From: Clostridia bacterium
GTDB lineage: Bacteria; Bacillota; Clostridia; Peptostreptococcales; Acidaminobacteraceae
Length of the DNA stretch: 64,000 nt
Reading direction: 5' to 3'
Assembly: GCA_014859095.1 (NCBI GenBank)
Contig: JACUUV010000008.1
Location: 1 to 64,000 of the forward strand
Positions 1 to 64,000 of this stretch are shown piece after piece. Every line of letters begins with the position of its first letter. The stretch's first letter is position 1. The position numbers were made by a program, and so were the translations under genes. The notes beneath the pieces are model-generated. The model ran no database searches. It was not told the DNA's origin and saw nothing but the letters and a program-made list of their open reading frames with translations.

Positions 1-47
1 TGCTCCACGTTGTTCACATTTTTTTTCAAAGTGTCTTTCCAGGCCAT
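1..47 (-). CDS. start of an unidentified protein, cut by window edge
   Basis: Only the first 15 codons are visible (MAWKDTLKKNVNNVE). The ATG is preceded by TAAGGAGGT at a good distance, and a promoter lies upstream at 118-146, so this is a real gene start. It is separated from the yicC-to-yugP operon by a terminator and so has its own transcription. The sequence is too short to name. The W and NNVE spacing loosely recalls the N-terminus of KamA-type aminomutases, but that is not evidence enough. Confidence 0.7.
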   Translation of the reverse strand, partial: MAWKDTLKKNVNNVE

Positions 48-117
48 TCTTACCTCCTTAGTCGTATTTTAGTCTGTGAGACCTAGACGTTATAAGTTGT
101 GCTTAATTTAGTTCACT

Positions 118-146
118 ATTATATCACATCCGCTTATATTAGCAAA
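118..146 (-). promoter_or_regulatory. promoter of the edge gene
   Basis: Read on the minus strand, TTTGCT at 146-141 and TATAAT at 123-118 are separated by 17 bases. A TG lies one base before the -10, making it an extended -10. The leader to the ATG at 47 is about 65 bases. No second structure was recognised in the leader. Confidence 0.6.
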
Positions 147-177
147 GTGAAAATTTTCCGTATTTCCATATTAATTC

Positions 178-208
178 ATAAAAAAAAGAAACCCTAACGA
201 TGGGTTTC
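178..208 (-). terminator. terminator of the yicC-to-yugP operon
   Basis: GAAACCC (188-194) pairs with GGGTTTC (202-208) around a 7-base loop. In the minus direction the stem is followed by a run of T. It lies just downstream of the zinc peptidase stop and ends the long housekeeping operon. Confidence 0.85.
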
Positions 209-223
209 TAATAATTGTAGTCT

Positions 224-901
224 TTAATCTCTTCCTCTGATCAACAACATTCTAAGAAGTTGACCAATTGCAATTGCTGCTGCAGCGACATAAGTCATTG
301 CTGCTGCATTCAATACTTTTTTGGCGTGTTTGTTCTCCTCGTCAGCAAGAAATCCATATTCATCCATCATCCGAAGTGCTCTTGAGCTCGCATTGAATTC
401 CACAGGTAAAGTTATCAATTGAAAAGCAACAGAGAATGTGAAAAACAATATGCCAATGTTGATTAAAAACGGCAAAGACAATACAATTCCCGCGATGAAC
501 AATGGCCAAAGCGCTTGTGAACCAAGCTGTGCAGCGGGTAAAATTGCTGTTCTGAGTTTTAAAGGCACATAACCTTCAGAATGTTGTAGTGCATGACCCG
601 CCTCATGACAAGCAACGCTAACAGATGCAACGGAACTATTGTCAAATACAGGTTCTGATAATCTGATTGCTTTTGCTCTGGGATCATAATGATCCGAAAG
701 ATATCCATGAACGCGTTCAACTCTGACATCTGTCAGCCCATTTTGTCTCAGCATCGCCTCAGCGGCTTGCGCACCAGTAATACCTCTTGAATTTCTAATT
801 TTATGATATTTGTTGAATGTTGATTTGACTTTCATGCTCGCTACTGAAGCCAAGAGCATCAAAATAATCAAAATAAAAGTGCCGCTTCCACCTAAATACA
901 T
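224..901 (-). CDS. YugP-type zinc metallopeptidase, membrane bound
   Basis: A 225-residue membrane protein of the YugP family (neutral zinc metallopeptidase family 2). The N-terminal hydrophobic segment (MYLGGSGTFILI) is followed by a cytosolic part carrying the HExxH zinc site in ACHEAGHALQH, then two or three further membrane helices and a C-terminal helix rich in alanine. The frame is open upstream, but the start is placed at ATG 901 because GGAGG lies directly before it. It begins one base after the fmt stop, so the two are translationally coupled. The substrate is unknown. It occupies the place where rsmB often follows fmt in other Bacillota. Confidence 0.9.
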   Translation of the reverse strand: MYLGGSGTFILIILMLLASVASMKVKSTFNKYHKIRNSRGITGAQAAEAMLRQNGLTDVRVERVHGYLSDHYDPRAKAIRLSEPVFDNSSVASVSVACHEAGHALQHSEGYVPLKLRTAILPAAQLGSQALWPLFIAGIVLSLPFLINIGILFFTFSVAFQLITLPVEFNASSRALRMMDEYGFLADEENKHAKKVLNAAAMTYVAAAAIAIGQLLRMLLIRGRD

Positions 902-902
902 A

Positions 903-1853
903 TTATGCCTCCATTTCTCCAAGTACGGTTCCAATCTCAATTTCATGACCCAGCAAAAAAGCATGTGCGGACATTTTTTTTAGGCTGCCAAGCTGAAGCT
1001 CTTCTATCAAAAGCACTCCATTTCCAGTCATGACATATATTCCGGTTTTCTCATTTGACAAAACCTTTCCGGCCATATGGTTTGATCCTTCAACGGGAAA
1101 TTCTTCAATGGGTTTTGCACGAAATATTTTCAATGTTTCGTTTTTATATTTTGTATGCGCCACCGGCCATGGATTGAATCCCCTGATGCGGTTGTAAATC
1201 ATGACCGCTGACATGTTCCAATCAATCAAAGCCAGTTCCTTGTTCAGCATTGATGCGTATGACGATTCTTCATCGATCTGACTTATTGGAACAATTTCAC
1301 CATTTTCAATTGCCGTAAGTGTCTCAATCAATAATTCGGACCCTTTAGCGGCTAAAAGATCGTGCAACTCCCCGGCATTCATGTCATCTTTGATCTCAAC
1401 TTTACATTTAAGAAGCATGTCTCCAGTATCAAGACCTGAATCCATCTGCATGGTTGTGATTCCTGAGAATTTCTCCCCATTCGCAATCGCCCAGTTGATG
1501 GGTGCCGCACCTCTGTATTTCGGTAGCAACGAAGCATGTACGTTGATGCAACCGAATTTTGGAACATCCAATATTTCCTGGGATAAGATCTGTCCATAAG
1601 CTACAACGACAATTACATCAGGATTTAATGCTTTTACGAGTTTGACCCATTCGCTCTTTCTGATCTTATCAGGTTGATATACGTTGATGTCGTGTTCTTC
1701 CGCAGTGATCTTGACCGGAGTCGGTGAAACTTTTTTCCCCCTGCCCTTTGGTTTGTCGGGTTGAGTGAACACACCTACAACATTATGATGTTCGATGCAT
1801 TTCTCAAGTGTTTGAACTGCAAAGTCAGGTGTCCCCATGAACACTATTTTCAT
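903..1853 (-). CDS. fmt: methionyl-tRNA formyltransferase
   Basis: Transfers a formyl group from 10-formyl-THF to Met-tRNA(fMet), making initiator tRNA. The 316 residues match the usual length. Visible family motifs are the N-terminal MKIVFMGTPDFA, the catalytic region SLLPKYRGAAPINWAI (Asn-His-Asp chemistry with the NVHASLLP histidine) and MDSGLDTGDM. The C-terminal OB-fold tRNA-binding part follows from about residue 205. It sits directly after def, the enzyme that later removes the formyl group, in the normal order. Eleven bases separate it from def. Confidence 0.98.
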   Translation of the reverse strand: MKIVFMGTPDFAVQTLEKCIEHHNVVGVFTQPDKPKGRGKKVSPTPVKITAEEHDINVYQPDKIRKSEWVKLVKALNPDVIVVVAYGQILSQEILDVPKFGCINVHASLLPKYRGAAPINWAIANGEKFSGITTMQMDSGLDTGDMLLKCKVEIKDDMNAGELHDLLAAKGSELLIETLTAIENGEIVPISQIDEESSYASMLNKELALIDWNMSAVMIYNRIRGFNPWPVAHTKYKNETLKIFRAKPIEEFPVEGSNHMAGKVLSNEKTGIYVMTGNGVLLIEELQLGSLKKMSAHAFLLGHEIEIGTVLGEMEA

Positions 1854-1864
1854 ATCATCACACC

Positions 1865-2332
1865 CTATTCCGCGATTTTTTCTGTATCTTCAAGTTGCTT
1901 GTCAATATATAAGACGCCATTTAAATGGTCAATTTCATGACATAAAACTCTTGAAAGCAGTTCTTCTCCTGTGAGCTCATACGATTCCCCAGTAACATCC
2001 TCATACTGAACTGTGACTTCATAGGGTCTCTCAACAAGTCCGTGACGTCCAGGCAGACTCAGGCATCCTTCTTCTTCTATTTGTTTGCCCTTTTTCTTGA
2101 TAATTCTAGGATTGATCAGTGCCATTGGTCCATCGTCATCATAAAGGTCAAATACAATGACTTGCTTCAATATTCCTATTTGAGGCGCTGCGAGTCCAAC
2201 ACCATCGGCATGATGCATGGTTTCGACCATATCATCGACCAATACCTTTAATCTTTCATCAAATACAGTGACTGGCTTGCTCATTTTTCTTAATATAGGG
2301 TCATCATCTACTCTTATTATTCTGATTGCCAT
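1865..2332 (-). CDS. def: peptide deformylase
   Basis: Removes the N-formyl group from nascent proteins; a metal enzyme (usually iron). All three family motifs are present: GVGLAAPQIG, EEGCLSLPG with the metal-binding Cys, and HEIDHLNG with the two metal-binding His and the catalytic Glu. At 155 residues it is the short type common in Clostridia. It lies between priA and fmt in one operon. Confidence 0.98.
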   Translation of the reverse strand: MAIRIIRVDDDPILRKMSKPVTVFDERLKVLVDDMVETMHHADGVGLAAPQIGILKQVIVFDLYDDDGPMALINPRIIKKKGKQIEEEGCLSLPGRHGLVERPYEVTVQYEDVTGESYELTGEELLSRVLCHEIDHLNGVLYIDKQLEDTEKIAE

Positions 2333-2362
2333 TGAATCCCTCCCATTTTATTTCAATTATTA

Positions 2363-4804
2363 TTATAGTATATTTGTGGCGTTTAAATCTATAGTCAATT
2401 TACAATTGTCCACTGAAGTAAATCTAGTATCCAGATTTTTCACATATTGCTTGATCAACTCATGATGTTCAGGTTTGCATTTGAGTAAAATCTGCCACCT
2501 GTATTGTCCATCTATCTTCTTTAATAATGCGGGATTTGCATCATATAAATCAACTTCATTTTGTAAACCGTTCTTTAATAATCTGTTTCGCAGGTAAGAA
2601 TGCGATTTTTCAGCATAGGATTTACAGATATCTTCTTCCTTGCTTGAAAAAAGCAGATTGATGATTTGGGTGAACGGTGGGTATTTCAGAGCATTTCTAA
2701 ATTGTATTTCAGCATCATAAAAAGCTTCATAACTTGTATGGTTGATGGCATAATGATCCGGAACGTAAGTCTGTAGAATCACTTCACCTGAAATATCCCC
2801 TCTTCCCGCTCTTCCGGCCACTTGATTGAACAATTGATAAGCTCTTTCTGATGACTGATAGCTTGGAAAATTAAGGATCAGATCGGCGGAGAGAATTCCA
2901 ATCAAAGTCACCCGTTTGAAATCGAAACCTTTTGCGACCATTTGGGTTCCAATTAAAATATCCGTGTTTGAGTTCTCAACATTTTTGACTATCCTCTCCA
3001 CACTGCCTTTACGCGTAGTAGTTGTTTTGTCCATTCGGTCTACGGTTGCGTCAGGAAAGAGCAACCTGATTTGTTCTTCAACTTTTTCAGTACCGACACC
3101 AAAATATTTGAAATAAGAACTTTGACATTTCGGACAAAGTTTAGGAATAAAACTCTCGTAACCACAGTAATTGCATCTTACTGATTTTTCACCTTTGAAA
3201 TAAGTCAATGTGACATCACAGTTAGGACAAGATAGTGTAAAACCACAACTTCTACAGGATACAAAGGTGGAATGTCCTTTCCGGTTCAGAAAAATGATAA
3301 CTTGCTCCTTTTTCTTCAGTCGTTCTTCAATAGCTTGATGGAGTCTCTCACTCAAGATCGATCGATTTCCATTTAGGAGTTCATCTCGCATGTCCACGAT
3401 TTCAAAGGTGGGAACCTCTTGTTCATTGTAACGTGCGACAAGTTTCACAAGTTTTCGGTTACCATTCAAAGCGTCATAATACTCATTTATTGAAGGCGTC
3501 GCTGACCCCGAGACTATAATGGCACCAGTCTGAGCGGTTCTGAATTTTGCGACTTCATATGTGGAATACTTTGGTCTTTTTTCAGAACGATAAGTGTTTT
3601 CATGGCTTTCATCGATAATGACCACACCCAGATTTTCTAAAGGTGTAAAAATAGCCGACCTTGCTCCGATAATCAAATCATAATCACCTTTTCTGATTTT
3701 CTTCCATTGATCATGTTTTTCCCCTTGAGAAATTTTGGAATGGATCAAAGCTATTCTTTCTTTACCGAAACGGCTGACAAAACGTGCCACAATCTGAGGT
3801 GTTAGAGCAATTTCAGGCACCATCAAAATCGCTTTTTTGCCCTTTCTAATAAAATATTCAATCAATTCTGCATAAACTTCAGTTTTTCCACTACCAGTGA
3901 CACCATGAAGCAAGAAGTCATCTGAGGTCCCCTCCTCATAGCTCTCCAAAATCTGATTATAAGCCTCCATTTGATCCTCGGAGAGCGATATTTGTGATTT
4001 GTCCTCATAACTTTCCATAAACACAGGAATTCTAAGGTCTTCTTCAAGTTCAATTTTGAGAGCGCCTGCTTTGATGAAACCGTCTATCACACTTTTGGAA
4101 ATTTTAAGCTTTTCCTGAACATCCAGTCGCTTGACCTTTGAAGTTGATCGCATTAGATCAGCAAGTTTAATTTTGGCACTGTGATGCTTTGGAATTTTTT
4201 CCATATAGGGTTCAAGTTTTTCCGTTGTTTCCAACCATTCAATATATCTGTCTTTGACAACGGCTTCGTACCCTACGTCAAATGCAATCATACCAAGTGC
4301 AATCAATTTTTTAATCGCATTTTTTTGTGTGGATGACGCATATCCTGATAGGATGAACTCTTCTTTGATCGGTCCGTTTTGAATACAACTCAGGACCGCA
4401 AGTTCAGAGTTCGAAAGAGAATCCATCTTGGTTTCATCAAAATCAACAGTCCTATATGTCTTGAATTGATTAGTCATCGTACCCGAAGGTAACAACAGAC
4501 TTACGGCTTCGGCATAACTGCATAAGTATTCGGTTCTTATGAATTCCATCCATTTCAAGTCATCGGACGTCAAATAAATACCGTCGTCAAAGACATATTG
4601 AACGGGTTTGAGTTTGTATTTTGAAGGTTCACTCATTTCATTCATCACTTTATAGACAATGCCCTCGATATAAGTGGTCGGACCAAAAGGTACTATGACT
4701 CTTGAACCAACAGCAATCCTTGCCCTGAATTCATCGGGAACAGTATAAGTGAATAAGTTGTCTATATTGGCCGCATTTCTAAGGATGATGATTTCTGCAT
4801 ACAT
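2363..4804 (-). CDS. priA: primosomal protein N', replication restart helicase
   Basis: PriA loads the replisome at stalled forks. The 813 residues carry an N-terminal 3'-DNA-binding domain, a Walker A (HGVTGSGKTEVY, about residue 305), a DESH Walker B box (IIDESHE), a helicase C-terminal half with GTQMVAKGFDF, and a zinc-binding module with four CxxC pairs (CRSCGF, CPNC, CNYCGY, CPKC). A TTG-started extension is open at 4819, but GAGGAG lies just upstream of ATG 4804, so the start is taken there. It follows coaBC by about 40 bases in the operon. Confidence 0.97.
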   Translation of the reverse strand: MYAEIIILRNAANIDNLFTYTVPDEFRARIAVGSRVIVPFGPTTYIEGIVYKVMNEMSEPSKYKLKPVQYVFDDGIYLTSDDLKWMEFIRTEYLCSYAEAVSLLLPSGTMTNQFKTYRTVDFDETKMDSLSNSELAVLSCIQNGPIKEEFILSGYASSTQKNAIKKLIALGMIAFDVGYEAVVKDRYIEWLETTEKLEPYMEKIPKHHSAKIKLADLMRSTSKVKRLDVQEKLKISKSVIDGFIKAGALKIELEEDLRIPVFMESYEDKSQISLSEDQMEAYNQILESYEEGTSDDFLLHGVTGSGKTEVYAELIEYFIRKGKKAILMVPEIALTPQIVARFVSRFGKERIALIHSKISQGEKHDQWKKIRKGDYDLIIGARSAIFTPLENLGVVIIDESHENTYRSEKRPKYSTYEVAKFRTAQTGAIIVSGSATPSINEYYDALNGNRKLVKLVARYNEQEVPTFEIVDMRDELLNGNRSILSERLHQAIEERLKKKEQVIIFLNRKGHSTFVSCRSCGFTLSCPNCDVTLTYFKGEKSVRCNYCGYESFIPKLCPKCQSSYFKYFGVGTEKVEEQIRLLFPDATVDRMDKTTTTRKGSVERIVKNVENSNTDILIGTQMVAKGFDFKRVTLIGILSADLILNFPSYQSSERAYQLFNQVAGRAGRGDISGEVILQTYVPDHYAINHTSYEAFYDAEIQFRNALKYPPFTQIINLLFSSKEEDICKSYAEKSHSYLRNRLLKNGLQNEVDLYDANPALLKKIDGQYRWQILLKCKPEHHELIKQYVKNLDTRFTSVDNCKLTIDLNATNIL

Positions 4805-4846
4805 ACTCGAACTCCTCAATTTAAAAAAGAGCAGGCCTCCCCACTC

Positions 4847-6040
4847 TTATATTTGATGGTATTCTATGACCTTGTCGATAATGATTTTGGCCACTTCACT
4901 TTTATTCATGCAATCATAAGATGTGCTGCGTCCATTTTTCTCAAAAATTGTGACGATGTTGGTATCCACATCAAATCCTGCACCTTCTGTTTTCACATTG
5001 TTGGCCACAATCATATCCAGATTCTTCTCGTCAAGTTTTTTAAGAGCATAAACCTCCAGGTTCTGGGTCTCTGCAGCGAATCCAACTAAAAATTGTTTGC
5101 TTTTCCGATCTCCCAGCGTTCTTAAAATATCAGGGTTTTTCACCATTTTCAGAACTACAGGGTCATCATTTTTTTTTATCTTCTCAATCTGTGCATGCTC
5201 CGGTCGATAATCCGATGGAGCTGCCGCTTTAATAATCACATCTGCATCCGACTGAGCCATAACTGCATCAAACATCTCTTTTGTCGTGGTCACGCCGATA
5301 TAAATGACGCCTGGTGGAGGGGTCAAATTGGTCGGACCACTGATAAGGACAACCTCTGCACCTTCCTTTAGCGCTTCAGTTGCAATCGCATAACCCATTT
5401 TACCACTGCTTCGATTTGAAATGTACCTGACGGGATCGATAGGTTCCTGAGTCGGTCCTGCAGTTACGAGTATTTTTTTTCCTTTAAGCTTTTCAGATCT
5501 GTTGAAATACCTGATCACTTCAGACACTATGGATTCAGGATTTTCAAGTTTACCCGCCCCCACATCTCCACAAGCCAGTCGACCCGATCCCGGTTCTATG
5601 ATGTGATAACCATAATGAACCAGCTTGTTGACATTGTCTTTGAAAATTGGATTTTCATACATTTTTGTGTTCATGGCCAAAGCCAGAAAAACTGGTGCTT
5701 CTGTGGCCATAACGGTTGTGGTGAGCATATCGTCAGCAATACCACCGGCAATTTTACCGACAATATTCGCAGTTGCTGGAACAATCAAAAATAAGTCTGC
5801 CCGCTTAGCGAGTGCTATATGTTCAACATCCCATGTCTTGGGATCCTCAAACATCTCGGTGACGACATAATTTTGTGAGATGGATTGAAAGGTCAAAGGT
5901 CTGACAAACTCAACCGCATGTTTTGTCATGATCACGTAGACATTCGCACCTGATTTTTTGAGCCTGCTGACGACGTCTGCCGCTTTATAGGCGGCAATGC
6001 CTCCTGTGACGCCAATGACTATGTTTTTATCCTTCAACAT
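4847..6040 (-). CDS. coaBC: bifunctional phosphopantothenoylcysteine decarboxylase/synthetase
   Basis: Makes 4'-phosphopantetheine in coenzyme A synthesis. The N-terminal flavoprotein CoaC half (MLKDKNIVIGVTGGIAAYK; the GSGRLACGDVGAGK loop holds the catalytic Cys) is joined to the C-terminal CoaB half, which opens with KKILVTAGPTQEPIDPVR and has ISNRSSGKMG. The 397 residues are normal for the fused form. It lies between rpoZ and priA, the usual order in Bacillota. Confidence 0.97.
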   Translation of the reverse strand: MLKDKNIVIGVTGGIAAYKAADVVSRLKKSGANVYVIMTKHAVEFVRPLTFQSISQNYVVTEMFEDPKTWDVEHIALAKRADLFLIVPATANIVGKIAGGIADDMLTTTVMATEAPVFLALAMNTKMYENPIFKDNVNKLVHYGYHIIEPGSGRLACGDVGAGKLENPESIVSEVIRYFNRSEKLKGKKILVTAGPTQEPIDPVRYISNRSSGKMGYAIATEALKEGAEVVLISGPTNLTPPPGVIYIGVTTTKEMFDAVMAQSDADVIIKAAAPSDYRPEHAQIEKIKKNDDPVVLKMVKNPDILRTLGDRKSKQFLVGFAAETQNLEVYALKKLDEKNLDMIVANNVKTEGAGFDVDTNIVTIFEKNGRSTSYDCMNKSEVAKIIIDKVIEYHQI

Positions 6041-6064
6041 GAAATCACTTCCTTTAAAGATTGG

Positions 6065-6277
6065 CTAGATTCTATCTTTTGGTGGTTCTGGAATATACGC
6101 TTCAATGTCATCGTTCATAATTTCCTTGATTGCGAGTGACAAGGGTTTTTCAATTTCCATATCGATGGCATCGTCTTCTCCGTCAGTCAAATAACGAGCG
6201 CGTTTCGCTGCAAGTATACAGAGTGCGTAACGGTTTCCTGTTTTTTCAATTAATTCATCAATTGATGGTTTAAGCAT
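6065..6277 (-). CDS. rpoZ: RNA polymerase omega subunit
   Basis: A small assembly subunit of RNA polymerase, 70 residues. The conserved core MLKPSIDELIEKTGNRYAL and the following AAKRARYL helix are typical. The upstream frame is open, but AAGGAGG stands before ATG 6277, which overlaps the gmk stop by 8 bases. This fixes the start and suggests translational coupling with gmk. Confidence 0.96.
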   Translation of the reverse strand: MLKPSIDELIEKTGNRYALCILAAKRARYLTDGEDDAIDMEIEKPLSLAIKEIMNDDIEAYIPEPPKDRI

Positions 6278-6893
6278 TTTCCTTTTCCTCCTTGAATTTG
6301 ACAACAATATCCTTGATGTCTGCATTCACACGGCATTTTTCAGCAGTTATGATAGCTTGTAAGACATCAGTTGAGCATTCAACTGTGTCATTGACAATGA
6401 AATAGTCGTAATTTTTGATTTGTTCGATTTCCTGATAAGCACTGGACATTCTTTTTTCAAGCGACTCAGGAGTTTCCGAGCCTCTTCCGACTATTCGATT
6501 TTTTAAAGTTTCCATCGAAGGTGGTAAAACAAAAACAAAAATACCTTCAGGATATTTTTGTTTGACTTGAAGTGCGCCTTGAATATCGATTTCAAGCAAA
6601 ACATTTTCACCATTTGTAATTTTTTCAATCACAAAATCCTTTGGAGTTCCGTAATAATTGTCATACACTTCCGCATATTCCAGAAAACCTCCATTTTCAA
6701 TCATGGATTCAAACATTTGCTTGGTGATGAAATGATAACTCTTGCCATCCACTTCTGCATGTCTTGGTGCACGAGTTGTTGCAGATACTGATACAACTAT
6801 GCTTTCATCCCTTTGAATCAGTTCTTTACATATGGTACCTTTTCCAGCACCTGAGGGTCCTGAGACAATAATTAGCAATCCTTTGTGATTCAT
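6270..6893 (-). CDS. gmk: guanylate kinase
   Basis: Phosphorylates GMP to GDP. The P-loop GPSGAGKGT begins about residue 12, followed by the GMP-binding region (TTRAPRHAEVDGKSYHF) and the lid. The 207 residues are standard. The start at 6893 is chosen over longer open frames because AAGGGAG precedes it and the protein then begins MNHKGLLIIVSGPSG, as in homologues. In many Bacillota remA lies between yicC and gmk; here only about 10 bases separate them, so remA is not at this place. Confidence 0.97.
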   Translation of the reverse strand: MNHKGLLIIVSGPSGAGKGTICKELIQRDESIVVSVSATTRAPRHAEVDGKSYHFITKQMFESMIENGGFLEYAEVYDNYYGTPKDFVIEKITNGENVLLEIDIQGALQVKQKYPEGIFVFVLPPSMETLKNRIVGRGSETPESLEKRMSSAYQEIEQIKNYDYFIVNDTVECSTDVLQAIITAEKCRVNADIKDIVVKFKEEKENA

Positions 6894-6903
6894 CACGACT
6901 CCC

Positions 6904-7788
6904 TTACTCGATGTTTTGAATTTGTTCCCTGATTTGCTCAATTTCACTTTTGAGTTCAATGACTCTGTTTGAAATGTCAAAGTCAGGCGATTTTGATCCG
7001 ACAGTGTTGATTTCCCTGTTTAATTCCTGAATTAAAAAATCGAGTTTTCGACCCACTGGGTCAACAGAGTTGAGAATATCCTCGATTTGGTCCAAATGTG
7101 AGTGGATTCTGACTATTTCTTCGTTGATATTTGTTTTGTCCGCATAAATCGCAATTTCGTTTGCAATTCTCACTTCATCGATTTCAGCATTCATATCTTT
7201 CAATAGATCAATAATACGATCTTTGATCTTGTTTTTGTAATTTTCCACAATCATTGGAGTGAATGCTTCGATTTCTTTTAGGACAGATCTGATGTTTTCA
7301 ACTTTTATGAATATGTCGTTCTTGAGTTGTAAACCTTCGACAGCCCTCATTGCTGTTATGCGTTCTAGAGCAATATCCATTGCGGGTTCAAGTACACCCC
7401 AGAATTCATTTTCATCCCTCTCCTGATATGAGACATCGATTCCGTCTTGGAGACGTGACAATAGGCTCAAACTTATCGTTTCAGAAAGTCCATATCTGCT
7501 TTGTATAGCTTTGTATACTTCAACATACTTGTCCAATATCTCAAAATTGGCTTTGACTTCGTAATTGTCATATGCCTTTTCTTCCAAATTGATATAGACA
7601 TCAATTCTTCCACGAAATAGTTTGCTCTTGACCTTGTTCTTGATTCGATCCTCAAACACATTGAGTTTTTTAGGCATTTTAACTGTAATATCGCAATATC
7701 TGTTGTTGACAGATTTGAGTTCAACTGTAACATCGAAAACATCCGTGCTGTGTTCCCCACGGCCAAAGCCAGTCATGCTGTATATCAT
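6904..7788 (-). CDS. yicC: YicC/YloC family endoribonuclease
   Basis: First gene of the operon, 294 residues. It opens with the family hallmark MIYSMTGFGRGE, and its C-terminal DUF1732 part carries IQELNREINTVGSKS. Members of this family act as RNases in E. coli and B. subtilis. The start is set at 7788, behind GGAGGT; the in-frame ATG farther up lacks a ribosome binding site. It is divergent from rqcH with a shared 160-base promoter region. Confidence 0.93.
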   Translation of the reverse strand: MIYSMTGFGRGEHSTDVFDVTVELKSVNNRYCDITVKMPKKLNVFEDRIKNKVKSKLFRGRIDVYINLEEKAYDNYEVKANFEILDKYVEVYKAIQSRYGLSETISLSLLSRLQDGIDVSYQERDENEFWGVLEPAMDIALERITAMRAVEGLQLKNDIFIKVENIRSVLKEIEAFTPMIVENYKNKIKDRIIDLLKDMNAEIDEVRIANEIAIYADKTNINEEIVRIHSHLDQIEDILNSVDPVGRKLDFLIQELNREINTVGSKSPDFDISNRVIELKSEIEQIREQIQNIE

Positions 7789-7817
7789 TCGTACCTCCAA
7801 GTTCATAACATCATTAA

Positions 7818-7847
7818 ATTATAACATACATTCCTCCAAATATACAA
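7818..7847 (-). promoter_or_regulatory. promoter of the yicC-gmk-rpoZ-coaBC-priA-def-fmt operon
   Basis: On the minus strand TTGTAT (7847-7842) and TATAAT (7823-7818) are 18 bases apart, and TG one base before the -10 makes it an extended -10. It faces away from the rqcH promoter. Confidence 0.6.
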
Positions 7848-7879
7848 CCCACTTCGCTTGGTTAATCCTTGTCTAAATC

Positions 7880-7908
7880 TTTAAATTCCGTCATATAAGT
7901 GGTATACT
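7880..7908 (+). promoter_or_regulatory. promoter of rqcH
   Basis: TATACT at 7903-7908 is preceded by TG at 7900-7901, an extended -10. The -35 is weak (TTTAAA, 7880-7885, 17-base spacing). The start codon of rqcH follows about 40 bases later. Confidence 0.55.
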
Positions 7909-7948
7909 TATAAATTATGACCACAATACAATTAAAAGGGAGGCTTTC

Positions 7949-9697
7949 ATGTCATTCGACGGACTACTCATGCACCAACTTATCAATGAACTTGAATCAA
8001 AATTGGTGGGAGGGCGCATCGATAAAATACATCAGCCTGAAAAAGATGAACTTACCATACAAATCAGAAATCAAAGCACCCATTATAATTTATTTATTTC
8101 AGTTGACGCCTCCATCCCCTATTTCACTTTGACATCACAGAAAAAAGAGAATCCGGGTACACCACCCATGTTCTGCATGCTCTTGAGAAAACATCTCGTT
8201 GGTGGAAAAATCCTCAGTATTTCACAACATGATTTCGAGCGCGTCCTGATCATTGAAATAGAATCCAGAAATGAACTTGGAGATTTCGAGGCCAAGAAGC
8301 TTTATGTGGAAATCATGGGTAAGCATTCCAATATCATTCTCACCAAAGCTGATGATGCAATCGTGGAGAGTATCAAGAGGATCACCCCTGACATGAGCCG
8401 AGTCAGAAGCGTCTTGCCGGGACTTAGGTACGAACTCATTCCGACGACGAAAAAAATGCCTGATGAAAACTGGTTGGGCCTGCTCAAAGACATGAAGGAA
8501 ACGACACTGCTTTATAAAGCCATATATGGTTCACTTCAGGGATTCAGTCCTCTGATTTCCAATTATCTACTGAGAAAAATCGGTGTTCCAAATGATCTGA
8601 CACTAGAAAAAACAGATCCAGACACTTTGATCAGACTGAAAAACGCGGTTGACGCACTGAACGTGCAGGTACTGGCTAGTCAATCCAAAGGCTACGTTTT
8701 CAACGACAAGGATTCCAATCATCGCTACTTTTACTTTTTAGAGGACGCTTATGACGAAATGGAACCTACCAGATACGAGTTTATCAGCGAGGCCATTGAT
8801 GCTTTTTATGCCCAAAGCAACAAAAACCTGAAAATCCATCAAAGAACAGTCGATTTGAAAAAGAATATTGCTCAGCGCATAGAGCGTTCGAGAACAAAAC
8901 TCGGAAAATTGGAACTCGAACTCTATAACGCGGAAAATTCAGATCACTATAAGATTTGTGGCGAGCTGATACTGGCCAATATCCACAATATGGTCAAAGG
9001 CACAAACAGCATCGATGCCATGAATTATTATATGGATCCGCCTGAAACCGTCACCATCGATCTCGACGTCAGACTGGATCCTTCACAAAATGCCCAAAAA
9101 TATTTTAAAAAATATAACAAGGCAAAGATTGCCCTGCGTGAACTCAAAATTCAAATCCATGAGACTTTGAATGAAATAGAGTACCTTGAAAACATTTTGA
9201 CTCACCTGAACAATAGCGAAGACAGTAAAACGATTGACGAAATTCGGGAGGAACTTGCAGAACAAGGCATCATAAAGAACAGAAATATTGTCAAAAGTAA
9301 AAAAAGCAATAAAAAACAGGATTTCAAGCACTTTTATTCCACTGGTGGTTTTGAGATTCTTGTTGGCAAAAGCAACACACAAAACGATCAACTCACCACT
9401 AAAATAGCCTCAAACAAGGACGTTTGGCTTCATACAAAAACCATCCCAGGTTCTCATGTCATAATTAGAACCGAAGGTCAAGAAGTTGATGCGACCTCAC
9501 TTGAGGAGGCAGCATTAATTGCCGCCTATTATTCAAAAGCCCGTGAGTCCAGTAATGTTCCCGTAGATTACACCATGGTCAAACACGTTACAAAACCCAA
9601 CGGTGCCAAGCCTGGTATGGTCATTTATGTTCAGTATAAGACTATTTTCGTCACTCCTGATTACGAAAAAGTGAAAACTTTATCCAGAAAGGAATAA
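7949..9697 (+). CDS. rqcH: ribosome quality control protein RqcH (NFACT family)
   Basis: The bacterial Rqc2/NEMF homologue, which binds split 50S subunits carrying a stalled chain and directs alanine tailing. The 582 residues show the NFACT-N domain (MSFDGLLMHQLINEL, then a segment with GKHSNIIL), a long central coiled coil (about 290-440), and the NFACT-R domain near the C-terminus (DVWLHTKTIPGSHVII and VPVDYTMVKHVTKPNGAKPG). AGGGAGG precedes the ATG. Older annotations call this family fibronectin-binding protein. The window also holds ylmH, an S4 protein linked to the same pathway in B. subtilis. Confidence 0.95.
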   Translation: MSFDGLLMHQLINELESKLVGGRIDKIHQPEKDELTIQIRNQSTHYNLFISVDASIPYFTLTSQKKENPGTPPMFCMLLRKHLVGGKILSISQHDFERVLIIEIESRNELGDFEAKKLYVEIMGKHSNIILTKADDAIVESIKRITPDMSRVRSVLPGLRYELIPTTKKMPDENWLGLLKDMKETTLLYKAIYGSLQGFSPLISNYLLRKIGVPNDLTLEKTDPDTLIRLKNAVDALNVQVLASQSKGYVFNDKDSNHRYFYFLEDAYDEMEPTRYEFISEAIDAFYAQSNKNLKIHQRTVDLKKNIAQRIERSRTKLGKLELELYNAENSDHYKICGELILANIHNMVKGTNSIDAMNYYMDPPETVTIDLDVRLDPSQNAQKYFKKYNKAKIALRELKIQIHETLNEIEYLENILTHLNNSEDSKTIDEIREELAEQGIIKNRNIVKSKKSNKKQDFKHFYSTGGFEILVGKSNTQNDQLTTKIASNKDVWLHTKTIPGSHVIIRTEGQEVDATSLEEAALIAAYYSKARESSNVPVDYTMVKHVTKPNGAKPGMVIYVQYKTIFVTPDYEKVKTLSRKE

Positions 9698-9702
9698 CTT
9701 TC

Positions 9703-10443
9703 ATGCGAAAAGGTTATGGTTTATTCATCATCGCACTTGGAGTCATCGCGATCTTGCTCAACTTATATGGTCCTTTGCAAGAATCCTCGAAGATTCATAT
9801 AGGAATGTTGTATTCAAGTGAAATGGATGACTCGAAAGGCATTGCTTTTTTTGACAATTCATCGGAATTGATTGCAATGGCAAAAGACGGTAGATTCGAT
9901 GCGGTTTTACTCAATGGTTTGGAATACATCAAAAATTATAATCAACTTTTTGAATACACAGCACTTTCTGTTCAACCTGAAGATTATGGCATTGTATATT
10001 TCGAAAAGCCGGAAGATAACGTGCCTAAGATTGCCATTACAGACAGACTTGTCGCAGAGTATTTCATCGAAAAAACAAAATGGTTGAACTATGACATCAT
10101 CCAGTACCATTCCGAGCAAGAAGCCTTCAATGCGTTTTCTGAAGGTATGGTGGACTATGCTGTACTAAGGACGCCGTATTTGAGCCAGAGCCTGACCGCT
10201 GGAGCAAAATTGGTCAAAACGGCCGTTGATGAGAACTTGACTGACCACTTGGTATTGATCCACAAACGATTCAAGAACACATCAGAAAATTGGACCCTTG
10301 ACTCATTCCAAACTTCACTGAACATTCACTCTATGGATATTCCCAATGAAGATGCTTTGATTGAATCCATAAGATGGTTGTATTCAAAAAATTACATCGC
10401 CACCCGCTACTATTATAAGGATTTGGTGGATATCCTAGAATAA
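9703..10443 (+). CDS. membrane-anchored protein resembling a substrate-binding lobe, function unknown
   Basis: 246 residues starting 5 bases after rqcH, so probably co-transcribed with it. Residues about 5-22 form one hydrophobic anchor or uncleaved signal, and the rest is predicted outside the membrane. The pattern of short strands and phrases such as GRFDAVLLNGLEYI and GMVDYAVLRTPYL resembles type 2 periplasmic binding proteins. No permease or ATPase gene is adjacent, and no lipobox cysteine is seen. I do not recognise a specific family. Confidence 0.75.
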   Translation: MRKGYGLFIIALGVIAILLNLYGPLQESSKIHIGMLYSSEMDDSKGIAFFDNSSELIAMAKDGRFDAVLLNGLEYIKNYNQLFEYTALSVQPEDYGIVYFEKPEDNVPKIAITDRLVAEYFIEKTKWLNYDIIQYHSEQEAFNAFSEGMVDYAVLRTPYLSQSLTAGAKLVKTAVDENLTDHLVLIHKRFKNTSENWTLDSFQTSLNIHSMDIPNEDALIESIRWLYSKNYIATRYYYKDLVDILE

Positions 10444-10551
10444 ACAGTTCCACAAAGATCTAACTTTGTTAATATTCTATTCATAATTTTAAGCTATACT
10501 CTTTGTTAAAGGCACTCACATATACTTAAAAATATTCAAGGTTGGTGGAAA

Positions 10552-11154
10552 ATGTCAACAGATAACAGACTTAACGCATTTCAGATTATAGGGCTTTTCT
10601 TGTCCGTCATCGGTTTGATTTTCATAGCTTTTCCTACAATTGTAGGTGTCCTCGCAGTAAGAATTCTTACAATGATTTTCATCCTTATTGGGTTTTATGG
10701 ACTGATATTTGCATTTTTCATTAAAAGTAAATTGACCATTATGACCAGTATTTTGACTCTTTTAGTCGGAGTGTATGCACTCATAAATCCAAACCAGGTC
10801 CTTTTCATGATCGGTATGGCGTGTGTTCTTAGCGCTTTGAATGGAATAATCCTTTATTTGAAAGGCCAAAAAAAACGGGACGAAAAAGCGATTATATCCT
10901 CTGTCACAATTTTGCTGCTAGGTGTTTTTTCCATACTCAATTCAAAGGCGGCTCTTGCCACAGTAGTTTTGATTTTAGGGATCATTATTGTCATCATTGG
11001 TATAATTGTCTTCTTTCTTGGAAAACAGCTTATTTTCAGAAAAGCCAAGCAATATCAGCATTACACTGCCTATGAAGAACATTCGGGCAGCAAAGTTATC
11101 GTGAATATCGATTCGGATGAGGTTGAGGAAATTGAATACAAGGACGTGAATTGA
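10552..11154 (+). CDS. DUF308/HdeD-like membrane protein
   Basis: 200 residues with about six hydrophobic helices in repeated pairs, each pair ending in phrases like GVYALINPNQVLF or GVFSILNSKAALA, the repeat seen in DUF308/HdeD proteins. A charged cytosolic tail (from about residue 165) ends SDEVEEIEYKDVN. The role is unknown; E. coli HdeD relates to acid stress, which need not apply here. It has its own upstream region (10444-10551) with no clear promoter, and a terminator follows. Confidence 0.75.
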   Translation: MSTDNRLNAFQIIGLFLSVIGLIFIAFPTIVGVLAVRILTMIFILIGFYGLIFAFFIKSKLTIMTSILTLLVGVYALINPNQVLFMIGMACVLSALNGIILYLKGQKKRDEKAIISSVTILLLGVFSILNSKAALATVVLILGIIIVIIGIIVFFLGKQLIFRKAKQYQHYTAYEEHSGSKVIVNIDSDEVEEIEYKDVN

Positions 11155-11172
11155 AATATAGTTTTTATTAGG

Positions 11173-11205
11173 CACCGATCAAAATGATCGGTGTTTAGTT
11201 CTTTT
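11173..11205 (+). terminator. terminator after the DUF308-like gene
   Basis: CACCGATC (11173-11180) pairs with GATCGGTG (11186-11193) around AAAAT, followed by a T-rich run. Confidence 0.85.
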
Positions 11206-11314
11206 TGATGAGAAAATTATACGTGTCAAACTTCTGCTAAAGTGTTAAAATAATAAATATAGTTATAAGAATATTCTGTTATCAATACTAGCAGATCTGT
11301 GAGGAGAATCATCT

Positions 11315-12922
11315 ATGAATAAATTATCGGTATCCTTGAGGACATTTTCACTTACACTTTTTTCAACCGCACTCATCATAGCTTTGGTTTTATCAAACCA
11401 ATCCACTTTAGTTGTCATAATCGGTCTGGTACTTGCATTCATTATTGAAAACCTGTATTTGCGCATCTTATTGAAAAAGCAGATTGTGTATGTGGATACC
11501 TACTTCAACAAAATGGGGTCCGGCGATGTAACCGCCAAGCTCGACTCTAGAGTTTGCAGTGATTTTTATAAGCTTGCTGAAACAGTACAAAGCAACAACA
11601 AGAACACAAAGTTGATTGTGGGAAAAATGCTTTCCACATCGGAAAAATTGCTCAACCTCATTGAGATCCTTAAAAAATCAGGCGACGAAATGGCGTCTTC
11701 TTTCGTTCAGGTCTCCCACAACATAAGTGAAATAACAGAAGCACTTGACAATATGGCAAAAGATACCCTTGATATGCAAACCGATGCCTATCAAATGATG
11801 GATGATATGAATGCGGTGACTGATAATGCAACAAAAACAGAATCGCTGTCCTCTGTCATGAAAAGCAATCTTGACACTACCAATTCCAATACAGTAGAAC
11901 TTATCCAAAGGATGAAGAAAAGTTCAAATCAGAATAGCTTGATTTCCGATGACATCAAATCACTTTCAGATGATATGACCAGTATCATGGATATCGTGAA
12001 AATCATAAGTGACATTTCAGACAAAACGAATTTACTTGCGCTCAACGCATCAATAGAAGCAGCCAGAGCCGGCGATGCAGGCCGTGGATTTGCGGTTGTA
12101 GCTGAGGAAGTTCGCAAATTGGCGGAACAATCCAATGATTCTTCCGAAAAAATCAGTCAAATCATACACGCTGTCGTTACTAAAACAGAAAGTATCGCTG
12201 AGAAAATGTTCAAAGAAGTTAAACAATCTGATGATAATGTAGGTTATGCCGACCAATCCAACAATTTTCTGAAAGAAAGCTTTAATTCAGTCAATGCAAC
12301 ACTTGAGATGGTCAGAGAAATCCTGAACCGGGCCAATAAACAAAAGCATACGACTGAAGTTGTTTATGAGTTGATCAAGAACATTTCCAATGAGAGCCAG
12401 GAAGTCACAGCGAATATTGAGGAGACCTCTTCCCTCACAGAAATCCAACTCAACAGTCTAAATGACATCACAGCTTCCATACACCATTTGCATAGTATTT
12501 CAAATCAATTGGCTGACAATGCGGATCAATACAAGAAAGGATTGACAGTTGGCAAAGAGATTTCCGATAAGGTGGACAAATCATTGATTTATCTAAAGCA
12601 AAATGTCAGTCAGATTTCGGACACTCCCATTGAGCGCATCAGTCAAAGCGTATTGAAGAAAATCAAAGAGGGTTCCCCCGATTATGAACTCGTCGCACTG
12701 ATGAATGACAAAGGTATCGCCACCCAATTCTCACAAGATGTTGGTGGCAAGAGTATTGATGTCTCCCATAGACCGTTTTATAAAAAATCGATAATTGGAG
12801 CTGATTATAAATCTGAGCCTTATATATCCTCCATTACGAATGAATATTGCATAACTGTATCCACTCCAGTTAAATCGAACAACAAGATTACAGGTGTGGT
12901 TTCTCTTGATATCACCTTATGA
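11315..12922 (+). CDS. methyl-accepting chemotaxis protein with C-terminal Cache-like domain
   Basis: 535 residues. Two adjoining N-terminal membrane helices (about 10-55) have almost no external loop, so there is no ordinary extracellular sensor. A HAMP-like stretch ([11 protein letters not shown]) follows, then the signalling coiled coil with the conserved tip [20 protein letters not shown] at about residues 240-260. After the signalling domain comes an extra domain of about 85 residues with the marks of a PDC/Cache sensor: [26 protein letters not shown] and GVVSLDI at the very end. Placed here it would be cytosolic. The ligand is unknown. GAGGAG precedes the ATG. Confidence 0.92.
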
Positions 12923-12930
12923 CCCATGAA

Positions 12931-12981
12931 CGAATAAAATCCCCGATAAGCGCCTACTCAGCTTATCAGGGATTTTATTCG
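12931..12981. terminator. bidirectional terminator between chemoreceptor and pyrR
   Basis: A 21-base arm (12931-12951) pairs with 12961-12981 with a single mismatch around a 9-base loop. The A/T-rich outer stem gives a T tract in both directions, so it can serve both convergent genes. Confidence 0.85.
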
Positions 12982-12994
12982 TATTTATACGCAA

Positions 12995-13540
<546 letters not shown>

Positions 13541-13552
13541 CTACATTTTTTA

Positions 13553-14464
13553 TTATATCGATTTGCATTTCTTGATCAAAATCTCGAAGTATTCAGGCAG
13601 TTCTGAATCTATTACCAACAATTCATTGGTTCTGGGATGTATAAATCCGATTTTTTTAGCATGAAGCGCTTGACCGACGTGCTTGACCCGCTCACTTTTA
13701 ACTCCATATATAGGGTCCCCCAATATCGGATGTCCAATAGATGCCATGTGCACTCTAATCTGATGGGTTCTTCCTGTCTCGAGAATCAATTTCACGAGTG
13801 TGTGGTATTTGTAACGCTCCAAAACTTCATAGTGAGTGACCGCATTTCTACCGGCAAACTGTATTGCCATTTTTTTCCTATCGACACCGTGTCTTGCGAG
13901 CGGCGCATCAATTGTGCCTTTATCTTTTCCCACTCTGCCGTTGACAATCGCGACATATTCTCGGATGGTCGTTTTTTCCTTTAACTGCCTGGCAAGGGAT
14001 TCGTGGGCAATATCATTCTTTGCGATCATCAGCAAACCGGAAGTATCCTTGTCTATTCTATGGACGATACCCGGACGAATCACTCCGTTGATACTGGATA
14101 AACGATCTGATACATTCATTAAAGCGTTTACCAATGTTCCTCTATAATTACCTGGTGCTGGATGCACCACCATGCCCTGTGGCTTGTTGACTATGAGGAG
14201 ATCATCATCTTCATAGACAATATCCAGCGGTATGTCCTCAGCGACGATGTCCGGCATTTCAGGCTCGGGAACAGCTACTTCAAGTACATCGCCAATGCTG
14301 AGCATCATTTTTTTTGAACTGATCACGGTTCCATTGACCTTTACTTTTTCTTCACCGATCAATTTTTGAATATAACTTCTGGAAAGACCATCAAGCGCAT
14401 TTCCGAGATATGAATCTATTCGTACACCGTCCCTATCACAATGTATTACTAAAAGTTCTGACAT
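13553..14464 (-). CDS. rluD: RluD-type 23S rRNA pseudouridine synthase
   Basis: 303 residues: an N-terminal S4 RNA-binding domain (VRIDSYLGNALDGLSRSYIQKLI) and a RluA-family catalytic domain with HRIDKDTSGLLMIAKND, whose Asp is catalytic, and ETGRTHQIRVHM. It is the ylyB-type gene upstream of pyrR. lspA, often upstream in Bacillota, is not here; the neighbouring gene is divergent. Confidence 0.95.
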   Translation of the reverse strand: MSELLVIHCDRDGVRIDSYLGNALDGLSRSYIQKLIGEEKVKVNGTVISSKKMMLSIGDVLEVAVPEPEMPDIVAEDIPLDIVYEDDDLLIVNKPQGMVVHPAPGNYRGTLVNALMNVSDRLSSINGVIRPGIVHRIDKDTSGLLMIAKNDIAHESLARQLKEKTTIREYVAIVNGRVGKDKGTIDAPLARHGVDRKKMAIQFAGRNAVTHYEVLERYKYHTLVKLILETGRTHQIRVHMASIGHPILGDPIYGVKSERVKHVGQALHAKKIGFIHPRTNELLVIDSELPEYFEILIKKCKSI

Positions 14465-14495
14465 CAGTTCTCCTATCTATTTCTGAATTAATTGA

Positions 14496-14525
14496 GTTAT
14501 AACGATTTTATCAAATAATTAACAA
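14496..14525 (-). promoter_or_regulatory. possible promoter of rluD-pyrR
   Basis: TTGTTA (14525-14520) and TATAAC (14501-14496) on the minus strand are 18 bases apart. The match is moderate. Confidence 0.4.
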
Positions 14526-14553
14526 TAAAAAAAGAGTATTTAAAAGTTATTTT

Positions 14554-14562
14554 TGGTATAAT
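14554..14562 (+). promoter_or_regulatory. extended -10 of the threonine/serine exporter genes
   Basis: TGGTATAAT, an extended -10, about 30 bases before the start codon. No good -35 is visible. Confidence 0.45.
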
Positions 14563-14592
14563 TATGGATAGCTTTCAAATAGGAGTAGTGAA

Positions 14593-15369
14593 ATGAATGA
14601 TATAGAACTAAAAAAAATCATAAATATCGCAGTTGAGGCCGGCAAAATCATGCTGACCAACGGCGCAGAGACGTATAGAGTGGAAGAGACAGTAAAACGT
14701 ATGGCGGAATCCAGACTGAATACAGAGGTTAATGTTTTTGTGATTCCAACCGGCATGATTTTCAGCGCCGAACCCGACGGCATACTCATCACCAAATTGT
14801 ACAGAGTCAATCCCAGTGGTATCGATCTCGAAAGCATAGATCGTACAAATGAGTTTGCAAGGCAGTTCAGTTCTACAGACATGTCACTCGACGAAGCGGA
14901 ATCAAAATTATTGGAACTTGTCTCGCCTCCCAATTTTACTAAGTTGACCCGTTTTTTCTTCAGTGGGATGGCAGGAGGTTTTTTTGTATTACTCTTTGGG
15001 GGTACCCTGAGTGAGTTCATTTTATCTTACGTCGCTTCTTCATTTACAATCTTATTATGGGACAATTTGACTTCCAAGAACATGAACTTTTTCATAAAAA
15101 ATATTCTTGGTGGATTTCTCGCATCATTGTTATGTTTCATCGGAATTTCAATAGGCAAATGGATTGGTGTGGAAGCTTCATTCAATATGGTCATAATAGG
15201 ACCTCTGATGACCTTGGTTCCAGGTGTATCGCTCACAAACGGCATTCGGGATTTGATTTCAGGCGAACTTTTGGCTGGTAGTGCCAAGATCATGGAAGCA
15301 CTTTTTATTGCCATAGCACTTGCTTTTGGAGCCGGAATGGTGTTGCAGTTTGTTCTAGCATGGATTTAG
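14593..15369 (+). CDS. threonine/serine exporter, larger subunit (ThrE N-terminal type)
   Basis: 258 residues of the DUF1212/ThrE family. A cytosolic N-terminal part of about 115 residues (GAETYRVEETVKRM, and TGMIFSAEPDG) is followed by five hydrophobic helices. The next gene encodes the matching short membrane half, so the exporter is split as in E. coli yjjP/yjjB. The family exports threonine and serine or, in E. coli, succinate; the real substrate is not shown by the sequence. Confidence 0.88.
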   Translation: MNDIELKKIINIAVEAGKIMLTNGAETYRVEETVKRMAESRLNTEVNVFVIPTGMIFSAEPDGILITKLYRVNPSGIDLESIDRTNEFARQFSSTDMSLDEAESKLLELVSPPNFTKLTRFFFSGMAGGFFVLLFGGTLSEFILSYVASSFTILLWDNLTSKNMNFFIKNILGGFLASLLCFIGISIGKWIGVEASFNMVIIGPLMTLVPGVSLTNGIRDLISGELLAGSAKIMEALFIAIALAFGAGMVLQFVLAWI

Positions 15370-15379
15370 GAGGTCATCA

Positions 15380-15850
15380 GTGAACATTTTTCTTCAAGGT
15401 TTATATTCATTCTTTTGTGTGGTTGGATTTTCCATTATTTTCAATCTGCCAAGAAAACTCATTTTCATAGCAAGCATCAATGGCATGTTTGGATGGATGT
15501 TATATGCATTTCTGCAAAGCAGCGGCACGAGTTTCATCGTGCCAGCCTTTATTGGATCGATTTTCGTTGGGCTTGTAGGTGAGTTCCTCGCTTCTGTTCA
15601 AAAACATCCCGCAACTTTGTTTATCATCCCAGGCATCATTCCCTTTGTTCCTGGATATGGCATTTATTATACCATGTATCATATAGTATCACAGGATTTT
15701 GAAACTGCCATGACCACTGGCGCGGAATCTCTATTCATAGCGATTTCAATTGCTTGCGGAATAGTACTCGCTACATCTCTATTCAGAATCATTAGACCGT
15801 TCACAGAAAAATTTTGTGTCTTCACCCCCAAAAAAAACAACACCATCTGA
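15380..15850 (+). CDS. threonine/serine exporter, smaller subunit (ThrE C-terminal type)
   Basis: 156 residues, four or five membrane helices, with the family phrase IPGIIPFVPGYGIYY. It uses a GTG start at 15380 behind GGAGG, 10 bases after the larger subunit, which shows an operon. The two proteins together correspond to one full-length ThrE. Confidence 0.86.
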   Translation: MNIFLQGLYSFFCVVGFSIIFNLPRKLIFIASINGMFGWMLYAFLQSSGTSFIVPAFIGSIFVGLVGEFLASVQKHPATLFIIPGIIPFVPGYGIYYTMYHIVSQDFETAMTTGAESLFIAISIACGIVLATSLFRIIRPFTEKFCVFTPKKNNTI

Positions 15851-15867
15851 AGGTGTTGCTTTTTTTG
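15838..15867. terminator. bidirectional terminator between exporter and fabG
   Basis: CAACACC (15838-15844) pairs with GGTGTTG (15852-15858), flanked by runs of A on the left and T on the right. The stop codon of the exporter gene lies in the loop. Confidence 0.85.
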
Positions 15868-15870
15868 GTA

Positions 15871-16590
15871 TTACAATCTAAGTCCGCCATTGACAGATAA
15901 ATTATGTCCTGTAATAAATGAAGATTCATCACTTGCCAAAAATAATACCGCATTTGCTATTTCCTGAGGTTCACCCAATCTTCCAAGCATGGTCTTTTGT
16001 CTTATGGGATCTAGAACCTTATCTGGTACGGTTTTCATCATCTCAGTGTTCACATAACCCGGTGCCACAGAATTGACACGCACGGCTTCTCCTTTTCTTG
16101 AGAATTCCTTGGCCCATGTTTTAGCCATGGCAATCACACCTGCCTTTGTTGCAGCGTAATTGGTTTGTCCCACATTTCCATACTCGCCTACCACTGAAGC
16201 TATATTGATGATTGACCCTTGCTTTTGTTCAATCATATGAGGTGCCACCACTTGGGTGATATTAAAAACACCTTTCAGATTGACATCGATTACCAAATCC
16301 CACATATCTTCAGTCATTTTTCCAATCAAGGCGTCTCTGGTTATTCCTGCATTGTTCACCAAAACATCAATGTGTCCGTGTTCGCTTACAATATCATTTG
16401 CAAAGTGTTCAACTTCTGTACGATTTGTGACATCCAATTTGTAGCCTTTGACACCCTCACAATCATAAGTCATATCCGACAAGTCTACAGCGACGACTTT
16501 GGCACCTTCTCTTGCAAACGTTTCACAAACGGACCTGCCAATTCCTTGAGCGCCACCTGTGACAATTGCAACTTTTCCTTGCAGTCTCAT
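15871..16590 (-). CDS. fabG: short-chain dehydrogenase, 3-oxoacyl-ACP reductase type
   Basis: 239 residues with the NAD(P) motif TGGAQGIG, NNAG, and the Ser-Tyr-Lys active site (Ser in IASVVGEYG, then YAATKAG). FabG reduces 3-oxoacyl-ACP in fatty acid synthesis. This copy stands alone, outside any fab cluster, so it could instead be an acetoacetyl-CoA reductase or other SDR. The start is set at 16590 after AGGAGG; the longer open frame includes that site. Confidence 0.8.
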   Translation of the reverse strand: MRLQGKVAIVTGGAQGIGRSVCETFAREGAKVVAVDLSDMTYDCEGVKGYKLDVTNRTEVEHFANDIVSEHGHIDVLVNNAGITRDALIGKMTEDMWDLVIDVNLKGVFNITQVVAPHMIEQKQGSIINIASVVGEYGNVGQTNYAATKAGVIAMAKTWAKEFSRKGEAVRVNSVAPGYVNTEMMKTVPDKVLDPIRQKTMLGRLGEPQEIANAVLFLASDESSFITGHNLSVNGGLRL

Positions 16591-16623
16591 ATTCTTCCTC
16601 CTCAACATATTGAATGACTTTCA

Positions 16624-16651
16624 ATAATAGTATTTGCAAATTTCGTGCCAA
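16624..16651 (-). promoter_or_regulatory. promoter of the fabG-type gene
   Basis: On the minus strand TTGGCA (16651-16646) and TATTAT (16629-16624) have 16 bases between them. Confidence 0.5.
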
Positions 16652-16654
16652 AAA

Positions 16655-16692
16655 ATAAAAGGTACCAAATCCTCGGATTCGGCACCTTTTTC
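16655..16692 (-). terminator. terminator of the pepV-phoH operon
   Basis: A 16-base arm (16657-16672) pairs with 16675-16690 with two mismatches, and T-rich sequence follows in the minus direction. Confidence 0.8.
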
Positions 16693-16710
16693 ATATTCGT
16701 TCAAACAGAT

Positions 16711-18090
16711 TCACATGGTTCCTTCAGCTAGTTCGGCAAGTGGACTGCGTTCAACTCGTTTAAGCGTTATATGACCGGTCAGAGTAGAAGTTTTCATCTT
16801 TTCAACTGTATAAACCAGTCCATTGGATTTTGCATCCACCAATACATTATCAATCTGGTTGTCACTTGGGTCACCAATAAATACAAATTTTGAACCGAAA
16901 CCCGCTCGAGTCAACATGAGTTTAGCGAGGTGTGGTGTGATCTCTTGAGCTTCATCCACAATCACAAGTGCATCGGAAAGCGTTCTTCCTCTCATGTAGG
17001 TAAATGTTTTAGTTTCAATCACACCATACTTGCGATATTGTTCGATAAAGTCATCCACACTGAACTCAGGTTTTTCACTATATACCATATGTCTGCCCTT
17101 ACCTTGTGTCTCTTTGCTTTTTTTCATGATCTTCTTATCGACCAAGTTCTCAATGGCATCATAAAAACTGCCCATCCAAGGCCTCAACTTTTCCTCCTCG
17201 GTTCCAGGAAGAAATCCTATGTCATTTCCCGCGGGAACAACCGGCCTAACAAAAACAATTCTTCTATATTGGCCTTGCTCAATGACTTTCTGAAGAGCAA
17301 CAGCTGTCGCAAGAATTGTTTTTCCTGAGCCTGCTCCACCCGTTATGGACACAAAATGGATATCCGTGTCCATTAAAAGCTCATATGCCATCTTTTGTTC
17401 CCTGTTGATCGGCGTCAAGCCCCATGAGATCTCATTCAAATACTTTAGTGGCACAACCTTTGAACCATCATATCTGGCAATGATTTCATGTGAATCCCTA
17501 TTGGAACTCTTGATGTGCAAAAACTCATTGGGATATAACCCTTCTGAAATTTCAATCGGCAAGATCAGTCCTCCGGCGTATATGCTGTCAATGGACTCGC
17601 TTGGTAAAAGAATCTCCTGATAACCTTTATAAATTTCATCCGCATCGACCTTGTCATTTTGATAATCTTGGATTTCAATGCCAATTGCATCCGCTTTGAT
17701 CGCCATATATAAATCTTTTGTGACAAGTATGGTTTGCATAGGCTCATACATTTCTTTAAGCTTTTTTGTGACCGCCAGAATCCTGGTATCATTTTTAGAG
17801 ATATCCAGACCATCGGGCAAAGTGTTGAAATCCAAGTGGTTCAGTTCAATTCGTATACTCCCGCCGTCCGGTAGCGCTATTCCCTCTGAGAGACTTCCTT
17901 TTTTTCGAATATTGGAAAGTTCTCTGGCGGCACACCTGGCTTGATAGCCCACAATTCCTTCTCGGGATTTCAGACGATCCAGCTCTTCAATGCAAATTAT
18001 CGGTATGATGATTCTATTGTCTTCAAATTTGTAAAAACATGCTGGGTCATGGATCATGACGTTAGTATCAAGCACATAATTCTTAATCAT
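16711..18090 (-). CDS. PIN domain and PhoH-like ATPase protein (PhoH2 type)
   Basis: 459 residues. The N-terminal PIN nuclease domain (YVLDTNVMIHDP, acidic residues retained) is followed by a PhoH ATPase domain with Walker A GGAGSGKT (about residue 245) and Walker B LVIVDEAQE. Family members of this layout, such as mycobacterial PhoH2 and B. subtilis YlaK, are RNA-unwinding RNases. It overlaps the pepV stop by 4 bases, so the two are coupled. Confidence 0.93.
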   Translation of the reverse strand: MIKNYVLDTNVMIHDPACFYKFEDNRIIIPIICIEELDRLKSREGIVGYQARCAARELSNIRKKGSLSEGIALPDGGSIRIELNHLDFNTLPDGLDISKNDTRILAVTKKLKEMYEPMQTILVTKDLYMAIKADAIGIEIQDYQNDKVDADEIYKGYQEILLPSESIDSIYAGGLILPIEISEGLYPNEFLHIKSSNRDSHEIIARYDGSKVVPLKYLNEISWGLTPINREQKMAYELLMDTDIHFVSITGGAGSGKTILATAVALQKVIEQGQYRRIVFVRPVVPAGNDIGFLPGTEEEKLRPWMGSFYDAIENLVDKKIMKKSKETQGKGRHMVYSEKPEFSVDDFIEQYRKYGVIETKTFTYMRGRTLSDALVIVDEAQEITPHLAKLMLTRAGFGSKFVFIGDPSDNQIDNVLVDAKSNGLVYTVEKMKTSTLTGHITLKRVERSPLAELAEGTM

Positions 18091-19424
18091 CCAATCATCC
18101 TCTCAATCGCTTTTGCATAAATCTGAGTGCATTTGATCAATGCATTGATTTCTATGAATTCATCCGTTTGATGAGCAATTTTGGCGCTTCCGGGAAAATT
18201 TGGTCCAAATGCGACACAGTTTTTCATCGACCTTGCGTAAGTTGCTCCACCAGTAGCCATTGGAGTCCCATCAAGACCCGTTTCCTCTTCATAAACACTT
18301 TTCAGTATTTGAATCAAAGGATGTTCCTTGGATAGGTAGACCGGCTCGAGATAATCCAGTTCCTCATATTTGAGCCCATACTTCTCGGCGACTCTCTTGA
18401 GCCCCAATGAGATAAATTTTTTATCTATAGTCACCGGAATACGTATATCCATTCCAATAACCTCTCCATATTTACTGATATCAATCTGATTGACTGACAT
18501 AGTCAATTTTCCAGAAGGTTCATCTTCGCAACTTCCAAAAATGAGTTCACCATTTGTTGTCAGCGCTATTTTTTCAGCGATAAAATCGACAGCTGGTGTA
18601 TCCACTCCCACCTCTTTAAGGGCCATAACCATACGCGTCACTGCATTGACACCCAATTGGGGTTTTGCTGAGTGGGCACTTTTCCCGATGACATAAAGCT
18701 CATCATTATCAATTTCATGATCAAATCCCATTTTTTTGAGTTGTTTTTCCAATTTATACAAATGACTGCCATGATATGACGCCGATTCAGGTACGGAATT
18801 CATTGCATTCCCACCTTTGATTCGGATTTTCGATTTCAAATCTGATTTGAGCTTCACTTGTAAAAGCCCTTTCTCCGCATAGATGACCGGGAAGTCGGAA
18901 TCAGGTGTAAAACCATAATCCGGTATTTCTTCATCACGCATGTAATGGCATATGCCTCTCCATTGATTTTCCTCATCTGTTCCGATAATTACCCTGACAC
19001 GCTTATTAAATTTGATTCCATTGTCAATCAAGGCCTTTAAAGCATATAAAATCGCAATGATCGGACCTTTGTCATCTGTAGAACCTCTACCATATAATTT
19101 TCCACCATTAACAACGCCTTCAAAGGGAGGGAAGGCCCAGTTGTCCTCATCACCGCTTGGCACCACGTCAACATGAGCAAGAATACCAATCAGTTCACTG
19201 CCTTCACCGATTTCCGCATAACCATAATAACCTTTGGGATCATAAAACGTCTTCATGCCTATTCGCTCAAATTTGTTCAGTGTCCACTTGAGCGCATCGT
19301 CAATATGCTTTCCAAATGGCTTTTCAAGGTCCATTTCATCAATAACACTGGGGATCTTGATCAATGCAGACAAATCATTGATAATTTCCATTTCGTTTGC
19401 TTCAACGTAATTTTTAATTTTCAT
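18087..19424 (-). CDS. pepV: M20 family dipeptidase PepV
   Basis: 445 residues. Zinc ligands typical of M20 are visible: the His in ILAHVDVVPSGD, the Asp in GRGSTDDKGP, and the Glu pair in GTDEENQWRG. A long lid insertion with GKSAHSAKPQLG is characteristic. It hydrolyses dipeptides in the cytosol. GGGGAGG precedes the ATG. Confidence 0.93.
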   Translation of the reverse strand: MKIKNYVEANEMEIINDLSALIKIPSVIDEMDLEKPFGKHIDDALKWTLNKFERIGMKTFYDPKGYYGYAEIGEGSELIGILAHVDVVPSGDEDNWAFPPFEGVVNGGKLYGRGSTDDKGPIIAILYALKALIDNGIKFNKRVRVIIGTDEENQWRGICHYMRDEEIPDYGFTPDSDFPVIYAEKGLLQVKLKSDLKSKIRIKGGNAMNSVPESASYHGSHLYKLEKQLKKMGFDHEIDNDELYVIGKSAHSAKPQLGVNAVTRMVMALKEVGVDTPAVDFIAEKIALTTNGELIFGSCEDEPSGKLTMSVNQIDISKYGEVIGMDIRIPVTIDKKFISLGLKRVAEKYGLKYEELDYLEPVYLSKEHPLIQILKSVYEEETGLDGTPMATGGATYARSMKNCVAFGPNFPGSAKIAHQTDEFIEINALIKCTQIYAKAIERMIG

Positions 19425-19492
19425 TTTTTCTCCTCCCCTCGTTATATACTATATACTATATATGAACCAATTTTGACATTTCAATCAGAATT

Positions 19493-19526
19493 TAAAAAAA
19501 TAAGCAGAAATTTTACTTTCTGCTTA
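19493..19526 (-). terminator. terminator of ileS
   Basis: TAAGCAGAAA (19501-19510) pairs with TTTCTGCTTA (19517-19526), followed by a T run on the minus strand. Confidence 0.88.
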
Positions 19527-19546
19527 CTTTCGGTGTTTCACTAATT

Positions 19547-22500
19547 TTATTTTACGCGTTCAAGGTAGAGCATGACATCGTGGCCATTCAGGGTATGTGT
19601 TTCATATTCTTTTGATTCTGAATCGCTCAGTTCAACACCCAAAGTCTCTGACATGATATAGTCAGCATGCTTGATGACAGCCTCTTTAAAGACTTCAGGA
19701 GCCTTATAGAATATTTTGATTTGATCCATCATTTCAAAGTTATTGGATTTTCTCATTTGTTGAATTCTGGAAATCATTTCACGAGCATATCCTTCAGTGA
19801 TCAATTCGTCTGTCAGATTGGTATCCAATATGATAAATCGGTTGTTCTCCATCTTGACAGTAAATCCTTCTTTTGCGGTGATGTTGACAAGTACGTGCTC
19901 ACTTGTGGCACTGAACATCTCATCCCCGAGATTCAGATTGACTGTTTCACCTGCCTCAAAAGTCATGGCGTAAACTTGAGGATCAAGTGCCGATAACGCC
20001 TTTCCAAATGCACCCATTTTATTGCCAATAATCGGTCCAAGGACTTTAAAGTTCGGTTTAAGTTGGAAGTTCATATATTCAGGTAAGTCTTTTGTAAATT
20101 TGACATGCTTGACGTTGAGTTCTTCTTCGATCAAAGGCACTAAATCAGAGATCAGATCTTCGTACTTGCCATCGACAATCACTTCTGAAATGGGTTGTCT
20201 GACTTTGATTTTTACTGATTCTCTTGCTGCTCGCCCCAGTGTGACAAGTTCTCTGATGAGGTCCATACGCTCTTCGACGCGAATCTTGATCAGCAATTCG
20301 TCCGCTTCGGGATACTTGCTGATGTGAACCGAGACATCACCTGTCAAATTACGATAAATCTCTTCAGTCAAAAATGGTGCGAACGGTGCAGCCAGTTGAC
20401 AAACCGCTACAAGCACTTCATAGGTTGTATTGTAAACTGACATTTTATCACTTGATAAGTCCGATTCCCAGAATCTTCTTCTAGATCTTCTGATGTACCA
20501 GTTGGACAAATCCTCACTGACAAAAATCTGCATTTTTCTGACTGCTTTTGTGGAATCGAACACTGCAAGGTCAGCATTGACTCCTTTGATCAATGTATTG
20601 AGTTTTGAAATGATCCACTGATCGAGTTCAGGTCTTTCCTCAACAGGAACATTGAAAGCTTTTACATCAATGTTGTCGGTATTGGCATAAAGCGTGAAGA
20701 AGTTGTATACATTCTTGATGGTCCCAAAAAATTTGGACGCGACTTCAATCAAACCTTCCTCATCAAATTTGGTTGGAGTCCAGGCTGGTGAAACATAATA
20801 CAGATACCATCTCACAACATCCGCACCGTAATTGTCAAGAAGTTCAAACGCATCAACAGTATTCCCTCTGGATTTGGACATTTTCTTGCCGTCCTTGTCG
20901 AGCACCAAGTCATTGACAAGAACATTTTTATACGGAGAAATGCCCATTACAAACGTACTGATCGCGATAAGAGAATAAAACCATCCTCTGGTCTGATCAA
21001 TACCTTCACAAATGAAATCTGAAGGGAATAGCTTATCGAATTCCTCTTTGTTCTCGAACGGATAATGGTGTTGAGCAAAAGGCATAGCACCACTGTCGAA
21101 CCAGCAGTCTATTACATCTGGAACTCTGTTCATCGTTCCACCACATTTGTCACATGGCAAATGAACATCGTCCACATATGGTCTGTGCAATTCAATATTG
21201 ATATCAATGTCTTCAATCGCTCTGTCTTTAAGTTCTTGTCTGGATGCTACTGTGGTCAAATGTCCGCAATCGCATTTCCAGATATTCAGTGGAGTTCCCC
21301 AATAACGGCTTCTTGAAATAGCCCAATCGTTGAGATTTTCTAGCCAGTTGCCAAATCTTTTTTCTCCGACATAGTCCGGGAACCAATTGACTGAATTGTT
21401 ATTGGCTATAAGTTGGTCTTTAAGCTTGGTCATTTCAATATACCAGCTCGGTTTTGCATAATAAAGGAGTGGTGTTCTGCAACGCCAGCAATGCGGATAA
21501 TTATGTTCCATTCTTTGTTTTCTGTATAGTATGCCATTCTCAGCGAGCCAATTCACAATTTCCGGATCCGCATCTATAACAAAAGTGCCTTTCCATGGTG
21601 TCTCGGTAAATTTGCCTTCTTCGTCTACTGGTTGAACCACAGGCAAATCATATTTGACGCCAGTATTGTAGTCATCTTCACCAAATGCAGGTGCGGTATG
21701 AACGATGCCGGTTCCATCTTCCACAGTTACGTAATCAGCGCAAGTAACAAAAAACGCTTTTTTGTCCACAGCGACAAAAGGCATCAACTGTTCGTATTCC
21801 ATGAACTCCAGTTCTTTACCTTTCATTTCCTCAATGATTTCAAATTCTCCTTCAAGAACTGAAGGAGCGAGATTCTTTTCTACATACAGCACTTCTCCGT
21901 TATTGCGTACTTTTACATAAGTCTCATTTGGATTGACAGTGATTGCAACATTGGACGCTAGAGTCCAAGGTGTGGTCGTCCAAACCAGGAAGTACTCATC
22001 ATGGTCTTTTCTCTTAATTTTCACATATACCGTCACTGTCTTTATTTCTTGGTATCCTTGGGCCACTTCATGGGAAGCGAGTCCAGTGCCACATCTTGGA
22101 CAGTAAGGCAAAATTTTATGACCTTCATAGATATAGTCTTCCTTGAAAAATTTATCAAGGATCCACCATTCACTTTCGATATAATCATTTTCCAGAGTGA
22201 TGTATGGGTTATCCAAATCTATGAGATATGCCATCTTCTTGGTCATCTCTCTCCAGAGGTCCTCATATTCAAATACTGAAGTTTTACATGCATGATTGAA
22301 GTTTTCGATGCCATAGGTTTCTATTGCTGTCTTGTCATTTAAGTTAAGACGTTTTTCAACTTCAATTTCAACAGGTAAGCCATGAGTATCCCATCCGGCT
22401 TTTCTCTTGACTTGATACCCTTGCATAGTTTTATAACGACATACCGCATCCTTAAGTGCTCTGGCAAGAACGTGATGAATACCCGGTTTGCCATTTGCAG

Positions 22501-22645
22501 TAGGAGGTCCTTCATAGAATATGAACGGTTTCTCTCCTTCTCTGCTTTCGATGCTCAATTTTAGAAGGTCTATTTCCTCCCAATATTCACGGACCTTCTT
22601 TTCATTGTCCGCTATTGCGTGTTTTCCTAATTCCCTATAACCCAT
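19547..22645 (-). CDS. ileS: isoleucyl-tRNA synthetase, IleRS2 (eukaryote-like) type
   Basis: Charges tRNA(Ile). 1032 residues: a Rossmann catalytic core, a CP1 editing insertion, KMSKS (GKKMSKSRGN), and an extended C-terminal region of the IleRS2 type. The class I signature region reads GPPTANGKPGIHHVLA. Aligned to the canonical HIGH motif, residues 55-58 are G-I-H-H, so the first His and the Gly are exchanged. The start at 22645 is behind AAAGGAAG; a longer frame is open. It is controlled by the T-box just upstream. IleRS2 enzymes as a group resist mupirocin. Confidence 0.97.
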   Translation of the reverse strand: MGYRELGKHAIADNEKKVREYWEEIDLLKLSIESREGEKPFIFYEGPPTANGKPGIHHVLARALKDAVCRYKTMQGYQVKRKAGWDTHGLPVEIEVEKRLNLNDKTAIETYGIENFNHACKTSVFEYEDLWREMTKKMAYLIDLDNPYITLENDYIESEWWILDKFFKEDYIYEGHKILPYCPRCGTGLASHEVAQGYQEIKTVTVYVKIKRKDHDEYFLVWTTTPWTLASNVAITVNPNETYVKVRNNGEVLYVEKNLAPSVLEGEFEIIEEMKGKELEFMEYEQLMPFVAVDKKAFFVTCADYVTVEDGTGIVHTAPAFGEDDYNTGVKYDLPVVQPVDEEGKFTETPWKGTFVIDADPEIVNWLAENGILYRKQRMEHNYPHCWRCRTPLLYYAKPSWYIEMTKLKDQLIANNNSVNWFPDYVGEKRFGNWLENLNDWAISRSRYWGTPLNIWKCDCGHLTTVASRQELKDRAIEDIDINIELHRPYVDDVHLPCDKCGGTMNRVPDVIDCWFDSGAMPFAQHHYPFENKEEFDKLFPSDFICEGIDQTRGWFYSLIAISTFVMGISPYKNVLVNDLVLDKDGKKMSKSRGNTVDAFELLDNYGADVVRWYLYYVSPAWTPTKFDEEGLIEVASKFFGTIKNVYNFFTLYANTDNIDVKAFNVPVEERPELDQWIISKLNTLIKGVNADLAVFDSTKAVRKMQIFVSEDLSNWYIRRSRRRFWESDLSSDKMSVYNTTYEVLVAVCQLAAPFAPFLTEEIYRNLTGDVSVHISKYPEADELLIKIRVEERMDLIRELVTLGRAARESVKIKVRQPISEVIVDGKYEDLISDLVPLIEEELNVKHVKFTKDLPEYMNFQLKPNFKVLGPIIGNKMGAFGKALSALDPQVYAMTFEAGETVNLNLGDEMFSATSEHVLVNITAKEGFTVKMENNRFIILDTNLTDELITEGYAREMISRIQQMRKSNNFEMMDQIKIFYKAPEVFKEAVIKHADYIMSETLGVELSDSESKEYETHTLNGHDVMLYLERVK

Positions 22646-22671
22646 AATAGTCTTCCTTTCATCTCTGATTT

Positions 22672-22915
22672 CAAAAAATAAAAATCCCATAGCTTAAAGC
22701 TATGGGACGGATATTCCGCGGTACCACCCAAATTACACAACAGTGTCTCTCAAACATGATAACGGTATCTAACCGACCGACGCTACTATTGGTTCACATC
22801 GATGACTATGGGTGATCTTGGGCGATATATCCACTGCTCGTTCGCACCGACCACGAGCTCTCTTAAGTGACATAGGGCTTACTTGTCCCAATCATTGCTT
22901 TTTTTATAACATTTG
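22672..22915 (-). promoter_or_regulatory. T-box leader of ileS (isoleucine)
   Basis: Reading the minus strand, the leader contains the T-box core GGTGGTACCGCGG (22728-22716) and then a terminator stem (22707-22685) with a T run. Upstream is stem I with AGAGAGC and GGTGCGAACGAGC. A candidate specifier ATC (Ile) lies at 22816-22814, just after AAG. Uncharged tRNA(Ile) would bind specifier and core and favour the antiterminator, turning on ileS. Confidence 0.93.
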
Positions 22916-22921
22916 ATATCT

Positions 22922-22950
22922 ATTATAACGGAAGGGCTTTCCGTCGTCAA
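22922..22950 (-). promoter_or_regulatory. promoter of ileS
   Basis: TTGACG (22950-22945) and TATAAT (22927-22922) with exactly 17 bases between. The spacer itself is an inverted repeat, ACGGAA and TTCCGT around AGCCC. The -35 begins only 3 bases past the divIVA stop codon. Confidence 0.85.
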
Positions 22951-22953
22951 CCT

Positions 22954-23406
22954 TTATTCAATACTTAAAATCATTTCATCAACAAGTTTAAGCTGTGATT
23001 CCAGCAGCACTTTGAATTTGGTCTGAAATGCTTTAAGTTCCAACTTAGCGGCTTCATGACGTTTGAGAATATCGAGAACTTCGCTGTTTGCGTCATTCAT
23101 GATTTTTTTTGCTTGGTCCTCTGCACGCTCAATAATATAGCTTGATTTTTCTGAAGCGTTATGAACCATATCCTCGGATGTTTTTTGAGCCAAGATCATT
23201 GCTTCATTGATTGTTCTTTCCATACTTTTGTATCTGGAAAGCTCATTTTCTAGTTCCGTTATTTTTGAGGTCGTATCGATGTTCACGGTAATTAAATCTT
23301 CCATACTGCGAACTACGAGTCCCAAATACTCTTCGACTTCAGTCTCACTATAACCTCTGATTGTTTTAGAAAAATGTTTATTTTGAATATCTAATGGTGT
23401 CAACAT
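22954..23406 (-). CDS. divIVA: DivIVA cell-pole/septum protein
   Basis: 150 residues, starting MLTPLDIQNKHFSKTIRGYS, the membrane-binding N-terminal module of DivIVA, followed by a coiled coil. It recognises curved membranes at septa and poles. It is last in the gpsA-to-divIVA gene run, and ends 3 bases before the ileS promoter. No terminator is clear after it. Confidence 0.95.
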   Translation of the reverse strand: MLTPLDIQNKHFSKTIRGYSETEVEEYLGLVVRSMEDLITVNIDTTSKITELENELSRYKSMERTINEAMILAQKTSEDMVHNASEKSSYIIERAEDQAKKIMNDANSEVLDILKRHEAAKLELKAFQTKFKVLLESQLKLVDEMILSIE

Positions 23407-23425
23407 AACAGCCTCCTGTGATCCT

Positions 23426-24217
23426 TTATCTTGAATAAAATGATAATTCCACTCTTATTCTGTCTTTTTTTGTTTGTCCTAGTATACTTTCAACTATAAA
23501 CCGACCGTGCTTTCTCACAGAAATCAAGTCACCGACTTTAAGTTCAAATGATGTATTGATCTGTACGCGATGATTCACTTTCACAAGCTCTGAGCCAATC
23601 AATTTCTGCGCTTCACTTCTCGATAAATTGAGTCCCATTGCAACTATACTATCCAAACGAATCGACTTGACAGTGCCGACTGCCTTCCTATATTCAATTT
23701 GCTTATCGAATAAGGAATCCGTTGAAACAACTTTCATCTTTACACCGGCTCTACCGATTTTTTCAATGGAATTCAAGAAATAAGATTCCAGAGAACTATC
23801 GATTGCAACTTGTATGGCACCCTCAGAAACAATGATATCACCAATTTTTTTTCTTTGGATTCCCATTGCCATCAATGCACCAAGTGCATCTTTGTGCTCG
23901 AGTTTATTGAACTTGTCATTATAGTCTATCTGAATAACAGAAATATGATCCTCAAAAGGCAAGACATCTAAAAAAGAAGGGTAAAAACATAGTTTCACCC
24001 GTTCTGCATTTTTAAATCCGCCGTTTTTTTCAATTATGACCTGTCTCTCTTCTTTAGCGATACAATCAAAAATAAAAGATAAATCGGGACTTAGAAAATC
24101 GGTCATTTGTGGCTCAAAATACGTTGCCGCATCACTCAATTGATCCAGAGTCTTCAAAAAAACACCTTCTGAGTCAATAAAATCCTTATAGTGATTTAAG
24201 ATACCTAGTTTGTTCAT
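23426..24217 (-). CDS. ylmH: YlmH family S4 RNA-binding protein
   Basis: 263 residues: an N-terminal domain, a middle RRM-like part, and a C-terminal S4 domain (RLDSIVAMGLNLSRSEAQKLI). In B. subtilis YlmH lies in the division gene cluster and has been linked to ribosome quality control. The ATG at 24217 shares its A with the yggT stop (TGATG), so the two are coupled. A TTG start 9 bases upstream is possible. Confidence 0.9.
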   Translation of the reverse strand: MNKLGILNHYKDFIDSEGVFLKTLDQLSDAATYFEPQMTDFLSPDLSFIFDCIAKEERQVIIEKNGGFKNAERVKLCFYPSFLDVLPFEDHISVIQIDYNDKFNKLEHKDALGALMAMGIQRKKIGDIIVSEGAIQVAIDSSLESYFLNSIEKIGRAGVKMKVVSTDSLFDKQIEYRKAVGTVKSIRLDSIVAMGLNLSRSEAQKLIGSELVKVNHRVQINTSFELKVGDLISVRKHGRFIVESILGQTKKDRIRVELSFYSR

Positions 24218-24480
24218 CAGAACCAACCAAGTACCATCGCACTAAGCATCTGAATGAGCAAAAGAGCAACCAATGGGCTGAAATCGATCATATTGCCTCC
24301 GATCTTCAGTTTGATCAACAATGATCGGATTGGTCCCAATATCGGCTCAGTGAGCGTCAACAACAATTTCATCAATGGGTTCTTAGGATCTCTTACAAAC
24401 CAAGACAACATAGCTCTGGCAAATACAAGATACATGACAACCTGCAAAAAATAATATATGGCTACTTTCAATTCCAACAT
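24217..24480 (-). CDS. yggT: YggT family membrane protein
   Basis: 87 residues, two hydrophobic segments around the conserved phrase PILGPIRSLL and WFVRDPKNPLMKLL. It is regularly found between sepF and ylmH in Gram-positive bacteria, and its exact role is not settled. Confidence 0.92.
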   Translation of the reverse strand: MLELKVAIYYFLQVVMYLVFARAMLSWFVRDPKNPLMKLLLTLTEPILGPIRSLLIKLKIGGNMIDFSPLVALLLIQMLSAMVLGWF

Positions 24481-24503
24481 TTAATGTCCTTCCTCTTCTA
24501 TGA

Positions 24504-24998
24504 TTATTCTTCTTCTTTTAACCAAGCACTGACAGGGCCATCTGATTTTCTCATGACATCCCCTGTAATATCCACATTTTGTGGTGCCAAAATAAAAATT
24601 CCCTTGGCGACTTGTTGTATATGACCATCTACGGCATAAAGGGCACCAGAACAAAAATCAAATATTTTTCTCCCCAAGTCCTTATCCAATTCTGAAATGT
24701 TCATTACCACAGGTCTACGACTCTTAAGTGTATCTACAATATTTGTGGACTCATCAAAAGTCTTTGGATTAAAAAGCACCACATTCATTTGTGAATTGGA
24801 ATGGATATTCAATATTTTATTGGACGTCTTGATGGTATTGATTGATTTCTGGGATGAGTCCAAAACTGACGAATAAGAATCCTCGATATCAAGATCTTTG
24901 TGTTTCAATTCGTCGTAAAAATCTTCAGTTTTATCTTCTTCCTCTTGTGTATCCACACCCCAAAAAAACTTGATTTTGTCAATAAATTTATCACCCAT
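24504..24998 (-). CDS. sepF: cell division protein SepF
   Basis: 164 residues with an N-terminal amphipathic membrane-binding helix (MGDKFIDKIKFFWG), an acidic linker, and the SepF core that binds the FtsZ tail (SRRPVVMNISELDKDLGRKIFDFCSG). The start at 24998 follows AAGGAGG and overlaps the upstream gene by 8 bases. SepF anchors FtsZ to the membrane. No ftsA is seen in this window's division cluster, so SepF may be the main anchor, though ftsA could lie elsewhere. Confidence 0.95.
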   Translation of the reverse strand: MGDKFIDKIKFFWGVDTQEEEDKTEDFYDELKHKDLDIEDSYSSVLDSSQKSINTIKTSNKILNIHSNSQMNVVLFNPKTFDESTNIVDTLKSRRPVVMNISELDKDLGRKIFDFCSGALYAVDGHIQQVAKGIFILAPQNVDITGDVMRKSDGPVSAWLKEEE

Positions 24999-25716
24999 TA
25001 TGAGCCTCCTTATTTTTCGCCGCCATGCGCTCACCATATATTTTGGTGCCTATCCTAATCATATTTGAGCCTTCCTCCAAAGCTACCTCATAGTCACCTG
25101 ACATGCCCATAGATAAATAGAGAGGCATCACATTGGAATATGAGTAAGAAGACAACGAATCAAACAATTTCTTCATTTCTCGAAAATCTGTTCGTAACAG
25201 TTCAGAATCATCTACTAGAGGCGCTATATTCATAAGTCCGCAAACTCTGATGTTCGGCATTTTGGAAATCGCCTCCAAAACTCCTGGAAGTTCTGTTTTC
25301 GGTATGCCATATTTTTGAATCTCGTTTGCAACATTCACTTGAATCAGTACATCTTGGATCTTTTCGATTTTTGAAGCCCTGTTTTGAATTTCCTCGGCAA
25401 GTTTTATACTGTCGACGGAATGGATCAAATCAACTTTGTCTATAATATATTTTACTTTATTTGTCTGTAAATGTCCAATAAGATGCCACCTGACTTTATA
25501 AATGATATCATCAAATTTTCTAATAATTTCCTGTACCCTATTTTCTGCAATGTCCGTTATTCCGTTTTCGATGGATGCATTGATTATTTCTGGCTCATAT
25601 GTCTTGGTAACGCCAATCAAAGTCACTTTGTCTGGATTACGGCCGAGTCTGTCGCAGATTTTAAAAATGTCTTCGTTGATTTCAACAATATGTGATTTCA
25701 AATATTCATATGACAC
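24991..25716 (-). CDS. yggS: PLP-binding homeostasis protein (YggS/PLPBP family)
   Basis: 241 residues, fold-type III PLP barrel without racemase activity. The PLP lysine lies in VTLIGVTKTY, and the C-terminal phosphate-binding part is SMGMSGDYEVALEEGSNMIRIG. It starts with GTG at 25716 behind AGGAGG. It commonly precedes sepF. Confidence 0.94.
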   Translation of the reverse strand: MSYEYLKSHIVEINEDIFKICDRLGRNPDKVTLIGVTKTYEPEIINASIENGITDIAENRVQEIIRKFDDIIYKVRWHLIGHLQTNKVKYIIDKVDLIHSVDSIKLAEEIQNRASKIEKIQDVLIQVNVANEIQKYGIPKTELPGVLEAISKMPNIRVCGLMNIAPLVDDSELLRTDFREMKKLFDSLSSYSYSNVMPLYLSMGMSGDYEVALEEGSNMIRIGTKIYGERMAAKNKEAHNG

Positions 25717-25725
25717 TGGAACCTC

Positions 25726-26970
25726 CTATTCAATACGGTCTCCCGCTTTATATTTATGAGCGTTTCTAACAACTTCCTGATTGGTTTTGATGCTTCTGAC
25801 CAATCCTTTTTGGGTGTCATAAAACTGAGAGTTGTATACTATCGCACTTTGATCATCATACCCCAAAATTTTAATGGGTACAAATTTCAGACGTCGATCC
25901 TTTTCAACAGCGTAAACACCGAGTTGTCCTTCGAGATTAATAATGGAATCCACATAAACCTTGAGTCCACGGTAATTTTCTCTTACAATATTGGCATCAA
26001 TCCATCTACGATTGTAAAATCCGTCGAAAATTTCACTCATTCTTATCGCAACAACAGCCTGATGCTCATCTGTAAAAACATCGTAAACTTCTCCGGTAAG
26101 GGTTTGAGTTCCAATTTCAACGAGTATTTTTTGCACATTCTTATAGGTTTCAACTTCCTCATTTGGAATGATTGCCACCAAATAATAAGTGGCATTGTCC
26201 ACTATCTTAAAGAGTGTTCCATCCTGTCCTGTGTTATTTTTGATGATTGATGTGGCTGTGATATCCACTTTACTGATTTCTTCGTAATTGATATTGTAGA
26301 GATTGTCAATGGTGATGAATGATTCATATCCGTCGAGTTTATAAGTCAAAATACCACTGGCAGGCGCCAGTATAGCTTTTTTCTGACCCTCCAGCAGTTT
26401 GCCCTCACCGATTGTTTGTTGAGAGTAGGAAGCGATTCTATTGGATAAAAATTTGTTCTCTGACTGCAATTTGTCAAGCCGTTCGAATTTCAAAATAAGA
26501 TCTCTTTTATATATTGATATTGCATCGAATTTCTGATTTTTCAAATTGAACAGAATCTGATTTTTGATATTTTCAATATCGTATGCAAGTGAATTGTAAT
26601 CAAATTCTATTTTCTTTCGATTGAGTTCTCTTTCGGTGGCCTCTACAATTTCCGATGTCGATCCGTCATTGAATATTTCAGCGATTTGATCATTCTTCGT
26701 CACGAAGGTTCCCTCACTTGTGAAATACGTGATTTGGCCTGCTATTGCGGTGTCTACCACCAACTCATTTCTCAAAATTAAGGTTTTATATTCTTTTTCG
26801 ATATTAAGTGTATCCACTGAAACCAAATAGGTCATATGTTCTTTGAAAAACATATCAATGCCCAGTTTGATCATGAAATAAACCATTAGCACAAAAAATA
26901 TCAAACTAAAAAGAATGCGTCCATATTTAGGTCTCCGTTTTTTCTTCTTTCTGATCTTTTGTGCCGACAT
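25726..26970 (-). CDS. HlyD-like membrane-anchored protein of the sepF cluster
   Basis: 414 residues. A basic N-terminus (KIRKKKKRRPK) and one membrane helix (about 18-40) are followed by an external part with a lipoyl-like barrel half (GQITYFTSEGTFVTKNDQIAEI), a helical hairpin, and a second barrel half (APASGILTYKLDGYE). This is the layout of HlyD/periplasmic adaptors. Such a gene often precedes yggS-sepF in Clostridia. No transporter is next to it, so a cell-envelope rather than efflux role is possible. Confidence 0.8.
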   Translation of the reverse strand: MSAQKIRKKKKRRPKYGRILFSLIFFVLMVYFMIKLGIDMFFKEHMTYLVSVDTLNIEKEYKTLILRNELVVDTAIAGQITYFTSEGTFVTKNDQIAEIFNDGSTSEIVEATERELNRKKIEFDYNSLAYDIENIKNQILFNLKNQKFDAISIYKRDLILKFERLDKLQSENKFLSNRIASYSQQTIGEGKLLEGQKKAILAPASGILTYKLDGYESFITIDNLYNINYEEISKVDITATSIIKNNTGQDGTLFKIVDNATYYLVAIIPNEEVETYKNVQKILVEIGTQTLTGEVYDVFTDEHQAVVAIRMSEIFDGFYNRRWIDANIVRENYRGLKVYVDSIINLEGQLGVYAVEKDRRLKFVPIKILGYDDQSAIVYNSQFYDTQKGLVRSIKTNQEVVRNAHKYKAGDRIE

Positions 26971-26983
26971 ACATTACCTCTTC

Positions 26984-28012
26984 TTAAAGCCAGTTGATCA
27001 TTTTCGACGCATATTCATCCATTTCATGCTTTTTACTGCGTGTCATAAGATCCAAGACTGCTTCTCTGGCATTCTTATCTTCATAAAGCACACGATAAAG
27101 TTCAGTGGTAATCGGCATTTCAATATTGTGTTTCTCTTTGAGTTGATATGCCGACTTGACTGTATAAGCGCCTTCAACCACCATTCCAATGGTATCGATT
27201 GCCTCTTGCAACTTTTTCCCTTTTCCAATCAGTATGCCACACCGTCTGTTTCGTGAATGCATACTTGTACATGTGACTATCAAATCACCAACTCCGGCAA
27301 GTCCTTTGAATGTATCTGCCTCAGCTCCCATTGCGAGTCCCAATTGAGCAATTTCATTGATACCTCTGGTAATGAGTGCGGCTTTAGCATTATCTCCAAA
27401 ACCAAGACCATCACTAATCCCCGCACCGAGTGCTATAATATTCTTGAGCGCTCCGCTGATTTCAACACCGATTACATCAGGATTGGTATAGATTCTAATA
27501 AACTCATTTGAGAAGAGATCTTGGATAAACTCAGCATGTTCTCTTGATCTAGATGCAGATACCAAAGCCGTCGGCAATTTCAACGCCACTTCTTCAGCAT
27601 GTGATGGACCTGAGAGGACAACAAACTTAGCCTCCGGCAACAATCGCGATGTGATTTGGGAAGGTGTCTCAAGCGTCTCCATATCAATACCTTTCGAGAC
27701 ATTTACCAGAATCATATCAGAACTGATTAGATCTCGGTCAATCATCATTTGCAGTGTGTTTCTGTAGTGTTGGGAAGGTACAGTGAATAAAATGACCTGT
27801 GCGCCTTCCACAGCCGTATTGATATCATTTGTGAAATCTATTCCATCAGGTAAAACCAACCCTGGCAAGTATTTTTCGTTTTTTCTAGTCCTAAGGATCT
27901 CCTTTATCTGTTTTTCGTCACGAGCCCAAGTGACCACATCGTGTCCATTGGAGTCTAGAACCATTGATAATGCAGTCCCCCAGCTTCCTGAAGCTATTAC
28001 AGCAACTTTCAA
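26984..28012 (-). CDS. gpsA: glycerol-3-phosphate dehydrogenase [NAD(P)+]
   Basis: 342 residues. The N-terminal Rossmann motif is ASGSWGTALS; NVSKGID, LSGPSHAEEV and LKNIIALGAGISDGLGFG are family blocks including the catalytic Lys. It makes sn-glycerol-3-phosphate for phospholipids. The start is TTG at 28012 behind AAGGAGG. plsY is not between der and gpsA, and spoIVA does not follow. Confidence 0.96.
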   Translation of the reverse strand: MKVAVIASGSWGTALSMVLDSNGHDVVTWARDEKQIKEILRTRKNEKYLPGLVLPDGIDFTNDINTAVEGAQVILFTVPSQHYRNTLQMMIDRDLISSDMILVNVSKGIDMETLETPSQITSRLLPEAKFVVLSGPSHAEEVALKLPTALVSASRSREHAEFIQDLFSNEFIRIYTNPDVIGVEISGALKNIIALGAGISDGLGFGDNAKAALITRGINEIAQLGLAMGAEADTFKGLAGVGDLIVTCTSMHSRNRRCGILIGKGKKLQEAIDTIGMVVEGAYTVKSAYQLKEKHNIEMPITTELYRVLYEDKNAREAVLDLMTRSKKHEMDEYASKMINWL

Positions 28013-28069
28013 TTTATTCCTCCTTATTATCTATAGCCATTATTACATATTAACATTACACCATCTGTT

Positions 28070-28078
28070 ATTATACCA
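28070..28078 (-). promoter_or_regulatory. extended -10 of the gpsA operon
   Basis: TGGTATAAT on the minus strand, right after the der terminator and about 60 bases before the TTG start. No clear -35. Confidence 0.55.
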
Positions 28079-28085
28079 TATGACA

Positions 28086-28117
28086 TACAAAAAACCCAAG
28101 ATATTCACTTGGGTTTT
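28086..28117 (-). terminator. terminator of the DUF512-der operon
   Basis: AAAACCCAAG (28091-28100) pairs with CTTGGGTTTT (28108-28117), with further T on the minus strand. Confidence 0.88.
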
Positions 28118-28123
28118 TCTAGG

Positions 28124-29440
28124 TTAGCCTCTTGCTTTCACATTGAATACAATAGGTGTGCCCTCAAAGTTGAAATTCTTTCTGATTTGATTCTCCAAAT
28201 AACGGACATATGAAAAATGTGCCAATTCCTTGTCATTGACGAATAGAACGAATGTTGGCGGTTTGACGGAAGCTTGGGTCGCATAGTAAATCTTGAGTCT
28301 CTTACCCTTGTCCGAAGGAGGCTGATTAAGCGCCATCGCTTCATTGAGCACGTCGTTAAGGACGCCTGTAGAAATTCTAAGGGCATGATTGTTCGAGACG
28401 TAAATTGCCTGATCAAGCAATTGCATAACTCTCTGTCCTGTAACAGCGGATACGAACATCATGGTTGCATATGGCATATAGGCGAACTGCTCGCGAATCA
28501 CCCTTTGAAATTCATAAAGCGTATCATTGTCTTTAACAAGCAAATCCCACTTATTGACTACGAACACCGCTGCACGTCCAGCTTCATGGGCATATCCAGC
28601 TACTTTTTTGTCTTGATCGGTAATGCCATCTTTGGCGTCAATCATAATAAAACACACATCTGAGCGCTCAATGGCTGAAATCGTACGAATAACACTGTAT
28701 TTCTCTATTTTTTCATTGACTTTATTTTGTCTTCTAAGCCCTGCCGTATCAATGAGTACAAACTTTTGCCCATTATACTCGAAAGGTGTGTCGATTGCAT
28801 CACGGGTCGTTCCGGCAATTTCGGAGACAATGACTCTGTTTTCTCCTATGATCTTGTTCACCATCGATGACTTACCAACATTCGGTTTTCCAATGAAACA
28901 AATTTTTATGGCTTCTTCTTCTTCGACAAGTTCTGACTCCTCAGGAAATAATTTTACAATTTCATCCAAAAGATCTCCTATTCCAAGAACATTGACCGAA
29001 GAAATCATTATGGGTTCACCTAATCCGAGATTGTAATAATCATAAAAGAAGTCAGGTTCTTTGTACTGATCAATTTTATTGAGTACTAGAATTACAGGTT
29101 TTTTTGAGATTCTCAACATTTGAGCAATCTCTTCATCAGCTGTTGTATATGTGTTCTTACCGTCACATAGGAACAGAATGACATCTGCAGTATCTATTGC
29201 GATCTGTGCTTGATCACGCATCTGAGACAGTATGACATCCGATGAGTTGGGTTCTATACCACCCGTGTCTATTAATGTGAAATTATGTGTCAACCATTCG
29301 CAATCGGCATAAACCCTGTCACGAGTAACACCCGGTGTGTCTTCAACAATCGAGATTCTCCTTCCGGCGATTCTATTGAAAAAGGTCGACTTGCCTACGT
29401 TGGGTCTACCGACCACGGCAACTATGGGATTTCTACTCAT
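28124..29440 (-). CDS. der: ribosome-assembly GTPase Der (EngA)
   Basis: 438 residues with two tandem GTPase domains, each with its P-loop (GRPNVGKSTFFNR near residue 9; GKPNVGKSSMVNK near 182), and a C-terminal KH-like domain. It acts in 50S maturation. The start is at 29440 behind GGAGG and overlaps the upstream DUF512 gene by 8 bases. Confidence 0.97.
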   Translation of the reverse strand: MSRNPIVAVVGRPNVGKSTFFNRIAGRRISIVEDTPGVTRDRVYADCEWLTHNFTLIDTGGIEPNSSDVILSQMRDQAQIAIDTADVILFLCDGKNTYTTADEEIAQMLRISKKPVILVLNKIDQYKEPDFFYDYYNLGLGEPIMISSVNVLGIGDLLDEIVKLFPEESELVEEEEAIKICFIGKPNVGKSSMVNKIIGENRVIVSEIAGTTRDAIDTPFEYNGQKFVLIDTAGLRRQNKVNEKIEKYSVIRTISAIERSDVCFIMIDAKDGITDQDKKVAGYAHEAGRAAVFVVNKWDLLVKDNDTLYEFQRVIREQFAYMPYATMMFVSAVTGQRVMQLLDQAIYVSNNHALRISTGVLNDVLNEAMALNQPPSDKGKRLKIYYATQASVKPPTFVLFVNDKELAHFSYVRYLENQIRKNFNFEGTPIVFNVKARG

Positions 29441-30749
29441 TGGATCCTCCATTCAAAATATGTTTCAATAAATCCTCACCATCCACTTTGACTTTCAGGA
29501 CAGGAACATTAAAGTAATCTGATAAATCATCTATAGTGACATCATCCAATAAAATAACATCTTCAGATTTGAAAATTGATTCCGGCAAAAGTATTCGATC
29601 ATAATCCTCCACCGTTCCCAGCTGCGCTTTTATGTCCGTTCCGGTCAATAGACCAACCACAGTGATGCGTTGACCGAAAAAGTTGTTGACCACCGTTTTG
29701 ATATCAATCTGGACGTCAGGGTTTCTTGATGCGATTTTTTCGCAAATGGTTTTCATATATGGGCTTGCGGCCACACCAGTTACAACCAATACTTTTTGTT
29801 TGGTTCTTGGTTTTTCTGTATATTTTTCGAGCATTTCATCTACTTCTGTGATCAATTTTCTGATCATTCCAATACCGTCCTCAAGTTGAATATACCCCTC
29901 ATAAGAGTCATCTTCAGGAAAATCACGTTCAGCTTGGATATAAAATTCATCTGCCAAAAAAGCGAATCTTGTATCATGAATCGCGAGCACTTTATGTTGA
30001 AAAGCGTCCACAATTGCTATTGTTTCTTCAGCCACTTTTTTATCTACAGGTCTCATCTCAATCAATCCGTCGCGATGTCTGGTCAGACCAATCGGTACTA
30101 CAGCCACACTGTTCAAAGACGGATATAAGCGTATAAGATCGTTGAGTGTTTGATCAAGAGCATCGCCATCATTATAACCTGGGCAAAGTACTATTTGGAC
30201 ATTGATCACAATACCACTTTGAGTCAACTTTTCCAATCGCTCCATGATATTGCCCGCAAATCTGTTGCCCAGCATTTTTTTTCTGAGTTCCGGATCGGTT
30301 GTATGTACCGAAACATTGATCGGACTGATATGGTATTCGATGATTCGATCAATATCAGCTTCTTTGAGGTTGGTCAAAGTTACAAAATTGCCTTGAAGAA
30401 AGGATAATCTGGAATCATCATCTTTAAAATAAAGCGTTTCCCTCATACCTTTTGGCAACTGATCTATAAAGCAAAACACGCAATTGTTTGAACATCTTTT
30501 GGCATGATCAATGATGGGATTGACAAAATCAATTCCAAGAGGTTCATCATAATCTTTATCAATTTCAAGTGACCAGATTTCTCCAGATTTTTTTTGTATG
30601 TCAACTTCTATATATTCATCGTGACATAAATAAATAAAATCCATGATATCAACGATTTCACGCCCATTGATTGATAAAAGGACATCGCCCTCTTCGACTT
30701 CGAGTTCCTCAGCTATAGAATTTTTATACACTTTTTTGATATGATTCAT
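29433..30749 (-). CDS. PDZ / radical SAM / DUF512 protein
   Basis: 438 residues. An N-terminal PDZ-like part (about 1-60, GDVLLSINGREIVDIMDF) is followed by a radical SAM cluster of the Cx3Cx2C form in RCSNNCVFCFIDQLPKG (about residues 80-96) and a C-terminal DUF512 domain (from about 290). It is the conserved TIGR03279-type family next to der in Clostridia. The reaction is not known. Confidence 0.93.
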   Translation of the reverse strand: MNHIKKVYKNSIAEELEVEEGDVLLSINGREIVDIMDFIYLCHDEYIEVDIQKKSGEIWSLEIDKDYDEPLGIDFVNPIIDHAKRCSNNCVFCFIDQLPKGMRETLYFKDDDSRLSFLQGNFVTLTNLKEADIDRIIEYHISPINVSVHTTDPELRKKMLGNRFAGNIMERLEKLTQSGIVINVQIVLCPGYNDGDALDQTLNDLIRLYPSLNSVAVVPIGLTRHRDGLIEMRPVDKKVAEETIAIVDAFQHKVLAIHDTRFAFLADEFYIQAERDFPEDDSYEGYIQLEDGIGMIRKLITEVDEMLEKYTEKPRTKQKVLVVTGVAASPYMKTICEKIASRNPDVQIDIKTVVNNFFGQRITVVGLLTGTDIKAQLGTVEDYDRILLPESIFKSEDVILLDDVTIDDLSDYFNVPVLKVKVDGEDLLKHILNGGSNE

Positions 30750-30795
30750 CCAATCACCTTTCCAAACCTATAAAACTACAATCGTACAATAGATA

Positions 30796-30824
30796 ATTGT
30801 AATACAATTCAGGCACAATTTCAA
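30796..30824 (-). promoter_or_regulatory. promoter of the DUF512-der operon
   Basis: TTGAAA (30824-30819) and TACAAT (30801-30796) on the minus strand with a 17-base spacer. Confidence 0.7.
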
Positions 30825-30833
30825 CACTTTTTA

Positions 30834-31652
30834 TTATTTGAGTTGGACTATAGCACTCATCATACCACGTTTTCCTCCTTTTGCTCTCCTATGTGAATGG
30901 TATTTTTCGGGATTGCAGATGGTGCAATCAGAATCGATTTCCAGATGTTTTTGCAAAATTCCCGCATCCCGTAAAAGTTTGGCGTTTGCTTCTTTTAGGT
31001 CAATCATGTATTTGCCGTATCTTTTCGGAATGACAAAATCCCTCAATGAATCCACAGAGAATTTCATTTTGAGCGCATCAATGACGTCATCTCCAATTTC
31101 ATAACAGCAAATTCCCGCACTATGCCCAATTCCTATCCTGATATCAGATTCGGAAGAACCATATACTGAAACCATTTTACGGACTGCTTCAACTCCAATT
31201 GCCTTGGCTGTTCCCACCCAGCCACTATGAACAGTCGCCACTACATGTTTCACTGGATCGTATAAGATCAATGGAACACAGTCAGCGTAGAAAGTCACTA
31301 AAAGCACATCTTTTCGGTTGGTCATCAAACCATCTGTGACAGCTGATATATACATTTCAAACCCTTCAAGAGGCGTGTTTTCAAGTTCAACTTTTTCCAT
31401 AGATTCAAAATTGGTTTTCTCATCAATAATCACCACATTCTCTGAGTGAACCTGCTGGGCTAAAATGATTATCTTAGAATCAGTTCCCAGTTCAGTTAAT
31501 GCTCGTCTTATATTCTCAAGAACATTGTCTCTATAATCATCACCAAATAATCCGGTATTCATAGATGAGTATGGTCCAGTGCTGACACCACCCAAACGTG
31601 TGGTAATTCCATGAATCAAATGATCACTATTCAGCAATTTGAAGTTATTCAA
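30834..31652 (-). CDS. pgeF: peptidoglycan editing factor PgeF (YlmD/DUF152)
   Basis: 272 residues of the multicopper-polyphenol-oxidoreductase-like family. The metal-site residues are seen as His in LAQQVHSENV, Cys in YADCVPL and His in VHSGWVGT. E. coli PgeF removes muropeptides that carry L-Ser in place of L-Ala; relatives also act on purine nucleosides. The start is TTG at 31652 behind GGAGGTG. In Clostridia it commonly follows nrdR in the ftsZ neighbourhood. Confidence 0.92.
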   Translation of the reverse strand: MNNFKLLNSDHLIHGITTRLGGVSTGPYSSMNTGLFGDDYRDNVLENIRRALTELGTDSKIIILAQQVHSENVVIIDEKTNFESMEKVELENTPLEGFEMYISAVTDGLMTNRKDVLLVTFYADCVPLILYDPVKHVVATVHSGWVGTAKAIGVEAVRKMVSVYGSSESDIRIGIGHSAGICCYEIGDDVIDALKMKFSVDSLRDFVIPKRYGKYMIDLKEANAKLLRDAGILQKHLEIDSDCTICNPEKYHSHRRAKGGKRGMMSAIVQLK

Positions 31653-31677
31653 TATAAAACACCTCCCTATTTACAGT

Positions 31678-31707
31678 TTAAAAAAAAGCAGCGAAATCAC
31701 TGCTTTC
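31678..31707 (-). terminator. terminator after nrdR
   Basis: A 10-base arm (31685-31694) pairs with 31697-31706, with one G-U pair in the RNA, followed by T residues on the minus strand. Confidence 0.8.
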
Positions 31708-31709
31708 TC

Positions 31710-32177
31710 TTATATCATATTGGTTTTTTCATTTAACAGTTTGGTCAGTTCATTTATGAAAGTATTGATGTCCTTGAATTGTCTATAAACAGAGGCAAAT
31801 CTTACATACGACACTTCATCAAGATCCTTAAGTCCCGACATGACAAGTTCTCCGATCCACTCTGACTGAATTTCCTTTTCCATGGAACTGTGAAGTTTGG
31901 ACTCGATATTATCAATCAGTCTTTCCATCTGTTCCATGGATACTGGCCGTTTCTCACAAGCTCTGATGATTCCGTTCAGTACCTTCATTCTGTTATACGA
32001 TTCTCGGTTTCCATTTTTCTTAACGATGATGATAGGAATCTCTTCGATTTTTTCATAAGTGGTAAATCGTTGCTTGCAATTCATACATTCTCTTCGACGT
32101 CTAATGACATGACCGTCGTCTGTCGGTCTTGAATCGATTACCTTGGATTCTAAACTGCTACAATAAGGACACTTCAT
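31710..32177 (-). CDS. nrdR: transcriptional regulator NrdR
   Basis: 155 residues. An N-terminal zinc ribbon (CPYC, then CMNC) is followed by an ATP-cone domain (from about residue 48). NrdR represses ribonucleotide reductase genes according to dATP/ATP. The start is taken at 32177, because GAGGTG lies 6 bases before it; the ATG at 32183 sits too close to that site. Confidence 0.96.
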
Positions 32178-32209
32178 ACTCATCACCTCAACTAATTTAA
32201 TTGATCCAA

Positions 32210-32236
32210 AAATAAAACCTTGCAAGAAGCAAGGTT
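32210..32236 (-). terminator. terminator at the end of ftsZ
   Basis: AACCTTGC (32216-32223) pairs with GCAAGGTT (32229-32236) around AAGAA, with T-rich sequence after it on the minus strand. It reaches into the ftsZ stop codon and stands only about 35 bases before the nrdR start. Confidence 0.82.
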
Positions 32237-33314
32237 ATCGTTTTTTTCTTAAGAATGTAGGAATATCAAAGGTGTCATCCTCGCTCTGTTCAGCTTCTAC
32301 TTGTTGAACTTTCGGGGCTTCAGTTTTTAATGTTTTGGACTCTGTCTTGATTTCTGGCTTAAATGATTCGAATCCTGTAGCAATTACAGTAACAGTGATT
32401 TCGTCCTTTAAGGACTCATCGATCACTGCACCCATTATAATGTTTGCATCTGGATCCGCTTCTCTATATACCAAATCCGCGGCTTGCTGTATTTCCATCA
32501 TTCCAAGTGATTTTCCACCTCTGATGTTCAGCAGAATTCCTTTGGAGCCTTTGATGGAAGTTTCAAGTAATGGACTATGGATGGCCTGATTCGTTGCGTC
32601 GATCGCACGATCGTCACCACTTGAAGAACCAATACCCATGTGAGCGAGACCTTGTTCATACATGATGGTCTTGACGTCTGCGAAATCCACATTGATCAGT
32701 CCGGTTTCCGTAATGGTATTGGAAATACCCTGAACACCTTGTCTGAGCACATCATCCGCTATAGTGAACGCATCGAGGATTGAAGTCCTTTTTTCAACGA
32801 TTTCGAGTAGGCGATCATTTGGAATTGTAATGAGCGTATCAACACGTCTTTTAAGTTCCTCAATGCCCTCTTCAGCATGTTTCATTCTTCTTTTGCCTTC
32901 AAACGAAAATGGTTTTGTGACAACACCAACAGTCAAAATGCCCATTTCTTTTGCTATTTCAGCAACGATTGGAGCTGCTCCGGTTCCAGTTCCGCCCCCC
33001 ATGCCCGCGGTAATGAACACCATATCCGCGCCTTGAAGCGCCTGATAAATATCATCTCTACTTTCTTCAGCGGCCTTCTTGCCCACTTCTGGATTCGCAC
33101 CCGCTCCAAGTCCACGCGTCAATTTTTCGCCAATTTGCAATTTATATTCTGCAGCTGAGCTGTAGAGTGCTTGTTTATCTGTGTTGATTGCAATGAATTG
33201 AACGCCTTTGAGATTTGACTTGATCATTCTGTTGACAGCGTTGTTACCTCCACCGCCAACACCAATTACTTTAAGCTGGGCAAATTCTTCAACAGCAACA
33301 TCAAATTCTAACAT
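32235..33314 (-). CDS. ftsZ: cell division protein FtsZ
   Basis: 359 residues. The tubulin-like GTP site [10 protein letters not shown] is present, the N-terminus has [17 protein letters not shown], and the protein ends with the conserved tail [14 protein letters not shown], which binds SepF/FtsA. It has its own promoter and a leader of about 165 bases, separate from the upstream division operon. Confidence 0.98.
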
Positions 33315-33485
33315 GTAAATCCTCCTTATCCCGCAAAGTAATAACTTTCAGGTGTTTATAATCTATGATATAAACGTGCTACTTTTTATCTGCAATAATT
33401 TACTACATCCATAAAACAATCCTGATGAATTTCGTAGGCATTCGCAATATGTATTGCTGTAAATACCTAGAACTCCACTACATAT
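33315..33485 (-). other. ftsZ 5' leader, no structure recognised
   Basis: About 170 transcribed bases between the likely ftsZ promoter and the ftsZ start codon, with AAGGAGG at the end. I see no riboswitch consensus, no convincing small gene, and no terminator. Confidence 0.5.
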
Positions 33486-33514
33486 AGTATATACTTTTTT
33501 TTGTTATTTTGGAA
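33486..33514 (-). promoter_or_regulatory. probable promoter of ftsZ
   Basis: TATACT (33491-33486) with a weak -35 TTCCAA (33514-33509), 17 bases apart, on the minus strand. Runs of A and T upstream (to about 33560) could act as an UP element. Confidence 0.5.
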
Positions 33515-33581
33515 TATTTTTTTGGAAAAAAAAATATTTTTTGATAAAGTCAAGACAATCCAGGTCCAAAGGCTTATAAAA

Positions 33582-33926
33582 TCAATTTTTCCCTCGATAT
33601 TTATCTATGGTATATCGTCTTATACTACCGATATTGTTGAAAAGACGGGTTCCAAAAACAAATATGGCAGCATAATAAATCGGCACTCCGAGCTTGTCTC
33701 CCAAATATGAAAGACTGATTGCCAAAAGTGCGTTGACAATAAAACCACTGAAAAATATCACAGCGTCAAAATTATCTTCCAGACTGGCTCTAAGTGCTCC
33801 CAAAATAGAGTCAATGGCCGCCAATATTCCAACTGAAATATATAGGGATGAAATAGTCGAAAACTCATATGGCAAATAAAGACCGATCAAAATACCCGCT
33901 AATATTCCTAATATTGCAATAATCAT
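33582..33926 (-). CDS. sbp: small basic family protein (DUF1290, Sbp)
   Basis: 114 residues with three hydrophobic helices and the family block GAIDSILGALRASLEDNFD-like sequence (here AAIDSILGALRASLED). Found next to DUF881 genes and ftsZ in many Bacillota; function unknown. The start at 33926 follows GGAGG; the longer open frame is not used. Confidence 0.9.
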   Translation of the reverse strand: MIIAILGILAGILIGLYLPYEFSTISSLYISVGILAAIDSILGALRASLEDNFDAVIFFSGFIVNALLAISLSYLGDKLGVPIYYAAIFVFGTRLFNNIGSIRRYTIDKYRGKN

Positions 33927-33943
33927 AATCTTGCCTCCATTCG

Positions 33944-34648
33944 TTAATTCAAGTATTGATAATCCACAAATCCGTAATATGCAGGAATATTGATATTGAT
34001 GGAAGTGTTTACTTCCACGAAAAGGCCCCATTGTCTGAGACTCTCACTATAACTTCCGGGCGCATTGATTGCCGACTCCAGAAATTTGCGATCTCCGATG
34101 GCTTGTATAATATAAGGTGGTGCGAATACTTGATCATTCACTTTTATAGTCGGTCCTGTACACTGTACCTTGGACTTGTTGAAAACAACGCGTTCATTGT
34201 TTATGGATATTGCTTCGGCACCGGCATTTCTGAGATCATTGACCATTGCTCTGATATCAATGTCGTGAACAAGTAGATTGTTCGGGTTTTCATTCTCACC
34301 CAATTCCCTTATGCCGTCAGTAACGATGATTATTACTCCCGGACCTTCAAGGTTTGTCAAGCCTGCGATTTTACGGGTTGACTCGATTTCCGATTTAAGA
34401 AATGCCTCATAGTCGATTTCTTCGTCATCTTTTGCCGTCTGATAAGCGTCAATTTGAGATTTGATTTCATTTATTTTACTATTCAATTGGTCTATTTCCG
34501 ATTTTTGGCTTTCGAGTTCGATGCTAAAGGCATACATATCTTTTATGGACATGTATTTGGCACCACTGGAAACCAACCTCACTTGCAGTGCGATGAAAAT
34601 TCCAAGCAGCACTGATAAAAAAATGAGGACATTTTTTTTATTGGACAT
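33944..34648 (-). CDS. DUF881 family protein (second copy)
   Basis: 234 residues: one N-terminal membrane helix, a coiled coil (about 40-75), and the DUF881 domain with GPGVIIIVTDG and AEAISINNERVV. It lies 10 bases after the first copy. The family is typical of Gram-positive division clusters, and its role is not established. Confidence 0.92.
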   Translation of the reverse strand: MSNKKNVLIFLSVLLGIFIALQVRLVSSGAKYMSIKDMYAFSIELESQKSEIDQLNSKINEIKSQIDAYQTAKDDEEIDYEAFLKSEIESTRKIAGLTNLEGPGVIIIVTDGIRELGENENPNNLLVHDIDIRAMVNDLRNAGAEAISINNERVVFNKSKVQCTGPTIKVNDQVFAPPYIIQAIGDRKFLESAINAPGSYSESLRQWGLFVEVNTSININIPAYYGFVDYQYLN

Positions 34649-34657
34649 TAACTCACC

Positions 34658-35368
34658 TTACCTCACAGTATTGGCGTATTGAAATTTGATGCTACCGTTA
34701 AATGCCGGCAACTCAATAGTCTCCACTTGTTTCACTTCGATGTAATAACCGATTTCCCGGATGTTCTGAACAATTCCAAATCTCTGATTCAGTGCGCCAT
34801 CAAGAGTTCTGGAATTTCCTATGGCTTTGATCACAAAAGGCGGGCTGATTGGAATTGTATTGACGTTCACTTGGGTTCCTGCCAACCTGACTTCCGTATT
34901 GTTGACCATTCGCTGCTCATTTATGGATATAGCTTCAGCCCCGGCAGAATTGAGTTCGTTGATCAGATCCAAAATCAATTTGTAATCGTAAGCGATATTC
35001 TTATCCAGCCCTAGATTCACATCTTGTGGCGGATTGTCTATCGTAATCATTATTCCCATTCCAGAAACCTTTGTCATGCCGGAAAAGGACTTGAACCGAT
35101 TCAACTCATCAGTAAGATTCTTGATAATCGCATTTTCATTCGATGCGGAATCTTGAATTTCATCCAATTGGCCCTCAAGCCTCGAGATTTCTTCAACCAG
35201 TTTCTCTTTTTCCGAATTTACTGCGGCAAGCTCGTTCAGAATGCCAACTGTTTTCTGCGTCGGTGTCGAACCGTTCAAATATGTGCCTTGTATAAATTTC
35301 ATCTGAAATGCGATGAACACGCCTAAAACGATGCATGCAAGACCTATCCAAAAATAATCTTTTTTCAT
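34658..35368 (-). CDS. DUF881 family protein (first copy)
   Basis: 236 residues with the same layout as the copy downstream: membrane helix, coiled coil, then DUF881 with GMGIMITIDNPP and AEAISINEQRMV. The two are clear tandem paralogues. The coiled coils may let them pair, which is inference. Confidence 0.92.
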   Translation of the reverse strand: MKKDYFWIGLACIVLGVFIAFQMKFIQGTYLNGSTPTQKTVGILNELAAVNSEKEKLVEEISRLEGQLDEIQDSASNENAIIKNLTDELNRFKSFSGMTKVSGMGIMITIDNPPQDVNLGLDKNIAYDYKLILDLINELNSAGAEAISINEQRMVNNTEVRLAGTQVNVNTIPISPPFVIKAIGNSRTLDGALNQRFGIVQNIREIGYYIEVKQVETIELPAFNGSIKFQYANTVR

Positions 35369-35376
35369 TGATTCGC

Positions 35377-36096
35377 CTACTCTCCAAAAGGTCTATAGAC
35401 AGGTAGACCTGCACTGCTGACGTCTATAGTTCCAGTTATTATATCTTCCGACTTCAAAGCTTCATATATATTGATGAAGTCATTGAATTTGGTTTCAATT
35501 TCAGAACCGTTCCCAAATCTCACTTTCAGTTCTCCGAATCTCAGCATTATGCCGTCGTGTTCATAACTGATGACCGGAATTTCCTCAATATGACTTTTTT
35601 TGAGCAATTGTATTAAGAGTACGATATTCTCCAGCAAGTACTTTTTCTGCACAATGATCGTCTGCCCGGTTGAAAAACTATCAAACGCAAAGCCCTCTAC
35701 TGTATAGCCATCCATAGGTTCATCAAGAACCTTAAGTACATGCAGTGAGTCATCCAGAGACAATATGATATCGGAATAAACGATGTTGAAGTAATGTTCT
35801 CTGAATACAATGTCAAGTTTAAGAGTGTGTGGAAACTTCTTTTCGACCTTGACAGACTCAATATAGGGATGTGTCTCCAGTTGAGTCTTCACGTCACGTG
35901 GTTTGACCATGAAATACGAGACCCCCAGTTCCACTCTGGAATATCTTTGAATTTCATAAAGATCTATATTGTCATTCAAATTATATTCAATTTTTTGGAT
36001 ACGAAGAATCTCCGTATTTCCATAGACATAATAAGCCCCATATACCAATGCCCCAAGTAAAATCAACAGCATGAGGCGTTTGAAAAATTTCTTCAT
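35377..36096 (-). CDS. ftsQ: cell division protein FtsQ/DivIB
   Basis: 239 residues. A short basic N-terminus, one membrane helix (about 8-25), then an external POTRA-type domain (LRIQKIEYNLNDNIDLYEIQRYS) and the FtsQ beta domain. It links FtsL and the division synthase. Position between murG and the DUF881 pair supports the call. Confidence 0.9.
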   Translation of the reverse strand: MKKFFKRLMLLILLGALVYGAYYVYGNTEILRIQKIEYNLNDNIDLYEIQRYSRVELGVSYFMVKPRDVKTQLETHPYIESVKVEKKFPHTLKLDIVFREHYFNIVYSDIILSLDDSLHVLKVLDEPMDGYTVEGFAFDSFSTGQTIIVQKKYLLENIVLLIQLLKKSHIEEIPVISYEHDGIMLRFGELKVRFGNGSEIETKFNDFINIYEALKSEDIITGTIDVSSAGLPVYRPFGE

Positions 36097-36113
36097 AAAA
36101 GCTCCTGTCCACC

Positions 36114-37223
36114 TTATTGCCCGTCTGCCAATCTATAGACAACCGAAGCTATGACATCCAATGTTTTGGTAAGATTGATTTTATCACAGTTGGATCTCAT
36201 GATTTCAAGCTTTGAACGGTCTTTATAAAAATCTGTGATGATATGAGTGATAAGATCCACAGTCAAATCTGCCTCTTTGACAATGACCCCCATACCGTGT
36301 TTATCCATGATTTGTGCATTATAAAGCTGATGATTGTTGGACACGTTCGGAGACGGAATGATGACTGATGGCGTCTTTGAAGCGATGATTTCATTGATGG
36401 TTGATGCTCCCGCTCTTGAGATCACCAGATCTGCCGCACTCAGATAAGTCGGCATGTCCTTGAGATAAGACATCAACTTGAAATTTTCACCCAAATCAAA
36501 TGTCCCGGATTTGATCTCTCCTTGGAGTTTGTCAAAATACCGGTTGCCTGAAACGTGAATGAATTTTATTTGTTCCATTTTATTCATTTTAACATATGCG
36601 TCAAGCATAATCTGATTGAGTTTGAGAGCACCGTTGCTCCCCCCGACAGTCAGGACCATCATTTCATTTTTTGATAATCCGAGTTTTTGTTTGGATTGCT
36701 CCCTCGATGTGACAAAATAATTCGACATGACCGGCAAACCCGTATATACAAGCTTTTCCGGATATTTGAAATGTTGCTTGGCATCATCAAAAGTCAACAT
36801 GATAACATCCGCGAATCGACTTAGAATTCTATTGGTCAAGCCCGGGTATGCATTTTGTTCGTGAATGGCGGTAGGAATGCCTCTCAGCGCACCCATAAAA
36901 ACTATCGCACCTGCGACATAACCTCCCGTGCCTACAATCACATCCGGTACATATCTTTTGATCGCTTTGTTGGCTTGATATAGGCCTCTGAACAGAGACA
37001 AGATCGCTTTAATCGTTTTTTTGCTTAACTTTTTATTAAGCGGAGCCGCATCGATTCCGAGATATGTCAAACCATTTTTGGGAACTATGTCCTTTTCCAT
37101 GCCATCTTTCGATCCGACATAAACAATTTCAATGCCCTTGTTGTCTTTCTTCAATTTTTCGGCGATTGCAAGTGCAGGATAAATATGACCTCCTGTACCG
37201 CCACCTGTCAACATAACTTTCAT
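36114..37223 (-). CDS. murG: lipid II synthase MurG
   Basis: 369 residues. The N-terminal GGGTGGHIYPALAIA and mid-protein VGGSNGALKLN are GT28 signatures. Transfers GlcNAc from UDP-GlcNAc to lipid I at the inner membrane face. It lies directly after the SEDS gene. Confidence 0.97.
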   Translation of the reverse strand: MKVMLTGGGTGGHIYPALAIAEKLKKDNKGIEIVYVGSKDGMEKDIVPKNGLTYLGIDAAPLNKKLSKKTIKAILSLFRGLYQANKAIKRYVPDVIVGTGGYVAGAIVFMGALRGIPTAIHEQNAYPGLTNRILSRFADVIMLTFDDAKQHFKYPEKLVYTGLPVMSNYFVTSREQSKQKLGLSKNEMMVLTVGGSNGALKLNQIMLDAYVKMNKMEQIKFIHVSGNRYFDKLQGEIKSGTFDLGENFKLMSYLKDMPTYLSAADLVISRAGASTINEIIASKTPSVIIPSPNVSNNHQLYNAQIMDKHGMGVIVKEADLTVDLITHIITDFYKDRSKLEIMRSNCDKINLTKTLDVIASVVYRLADGQ

Positions 37224-37235
37224 AATACACTCCGT

Positions 37236-38330
37236 TTAACGATCCTGTTTCATGGAATATTTGGATATGTTGAGCAATATGCCAACAGCACCCAACATAA
37301 TAACAATACTTGTTCCGCCATAACTTATAAAAGGAAGAGTGACTCCCGTCGCTGGCATTGATGAAGTCGCCACTGCATAATTCATAAGAATCTGAAGTCC
37401 GAACATCGCTGTAATTCCTGTTGCCAGCAGAGTGGAAAACACATCTGGAGCATTCATAGCGATTTTGACACACCTATAAATCAGAATCAGGAACAAACAA
37501 AGGAGTCCAACAGTGCCCAATAGTCCCAATTCTTCTCCTACAGTCGCCAAAATAAAATCGTTCTGTGGTTCGGGTATATAGAGTTTGTTTTGTGTGCTCA
37601 TGCCTACACCAACACCGTAAATACCTCCGGTGCCAAGCGCATAAAGGGATTGTATCACTTGCCATGATTCATCGTTCTTATACTTGAACGGATCCATAAA
37701 CGCTGTCCATCGACTCAAACGATAACTGGCTTTCATAACGAGTACCCATGCACCCATAACCCCAAGACCGATTATGGAGATTGTATATCTCCACCATATT
37801 CCCGCAACAAAAAGCATGATGGCAAGTATACCGCCAAGAATGACAGCAGTACTCATATTGGGCTGTTCCATGATTAGAAAAACCATAAGCGCAATAATAC
37901 CAATGTAAATGATCAGCACCCGTGGTTTGTTGATTTGTTTATAATTGAGTTCAAGCATAAATGCGAAGTATATGATTGCTCCAATTTTGGCAATCTCTGC
38001 TGGCATGAATCCTTGACCAGCTATATAGATCCAGCGTTGTGCATTATTGACCACAACACCTTTAAACAGAACATAAACCAAAAGGAAAAGGCTCAACAGA
38101 AAAAGTGGAATAGCCGCTTTGCGATAGATTTTATAAGGGACCATTGAAGCGACGATCATCGCAAGCACACCAAATCCGACCCACTTTAAATCATTGAAAA
38201 AAAAATGGGTTTTATCCTGCATCTTATCAATTGCATAATAGTAACTTGAACTGAACACCATAAGAATCCCGAAAGATACGAGAATCAAAGTGACTACAAA
38301 CAGTGTATAGTCCATTTTGGAATTTTTCAT
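37236..38330 (-). CDS. ftsW: SEDS-family peptidoglycan polymerase FtsW/SpoVE
   Basis: 364 residues with about ten membrane helices. The SEDS C-terminal hallmark PATGVTLPFISYGGTS is clear, and the loop before it holds the catalytic-type acidic residue region. It polymerises lipid II with the partner transpeptidase encoded upstream. The ATG at 38330 lies one base after the murD stop, with GGGGG as the binding site. Confidence 0.94.
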   Translation of the reverse strand: MKNSKMDYTLFVVTLILVSFGILMVFSSSYYYAIDKMQDKTHFFFNDLKWVGFGVLAMIVASMVPYKIYRKAAIPLFLLSLFLLVYVLFKGVVVNNAQRWIYIAGQGFMPAEIAKIGAIIYFAFMLELNYKQINKPRVLIIYIGIIALMVFLIMEQPNMSTAVILGGILAIMLFVAGIWWRYTISIIGLGVMGAWVLVMKASYRLSRWTAFMDPFKYKNDESWQVIQSLYALGTGGIYGVGVGMSTQNKLYIPEPQNDFILATVGEELGLLGTVGLLCLFLILIYRCVKIAMNAPDVFSTLLATGITAMFGLQILMNYAVATSSMPATGVTLPFISYGGTSIVIMLGAVGILLNISKYSMKQDR

Positions 38331-38331
38331 G

Positions 38332-39696
38332 TTACCCCCGATCAACTTTTAAAGCATTGACGCAAGCTTTAAAATGTTCACCTCTTTTTTCGAAATCCGC
38401 ATACATATCCCAACTGGCGCATGCAGGAGACAATAATATCGCATCTCCAGGTAAAGAATTCCTAAATGCGGCTTCAACCGCTTCCTCCATTGTATTCACA
38501 ATCACAGTATTTGTAAAATTAAATTTGTGTGCGGTTTCTTCTATAGTATATTTTGTCTCACCTAAAAGAATCAACGTCTTTATTTTATCATTGAAGACCT
38601 CAAAAATAGAACTGTAATCCGACCCCTTGAATTGACCACCTGCAATAAGATGTGTCTGGGTATTCATAGCATTGATTGCACATATTGTCGAATCAGGATT
38701 GGTCGCTTTGGAATCATTGTAAAATTTTCTATCATCAATCGTATCCACATACTCAATTCGGTGTTCAACCCCTTTGAAACTTTTCAAAGTATCAATGATC
38801 ACTTGAGGTTCCAAGCCCGATAAAGTGGCTATCAGAACCGCAGCGAGTGCATTTTCCTCATTGTGTCTACCAAAAATCAACATCTCCTCCACTTTACAAT
38901 ACGGAGTGACTTTGCCTTCGAGACGGGTTATAATCCACCCATCTTCTATGAATGCTCCTTCATCCGGTTTTTGTTTCAAACTGAAAAATGCGATTCTGCT
39001 TTTGGCCTTCTCCGCCAATGCTCTGGTAAGTGGATCATCATGATTGAGGACCAGCCAATCTTTCTCTGTTTGATTTTCGAAAATTCGCGCTTTGGCTTCA
39101 GTGTATTTTTCCATAGTTTTATGTCTGTTCAAATGATCGGGAGTCAGATTCAGTATGGCCGCTATATGGCAGTGAAAGTCAACTATTGTTTCGAGCTGAA
39201 AACTGCTGATTTCAGTTACGAACACAGTCTCCTCATCCGCTTCCAGCGCTTTGGATACTGCTGCCAGTCCTATATTGCCGACAATGAAATGCTTTTTTTC
39301 GGAATTTTTGAACATTTCCCCAGTCAGTGCTGTTGTTGTGGTCTTTCCATTGGTGCCTGTGATTCCAACAAACTTAGCGTCAGTCAGTAAATAAGCCAAT
39401 TCAAGCTCACCGATGATCTGTATCCTGTTTGCTTCAATCTGCTTCACAAATGGTATATCAAGTGGAATACCCGGACTGATCACCACAAGATCATAGGTTT
39501 TCGACAGTTCTGGATGCTCACCTAAAATCAACTCTACGACAAAGGGTCTGATTTCATCTGCAAGACTTTTAAGTGAATCTTCACTTTTTATGTCTGTCAC
39601 GGTGACATTGGCTTTCATTTCATGAAGAGCTCTTGCAGCTGCCACTCCCGAACGGGCGAGGCCAATCACCAATATATTTTTATTTTCAAATTGCAT
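38332..39696 (-). CDS. murD: UDP-N-acetylmuramoylalanine--D-glutamate ligase
   Basis: 454 residues. ATP-binding ITGTNGKTTTTAL (about residue 115) and DHLNRH are Mur-ligase motifs, and the N-terminus has a Rossmann part (VIGLARSGVAAARAL). Adds D-Glu to the cell-wall precursor. murE and murF, often neighbours, are not in this cluster. Confidence 0.97.
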   Translation of the reverse strand: MQFENKNILVIGLARSGVAAARALHEMKANVTVTDIKSEDSLKSLADEIRPFVVELILGEHPELSKTYDLVVISPGIPLDIPFVKQIEANRIQIIGELELAYLLTDAKFVGITGTNGKTTTTALTGEMFKNSEKKHFIVGNIGLAAVSKALEADEETVFVTEISSFQLETIVDFHCHIAAILNLTPDHLNRHKTMEKYTEAKARIFENQTEKDWLVLNHDDPLTRALAEKAKSRIAFFSLKQKPDEGAFIEDGWIITRLEGKVTPYCKVEEMLIFGRHNEENALAAVLIATLSGLEPQVIIDTLKSFKGVEHRIEYVDTIDDRKFYNDSKATNPDSTICAINAMNTQTHLIAGGQFKGSDYSSIFEVFNDKIKTLILLGETKYTIEETAHKFNFTNTVIVNTMEEAVEAAFRNSLPGDAILLSPACASWDMYADFEKRGEHFKACVNALKVDRG

Positions 39697-39705
39697 GTCA
39701 GCCTC

Positions 39706-40653
39706 CTATATGATGCTCAAATATGCTATGAATGCTCCTAAGGCAGTTATACCTGTAAAGACAAATACGATTTTCTTTTCGTGCCATCCTGAAAGCTCAA
39801 AATGATGATGAATGGGAGCCATTTTAAAGACACGCTTCCTGGTCTTCTTGAACACCAACACTTGTATGATCACCGACAACGTCTCAATGACGTAGATAAT
39901 CCCTACAATGAGTAGAAGAAACGGCATCTTGAGCGCAAACGCCACCGCAACCACATATCCACCCAGAGCCAAAGATCCCGTGTCACCCATAAAAACCTTA
40001 GCAGGATACCAATTATATCTCAAGTATCCGAGAAGTGCACCTGCCATAGCAAGATTGACGATGACCATGAGTTCATCGCCTTGGTGCCAGGAGACGACTG
40101 CAAAAAAAACAGATACCACAAAAGTCACACTTGCCGCCAATCCATCGATGCCATCAGTCAAATTGACCGCATTGTTGAATCCTACAGCCATGAATACCGC
40201 AAAAGGATAAAACAACAATTTAAAATCGACGTAAGTGCCGATGAAAGGCAAATGAACCTCTGTTCCTATAAGTCCGGCCAAATAAGCCACTACTATACCA
40301 ACAACAAGTTGCATAACAAGCTTTTGTTTGGCTCTTAGACCCAAGTTATGTTTTTTCACCACTTTCAAATAATCATCGATAAAACCAATTGCTCCGAAGC
40401 CAATCATGCCTACGACCACAAAAATGACCTCATAGGATTCAATATTTAGGAAAACCAAAAGCGGAGTCAAAAATGCCAACACAAATATCAGTCCACCCAT
40501 TGTCGGTGTGCCCGACTTTACAAGGTGCGCTTCAGGCCCATCCTCACGAATGGCCTGTCCAAATTTCAACTTTTTAAGCCTAGGTATGACTATTGGACCA
40601 AAAGCCAACGACGTAATGAGACTGATCATAAAATAAATCCATACTTGGTTCAT
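39706..40653 (-). CDS. mraY: phospho-MurNAc-pentapeptide transferase MraY
   Basis: 315 residues, about ten membrane helices. The family blocks GTPTMGGL, GFIDDYLK, NAVNLTDGIDGLA and MAPIHHHFELSGW are all present, with the catalytic Asp residues. Makes lipid I. Confidence 0.97.
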   Translation of the reverse strand: MNQVWIYFMISLITSLAFGPIVIPRLKKLKFGQAIREDGPEAHLVKSGTPTMGGLIFVLAFLTPLLVFLNIESYEVIFVVVGMIGFGAIGFIDDYLKVVKKHNLGLRAKQKLVMQLVVGIVVAYLAGLIGTEVHLPFIGTYVDFKLLFYPFAVFMAVGFNNAVNLTDGIDGLAASVTFVVSVFFAVVSWHQGDELMVIVNLAMAGALLGYLRYNWYPAKVFMGDTGSLALGGYVVAVAFALKMPFLLLIVGIIYVIETLSVIIQVLVFKKTRKRVFKMAPIHHHFELSGWHEKKIVFVFTGITALGAFIAYLSII

Positions 40654-40680
40654 AAAGATTTTCCTTTCAAAATGTTCTAT

Positions 40681-42624
40681 TTATTCTTCAACAGAAAGTA
40701 TGATGATGGCATTTTTTTCGACTTCGGTTCCGAACTTCGGAAATTGATCGATAATGATTACGGTCTCATCCTGAGTGTTGATGGGTACTGTAGAATACCT
40801 TAAATCAATAGTTTTAAGAGCTTTAATGGCTTCAGCCAAAGTCTTTCCTTTAAGATCCGGTACACTGACCTGACCCTTTGCTTTGACGTCGGGAATGATA
40901 TTGCTATACCTTAAAATGTCCTCTAGTATGGCTTTTACTACAGGTGCTACAACAGCACTGCCTTGCACCTCTTTTTTTGGTTCATCAATTGTGACCAGAA
41001 TTACAAATTCGGGATCTTCCATCGGAACAATCCCGACAAATGAACTGATGACCACATTGTCTTCATATTCAAACCCAACGACCTTTTTGGTCGTTCCGGA
41101 CTTGCCTCCAACTGAAATGCCTTCTATATAAGCGTTACGTCCACCACCAGTTTGTACAGCGGCTTCAAACAGTACTTTCATCTTTTCTGATGTTGCTTCT
41201 GATACAATTCTTTCTTCGAAGACAGGCTCAAAAGACTGTACCAATTCGCCCTTCTCATCATAAATCTCTTTTACCAGCTGCGGTCTCATCAATGTTCCAC
41301 CATTGACCAGCGCTGATATAACTCTGGTCATTTGTAGCATTGTAACGTTGATTCCATGACCATAGGAAAGCGTACCAAGTTCAATCGGACCGACACGTTC
41401 CAGTGGTAAAGTGATGGAATTTGCCTCACTTGGAAGATCTATGCCTGTTGTTTTTGTAAATCCGAATTTCTCAATATACTCATAAAAAGTAGTTGCTCCA
41501 ATTCTCTGTCCAATCTCGACAAAAGATGGATTACACGAATTCACAAAAGCCTCGATAAACGTCTGATCCCCGTGACTTCCAGGAAACTTCCAACAATGAA
41601 GTGGAATACCTTTGACATAGATCAAGCCTTTACAGAAGAAGTGATCATCCATTCGCACCAAATTTTCTTCAAGAGCGATTGCAGCTGTAATGGCTTTGAA
41701 AGTGGATCCAGGCTCATAGGTGTTGCTCAGAACCGTGTTTTTCCACATGCCATGCCAATAAGTCACTCTCTCGTCATCAGACATTGTCGCCCATGTTTCT
41801 GCATCCATGTCATTTCTGTACTCTCTAGGTGAGTTGAGATTGAAGTCCGGTTTTGAGCCCATCGCCAAAATTTCACCGGTTTTGGGGTTCATGACAATTG
41901 CAGAAACAGATAAAGCGTCGTTTTCAATTAAAGCGGTTTCCAAGCGTTGTTCAACAAAATATTGAATGGAATCATCAATTGTCAAAAGTATCGAATTTCC
42001 GTTTTGCGGTGCTGTGATATTCTCTTCACCATATGCGAGTTGTCTTCCATAAACATCGGTTGTCACATTATATAGACCTGGTGTTCCTTTGAGCAGATTG
42101 TTATAGAAAAGTTCAAGTCCAAGAAAACCATCGCTGTCCATGTTGACATTGCCTATCAAGTGAGAGGCCAAATTGCCATATGGATATACTCTTTTCGTAT
42201 CTTCGGTGATGGATATTCCACGAATACTTTTTCCTCTGATCAGATCCGCCTCACTTTTGGTCAGATTGGTAACCACCTTTACCATACTTGTTGACGCACT
42301 GATTATTTTGCTTGCTATAGGTTCATATTCAATATTCAACGTTTGGGAAATAAGCTCAGCCGTTTCGACAGGTTTTGTTATTTCAAACGCACTGGCCCAA
42401 ATGGAATACGTTTTGATGCTGAATGCCATTTTGTCACCATTGCGGTCCAGTATGTCGCCACGTTTCGCAGGAACTACTATATTTTTGTTTTGTTGATCTT
42501 TCGCCATCCGAGTCAACTCATCACTCCAATAGACATGAATATAAACCAGTCTTCCTACGAGTGCAGCCATTAAAATTATAATGATGGTGAAAAGAATCAA
42601 AAGTCTATTCCTGAATTTCAACAT
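40681..42624 (-). CDS. class B penicillin-binding protein, FtsI/SpoVD type, with PASTA domain
   Basis: 647 residues. An N-terminal membrane anchor, then a dimerisation domain, then the transpeptidase with the catalytic GSTFKA (SxxK), SCN and KSGTTKK motifs, and one C-terminal PASTA domain (VSVPDLKGKTLAEAIKAL). It is the transpeptidase partner of the SEDS protein in this cluster. It could be called ftsI or spoVD; absence of nearby sporulation genes favours the division role. The start at 42624 follows GGAGG. Confidence 0.95.
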   Translation of the reverse strand: MLKFRNRLLILFTIIIILMAALVGRLVYIHVYWSDELTRMAKDQQNKNIVVPAKRGDILDRNGDKMAFSIKTYSIWASAFEITKPVETAELISQTLNIEYEPIASKIISASTSMVKVVTNLTKSEADLIRGKSIRGISITEDTKRVYPYGNLASHLIGNVNMDSDGFLGLELFYNNLLKGTPGLYNVTTDVYGRQLAYGEENITAPQNGNSILLTIDDSIQYFVEQRLETALIENDALSVSAIVMNPKTGEILAMGSKPDFNLNSPREYRNDMDAETWATMSDDERVTYWHGMWKNTVLSNTYEPGSTFKAITAAIALEENLVRMDDHFFCKGLIYVKGIPLHCWKFPGSHGDQTFIEAFVNSCNPSFVEIGQRIGATTFYEYIEKFGFTKTTGIDLPSEANSITLPLERVGPIELGTLSYGHGINVTMLQMTRVISALVNGGTLMRPQLVKEIYDEKGELVQSFEPVFEERIVSEATSEKMKVLFEAAVQTGGGRNAYIEGISVGGKSGTTKKVVGFEYEDNVVISSFVGIVPMEDPEFVILVTIDEPKKEVQGSAVVAPVVKAILEDILRYSNIIPDVKAKGQVSVPDLKGKTLAEAIKALKTIDLRYSTVPINTQDETVIIIDQFPKFGTEVEKNAIIILSVEE

Positions 42625-42652
42625 GTGTTGCCTCCAAATAATCACTACTACT

Positions 42653-42680
42653 ATTATAACGCAACATTAAGATTAATCAA
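42653..42680 (-). promoter_or_regulatory. internal promoter before the penicillin-binding protein gene
   Basis: TTGATT (42680-42675) and TATAAT (42658-42653) on the minus strand, 16 bases apart, directly after the terminator that follows ftsL. Confidence 0.65.
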
Positions 42681-42692
42681 TTATTGTTGAAG

Positions 42693-42717
42693 TAAAAAAA
42701 GCCTGCTTTCGCAGGCT
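42693..42717 (-). terminator. terminator between ftsL and the penicillin-binding protein gene
   Basis: AGCCTGC (42700-42706) pairs with GCAGGCT (42711-42717) around a 4-base loop (GAAA on the minus strand), followed by seven T on the minus strand. A textbook intrinsic terminator inside the division cluster. Confidence 0.9.
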
Positions 42718-42729
42718 ATTATGATCGTG

Positions 42730-43248
42730 TCAGTTGTTGGTCTTGAACAGAGCTAAAACCAAATCATGGACAAGTTGATCCGAAGAATTGCCTGTCCCAA
42801 CTTCACTACCTTCAGCAGTTTGGAATTTAGGCGTTTCCAGTACATAGTTATAATTTGAATCAATATAAACGAGTTGCTCCTTGGATGGATACTGCATGTT
42901 CAGTTCTTCAATGGCAATTCTCTCAATGTTGTTCAGTTCAGTATGATTTTCGATTTTAGCGTTCATTTCCTCAACTTTGGCATTGAGCGATTTAATCTCA
43001 GCCTTCAAATTGAATATATCATATTTAGCCTCATTGACGAGAGAGTTTTGAAATATGATTGAACCGAATATGACCGCAAATACCAAAACAATTGCAACAG
43101 AACAAAACAAATTGACAACTTGATTAAACGCTTTCTTTTTCGCTTTTTCGCGCTCAAGTCTTTTTTTCTTTATATTCACGATTTTTTCGGATTGTGAATA
43201 ATTGAATTGTTCAATTTCATAAGCGGATGATTCGATTCTAGCCGTCAT
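42730..43248 (-). CDS. ftsL: FtsL-like division protein
   Basis: 172 residues: cytosolic basic N-terminus (about 1-45), one membrane helix (about 46-68), a coiled coil (KAEIKSLNAKVEEMNAKIEN), and an extended C-terminal tail. The size and the place between rsmH and the penicillin-binding protein gene fit FtsL; sequence similarity in this family is always low. The C-terminal tail is longer than usual. Confidence 0.82.
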   Translation of the reverse strand: MTARIESSAYEIEQFNYSQSEKIVNIKKKRLEREKAKKKAFNQVVNLFCSVAIVLVFAVIFGSIIFQNSLVNEAKYDIFNLKAEIKSLNAKVEEMNAKIENHTELNNIERIAIEELNMQYPSKEQLVYIDSNYNYVLETPKFQTAEGSEVGTGNSSDQLVHDLVLALFKTNN

Positions 43249-43265
43249 AACAACCCCTCCTGGGA

Positions 43266-44198
43266 CTATTTTTTTTCTGCAATCCTCAATTTGGCACTCC
43301 TTGCTCGAGGATTATCGCCAACTTCCCGTTCCGATGGTAATATTGGTTTTCTGGAAATGATCTTCACTTTGGGTTTGTTGTTGCATATACAAACTGGAAA
43401 TTCAGGTGGACATATGCATCCTTGCGCCAATTTCTTGAAAGTATTCTTAACTATTCTGTCTTCTAATGAATGGAATGTGATAATTGCCACACGTCCACCC
43501 TTGTTCATCACAGAAACTGCATCTTCTATAGTTTTTTCAATGATTTTGAGTTCATTGTTGACTTCTATTCTTATAGCCTGGAATGTACGCTTAGCAGGAT
43601 GTGGCCCATCCTTTCTGGCACTTGCGGGAATTGCGTTTTTTATGATATCCACCAGTTCATAAGTGGTTTCAAGAGGCTTTTCACTTCTTGCTTCCACAAT
43701 GAATTTAGCAATTCTATTTGCCCAGTTTTCTTCACCGTACTCTTTGATGATTCGAGTCAGTTCATCTTCTGAGTAGGTGTTGACAACATCATAAGCAGAA
43801 AACTCATCTTCCTGGTTCATTCGCATATCCAGTTGGCCATCATTCATATATGAGAATCCGCGTTCAGCCTCATCTAATTGATAGGATGATACACCGAGAT
43901 CCAACAAGAAGCCGTCAATTTTCTTTATATCGAGTTCTTTCAGAACTTCTATGATGTTTGAGAAATTACTGTGTACCGGGATGAATTTTTCCCCGAATAT
44001 GGCCAACCTTTTGGTTGCCGCTTCAAGAGCATCTTGATCCTGGTCGATGCCGACAACTTTGCCTCCACTTAAGAATTGGATAAGTTTAAAGGTATGTCCA
44101 CCACCACCAAGGGTGCCATCCACATAGATTCCATCAGGCTTGATGTCAAGACCTTCCATACATTCTTTTAGCAAAATGCTTACATGACCAAATTCCAT
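43266..44198 (-). CDS. rsmH: 16S rRNA m4C1402 methyltransferase RsmH
   Basis: 310 residues. The SAM site [12 protein letters not shown] and the motifs [21 protein letters not shown] and [12 protein letters not shown] are diagnostic. Follows mraZ by 12 bases in the usual order. Confidence 0.97.
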
Positions 44199-44210
44199 AA
44201 TCTACTCCTT

Positions 44211-44648
44211 TTAAAAACTGATTCCAAGTGATTCCATATCTTCAGCCAATTCATCCATGTTTGCTGTCAAGAACTCATTGTATGCTTCCCAAGATGCCGC
44301 ATCCCAAATCTCGATACGTGATCCTGTTCCGTTTACATAGACATCTTTCTCAATTTTTGCATGACTCCTTAAATTCTGTGGAATCAGGACACGCCCCTGT
44401 TTATCGAGTTCACATTCACTTGCACCTGCAAAAAAAGATCTTGCAAAGGCTCTTGCCTTGTTGTTCGAAAGTGGCAACGCTTTGAGCTTTTGCTCAAACA
44501 ATTCCCATTCACTAAGTGAGAAAACAAAAAGACAATGATCGAGTCCTTTTGTGATGTAGAACACATCACCAAGTTTATCTCTGAATTTGGATGGTATACT
44601 CAAACGATTTTTCGCATCAACTGCGTGTTTGTATTCACCGGTAAACAT
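44211..44648 (-). CDS. mraZ: transcriptional regulator MraZ
   Basis: 145 residues, two tandem SpoVT/AbrB-like halves with DAKNRLSIPSKFR and DKQGRVLIPQNLR. MraZ binds direct repeats in front of its own operon and controls the division cluster. Three such repeats are at 44690-44714. Two adjacent ATG codons are possible starts (44651 or 44648); homologues begin MF, so 44648 is preferred. Confidence 0.95.
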   Translation of the reverse strand: MFTGEYKHAVDAKNRLSIPSKFRDKLGDVFYITKGLDHCLFVFSLSEWELFEQKLKALPLSNNKARAFARSFFAGASECELDKQGRVLIPQNLRSHAKIEKDVYVNGTGSRIEIWDAASWEAYNEFLTANMDELAEDMESLGISF

Positions 44649-44689
44649 CATTCATCACCTTTTCAATCCAAATTCATGGTCTTTTATCC

Positions 44690-44714
44690 CACTTCACTAC
44701 ACTTCGCACCACTT
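44690..44714 (-). promoter_or_regulatory. MraZ box: three AAGTG direct repeats
   Basis: On the minus strand AAGTG occurs at 44714, 44704 and 44694, exactly 10 bases apart (one helical turn), as AAGTGGTGCG, AAGTGTAGTG, AAGTGGGATA. They lie just after the expected transcription start, which suits autorepression. Confidence 0.85.
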
Positions 44715-44723
44715 CTTATGCTT

Positions 44724-44752
44724 ATTGTAAACTTTTTTTAAAATTAATGCAA
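44724..44752 (-). promoter_or_regulatory. promoter of the mraZ-rsmH-ftsL operon
   Basis: TTGCAT (44752-44747) and TACAAT (44729-44724) on the minus strand, 17-base spacer. Confidence 0.75.
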
Positions 44753-44753
44753 C

Positions 44754-44782
44754 AAAAAAAGCGACTTTATATTGATAAAGTC
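44754..44782 (-). terminator. terminator of the M16-lgt operon
   Basis: GACTTTAT (44763-44770) pairs with ATAAAGTC (44775-44782), then seven T on the minus strand, immediately before the mraZ -35. Confidence 0.82.
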
Positions 44783-44820
44783 ACCTTTTCAGGTACAAAC
44801 AGTACTATGGTCCCAATAAG

Positions 44821-45564
44821 TTATTCCTTAATTTTCCACAATCCTTTTTTTCTTACTATTATAATAAAAATTATTCCGACAATTATAGAAACCAAACTGA
44901 AAACTTGAGCAATCCTAAACGGTCCAAACATCAAGCTATCTGTTCTCATTCCTTCGATGAAAAATCTTCCCACCGAGTATAAAACCAGATATTTAACAAA
45001 ATGCTCTCCGTAAAACTTTCGGTTTTTGAATGTAAACACCAAAGTTGTAAAAATTATGAGATTCCAAATGGATTCATATAAAAATGTGGGATGGACTTTC
45101 ACTCCGTCCACCATGATTCCCCAAGGCAGATCGGTAGGCCCGCCATGCGCCTCCTGATTGATGAAGTTGCCCCACCTGCCGATGGCTTGACCAAGGATGA
45201 GTGGCATTGAAACCATATCCGCCAAGTCTCCAAAATTCAGTTTCTTGTATTTGCAGACAATCCATCCGCCCAATACACCACCGATAATCCCACCATGAAT
45301 GGCGAGACCGCCTTCTCTGAATGCAAAAATCATAGAAGGATTCTGAGAGTAATAGGACCATTCAAATATGACATAATATATTCTAGCAAATATGATTGCC
45401 ATAGGTAAAACCACCATGACCAAGTCTAAGATATCGTTTTCTTTATAACCGTGTTTTTTTCCTACTTTCAGTAAAATCATGGTCCCGATCAACATTGCGG
45501 ATGCGATGATGATGCCGTACCATGCAATCTGTAGCCCAAATATTTCAAATGCGATTTTATTCAT
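44821..45564 (-). CDS. lgt: prolipoprotein diacylglyceryl transferase
   Basis: 247 residues with about seven membrane helices. Attaches diacylglycerol to the lipobox Cys of lipoproteins. Family motifs: GGLAIHGGIIGG, and the signature GQAIGRWGNFINQEAHGGPT-like block containing the essential Arg and Asn, and the C-terminal GRFFIEGMRTDSL. Last in a run with two M16 peptidases. Confidence 0.97.
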   Translation of the reverse strand: MNKIAFEIFGLQIAWYGIIIASAMLIGTMILLKVGKKHGYKENDILDLVMVVLPMAIIFARIYYVIFEWSYYSQNPSMIFAFREGGLAIHGGIIGGVLGGWIVCKYKKLNFGDLADMVSMPLILGQAIGRWGNFINQEAHGGPTDLPWGIMVDGVKVHPTFLYESIWNLIIFTTLVFTFKNRKFYGEHFVKYLVLYSVGRFFIEGMRTDSLMFGPFRIAQVFSLVSIIVGIIFIIIVRKKGLWKIKE

Positions 45565-45575
45565 TGATGCCTCCG

Positions 45576-46868
45576 TTATTTTTTTTCTTTAATCATGGCC
45601 GACATACTGGAATTGGACAAATCATAAAAATTCTTCACAGAATTTTGGATGTCGTCGTATGACAATTTGTTGAATGCCTCCACCTGTTCAAATAGATCGA
45701 AACCTCTCATTTTCTTAAACGTATAATTGCTTGCAATGGATTGCAATGAATTGAAAGATGCCACAAATCTGCCGAGCAGCTTTCTTTTCATCCTAAGAAA
45801 ATCCTCATGTTCGAAACCGTTGTTCAAATGAGATTCGACGGTGCGTAGAATTTCTTCGTGAAGCAAATCAACATGATCGGTTTGATTCCCGAAAACGGCA
45901 TAAGCATAACCATCACCAAGTTGAACATCCATGTCATAACTTTCCGTGATCCATCCTTTTTCGTAAGCGCGTGAGAATGCTGCGCTGCTTTTACCGAACA
46001 TCATATCACTAGCTACTCTAAGCGCTGCGAGTTTAAGTTCGCGATCTTCTTTTCTGATGTCGGGATTTGCTTTGAAACCAACAATCATACTATCTTTTGC
46101 AATGGCCTTAGTAATGATGCTTTTCGGGCGAACAATTCGGAAAGGTTCATTTGGCATGATCAGTCTAGGCACGGTTTTTCTTTTTATGAACGCTTCGGTT
46201 TGATTGGCCTCAATCAGTTCAAAGATATGACCGGGTTCCACATCTCCAAAGACAAACATTGCCATATTCTTTGGATTGTAGAAATACTCATAGCACCTAA
46301 GCAACTGTTCCTTTGTGGTTGACCTGACAGATTCCACTGTTCCAGCTATATCATCTTTCACAGGATGAGTATGATACATGTTCAGCATCAGATTTGTACC
46401 CATCTGCCATTCCGGTTCATCTTCATACATCTTGATTTCCTGGATGATCACTTCTTTCTCTTTTTCAACACTTTTTTCTGTAATTTGAACGTCGAGAACG
46501 AAATTCATGAGCATTTTAAGTGCCTTGTCAAATTCCTCAACCGTCTCTATATGATATACCGTTGAACCGTTGCTTGTATATGCGTTGACGCTTGCGCCAA
46601 TTTTTTCGAACTTTTCAAATGTGCTTTCCAGCTCGTCCTCAAAAATTTGATGTTCGAGAAAATGTGCAATCCCTTGTGGCATTTCCACTCTTCCAAGCCC
46701 ATCCACTTCGAATACATTGTTCATTCCACCATAATGAGTGCCAAAAAAAGCGTATTTTTTTGCAAAATGCTTTTTGGGCAACACATAAACTTCTAGTCCG
46801 GATTCCAGTTTTTTATGAAAAATCGATTCATCGATATATTGGCAATAGTCTTCATTTTCAAAACCCAT
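45576..46868 (-). CDS. M16 family peptidase, catalytic (YmfH-like)
   Basis: 430 residues. The inverted zinc motif HxxEH is intact in GIAHFLEHQIFE (about residues 67-78), with the distant Glu in the ENLYG-like region replaced by the family pattern after KEVIIQEIKMYEDEP. It likely pairs with the product of the gene just upstream. Starts 1 base after that gene's stop, with GGGGAGG overlapping its end. Confidence 0.9.
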   Translation of the reverse strand: MGFENEDYCQYIDESIFHKKLESGLEVYVLPKKHFAKKYAFFGTHYGGMNNVFEVDGLGRVEMPQGIAHFLEHQIFEDELESTFEKFEKIGASVNAYTSNGSTVYHIETVEEFDKALKMLMNFVLDVQITEKSVEKEKEVIIQEIKMYEDEPEWQMGTNLMLNMYHTHPVKDDIAGTVESVRSTTKEQLLRCYEYFYNPKNMAMFVFGDVEPGHIFELIEANQTEAFIKRKTVPRLIMPNEPFRIVRPKSIITKAIAKDSMIVGFKANPDIRKEDRELKLAALRVASDMMFGKSSAAFSRAYEKGWITESYDMDVQLGDGYAYAVFGNQTDHVDLLHEEILRTVESHLNNGFEHEDFLRMKRKLLGRFVASFNSLQSIASNYTFKKMRGFDLFEQVEAFNKLSYDDIQNSVKNFYDLSNSSMSAMIKEKK

Positions 46869-46869
46869 A

Positions 46870-48141
46870 TTATTCCTCCCCTTTCAAGCGTACTATGGTG
46901 TCGAGTTCAAAATGCCCAGCGGCCATTACGAGGTCGTTCTTATCCAGTCTATTGATTCGGTCAATGTATTCTTCCAAATCAAGTGTTCCCTTTGTCAGAT
47001 ATTGATTATAGTAATAATTGATATAAGAATTTTGATAATCCGATAAGGATTGAAGATTCGAAATCAATGTTTTTTTTGCTATTGCGAGTTCATCGTCAGA
47101 TATCTCGCCACTTTTTATCGCTTCTACCTGTTCAATAATCAATTTTTCCGCTTTGTCAAATTTGTCAAAATCGACACCTGCATAGATCAACAATACAGAC
47201 TTGAATTTGTCTGCTCTTGCAAATACAGTATAGCATAGACCGTCTCTCTCCCTGACAACTTTAAACAGCTTAGAGCTGCCTCCGTAACCAAGTACGATGG
47301 TCGCCATGAACGCCGGAAGATATTCATCGCTTTCATAAGGGATATTGATTCTGTAACTCATGGCCAGTTTGCCTTGGGCGATATCATGTTCTTCTACCAC
47401 CCGTTTGATCTGATCCGGATGATAAACAATTTCTTCTCGAGCTACGGGTTCGCGTTTTCCCTCATAGAAGTGAAGATTATTTACAATCTCACTTTTCATG
47501 GTCTCCGGTTCGAAATCACCGATTACAATCACATCAATCGATGAGGTCTCAAGGACCTTTTGATAATGTTCATATAGCGATACAGGAGTGATTTCCCTAA
47601 TGGCTTCCACATTACCATATTCATGGATTCTATAGGGTTCGTTCTCACTCATGTTTTCTACACAAAGACTGAGTGCCCATCCATCTTTGTCATCTTTTCT
47701 CATTTCCACCTCAGAAATAAGTCCCAATTTCTCAGCTTCGAAAATCTCGGGATCAAATCCGCCATCCACTACTTTAGGCCGGTTCAATATTTGGTCTATA
47801 AATTGAAGCGCTTGTGCTGTCACAGTTTCTTCCCCGACATATTGTGCTCCTGGAACTTGCATTTTGATCTGAATCATCTGTTTTTCACCATATTTGTGAA
47901 TATCTGATACTATGATTGCACCATAAAGATTCTCAAGAGCACTGCTCATCTCTTTTTGTGTGGGATAAACAGAGCTTACCTTGTCGATCACCCTTGACAA
48001 CAATGCATTTAAAGAGGCTTCACTATCATTCAATGGTCGTTTGATGTAAACGCCATACAATACCGTTTTAAACTTCCTAGATTTGACCAGGTGCAGATTG
48101 ACTCCTGGAGTCAATTCAAAATACTGTGTCATATCAATCAT
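46870..48141 (-). CDS. M16 family peptidase-like subunit without zinc motif (YmfF-like)
   Basis: 423 residues with the M16 fold across its length but no HxxEH; the equivalent place reads MSSALENLYGA. This resembles the B. subtilis ymfF-ymfH pair, in which one partner is non-catalytic. It is first in the operon, from an overlapping divergent promoter shared with ychF. Probably helps form the substrate chamber (inference from other M16 heterodimers). Confidence 0.87.
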   Translation of the reverse strand: MIDMTQYFELTPGVNLHLVKSRKFKTVLYGVYIKRPLNDSEASLNALLSRVIDKVSSVYPTQKEMSSALENLYGAIIVSDIHKYGEKQMIQIKMQVPGAQYVGEETVTAQALQFIDQILNRPKVVDGGFDPEIFEAEKLGLISEVEMRKDDKDGWALSLCVENMSENEPYRIHEYGNVEAIREITPVSLYEHYQKVLETSSIDVIVIGDFEPETMKSEIVNNLHFYEGKREPVAREEIVYHPDQIKRVVEEHDIAQGKLAMSYRINIPYESDEYLPAFMATIVLGYGGSSKLFKVVRERDGLCYTVFARADKFKSVLLIYAGVDFDKFDKAEKLIIEQVEAIKSGEISDDELAIAKKTLISNLQSLSDYQNSYINYYYNQYLTKGTLDLEEYIDRINRLDKNDLVMAAGHFELDTIVRLKGEE

Positions 48142-48180
48142 TTTGTCACATCCTTATCTTAGATTCAATTGCCTTTATCC

Positions 48181-48209
48181 ATTATAACTTATTTACATTG
48201 TGTTGTTAA
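48181..48209 (-). promoter_or_regulatory. promoter of the M16-lgt operon
   Basis: On the minus strand TTAACA (48209-48204), 17 bases, TATAAT (48186-48181). It overlaps the ychF promoter in the opposite direction. Confidence 0.7.
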
Positions 48210-48220
48210 TGGTTTATAAT
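48192..48220 (+). promoter_or_regulatory. promoter of ychF
   Basis: TTTACA (48192-48197), 17 bases, TATAAT (48215-48220). Confidence 0.75.
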
Positions 48221-48271
48221 TTAATGATGTGAATTGAGCACAATAATTGTTTATATAAAGGAAGGTTATTC

Positions 48272-49360
48272 ATGAAATTAGGTATCGTAGGCTTACCAAA
48301 TGTAGGTAAGAGCACTCTTTTCAACGCTATCACCAAAGCTGGTGCTGAAAGTGCGAACTATCCGTTTTGCACCATTGAGCCAAATATTGGCGTTGTTGCA
48401 GTTCCCGATAAAAGGTTGAATGTACTGAGGGATATGTATGACTCCAAAAAAATAGTCAATACAGCGATTGAATTCTATGACATCGCAGGCCTTGTAAGAG
48501 GTGCTTCCAAGGGCGAGGGTCTAGGCAATCAATTTTTAAGCCATATAAGAGAAGTAGCAGCCATCGTACATGTTGTGAGGTGTTTTGAGGACGATAACGT
48601 CGTACACGTGGAAGGAAAAATCGGACCACTGGATGACATCGAAACCATCAACATCGAACTCATTTTGGCAGACTCTGAAATGCTCGAAAGAAGAATTGCC
48701 AAAACCATCAAGCAAGCCAAATCTGATAAGACAGCATTAGCTGAACTCAATATTTTGGAACGAATCAAGGCTGTTCTTGATTCGGGACTCAATGTCAGAA
48801 CGATGGAGCTTGAGCCCGAAGAACGTGAGTTTGTCAAGTCGCTCAATCTTTTATCCAATAAACCCATCATCTATTGCGCAAATGTCTCTGAAGAGGATAT
48901 AGCAAGTGAGGAAAATGAGTATGTGAAACAAGTTCGCACTTTTGCCGAATCCGAGAATGCTGAAGTGGTTGTGATTTGTGGAAAAGTCGAGCAGGAAATC
49001 GCTGAACTTGAAGATGAGGACCGTCAAGCATTTTTGGAAGAGCTTGGTCTTAAGGAATCGGGACTCGACCAATTGATCCGCTCCAGCTATCACCTCCTCG
49101 ATCTTATCAGTTTTCTTACTGCGGGACCTCAGGAAGTCAGAGCTTGGGACATCAAAAGAGGCACAAAAGCACCACAAGCTGGTGGTAAAATCCACTCGGA
49201 CATTGAACGTGGCTTCATTCGAGCTGAAACAATCGCTTTTGAGGACCTTAGAGCTTATGGCAATATGGCAGCCGCAAAAGACGTCGGCAAAGTGAGGCTC
49301 GAAGGTAAAGAATATGTCATTCAAGACGGTGATGTGATTCTTTTCAGATTCAATGTATAA
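48272..49360 (+). CDS. ychF: redox-regulated P-loop ATPase/GTPase YchF
   Basis: 362 residues. It opens MKLGIVGLPNVGKSTLFNAI; the G-domain holds NYPFCTIEPN and the NxxE-type G4 region of the Obg family typical of YchF, followed by a coiled-coil arm and a C-terminal TGS domain (from about 280). E. coli YchF prefers ATP and acts in stress responses and translation. GGAAGG precedes the ATG. Confidence 0.97.
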   Translation: MKLGIVGLPNVGKSTLFNAITKAGAESANYPFCTIEPNIGVVAVPDKRLNVLRDMYDSKKIVNTAIEFYDIAGLVRGASKGEGLGNQFLSHIREVAAIVHVVRCFEDDNVVHVEGKIGPLDDIETINIELILADSEMLERRIAKTIKQAKSDKTALAELNILERIKAVLDSGLNVRTMELEPEEREFVKSLNLLSNKPIIYCANVSEEDIASEENEYVKQVRTFAESENAEVVVICGKVEQEIAELEDEDRQAFLEELGLKESGLDQLIRSSYHLLDLISFLTAGPQEVRAWDIKRGTKAPQAGGKIHSDIERGFIRAETIAFEDLRAYGNMAAAKDVGKVRLEGKEYVIQDGDVILFRFNV

Positions 49361-49371
49361 TTGAACTCAAG

Positions 49372-49408
49372 CAGGCACCCTACTTTTCTGGTAGAGTGCC
49401 TGTTTTTA
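49372..49408 (+). terminator. terminator of ychF
   Basis: A 12-base arm (49372-49383) pairs with 49391-49402 with one mismatch, followed by TTTTT. Confidence 0.88.
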
Positions 49409-49414
49409 ATTACA

Positions 49415-50644
49415 TCATAATTTATTGATCGCTTCTAGTCTGAGTGCAACCGGCGGATGAGAATAATGCATCATCACATAAAGTGGATGAGGGGTCAAAT
49501 TTGAAAAATTTTCCTGAGATAACATTTTAAGTGCACTGACCATGTGTGAACGATCAATGTATTCTGCAGAAAACGCATCCGCAGCATACTCCGCTTTCCT
49601 ACTCAATGCGTTGATTGGAATACTGAGTATAAAACTGAGGGGTTGAACGAATACAGAAAACAAAATAAGACCGAACCCGAAGTGAACGTCACTAAGTCCA
49701 AAAGCAATCGGCAATGTTTCACTTTCCAGAACAAGGCCAAGCACTGCCATAAAGAGTCCAAAGAAACCTATTTGTCTGAGAAACATTTTTTGAACATCCT
49801 TGTGAATTGCGTGACCCAGTTCGTGCGCAAGAACCGCCAAAACCTCGTCCTCGCTCAATTTCTCAATCAAAGTGTCAAATAGGACAACATCCCTCACTCT
49901 GCCCATACCGCTGAAAAAAGCATTCAGTCTGGTGGAACGACGTGAGGCATCCATTACAAAAATGGATTGAATTTCAAAGCCTGTCTCACAGGCCAAGTCT
50001 TGGATTCTCTCCTTGAGTGAGCCTTCCTCCACGGGTGAGAGTTTATTGAACAATTTGACAAAGAATCTGGTGTTCATCAAAATCATAAGGATCATAACAA
50101 ATGTGACCACAACCCATGACAGTAATACAAACAAAAACATGCGTTCCGAAAACATCAAGAATATGGCGTTGATTACAGCCAAGATTCCACCACCAATCAC
50201 TGCACCGATCATGAGTCCCTTGACTTGATCCAAGACAAAAGTCCTAAGCGTCATTTTATTGAAACCATATTTCTCTTCAATCACGAAAGTCTTATAATAA
50301 TCGAAAGGTAGTGACAAAATCATGTAAATCATAAAATAGAGTCCAATAAATGAAAGCGTCTGTAAAATATCATTTTCAAACCACCCGGCGCTTATGGACT
50401 CAAGCTTAGCAAACCCACCAAGCAATAGCATAATGAGAATGATTAGTAAATTAAGGCATTTGAGGATTATTCCAAATCTGAAGTTTTCCATAAAATATTT
50501 GAGCCACCGTTGATACTCCGGCTCTTCATATATATCTCCCACATTATCAGGAAATGGTGCATTCCTATTTCTATAATTTAAAATTGAAATTCCAATATCC
50601 ATTAAAAACATAATGATTATGATCCCAATAACTATTATTTTCAT
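49415..50644 (-). CDS. M48 family metallopeptidase (Ste24-like)
   Basis: 409 residues. Several N-terminal membrane helices with the Ste24 N-terminal domain (YGFNKMTLRTFVLDQVKG), the zinc motif HELGHAIHKD, and the third ligand Glu in RKAEYAADAFSAEY. Similar to CAAX prenyl protease 1, but bacteria lack prenylated CAAX proteins, so a membrane-protein quality role is likelier. The start at 50644 follows GGAGG. Confidence 0.92.
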   Translation of the reverse strand: MKIIVIGIIIIMFLMDIGISILNYRNRNAPFPDNVGDIYEEPEYQRWLKYFMENFRFGIILKCLNLLIILIMLLLGGFAKLESISAGWFENDILQTLSFIGLYFMIYMILSLPFDYYKTFVIEEKYGFNKMTLRTFVLDQVKGLMIGAVIGGGILAVINAIFLMFSERMFLFVLLSWVVVTFVMILMILMNTRFFVKLFNKLSPVEEGSLKERIQDLACETGFEIQSIFVMDASRRSTRLNAFFSGMGRVRDVVLFDTLIEKLSEDEVLAVLAHELGHAIHKDVQKMFLRQIGFFGLFMAVLGLVLESETLPIAFGLSDVHFGFGLILFSVFVQPLSFILSIPINALSRKAEYAADAFSAEYIDRSHMVSALKMLSQENFSNLTPHPLYVMMHYSHPPVALRLEAINKL

Positions 50645-50676
50645 TGTTGCCTCCAAGAGTTTTTTCTGTATTTATA

Positions 50677-50704
50677 ATTATATCACTAAAAATTCAAAAC
50701 TCAA
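50677..50704 (-). promoter_or_regulatory. promoter of the M48 peptidase gene
   Basis: TTGAGT (50704-50699), 16 bases, TATAAT (50682-50677) with a TG extension, on the minus strand. Confidence 0.6.
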
Positions 50705-50733
50705 ATTCCACTCTGGCTCAAATATTGACAACA

Positions 50734-50742
50734 TGTTATACT
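50734..50742 (+). promoter_or_regulatory. extended -10 of the EamA transporter gene
   Basis: TGTTATACT, about 30 bases before the start codon; the -35 is not clear. Confidence 0.4.
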
Positions 50743-50771
50743 TAGTTCAAAATGTCAAATAGAGGTATGGT

Positions 50772-51671
50772 ATGAATCGGGAACTCAGGGGATCTATCTA
50801 CATAGCACTGGCTGGAGTAAGCTGGAGCACTACAGGAATATTCGCCAAGAATCTATTGGATAACGGGCTGACATCTATCGAAGTCAGTTTCATCAGATTG
50901 TTTTTAGGAGCGTTTTTCTTTTTGGTCTACTTTATTTTCGGGAAAACCCATTTGTTTAGAATTGATAAAAAGGGACTGATTCTCACTTTTTTCATGGGCG
51001 TCATCACTCAAGGTGTTTTCAACCTCGTGTTCTTTTCATCCGTCGACCTGATTGGAGTGATCAATGCAACAGTGCTCCTCTATCTCGCACCACTTTTTTT
51101 GACCATCTTTTCTGTAACAATCTTCAAAGAAAAACTGACGGTTCTCAAAAGCGCAGGTGTTCTACTGTCTATTGTAGGTTCTATATTGGCTCTTACGGGT
51201 GCGGTGTTCGACTTCCAAGAACTCTCTGTAATCGGTGTGGGCTATGGAGTTATGGCTGGACTTGGATACGCTCTCGTCAGTGTCTTCGGAAAATTTGGGC
51301 TACAAAAGTATCATGCCAAAACATTGATATTCTATAATTCTTTGTTTGGAATGGCTTTCATTTTGCCACTTGTGAATATTGGTGACCTTGCCATGAAAAT
51401 CAACTCTCCTGTAGTGGTCTCTTGTAGCCTTGGACTTGGTATATTTGCAGTGGTTCTTGCATATCTTTTCTACTTTGAAGGCATTTCTTCTGGAATCGAT
51501 TTGTCAAAAGTCGGCGTTTTAAGCATGATTGAGTTGATTTTTGCTGTCACGTTATCTGTTGTCTTTGTAAATGAGGAACTGAGCCTTGTTAAAGTATTTG
51601 GACTCAGTCTAATTTTGGTGGCTATATATCTGATCAATAAAAAAGTGAATAGAGCGCCCTCTATCCACTGA
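50772..51671 (+). CDS. EamA/DMT family transporter
   Basis: 299 residues, ten predicted membrane helices in two EamA repeats of five (GVSWSTTGIFAK opens the first; GYGVMAGLGYALVSVFGKFG the second). Probably exports a small metabolite or amino acid; the substrate cannot be told. AGAGGT precedes the ATG. Confidence 0.9.
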   Translation: MNRELRGSIYIALAGVSWSTTGIFAKNLLDNGLTSIEVSFIRLFLGAFFFLVYFIFGKTHLFRIDKKGLILTFFMGVITQGVFNLVFFSSVDLIGVINATVLLYLAPLFLTIFSVTIFKEKLTVLKSAGVLLSIVGSILALTGAVFDFQELSVIGVGYGVMAGLGYALVSVFGKFGLQKYHAKTLIFYNSLFGMAFILPLVNIGDLAMKINSPVVVSCSLGLGIFAVVLAYLFYFEGISSGIDLSKVGVLSMIELIFAVTLSVVFVNEELSLVKVFGLSLILVAIYLINKKVNRAPSIH

Positions 51672-51758
51672 TTCCTTATCGTGTTCACCCACCCGCTGTA
51701 ACCATGCCTTATTCCCAATCAAGTAAAGCCAATTATAAACAGGAATACTCCAGTTAAA

Positions 51759-52406
51759 TTAAAATCCGCGTGTCTGCCCTTTATAAGGCGGTTTTTTACC
51801 CACCATATACTCTTCTATTCCAGGTCCTCCAAGATTCTTAAGGCGCCACATGCCATAGACATAACTGACAACTAAAACTGAGATTGTCATTGGCCATCCA
51901 AGTACAGTTTTCCATGCAAACAACAAAGTCACATTTTCTCGTAGCAGAAGAATGATCAGCACCACAAATCGAAGCAGAAATAAAAAAGACCAAAATAGTG
52001 TCACTTCCCTATAAGCAGGTTTGACATCCGGTCTCCAGAACCATTCAAGTGACCATCCACGTGACAAATGACTCACCCATGCAGCTAATGGTTTTCCTAC
52101 CAACACACTAACGATTGAAATCATAAAAACAAAACCGCTACTGATTATACCAGGCAAAAAATAATTTGCGGCACTTCCAGAAAAATAGGAAAAACCTGAA
52201 GCAACAATGATACCTGCCAAGCCACCGAAAGCGTACTGCCACTTTTGCTTATAAAAAATTCTCAAAACACCTACAGCAATCGCTGACAATGCAGAAATAA
52301 CTACAGCAGTACCAAGTCCTACCCTACCGTTTAAAACAACAAATAACAGAGGAGGTAAAATAGCATCTAGTGTCTTACCGGAAATCACCGATCTGAGTTC
52401 TTCCAT
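51759..52406 (-). CDS. DUF3159 family membrane protein
   Basis: 215 residues with about six hydrophobic helices. The features AYREVTLFWSFLFLLRF and a GWPM helix near the C-terminus match DUF3159, best known from Actinobacteria. A TTG-started extension is open, but AAGGAA before ATG 52406 decides the start. It is last in a three-gene run with the DUF1475-like and J-domain genes. Function unknown. Confidence 0.75.
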   Translation of the reverse strand: MEELRSVISGKTLDAILPPLLFVVLNGRVGLGTAVVISALSAIAVGVLRIFYKQKWQYAFGGLAGIIVASGFSYFSGSAANYFLPGIISSGFVFMISIVSVLVGKPLAAWVSHLSRGWSLEWFWRPDVKPAYREVTLFWSFLFLLRFVVLIILLLRENVTLLFAWKTVLGWPMTISVLVVSYVYGMWRLKNLGGPGIEEYMVGKKPPYKGQTRGF

Positions 52407-52423
52407 TATTTCCTTGCCCCGAT

Positions 52424-52750
52424 TCAAGCTCTATCACCCATAAAAAATCTTTTCATATCCCCATTGCAAGTGAAGAGTTGAATCAAAACATAAAGTGCAC
52501 CTGTAAAGAATCCAAGCACCATCATCAAAACGATCCATATACCCGCTACAGCAATATTCTTTTCACGAAAAGCAATCCACATGGAAAACAATGTAAACCC
52601 AACATATAGATCTACCATGGATACAATGCCCCAAGGGTTTGCAAGGATTTCGCCACCGTCTATAAAAAAATCACCTGTTGAGAATCCGTAGATAAGTGCT
52701 CCAGTCATTGCCAATACACCTACAAGAGCCAATAGTTTTGCAATTTTCAT
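52424..52750 (-). CDS. DUF1475-like small membrane protein
   Basis: 108 residues, three membrane helices. The phrases NPWGIVSMVDLYVGF and AFREKN followed by a final helix resemble DUF1475 proteins. Function unknown. Confidence 0.7.
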   Translation of the reverse strand: MKIAKLLALVGVLAMTGALIYGFSTGDFFIDGGEILANPWGIVSMVDLYVGFTLFSMWIAFREKNIAVAGIWIVLMMVLGFFTGALYVLIQLFTCNGDMKRFFMGDRA

Positions 52751-52771
52751 AATTATACCTCCATTTGGTTT

Positions 52772-53872
52772 TCAACTGCTTGATATCGCACTGTAATAGG
52801 ATTCCAAATTGAACCCATGATTGGTTACTGACATTATCGATCTGTTGAACACTTGACTTTCTGCCAGAGAAACTTCAAGAGAATCATTATTGAGTTCCAT
52901 GATCCATTTATAGAAGTCATCAACTTTCAGACCAGCATTTATGCTTAATCTCAGTATAAGTGACTTGACCAGTTCAATAATCAACGATTCATTACTTTTT
53001 GGTTTTAAATGCTGAAGTGATTCAGTAACCTCTAGTGGAGCTCGGCTTAACTTCGAATTGAATTCATGCAAATAAAAATATAGTCCTAAATTATGGAGTC
53101 TTCCTGTTGAAACGTCGATGAACAAAAGATCTTTTTCAAGACCTGTGGAAGTCAATCCCATATATTTGAGTGCGGTCAAATCATAAAAAATGCCTTCACA
53201 GATTTTTCTACACGCGAGCGGCTTTAGATAACCTGAAACAGCTTCGAGCGTCACAATCGGTTCAATGCCCTTCTCTTTTTTTATGACAATATAACCGTGT
53301 GTCCCTGTATCAAAAGAGTCAATGATTTCAGGTATGGGGACTTTGAAATAACTGCCCTCACCACTTTTGACAATTTTAATCGAATCCATAAAAATCTTAC
53401 GTTTGAGTTTTGTGATTTCAAGAAGAACATGTTCCTCAGATACGTACATGAATCCAAGTTCGATGATGACTCTCTTCAGATATTTGAAGCGTACGCATTT
53501 TCCTGAATTCGTCTTTAGCTCGATGACGCGCTTTCTTTTACTTCTTTTTATTTCCTCTTTGTATTCCGAATAATCAACTTTTGTTTCTTTGATGTCATTT
53601 TTGTCGACATTGTCGAATCGTCTTCGATCTCTATTCAATATTCTATCTTTTTCATAGAATTTATGATTCTTGATCAGTAACTGTCCCTCGTTATAAAGCG
53701 CATTGATTTTGCTCATTATAAAAAGAGCTTCCTTAACTTCAGAGATATCCGGATGCCAAATTTTAGCAAGTGCCCTATATTCTTTTTTTATACCTCTTAC
53801 TGTAAACAGTTCAGAAGGCATATCACAATGCATAATGTAATATTTGTCGTTGAATCGATCTGTCCTTGCCAT
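52772..53872 (-). CDS. J-domain protein with a degenerate kinase-like C-terminal part
   Basis: 366 residues. The N-terminal J-domain keeps its Hsp70-stimulating HPD triad (residues 40-42 in LAKIWHPDIS). After a charged linker (about 75-115) comes a region that reads like a protein-kinase fold: a GEGSYFKV loop near 171-178, a helix ACRKICEGIFYDLTALKYMG, then strands LLFIDVSTGRLHNLGL where an HRD...DFG catalytic region would be. The HRD and DFG residues are missing, so no kinase activity is expected. The start at 53872 follows GGTGG. It leads a small operon with two membrane proteins. Confidence 0.8.
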   Translation of the reverse strand: MARTDRFNDKYYIMHCDMPSELFTVRGIKKEYRALAKIWHPDISEVKEALFIMSKINALYNEGQLLIKNHKFYEKDRILNRDRRRFDNVDKNDIKETKVDYSEYKEEIKRSKRKRVIELKTNSGKCVRFKYLKRVIIELGFMYVSEEHVLLEITKLKRKIFMDSIKIVKSGEGSYFKVPIPEIIDSFDTGTHGYIVIKKEKGIEPIVTLEAVSGYLKPLACRKICEGIFYDLTALKYMGLTSTGLEKDLLFIDVSTGRLHNLGLYFYLHEFNSKLSRAPLEVTESLQHLKPKSNESLIIELVKSLILRLSINAGLKVDDFYKWIMELNNDSLEVSLAESQVFNRSIMSVTNHGFNLESYYSAISSS

Positions 53873-53901
53873 AAAAACCACCATTCTATTGTCGTTCTAT
53901 C

Positions 53902-53930
53902 ATTATACATCTGCACTCCATATCTATCAA
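53902..53930 (-). promoter_or_regulatory. promoter of the J-domain gene operon
   Basis: TTGATA (53930-53925), 17 bases, TATAAT (53907-53902) on the minus strand. Confidence 0.75.
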
Positions 53931-53987
53931 CTATGGATCAGTTTTCTAGATGCATGTATACAAAAGCCTTCCGTTTGGGATGCATTA

Positions 53988-55070
53988 TTATTCCCCAAAT
54001 AAATCCTTTTCACTGATAATCTTTATTGGATACCCTTTTTCCTTCATTTCCATCGCCTTTTTCACCTTGGCACCATAACTCCCATAAGACCAACCGGGGT
54101 CACCCTCATTACCAACCAAGACATAATCCACTGCACGGGTCACTGAAGGATGTATTTTCCCTCCGTGTGCAATAATAAATAGTTCAACATCAGTCTTTGA
54201 ACCAAAACTGAAATTGCCCGTCATACAAAATAATTTGCCATCAATATTGATTGTATCGTAATCGGCACTCTTTACGGGATCTACACATTCATTAAAACAA
54301 GCTCTGAGGTCATCTCCCTGTTCAATTTTCACTTTGATTTTCTTATATACAAGCTCCGATTCCAATTCTGGGTGCCTGTTCATCCAGTCCTTCAAATATT
54401 TGATGGAAACACTGGAAAAATCATCAGAATGAATAATGGATTTAATAATTCCAAGAAATTCCTGCACTTTGATTGTGCGATCCGTATATGTTCGATTGGG
54501 AGTGAAACTGCCCGATGAGCCTTTATGAATCGATAAGTTGCTTTTAAAAAGTGATACGTCACTTTCAGAGTACCCATACCCAGACATCATCTTTAGAAAG
54601 ATTCCTTGACATGCTTTTGTATCAGCCATGGCGTTATGATGTCTTAAAAGATCCACACCAAAAAAACTGCTGACCACATCCAAGCTGTACTTAGGCGACC
54701 TGATTCTTTTTCTAGCCATGGTTACAGTGCAACTGTATTTGATTTCAGGCATTTCTAGACCGTAATGATGCATGACCTTGCTTAGCACTCCCAGATCAAA
54801 ACTGGCGTTATGAGCTACCACTACTGAATCGATAAAGTATTTTTCAATTTCTGGCCAAATTCTATCAAAAGTCGGTTTGTTTCTCACCATATATCTTGAC
54901 ACCCCGTGAAGCTGTACATTGAAGGTATCGAAGTAAACTTCTGGATTCACAAGAAATTCTTGTTCAAAAACAATCTCATCATCGACCATATGAATGAGTC
55001 CAAACGCACAAATCCGATCATTGAAACGATTTGGCGTCTCCAGGTCAAAAAATGTAAAACGGTTGTACAT
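53988..55070 (-). CDS. DnaQ-like 3'-5' exonuclease with BRCT domain
   Basis: 360 residues. Residues about 1-165 form a DEDDh exonuclease: DLE (9-11), HNASFD, and HHNAMADTKA with the catalytic His and Asp. A linker follows, then a BRCT domain (about 280-358: LFCMTGNFSFGSKTDVE...GGKIHPSVTRAVDYVLVG). This layout occurs in several Bacillota and suggests DNA processing or repair. It is last in the rtcB operon, 11 bases after the membrane-protein gene. Confidence 0.92.
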   Translation of the reverse strand: MYNRFTFFDLETPNRFNDRICAFGLIHMVDDEIVFEQEFLVNPEVYFDTFNVQLHGVSRYMVRNKPTFDRIWPEIEKYFIDSVVVAHNASFDLGVLSKVMHHYGLEMPEIKYSCTVTMARKRIRSPKYSLDVVSSFFGVDLLRHHNAMADTKACQGIFLKMMSGYGYSESDVSLFKSNLSIHKGSSGSFTPNRTYTDRTIKVQEFLGIIKSIIHSDDFSSVSIKYLKDWMNRHPELESELVYKKIKVKIEQGDDLRACFNECVDPVKSADYDTINIDGKLFCMTGNFSFGSKTDVELFIIAHGGKIHPSVTRAVDYVLVGNEGDPGWSYGSYGAKVKKAMEMKEKGYPIKIISEKDLFGE

Positions 55071-55081
55071 GTCATTTCCCC

Positions 55082-55612
55082 CTAGTTTGATTCCTCTTTC
55101 GCACTTTTCTTCCCGACCTTGATTAGAACGATTCCAACTATCAAGACCATAAAACTAATCCCGATTGCAATCCATTTGAACATAGTAATATAAGGAATTA
55201 TCTTTGCAATCCATTCCAATCTGCTAGGATATGCCCAAAATATCAACGTCGCACAAATGTTTTCGATAAAATCAAATACCACACCCACAATTGGGATCAG
55301 TGTCAATCTATTTAACCTTAAACTCGTTTGAATCCATCTGATCATAACGTATAGAAAAGAACCATACACAATTGGCCAAACGACATCAAATGTCCATCTG
55401 ATCAAAATATAAAAGTCTCGACCCGATTCACCATAGGCTTCCGCCATATCAAATATCTTTTCTGATTGATAAAAGAATGATGTATCAGGGGATTCGTTAA
55501 CACCGGATACTTCACTCGTCAAAGAGGATACATATGGTAAGACAAGTGCTATGAACAACAAAAAAACAACAGTGACAACCACTCTCGCCTGCCATGTATC
55601 GATATGTTTCAT
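55082..55612 (-). CDS. four-helix membrane protein, unknown
   Basis: 176 residues with helices at about 10-30, 70-90, 100-125 and 140-165, and an external loop of about 35 residues after the first. A FDFIEN phrase lies at the third helix. I do not recognise the family. Its start overlaps the preceding gene by 4 bases. Confidence 0.75.
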   Translation of the reverse strand: MKHIDTWQARVVVTVVFLLFIALVLPYVSSLTSEVSGVNESPDTSFFYQSEKIFDMAEAYGESGRDFYILIRWTFDVVWPIVYGSFLYVMIRWIQTSLRLNRLTLIPIVGVVFDFIENICATLIFWAYPSRLEWIAKIIPYITMFKWIAIGISFMVLIVGIVLIKVGKKSAKEESN

Positions 55613-56256
55613 ATCAGTCTCCTGTCGATATCCTTTTTATTCAAACCATTCATTTTAAGCTGATGGCGCCACCCCATCTCCGCCCCAATTTTATAGCCGA
55701 TTCTCGGAAAATTGGGAGAAATATAAATATCTTCTCCCTCTGAGCCTGTATTGATGTGGGAAGCAAGTGCATCGAGAGCAAGTGAAAAATTTTTCTTAGG
55801 TCCTTGACCATCAGGAACTCCAGAAAGACTTTGAATCATTCCACCTCCACCTACACCAAGACCTTGTCCCCATGTTACATCTGCCTTATGACACCAATTC
55901 TTTACCATCTCAATTGCAGGAAGTGCTTGATGTCCTTCAAAAAATCCGCAGTTGACGATAGCATAGATAGTCATATCCGGCCGAGGATGTCTTTTGAGAT
56001 TAATTTCCATTTCATAAAGACAACTTAACAAATGTGATGGGATCCCATCCACATAAAGAGGAAACGATAATACTAAAACATCACTATCTAAAATGTATTC
56101 CAAGGATTCTTCTGGCACACTCGTTATGTTGAGGTTGTGAATACTCACATGAAAATGATCGGACAATTTGGGTTTTAAAGAATCCAACAAAGCACCGGAA
56201 GAACTGCTAAGAGGTTTTGGGCTTCCACCCATCAAGCTGACTTTTATAGGTTTCAT
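55609..56256 (-). CDS. flavodoxin-fold NAD(P)H-dependent oxidoreductase
   Basis: 215 residues. LMGGSPKPLSSSSGALL is the FMN phosphate loop, and VLVLSFPLYVDGIPSHLL the second FMN contact region of this fold. A GVGGGGMIQSLSGVPDGQG stretch follows. Overlaps its neighbours by 4 bases on each side, so it is firmly in the operon. Electron partner unknown. Confidence 0.85.
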   Translation of the reverse strand: MKPIKVSLMGGSPKPLSSSSGALLDSLKPKLSDHFHVSIHNLNITSVPEESLEYILDSDVLVLSFPLYVDGIPSHLLSCLYEMEINLKRHPRPDMTIYAIVNCGFFEGHQALPAIEMVKNWCHKADVTWGQGLGVGGGGMIQSLSGVPDGQGPKKNFSLALDALASHINTGSEGEDIYISPNFPRIGYKIGAEMGWRHQLKMNGLNKKDIDRRLI

Positions 56257-56756
56257 AAAATACCTCCCCCGATCTCCTCAACTGATTTTACAAAGTGTAA
56301 GCCTTTGATGTTACTGATCATATTGATGCTGTTGGCAATAACCAATTTGTCTGCGGTTGCTTTTTCATCCTCTGTGATATCATCACCATAAAACCAGACC
56401 GAAGTCTCAAATGTATGATTGTATCTTTTTTTATGATGCATTTCATTGTTCCTTGTTTCAAAATAGGGATGTATGTATGAGATGCTTCTATCCAAAACAT
56501 TTTTTACAAATGGACTATAACCTCCATAGAAGCATTTGCTTATGATAATCACTTCATCTGATTTTGCAAGCCATTCGCCCATATCACCATAATTGTCGCG
56601 AATGACGCAGGCACCAGGAGTCTTAACCCAGCATCCAAAACATCCAACACATTTTTTGATGGTACCGTCATTTGAAACGACTTTATATGAGTTTGGCAGA
56701 TCCGGGAATAAGCTTTCAAATTTCATTTCATTCAAATCATGTATGATCAGTTTCAT
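56253..56756 (-). CDS. flavodoxin-family FMN reductase-like protein with CxxC
   Basis: 167 residues. CVGCFGCWVKTPGACVIRDN is the typical Cys-rich block of small NADPH-dependent FMN reductases, followed by SKCFYGGYSPFVKNVLDRS. The start at 56756 follows GAGGAGG and overlaps the end of the barstar-like gene by 20 bases. Together with the next gene it may form a flavin reductase pair. Confidence 0.85.
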   Translation of the reverse strand: MKLIIHDLNEMKFESLFPDLPNSYKVVSNDGTIKKCVGCFGCWVKTPGACVIRDNYGDMGEWLAKSDEVIIISKCFYGGYSPFVKNVLDRSISYIHPYFETRNNEMHHKKRYNHTFETSVWFYGDDITEDEKATADKLVIANSINMISNIKGLHFVKSVEEIGGGIL

Positions 56757-57033
56757 TTTTTTCCTCCTCAATCACCAGATTTACTTTCCAGTTTTCATGA
56801 CCAGCTTCTATAATGGTCTTGATTAAATCAGATCCATATTTTCCTAGACTTCCAATCATCGCATCATAGTTTTCGACATGTACTTCAACCGGTTCTGACC
56901 AAACGCTGAGCAAATCGTAAAGTGCATCCAAATTGGCACCATAATAATCAGGAAATTGAAACCCCTCCTTGATATGCCTATGTGCTTCTTCTTTTGTAAA
57001 CATTTTGAGCCCATCCAGGATTAAATAATTCAT
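56737..57033 (-). CDS. barstar-type ribonuclease inhibitor
   Basis: 98 residues. PDYYGANLDALYDLLSVW matches the barstar helix that plugs the barnase active site; the two key Asp are D36 and D40. The start at 57033 follows GGGGAGG, which lies in the last codons of the barnase-type gene. Expected to be cytosolic and to protect the producer. The C-terminal tail (EEEKNETDHT) is extra compared with B. amyloliquefaciens barstar. Confidence 0.93.
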   Translation of the reverse strand: MNYLILDGLKMFTKEEAHRHIKEGFQFPDYYGANLDALYDLLSVWSEPVEVHVENYDAMIGSLGKYGSDLIKTIIEAGHENWKVNLVIEEEKNETDHT

Positions 57034-57034
57034 G

Positions 57035-57511
57035 TTATTCCTCCCCATACAATTGTTCAAATGTCTCATAATGGTCGGCAGTGTAAAAAATCAGGCCATC
57101 ACCAGAAAAAACTATTCTTTCAGCCCCTCTATATCCACCTTCATAATTGATATCGCATTCGTAATACTCTCTTCCATTTTCAGCGGGCAACAACCCTTCA
57201 CGGTTTCCAAACCGATCGCCACCAATACTCATCCCTTCTGCAACTTCCCATAAATTCCCCTCACTTGATTCCCATCCAAGGTCTGTTGCTTCAGACTTGG
57301 TTATGAAATTGGATGGAAGTTCACCATACTCGTTAATATATGCCGCGACTTCATCTCTTGAAGTATAACTGCCATCTTTTTCAATCATTGTCTGTGAAGT
57401 TTCTTCAGGCAATTCATTTCCGGTATCTAGTTCATCTATCAAAGGGAGATTTGGAAATATAAACACTGCAAATGCCAATAAAATCAATACTGGTACAATA
57501 TATTTTTTCAT
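57035..57511 (-). CDS. barnase-type ribonuclease with N-terminal signal/anchor
   Basis: 158 residues. Residues 4-20 are hydrophobic (signal peptide or anchor; no clear cleavage site), then about 25 linker residues, then a barnase domain from about residue 47. All catalytic residues of barnase are present: K72 (FITKSEA), E118 (YECDINY), R128 and R132 (GYRGAERI) and H147 (TADHYETF). Barnase cleaves RNA through a 2',3'-cyclic phosphate. It is 14 bases after rtcB and one base before the inhibitor gene. Confidence 0.94.
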   Translation of the reverse strand: MKKYIVPVLILLAFAVFIFPNLPLIDELDTGNELPEETSQTMIEKDGSYTSRDEVAAYINEYGELPSNFITKSEATDLGWESSEGNLWEVAEGMSIGGDRFGNREGLLPAENGREYYECDINYEGGYRGAERIVFSGDGLIFYTADHYETFEQLYGEE

Positions 57512-57525
57512 TTGATACCCTCCGT

Positions 57526-58746
57526 TTATCCTTTAACGACTGCAATTGTTTTCATTTTTTTGATAGGATCAATCAAATCTCTTTCATTTTCAATCACTTG
57601 GTCGATGTCTTTATATGCAAGGCGTGCTTCCTCGCCAATATCTGCTTTCTTAACTTTACCTATAACCACACCTTGTGACTTTAAATCTTCAAAAGTAGCT
57701 ACCACAGAAAACTTATCTTTAGCATCCTTGCGACTCATGAGTCGTCCTGCGCCATGAGAGCTGGACTCAAAGCTTTCGGGGTTTCCTCTACCCATAACTA
57801 TATATGAATACGATCCCATAGCTCCTGGGATAATCCCTAGTTCACCTTCACGTGCACTTATGGCACCCTTCCTGTGAACCCAAACCATCTTATTGTAATG
57901 CTGTTCGTAAGAGGCATAGTTGTGATGGCAATCAAGACTCTCTGATAGCTCAATCTCACCAAAATTAACATATTGTTTGAAAAGATTGAGTATGGTCTTG
58001 GTAACCACGCTCATCATTTTGGTCCTATTCTCTTTAGCAAACTCCATTGCAAAACTCATCCATCGGATATATTCCTTCCCCAGTTCACTACTCGCATCCA
58101 AATAAGACAAATTCCTTGTGTTGGATTCCTTTGCAAGTGAATTGAAAGTATTACAAATTTTGAGTCCAAGATTTCTAGATCCCGAATGAACCATGATTCC
58201 CAGATTGCCCTCATCATCAATCTGAAGTTCAATGAAATGATTGCCCCCACCAAGGGTCCCTACTTGCATCGCTGCGGAATCAAGCTCTTTGAGCAACTCC
58301 TTTGGTGTATATTCTGATGGATTGTCAATTAATTCTGCTCTAAAAGTATCCACTGCATTGCACTTTTGCTTGAATTTATGATGACTGAAGCCGGTTGGAA
58401 CAGCTCTGAGTATTTCAGAGACGATAATCTCTGTCAGGCTTCCATCAGGTGTGTTGACTTTATTCAGCTCTTCTACTGGAATATTTGTCATGACAAACTG
58501 CATCCCACAGCCTATGTCCACTCCAACAGCATTTGGGATGATCACGTTTTCAGTGGCAATAACCCCGCCTATCGGCATACCAAAACCAGGGTGGGTATCC
58601 GGCATAAGCGCCACCCACTTATATATAAAATCCAAGTTGGCTAGATTCCGAGCCTGTTTTAGGCATTCCGGTTCAAGGTTTGCTTCATTCTCTAGCCACA
58701 CTTTGATCGGCCATTTTTGTTTTTCTCTATCAAAAATATTAAACAT
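57526..58746 (-). CDS. rtcB: RtcB family RNA ligase
   Basis: 406 residues. Metal and guanylylation residues of RtcB are visible: GVDIGCG with the metal Cys (C80), GGGNHFIEL, VHSGSRNLG, and SSSHGAGRLMSR, whose His forms the GMP adduct. RtcB joins 2',3'-cyclic-phosphate (or 3'-phosphate) and 5'-OH RNA ends using GTP and Mn. It heads the operon, with AGGAGG before the ATG. No archease gene is present beside it. Confidence 0.95.
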   Translation of the reverse strand: MFNIFDREKQKWPIKVWLENEANLEPECLKQARNLANLDFIYKWVALMPDTHPGFGMPIGGVIATENVIIPNAVGVDIGCGMQFVMTNIPVEELNKVNTPDGSLTEIIVSEILRAVPTGFSHHKFKQKCNAVDTFRAELIDNPSEYTPKELLKELDSAAMQVGTLGGGNHFIELQIDDEGNLGIMVHSGSRNLGLKICNTFNSLAKESNTRNLSYLDASSELGKEYIRWMSFAMEFAKENRTKMMSVVTKTILNLFKQYVNFGEIELSESLDCHHNYASYEQHYNKMVWVHRKGAISAREGELGIIPGAMGSYSYIVMGRGNPESFESSSHGAGRLMSRKDAKDKFSVVATFEDLKSQGVVIGKVKKADIGEEARLAYKDIDQVIENERDLIDPIKKMKTIAVVKG

Positions 58747-58763
58747 GTGAGCCTCCTATTACT

Positions 58764-58791
58764 ATTATACGATATTGAAAAGCAGATACAA
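58764..58791 (-). promoter_or_regulatory. promoter of the rtcB-barnase-barstar operon
   Basis: TTGTAT (58791-58786), 16 bases, TATAAT (58769-58764) on the minus strand. Confidence 0.65.
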
Positions 58792-58807
58792 GCTCAACGA
58801 AAGTTCA

Positions 58808-58842
58808 AATGACCAGAGCATCAGCTCTGGTCATTCTTTTCT
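58808..58842. terminator. hairpin at the end of the broken GGDEF gene
   Basis: GACCAGAGC (58811-58819) pairs with GCTCTGGTC (58824-58832). The T-rich tail is better on the plus side than on the minus side, so its strength as a terminator of the minus-strand remnant is uncertain. Confidence 0.55.
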
Positions 58843-59754
58843 TTTCTTTGCTTATATTTGGTTTTGAATTTGTACATTCTCTGGTCGGCTATCTTGAACA
58901 ATGTTTCCAGTTCAGTACCGTCTTCACCAAATGTTGATATTCCAAAACTGAATGAAAAAATGATAAGATGCTGGTCAATCTTCACAGGTTTTTTACTCAG
59001 TTCCAGGAGGAACCGGTTGAGTCTTCTTGACAATTGTGCTCTGGATGAACCAAAAAACAATCCAACAAACTCATCTCCTCCGAATCGGGAGATCACATCG
59101 CTTTTCCTCATAAGATGGGTGCAGTAATGGTAGACCTGATGAATTTGTCCTCATCGTCATTTGAACTTATTTTAGGATATTCCCCCATTGTCAATAAGTC
59201 ATCTATCTTTGCGATTTCTGAAAGTCGACCTTTTGTAGCCTTGTAAATGAAGGACTCACTAAGTGGAATCCTAAAACCTTTGATGCTATCGACTCTAAAT
59301 CCGCTTTGTGCAGATACCTCAAGGAATTCTCCCCTCTTCAACAATACTGTTCCAAGTTCTGCACTGGGTATGGCTTCCATTGCCTTTGTGAGGATCATCT
59401 GGTAAAACAAGTTTATGTCACCAGTATTAACGACAGATTGGGACACATCCAGCTTCCGTCTTTGCACCTAAGTCTGAATTCGTTCATATCATGATATTTT
59501 TTACCTTTTAGTACTTTGCTGAGTCTGATGAAAAATTTATATTGTTGGTCAGTGGCAATCGTGTTTTGAAATCCTGATTTTATCAGGTCTTCCATATCAT
59601 AACCTGTCATTGCTGTGAAAAGGTCATTGATATAAAGGACTTCATCAGCTGTCATTACGATTAGCGGCGTCGCTATCAAATTACCAAGAATATTCAATTC
59701 ACCAAGTGAAACCGTTTGAACTTCTTTTCTCACGATAAGACCTTCTCTATCCAT
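58821..59754 (-). pseudogene. decayed PAS-GAF-GGDEF diguanylate cyclase gene
   Basis: Three minus-strand pieces in different frames fit one ancestral protein. 59754-59413 encodes a PAS domain (starting MDREGLIVRKE, ending near CKDGSW). Around 59440-59465 the frame shifts, and 59467-59108 encodes the first part of a GAF domain ending ITAPIL. Then 59111-58821 encodes only the second part of a GGDEF domain (DVISRFGGDEF at its start). The rest of GAF and the first half of GGDEF are missing, so there is at least one frameshift and a deletion. No cyclase activity is expected. Confidence 0.85.
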
Positions 59755-59817
59755 ATACTTTCTTTTATGTTATCAGAATAATCAGCAATCATCAACAAAC
59801 TATTTAGGAAGAAAAGA

Positions 59818-59846
59818 TTGATTTTGATAATTATCTATGATATTAT
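59818..59846 (+). promoter_or_regulatory. promoter of the rhodanese gene
   Basis: TTGATT (59818-59823), 17 bases, TATTAT (59841-59846). The start of transcription should fall at about 59853. Confidence 0.65.
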
Positions 59847-59853
59847 CTCATGG

Positions 59854-59875
59854 TACCCCCTATACAAGGGGGATA
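59854..59875 (+). promoter_or_regulatory. palindromic operator with C5/G5 arms
   Basis: CCCCCT (59856-59861) and AGGGGG (59867-59872) form an inverted repeat around ATACA at the expected transcription start. Its G/C-run arms resemble sites of the CsoR/CstR repressor family, whose CstR members sense persulfides and control rhodanese genes. No such repressor gene is in the window. Confidence 0.55.
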
Positions 59876-59898
59876 AAAAACAAATTTAGGGAGGCACA

Positions 59899-60255
59899 AT
59901 GGAAACATTATTGATACTGGTGGCCATAGTGGTCGCATTTACAATTTACAAAAAACTGACCGCACCGAAAGTTACATTGGTCACAAAAAGTCAACTCAAT
60001 GAACTGATGCTGGATAAGAAAAGCAAAAGATCGTATATAGATGTCAGAACTACAGATGAATTCAACCAAAAGAAAATCAAAGGATTCAAGAACATTCCTC
60101 TTCAATCGCTCAATAAAAGAGCAAGTGAGATTGATAAAACAGCTCCTGTTGTTTTGCTTTGCGCATCCGGTGCAAGAAGTATGCAAGCCGCAAGAATTCT
60201 TTCAAAACTTGGTTATAGTGATTTGATCAACGTGCGTGGTGGAATTGGCCATTAA
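59899..60255 (+). CDS. membrane-anchored rhodanese-domain protein
   Basis: 118 residues. One N-terminal membrane helix (about 3-18), then a single rhodanese domain with YIDVRTTDEF and the active-site loop CASGARS containing the catalytic Cys. Transfers sulfane sulfur. GGGAGG precedes the ATG. A palindromic operator lies upstream, and a hairpin terminator follows. Confidence 0.92.
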   Translation: METLLILVAIVVAFTIYKKLTAPKVTLVTKSQLNELMLDKKSKRSYIDVRTTDEFNQKKIKGFKNIPLQSLNKRASEIDKTAPVVLLCASGARSMQAARILSKLGYSDLINVRGGIGH

Positions 60256-60276
60256 TAATGAATGAACACAACAAAT

Positions 60277-60305
60277 AAGCGACTCATATGAGCCGCTTTC
60301 TTTAT
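60277..60305 (+). terminator. terminator of the rhodanese gene
   Basis: AAGCG and CGCTT (60277-60298) with an inner CTC/GAG stem, one mismatch, then a T-rich stretch. Confidence 0.65.
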
Positions 60306-60366
60306 GTGCTTTTTAAACAAAACATGTTAAACTATAGTCATATATTTATTTTAAGGAGGTCTGTGA

Positions 60367-61941
60367 ATGGATTTCAATCAATTTAAAAACAAACTTACAA
60401 GTCAATTCGAGAACAAAGCAAATGTGCCTGAAATCTTTGAGAAACTTGAAGCCTCCTATCAACAGTTACTTGCGATGTCTGAGCAACTGGAGCAATCTGA
60501 AAAGAAATACGCATTGCTGATCCAAAATATGAATGATATCGTATGGATCAGTGATCCTGATGGCAAAATAATCTATATCAATCACTACGTCACCGAACTA
60601 CTAGGCTACAATCGTGATGAAATGATTGGTCGACCACTTTATGATTTCATGTGTCCGCTCCATAATTATAAATCCGGTCCCTGCCAAAGCGTCGTGGCAT
60701 TGATGAGCAAGCATGATTTTGATCACGAGGAATTATGGATGCTACATAAGGATGGCAATACCAGAAAAGTGCTCGAAGTGAACAGCAAACGAGTATTCTG
60801 GGGCGAAGATGTCGTTGAAATACAGGGCGTGGGAAGAGACATCACCGAACGGATTCAAATCCAAAGAAAAATCAATAAACGCAACAAACAAATGGATTTC
60901 ATTAATGAACTCAGCATGGCCATCACCACAAATTTATCGCTCAATGACCTTGATGGTTTGTTGAATGGTATTTGCAAGAACATCGTCAATGTAATGCATG
61001 TGCCGTTATGTACCATAAGACTAATCGAAGATGAATCTCTCCACTTAAAGTCTGTATGTGGAAAAATCAAACATTTGGTCAATACTTCTCCTATGCCGAT
61101 TATCGGATGGGAATCAGAAATCGCTTTTAAAACCGGCGAACCTGTTGTGACACAATTAGATACAATTGCAAAGGACCATCTTCACTTCAACTCAATATTA
61201 AAAGATGATAAAATAGAAACAGTCACAACGATTCCACTCATTGCAAATGAAAAACCATTAGGGGTTCTGATTATCAGTACAGATGAGAGTTATGACCAAG
61301 ATTATGTCATGACCCTCTCCTCCATCGCCAACAATATTGCTTTTGCAATAGAAAAATCAAACTTATACAGAGATCTGAAGCAATTTTACGTCAAAATCAT
61401 CACAACACTTGTTGCAGCTATCGAAGCAAAGGATACCTATACCCAAGGTCATTCTATGAGAGTTTCTCATTATGCAGTTGAAATTTCCAGACAGATGGGG
61501 CTTGATCAAGATGCAATTGAAGAAATTGAGATTGCTGGACTTTTACATGATGTTGGGAAAATCGGTATTAGTGACACGATATTGACCAACCCGGGACGAT
61601 TGACCCACGAAGAATATGAGGTCATCAAAACTCATCCACTGATAGGTGTGCGGATTCTCGAGCCAATAGGGCTATCCGACAACATCATGTATGCAGTTAA
61701 ACAACACCATCTCAGATATGATCTCACCGGTTATCCTCAGGCTCCTGATCTGGACCACATCACATTATTCGCGAGAATCATCGGAGTCGCTGATGCACTG
61801 GATGCCATGACATCCAATCGTTCATATAAATCCATGATAACAACAGAACAAGCCATAGAAGAACTCCTTGCCTGTTCAGGTACACAGTTTTGTCCGGAAG
61901 TCGTTAGCGCTGCAGTGGATTATCTCAGTAAAGGCAGATGA
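60367..61941 (+). CDS. PAS-GAF-HD-GYP protein, putative cyclic-di-GMP phosphodiesterase
   Basis: 524 residues: a short coiled coil, a PAS domain (about 45-165, ending GRDITERIQ), a GAF domain (about 180-335), and an HD-GYP domain (about 340-520) with LLHDVGKIGI (HD near 394). The GYP motif is changed: where the family has HHExxDGxGYP this protein has HHLRYDLTGYP (about 446-456). Metal-binding His and Asp are kept. Cytosolic, with no membrane helices. AAGGAGG precedes the ATG. Confidence 0.92.
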   Translation: MDFNQFKNKLTSQFENKANVPEIFEKLEASYQQLLAMSEQLEQSEKKYALLIQNMNDIVWISDPDGKIIYINHYVTELLGYNRDEMIGRPLYDFMCPLHNYKSGPCQSVVALMSKHDFDHEELWMLHKDGNTRKVLEVNSKRVFWGEDVVEIQGVGRDITERIQIQRKINKRNKQMDFINELSMAITTNLSLNDLDGLLNGICKNIVNVMHVPLCTIRLIEDESLHLKSVCGKIKHLVNTSPMPIIGWESEIAFKTGEPVVTQLDTIAKDHLHFNSILKDDKIETVTTIPLIANEKPLGVLIISTDESYDQDYVMTLSSIANNIAFAIEKSNLYRDLKQFYVKIITTLVAAIEAKDTYTQGHSMRVSHYAVEISRQMGLDQDAIEEIEIAGLLHDVGKIGISDTILTNPGRLTHEEYEVIKTHPLIGVRILEPIGLSDNIMYAVKQHHLRYDLTGYPQAPDLDHITLFARIIGVADALDAMTSNRSYKSMITTEQAIEELLACSGTQFCPEVVSAAVDYLSKGR

Positions 61942-61958
61942 TAAAAACACCAAACAAA

Positions 61959-61985
61959 AAAGCTGTAAACACTACAGCTTTTTTT
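61959..61985. terminator. bidirectional terminator between HD-GYP and chrA genes
   Basis: AGCTGTA (61961-61967) pairs with TACAGCT (61973-61979), flanked by A on the left and T on the right. Confidence 0.88.
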
Positions 61986-61992
61986 CTTGCCA

Positions 61993-63174
61993 CTAAATGA
62001 TGAACCCTGCGACGAGTACGAGAACCACTATGAATGGAACAGGAATTTTTTTGCTGACTAACAGGACCATCGTTGAAAGCGTCACAATCAGATTTTCAAG
62101 GACGAACCCGCTACGTTGCATCAACACAACTGCTGCTACTGCAATAAGTCCTCCCGCGACGGCGTTTATTCCTCTGAGTGAAACCTTGATCCCTCGAATC
62201 TTCTTCAAATTTTCCCAGATCGGGTAAACAAAGTAGATCAATAATAGTCCGGGTAAAAATATGCCAATTCCGCCTACTATTGAACCCAATACCTGGTAGA
62301 ATACACTTCCACCTCTGGTTGCCATTCCTCCAGCATAGGCACTGAAGCTGAACATAGGACCTGGCAATCCTTGGACCAATCCATAACCTGTCAAGAATTC
62401 TTGAGCGGTCATGTATTCCCGCACCAGAACAAGTTCACTGAACATGACCGGTACAACAACTTGTCCCCCTCCAAACACCAAGTAACCAAACCTATAGAAA
62501 CTTTCAAAGATATGAACCAAACGATTATCCCATACAAGTGTCAAAATCACACCGCCTATGGCCAAACTCAAAAATGCAATCAGATATTTCCATGATGGAT
62601 TAAGCTTCACTCTATTCCACAAATCCGCTTCAGCAGAATAAAAAACACTGACAGAACCACCGATCATCAACACGACTGGAAAAATCCAAGGTGCTTTTAT
62701 GAAGTAAGTTGTCACCCCGCCAAAAATCATTAATAGCAATGTCATTCGATCAGTAATGACTTTTTTCCCAATTTTATAGGTTGCGACAATGATGAATCCT
62801 ACTGCCATCGGTCCGATGAATCTTAATCCTTCGCTTGAAACATCCATAATATCCAGAAACTGATATAAAAATGATAGAATAGTCATTGCGGTCAATACTG
62901 GGAGTGCCCAAACAATCATTGTCAGGAAAGCAAGCATAGGTCCTCCGGTCTTATATCCCATTGAGACAATGGCTTGAGTACTTGTAGGTCCAGGTAAAAT
63001 ACTACACAAAGCGACGAGCTCCACCATTTCTTCTTCTGTCAGATATTTTTTTTTTGTGACCATTTGATCGATAAACACACCAAAGTGGGCTTCAGGGCCA
63101 CCATAGGCTCCAAGTGAGCATATGAAAACGTCTTTTAGGAAGTCCTTCATACGAATATCATGTTTAACTGCCAT
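61993..63174 (-). CDS. chrA: chromate transporter, two-domain ChrA type
   Basis: 393 residues, about ten to twelve membrane helices, two homologous CHR halves. The first half has GAYGGPEAHFGVF and CSILPGPTSTQ, the second GYLVFGGGQVVVPVM and GYGLVQGLPGPMFSFSAYAGG. Characterised ChrA proteins export chromate; in anaerobes without chromate exposure the natural substrate may differ. It stands alone with a weakly defined promoter region (63175-63263). Confidence 0.93.
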   Translation of the reverse strand: MAVKHDIRMKDFLKDVFICSLGAYGGPEAHFGVFIDQMVTKKKYLTEEEMVELVALCSILPGPTSTQAIVSMGYKTGGPMLAFLTMIVWALPVLTAMTILSFLYQFLDIMDVSSEGLRFIGPMAVGFIIVATYKIGKKVITDRMTLLLMIFGGVTTYFIKAPWIFPVVLMIGGSVSVFYSAEADLWNRVKLNPSWKYLIAFLSLAIGGVILTLVWDNRLVHIFESFYRFGYLVFGGGQVVVPVMFSELVLVREYMTAQEFLTGYGLVQGLPGPMFSFSAYAGGMATRGGSVFYQVLGSIVGGIGIFLPGLLLIYFVYPIWENLKKIRGIKVSLRGINAVAGGLIAVAAVVLMQRSGFVLENLIVTLSTMVLLVSKKIPVPFIVVLVLVAGFII

Positions 63175-63263
63175 AAACCAGTTCTCCTTTCAAAGCTTGA
63201 GTATATAGAATTCAGATTAATGGGTATATATATGACGTAGTCAAATGTTGATTGGAGGTTCAT

Positions 63264-64000
63264 ATGAAAAACATTAAGAAACATCTTATAAAATTGATCA
63301 TCGCCATACCATTGTTACTGTTCATACTAATAACACCAGGGGTCAATATCATCACAGATTATTTGTGGTTTGACTCCATCGATTTGAGTAGTGTCTTTAT
63401 GGTGAGAATTTTGACAAAACTGTTCATTTTCATACCTCTTTGGATTTTCTTCGGAGGTTTTCTATTACTCTATTTGCGTCATCTCAACAAATCATACACT
63501 CACCTATTTAACTTCAACTATAAAAAATTGATCACACCGATAAGTATCGCCCTCGGAGCTCTGATTGCTTTCACTGTAAGTGGTGGTATTTGGTTGGATT
63601 ATCTAAAACTCGTCAATCTGGAATCATTTGACCAGGTAGACCCGATTTTTGGCATGGATATCAGCTTTTACTTTTTCGTCTTGCCATTTGTGAAGGAAAT
63701 CATTCAAATACTTATAACATTTTTGGGCTTTGTCCTAATAGGTACCACTTTTATCGAGTTAATATTCAGCGATCAAATAAAAATCGCTGACGAATCACTA
63801 AGAGAAACTCCATCTGAATTTGTGTCTAGAAATCTCAATAAGACTTTTTTTATACGTTTATTGAGCAAAACAAAATATTTAGTCATGTTACTGTTCTTAC
63901 TGATAGGAGCACATTTCTTCTTAAAAACCTATGACTTGCTTTATTCGGACAGAGGAATTACTTTTGGTGCGGGTTACACCGATATCAATGTTACTCTTTG
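63264..64000 (+). CDS. UPF0182 family membrane protein, N-terminal part
   Basis: The frame is open from the ATG at 63264 (behind GGAGG) to the window end, about 245 codons. It has several hydrophobic helices and the UPF0182 landmarks WFDSIDLSSVF, DPIFGMDISFYFFVLPF and YSDRGITFGAGYTDIN. Full-length members have about 900 residues, so most lies outside. Function unknown. Confidence 0.92.
   Translation, partial: MKNIKKHLIKLIIAIPLLLFILITPGVNIITDYLWFDSIDLSSVFMVRILTKLFIFIPLWIFFGGFLLLYLRHLNKSYTHLFNFNYKKLITPISIALGALIAFTVSGGIWLDYLKLVNLESFDQVDPIFGMDISFYFFVLPFVKEIIQILITFLGFVLIGTTFIELIFSDQIKIADESLRETPSEFVSRNLNKTFFIRLLSKTKYLVMLLFLLIGAHFFLKTYDLLYSDRGITFGAGYTDINVTL

Follow-up and report, generated by a model that had tools for sequence, protein, structure and literature searches.

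A chemoreceptor gene in the window (the whole stretch of 64,000 nucleotides of Clostridia bacterium DNA analysed here, contig JACUUV010000008.1) encodes, according to the ORF list and its translation, a protein of 535 residues plus stop in which a single Cache/PDC module follows the signalling hairpin and forms the C-terminus. The module has a predicted Cache fold and conserved pocket residues, and the same domain order recurs among relatives. The receptor probably senses a cytosolic small molecule through this module, likely a small carboxylate or an amino-acid-like ligand, and the signal would be relayed through the N-terminal helix of the module and a HAMP-like junction. The coordinates of the features are collected in Table 1.

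Table 1. Coordinates of the receptor, its parts and pocket residues (window positions), and of related CheW proteins
Feature	Position	Strand	Basis or genomes
Whole chemoreceptor ORF	11315..12922	+	Full-length relatives at 92 and 90 % identity
N-terminal membrane hairpin, residues 6-53	11330..11473	+	Hydropathy; model helices 6-26, 31-68
HAMP-like segment, about residues 54-98, GD connector G70/D71	11474..11608	+	Model; G70 conservation
Signalling hairpin helices, residues 82-408	11558..12538	+	Full-length model; PF00015 at 11948-12388
Hairpin tip, residues 238-263	12026..12103	+	Conservation in 12 and 38 rows
Cache/PDC module at the C-terminus, first helix included (residues 414-535)	12554..12919	+	Pfam, AlphaFold, Foldseek, VIA-align
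R486, equivalent of KinD R131 and PctA R126	12770..12772	+	Alignments; R in 93 % of 74 C-terminal rows
Y503, equivalent of PctA Y144	12821..12823	+	Alignment; Y in all 74 C-terminal rows
C512, aligned with PctA I153; its strand carries known pocket residues	12848..12850	+	Conservation rows
D532, equivalent of PctA D173	12908..12910	+	D in 92 % of 74 C-terminal and 37 % of 19 N-terminal rows
CheW-Cache proteins	L143:748-1578, L151-L155		Genomes G810, G559, G614, G638, G486, G524

Domain order of the receptor

The signalling domain MCPsignal (PF00015) was matched at residues 212-358 with 121.4 bits, against a cut-off of 34.6 (whole-protein E 4.7e-35), and 18 of the 26 residues of the hairpin tip are invariant across 12 aligned rows, the majority being so across 38 rows as well; with this domain and the conserved tip the window protein is an MCP. 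In known receptors the tip is the core that binds CheA and CheW. The chemotaxis partners of an MCP are encoded in the same genome, where CheW was found at four places and flagellin at two, along with MCPs at 11 places.

The segment that precedes the hairpin is called HAMP-like on the basis of the full-length model, in which one helix ends at residue 68, a break spans 69-81 and the next helix starts at 82, and of the GD motif, whose G70 is kept in at least 90 % of the alignment rows; Pfam listed no HAMP match in the window protein up to E 10. The full-length AlphaFold model was built from 38 rows and has a mean pLDDT of 86.8 and a pTM of only 0.51, with helices at residues 6-26, 31-68, 82-408 and 414-434. 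The AlphaFold models of this work represent monomers, whereas working receptors are dimers.

The C-terminal module and its predicted fold

Residues 461-535 were assigned by Pfam to MCP-like_PDC_1 (PF22673; 36.5 bits, cut-off 27, E 7.1e-9), which together with the Cache fold of the predicted model, a long N-terminal helix and an antiparallel sheet, places the C-terminal part in the Cache superfamily. When the tail alone was compared with dCache_1 (PF02743), only the first half of the family was matched (positions 58-151 of 240), with 36.8 bits and below the cut-off of 45. The protein stops after one module, whereas dCache_1 comprises two, and it has no hydrophobic helix past the signalling hairpin, whereas dCache_1 lies outside between two membrane helices.

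Residues 400-535 were modelled with AlphaFold from 45 of the fetched C-terminal modules (alignment A3, which omits L008, a carrier of another domain, as well as L011, L062 and repeat fetches, which are copies or near-copies). The model has a mean pLDDT of 91.1 and a Cache-type order of elements, with helices at 414-433, 444-451 (short) and 487-492 and strands at 457-464, 468-472, 511-521 and 524-534; the core of the beta sheet starts at residue 457. The closest solved protein is PctA with the single sequence (E 1.9e-5) and KinD with the family profile (E 7.8e-12); the sequence neighbours with structures are sensor domains located outside the cell, from chemoreceptors and from KinD, a sporulation kinase. 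Foldseek placed Tlp3 (E 8.4e-8) and KinD (1.2e-7) at the top of the solved matches, and VIA-align gave KinD (4jgo) a Z of 16.4 with an rmsd of 2.6 over 123 residues; the lower rows of VIA-align include WalK, Mlp24, DctB, CitA and PctA, and further families may stand beyond this list. In the model, the C-terminal part is folded as a Cache module. An earlier note, made from the DNA alone, had placed a Cache/PDC domain after the signalling coiled coil at 12560-12922; the profile match, the predicted fold of the tail and the likeness to KinD bear this out, and the limits given there agree with those of the module in Table 1.

Membrane topology and place in the signalling unit

Hydropathy locates the N-terminal membrane helices at about residues 8-49 (the hydropathy segments, 12-30 and 35-53, are numbered in an ORF with four extra leading residues). 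The loop between them has few residues and there is no extracytoplasmic domain, in agreement with the earlier note, which had described almost no outside loop. Positive charges are found ahead of the helix pair (K3 and R9) and behind it (R50, K54 and K55), so that both ends are expected inside. After the signalling domain, neither hydropathy nor the model reveals a membrane helix in the window protein. Among 66 C-terminal rows, only three weak hydrophobic stretches occur past the hairpin tip (in L013, L073 and L075), and these map to the last Cache strands; three of the 66 (L015, L016 and L017) lack the N-terminal membrane helix by hydropathy, and L017, compared by eye, differs little from a protein of 487 aa in Acetoanaerobium noterae. 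Since the window protein has no membrane helix beyond the signalling domain, and three relatives lack one altogether, the predicted topology lends good support to a cytosolic Cache module, which the earlier note had also assumed.

In contrast, the proposal that the sensor would sit at the far end of the signalling unit was rejected. The signalling domain is a hairpin whose tip lies near residue 250 and which folds back in the full-length model, so that the C-terminus returns towards the membrane and the Cache module is not at the far end. In this model, the only isolated bridge residues are 71, in the GD connector, and 411, in the linker to the Cache module, which suggests that the two are paired and that the linker runs beside the HAMP-like connector.

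Recurrence of the domain order among relatives

The prevalence of the C-terminal order was estimated with a profile (A2) of the last 196 residues built from 12 rows, a qualifying match to which spans the hairpin helix, the linker and the Cache; a genome was counted if it had a row of at least 79 bits beginning at profile position 41 or before, and the own genome was included each time. By profile score, the order is present in at least 37 of 391 genomes of the class, distributed in at least eight families, in at least 60 of 398 genomes of the phylum and in 12 of the 41 genomes of the own family; up to eight candidates per genome were scored in the class and phylum searches, whose counts are therefore lower bounds, and the domain order itself was checked in the fetched loci. 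The rule missed genome G036, yet its protein (L150) has a C-terminal Cache. Among the matches listed in the class search, one row lies between 79.9 and 56.0 bits (66.2 bits, a partial match to positions 2-147), and rows at or below 56.0 bits mostly match just one of the two parts, Cache or hairpin. The range of 50-80 bits in the phylum search is filled without a gap and was sorted by position for a few loci; L148 (105 bits) and L149 (80 bits), from this search, are receptors with an outside N-terminal Cache. The arrangement for which the earlier note had suggested a survey is thus a recurrent one by score.

Inclusion was passed by 103 modules, of which 72 were C-terminal, 19 N-terminal and 12, set aside, had no recognised tip; L056, L059, L060 and L112 of these twelve look C-terminal, and none of the other eight carries the Cys described below. 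Spacing and topology were counted with a stricter tip pattern (66 C-terminal, 18 N-terminal and 19 remaining modules), and pocket residues with a wider one after identical modules had been dropped (74 C-terminal and 19 N-terminal, without L148 and L149). All modules were found with a profile derived from C-terminal ones, and the N-terminal set is the part most similar to these. From hairpin tip to protein end, 65 of 66 C-terminal rows measure 290-299 residues (213 in the exception, L075) and the 18 N-terminal rows 144-195, and such a nearly constant spacing argues that the C-terminal order is not due to chance. The module is kept in relatives at 20-30 % identity.

A tree of 93 modules (86 columns, many forks open) did not resolve C-terminal and N-terminal modules as two clean clades; it implies at least two changes of position and at least five changes of the Cys. 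Two relatives occur in plasmid records, of which one is 2.6 Mb long. The record NZ_CP154629.1 of Acetoanaerobium noterae, of 2.6 Mb and with four annotated features, is named a plasmid and has a chromosome-like size.

Pocket residues and the conserved cysteine

In the alignment with PctA, R126 corresponds to R486, W128 to F488, Y129 to Y489, Y144 to Y503, D146 to S505, I153 to C512 and D173 to D532, and Y121 falls on I481 by gap-free extension. Two positions of the amino-acid motif are changed, Y121 and D146, the latter of which we take to be a further position of this motif. KinD R131, which is altered in the entries 4jgq and 4jgr, also aligns with R486; the complex of KinD with pyruvate is 4jgp. 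The motif has been reported as PctA Y121, R126, W128, Y129, Y144 and D173, with R126 as the carboxylate contact and D173 common to amino-acid and amine receptors (PMC10104139, in part). R486, F488, Y489, Y503 and D532 fit the motif or differ conservatively, unlike I481 and S505, and dCache_1AA was rejected as a class for the module since two motif positions differ. In the 19 N-terminal modules the Arg is present in 100 %, the Tyr in 53 %, the Asp in 37 % and the Cys in none.

Position 512 is Cys in 55 of 74 C-terminal rows (74 %) and in 0 of 19 N-terminal rows, and the next Cys column reaches 12 %. The other 19 C-terminal rows have N, T, I, A or S; Asn occurs in eight rows, seven of which form one supported clade, and six of those seven carry Cys at 483 instead. 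Position 485 is His in only 32 of 72 C-terminal rows. With the later-fetched L148 and L149 the Cys count among N-terminal modules becomes 1 of 21, given that the Cys occurs in the first module of L148 (L148:1123-3099, genome G611), which is an outside receptor with a full dCache_1 and HAMP and scores among the C-terminal set; an exclusive association of the Cys with cytosolic modules was rejected for this reason. The orientation of these residues to the pocket is deduced from alignment and strand parity. M215 and S217 of PctD, residues of the amine motif (PMC10104139, in part), would fall on the strand and face of C512, counted either from the aromatic pair or from the shared Asp.

A megaplasmid of Acidithiobacillus caldus (NZ_CP005987.1) encodes a protein annotated as 'PDC sensor domain-containing protein' (L128:2474-3412), in which a Cache module close to the N-terminus has this Cys as well; hydrophobic segments, recognised by eye, follow the module.

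CheW proteins with an internal Cache

All six genomes of one genus of the phylum encode a CheW-like protein with a related Cache between two CheW halves; the protein is present in six of the 17 genomes of its class and in none of the 11 outside the genus. For one of the six, Pfam matched CheW in two stretches with a Cache in between; the other five align to it over the full length with 76-95 % identity. The Cys is present in the six modules. In the one locus inspected more widely, the gene has neighbours on the opposite strand that look by eye like flagellar rod-type genes; no relatives of these proteins were confirmed in viral contigs. The location of a Cache inside CheW brings such a module into the cytosol and to the array by a second route.

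Relation to known systems

A subfamily of chemoreceptors whose ligand-binding domain is C-terminal has been described as poorly characterised; at least 17 Pfam domain types occur in that place, with CZB as the commonest (PMC7390727, in part); under the definition given there the window protein belongs to this subfamily, given that a domain of ligand-binding type follows its signalling domain. C-terminal domains have also been reported in archaeal receptors (PMC9680633, in part). Cache domains are the main outside sensors of prokaryotes, 78 % of them being confidently extracellular and two small families principally intracellular, and a C-terminal membrane helix is given as their sole way of signalling (PMC4822843, in part). 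The earlier note had contemplated that the order could already be widely described for this receptor class. C-terminal sensors in chemoreceptors are indeed known, and Cache may be among their 17 types; a C-terminal or cytosolic Cache in a chemoreceptor was not found described in the literature searched, which left most subscription papers outside its coverage, so that this absence is unproven.

CZB receptors, such as TlpD of Helicobacter pylori (PMC13001251, in part), also have a cytosolic sensor after the signalling hairpin, and TlpD is soluble, as are some relatives of the window receptor; however, CZB is a zinc-binding domain unrelated to the Cache. The sensors of PctA, Tlp3, Mlp24 and KinD share the fold and the pocket positions of the window module (R126/R131, an aromatic, Y144 and D173, in PctA numbering), but they are located outside and have two modules, whereas the window receptor has one, C-terminal and predicted to be cytosolic; in addition, modules of the window type often have Cys in place of I153 and are changed at Y121 and D146. 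YkuI_C follows its output domain, which in YkuI is EAL. YkuI_C and Diacid_rec are principally intracellular members of the Cache superfamily (PMC4822843, in part), a location also predicted for the window module, yet they have other output domains, belong to other Pfam families and are not chemoreceptors.

Proposed mechanism and alternatives

We propose that the two N-terminal helices anchor the receptor in the membrane without an outside sensor, and that after the HAMP-like bend the chain would enter a canonical signalling hairpin, with CheW and CheA at its tip, and run back towards the membrane. At this proximal end a single Cache, corresponding to the first, ligand-binding half of dCache_1, would be joined by its N-terminal helix at a fixed register, and its pocket would present the Arg, the aromatic residue, the Tyr and the Asp as in outside Caches that hold small carboxylates or amino acids, plus the Cys. 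Binding of a cytosolic ligand, most likely a carboxylate or an amino-acid-like compound, could shift the N-terminal helix of the Cache relative to the HAMP-like connector and the bundle, and this shift would change the activity of CheA. The suggestion of the earlier note that the domain may report a metabolite is a reasonable one.

The Cys brings in a different reading, in which the Cache is a redox or metal sensor whose pocket Cys, accompanied by His485 in many rows, meets oxidants or holds a metal or a cofactor; anaerobes would use the receptor to avoid oxygen or oxidative stress. No other Cys column of the C-terminal modules comes close to C512 in frequency, the Cys is absent from the 19 N-terminal ones, and the relatives are Clostridia and kin, among which there are many anaerobes. 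Nonetheless, only one Cys is conserved, His485 is missing from more than half of the rows, Asn replaces the Cys in some of them, the outside N-terminal Cache of L148 has the same Cys, and the Arg, Tyr and Asp of the pocket are better conserved than the Cys, and we regard this reading as unlikely. The conservation of these ligand-type residues (R486, Y503 and D532 in 92-100 % of the 74 modules) also speaks against a mainly structural module, that is, a dimerisation or docking cap that steadies a short receptor or its place in the array and has no ligand of its own. In favour of such a cap are the fixed register to the signalling hairpin and the contact with the HAMP-like connector implied by the model, and Cache and PAS modules often dimerise; even so, its chances seem somewhat smaller still. 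It is scarcely credible that a gene fusion left the tail behind as a decayed, functionless piece of an outside dCache receptor: although only the first of the two dCache_1 modules is matched, the module persists at low identity and in several families of the class with its pocket conserved, and the gene order is conserved near home.

The reading of the module as a sensor of a cytosolic ligand admits a wider, tentative version, which we consider possible though doubtful. A lineage of isolated, mostly Cys-bearing Caches may serve as an internal sensor of chemotaxis arrays, inserted at more than one place, namely the C-termini of short receptors, membrane-bound or soluble, in Clostridia and their relatives, and the interior of a CheW-type protein in one genus. 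Such Caches would read a cytosolic metabolite, the Cys adding a thiol chemistry or selectivity that most outside Caches lack, and their output would pass through the N-terminal helix, the reverse of the usual C-terminal one. If this is true, a Cache can work inside the cell and in reverse, joined by its N-terminal helix only. The receptor would then offer a compact model for studying how swimming is guided by a metabolite inside the cell, and the conserved pocket residues make ligand and mutation tests directly feasible.

Gene context and further observations

Upstream of the receptor gene there are, in this order, an NFACT-type gene, a gene for a 246-aa protein without Pfam match and one for a DUF308 protein; after it follow two genes on the opposite strand, one for a PyrR-like phosphoribosyltransferase and one RluD-like, and a pair of genes for ThrE-type exporters (the names NFACT, PyrR and RluD were assigned by eye). 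The same order was found in L136 and L138, from two genomes of another genus, the second ThrE gene of L138 being absent from the list, and in the close relative L030 within its stretch, which starts after the NFACT gene. This context fits the vertical inheritance of a chromosomal gene. The shared block consists of mixed housekeeping genes and says little on function, and the neighbours were therefore rejected as a clue to the ligand.

The own genome encodes a second receptor with a domain after the signalling hairpin (C92; G000, L008:958-2505), which gives a weak, partial match to dCache_1 (E 5.8e-4); no clear solved relative of this domain was found by sequence. In two genomes of one family (L059 in G064 and L060 in G098) the genes of C-terminal Cache receptors lie, by eye, directly upstream of a gpr-like gene for a spore germination protease. 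In the window, an inverted repeat recognised by eye at 12930-12985, between the convergent receptor and PyrR-like genes, could end both transcripts.
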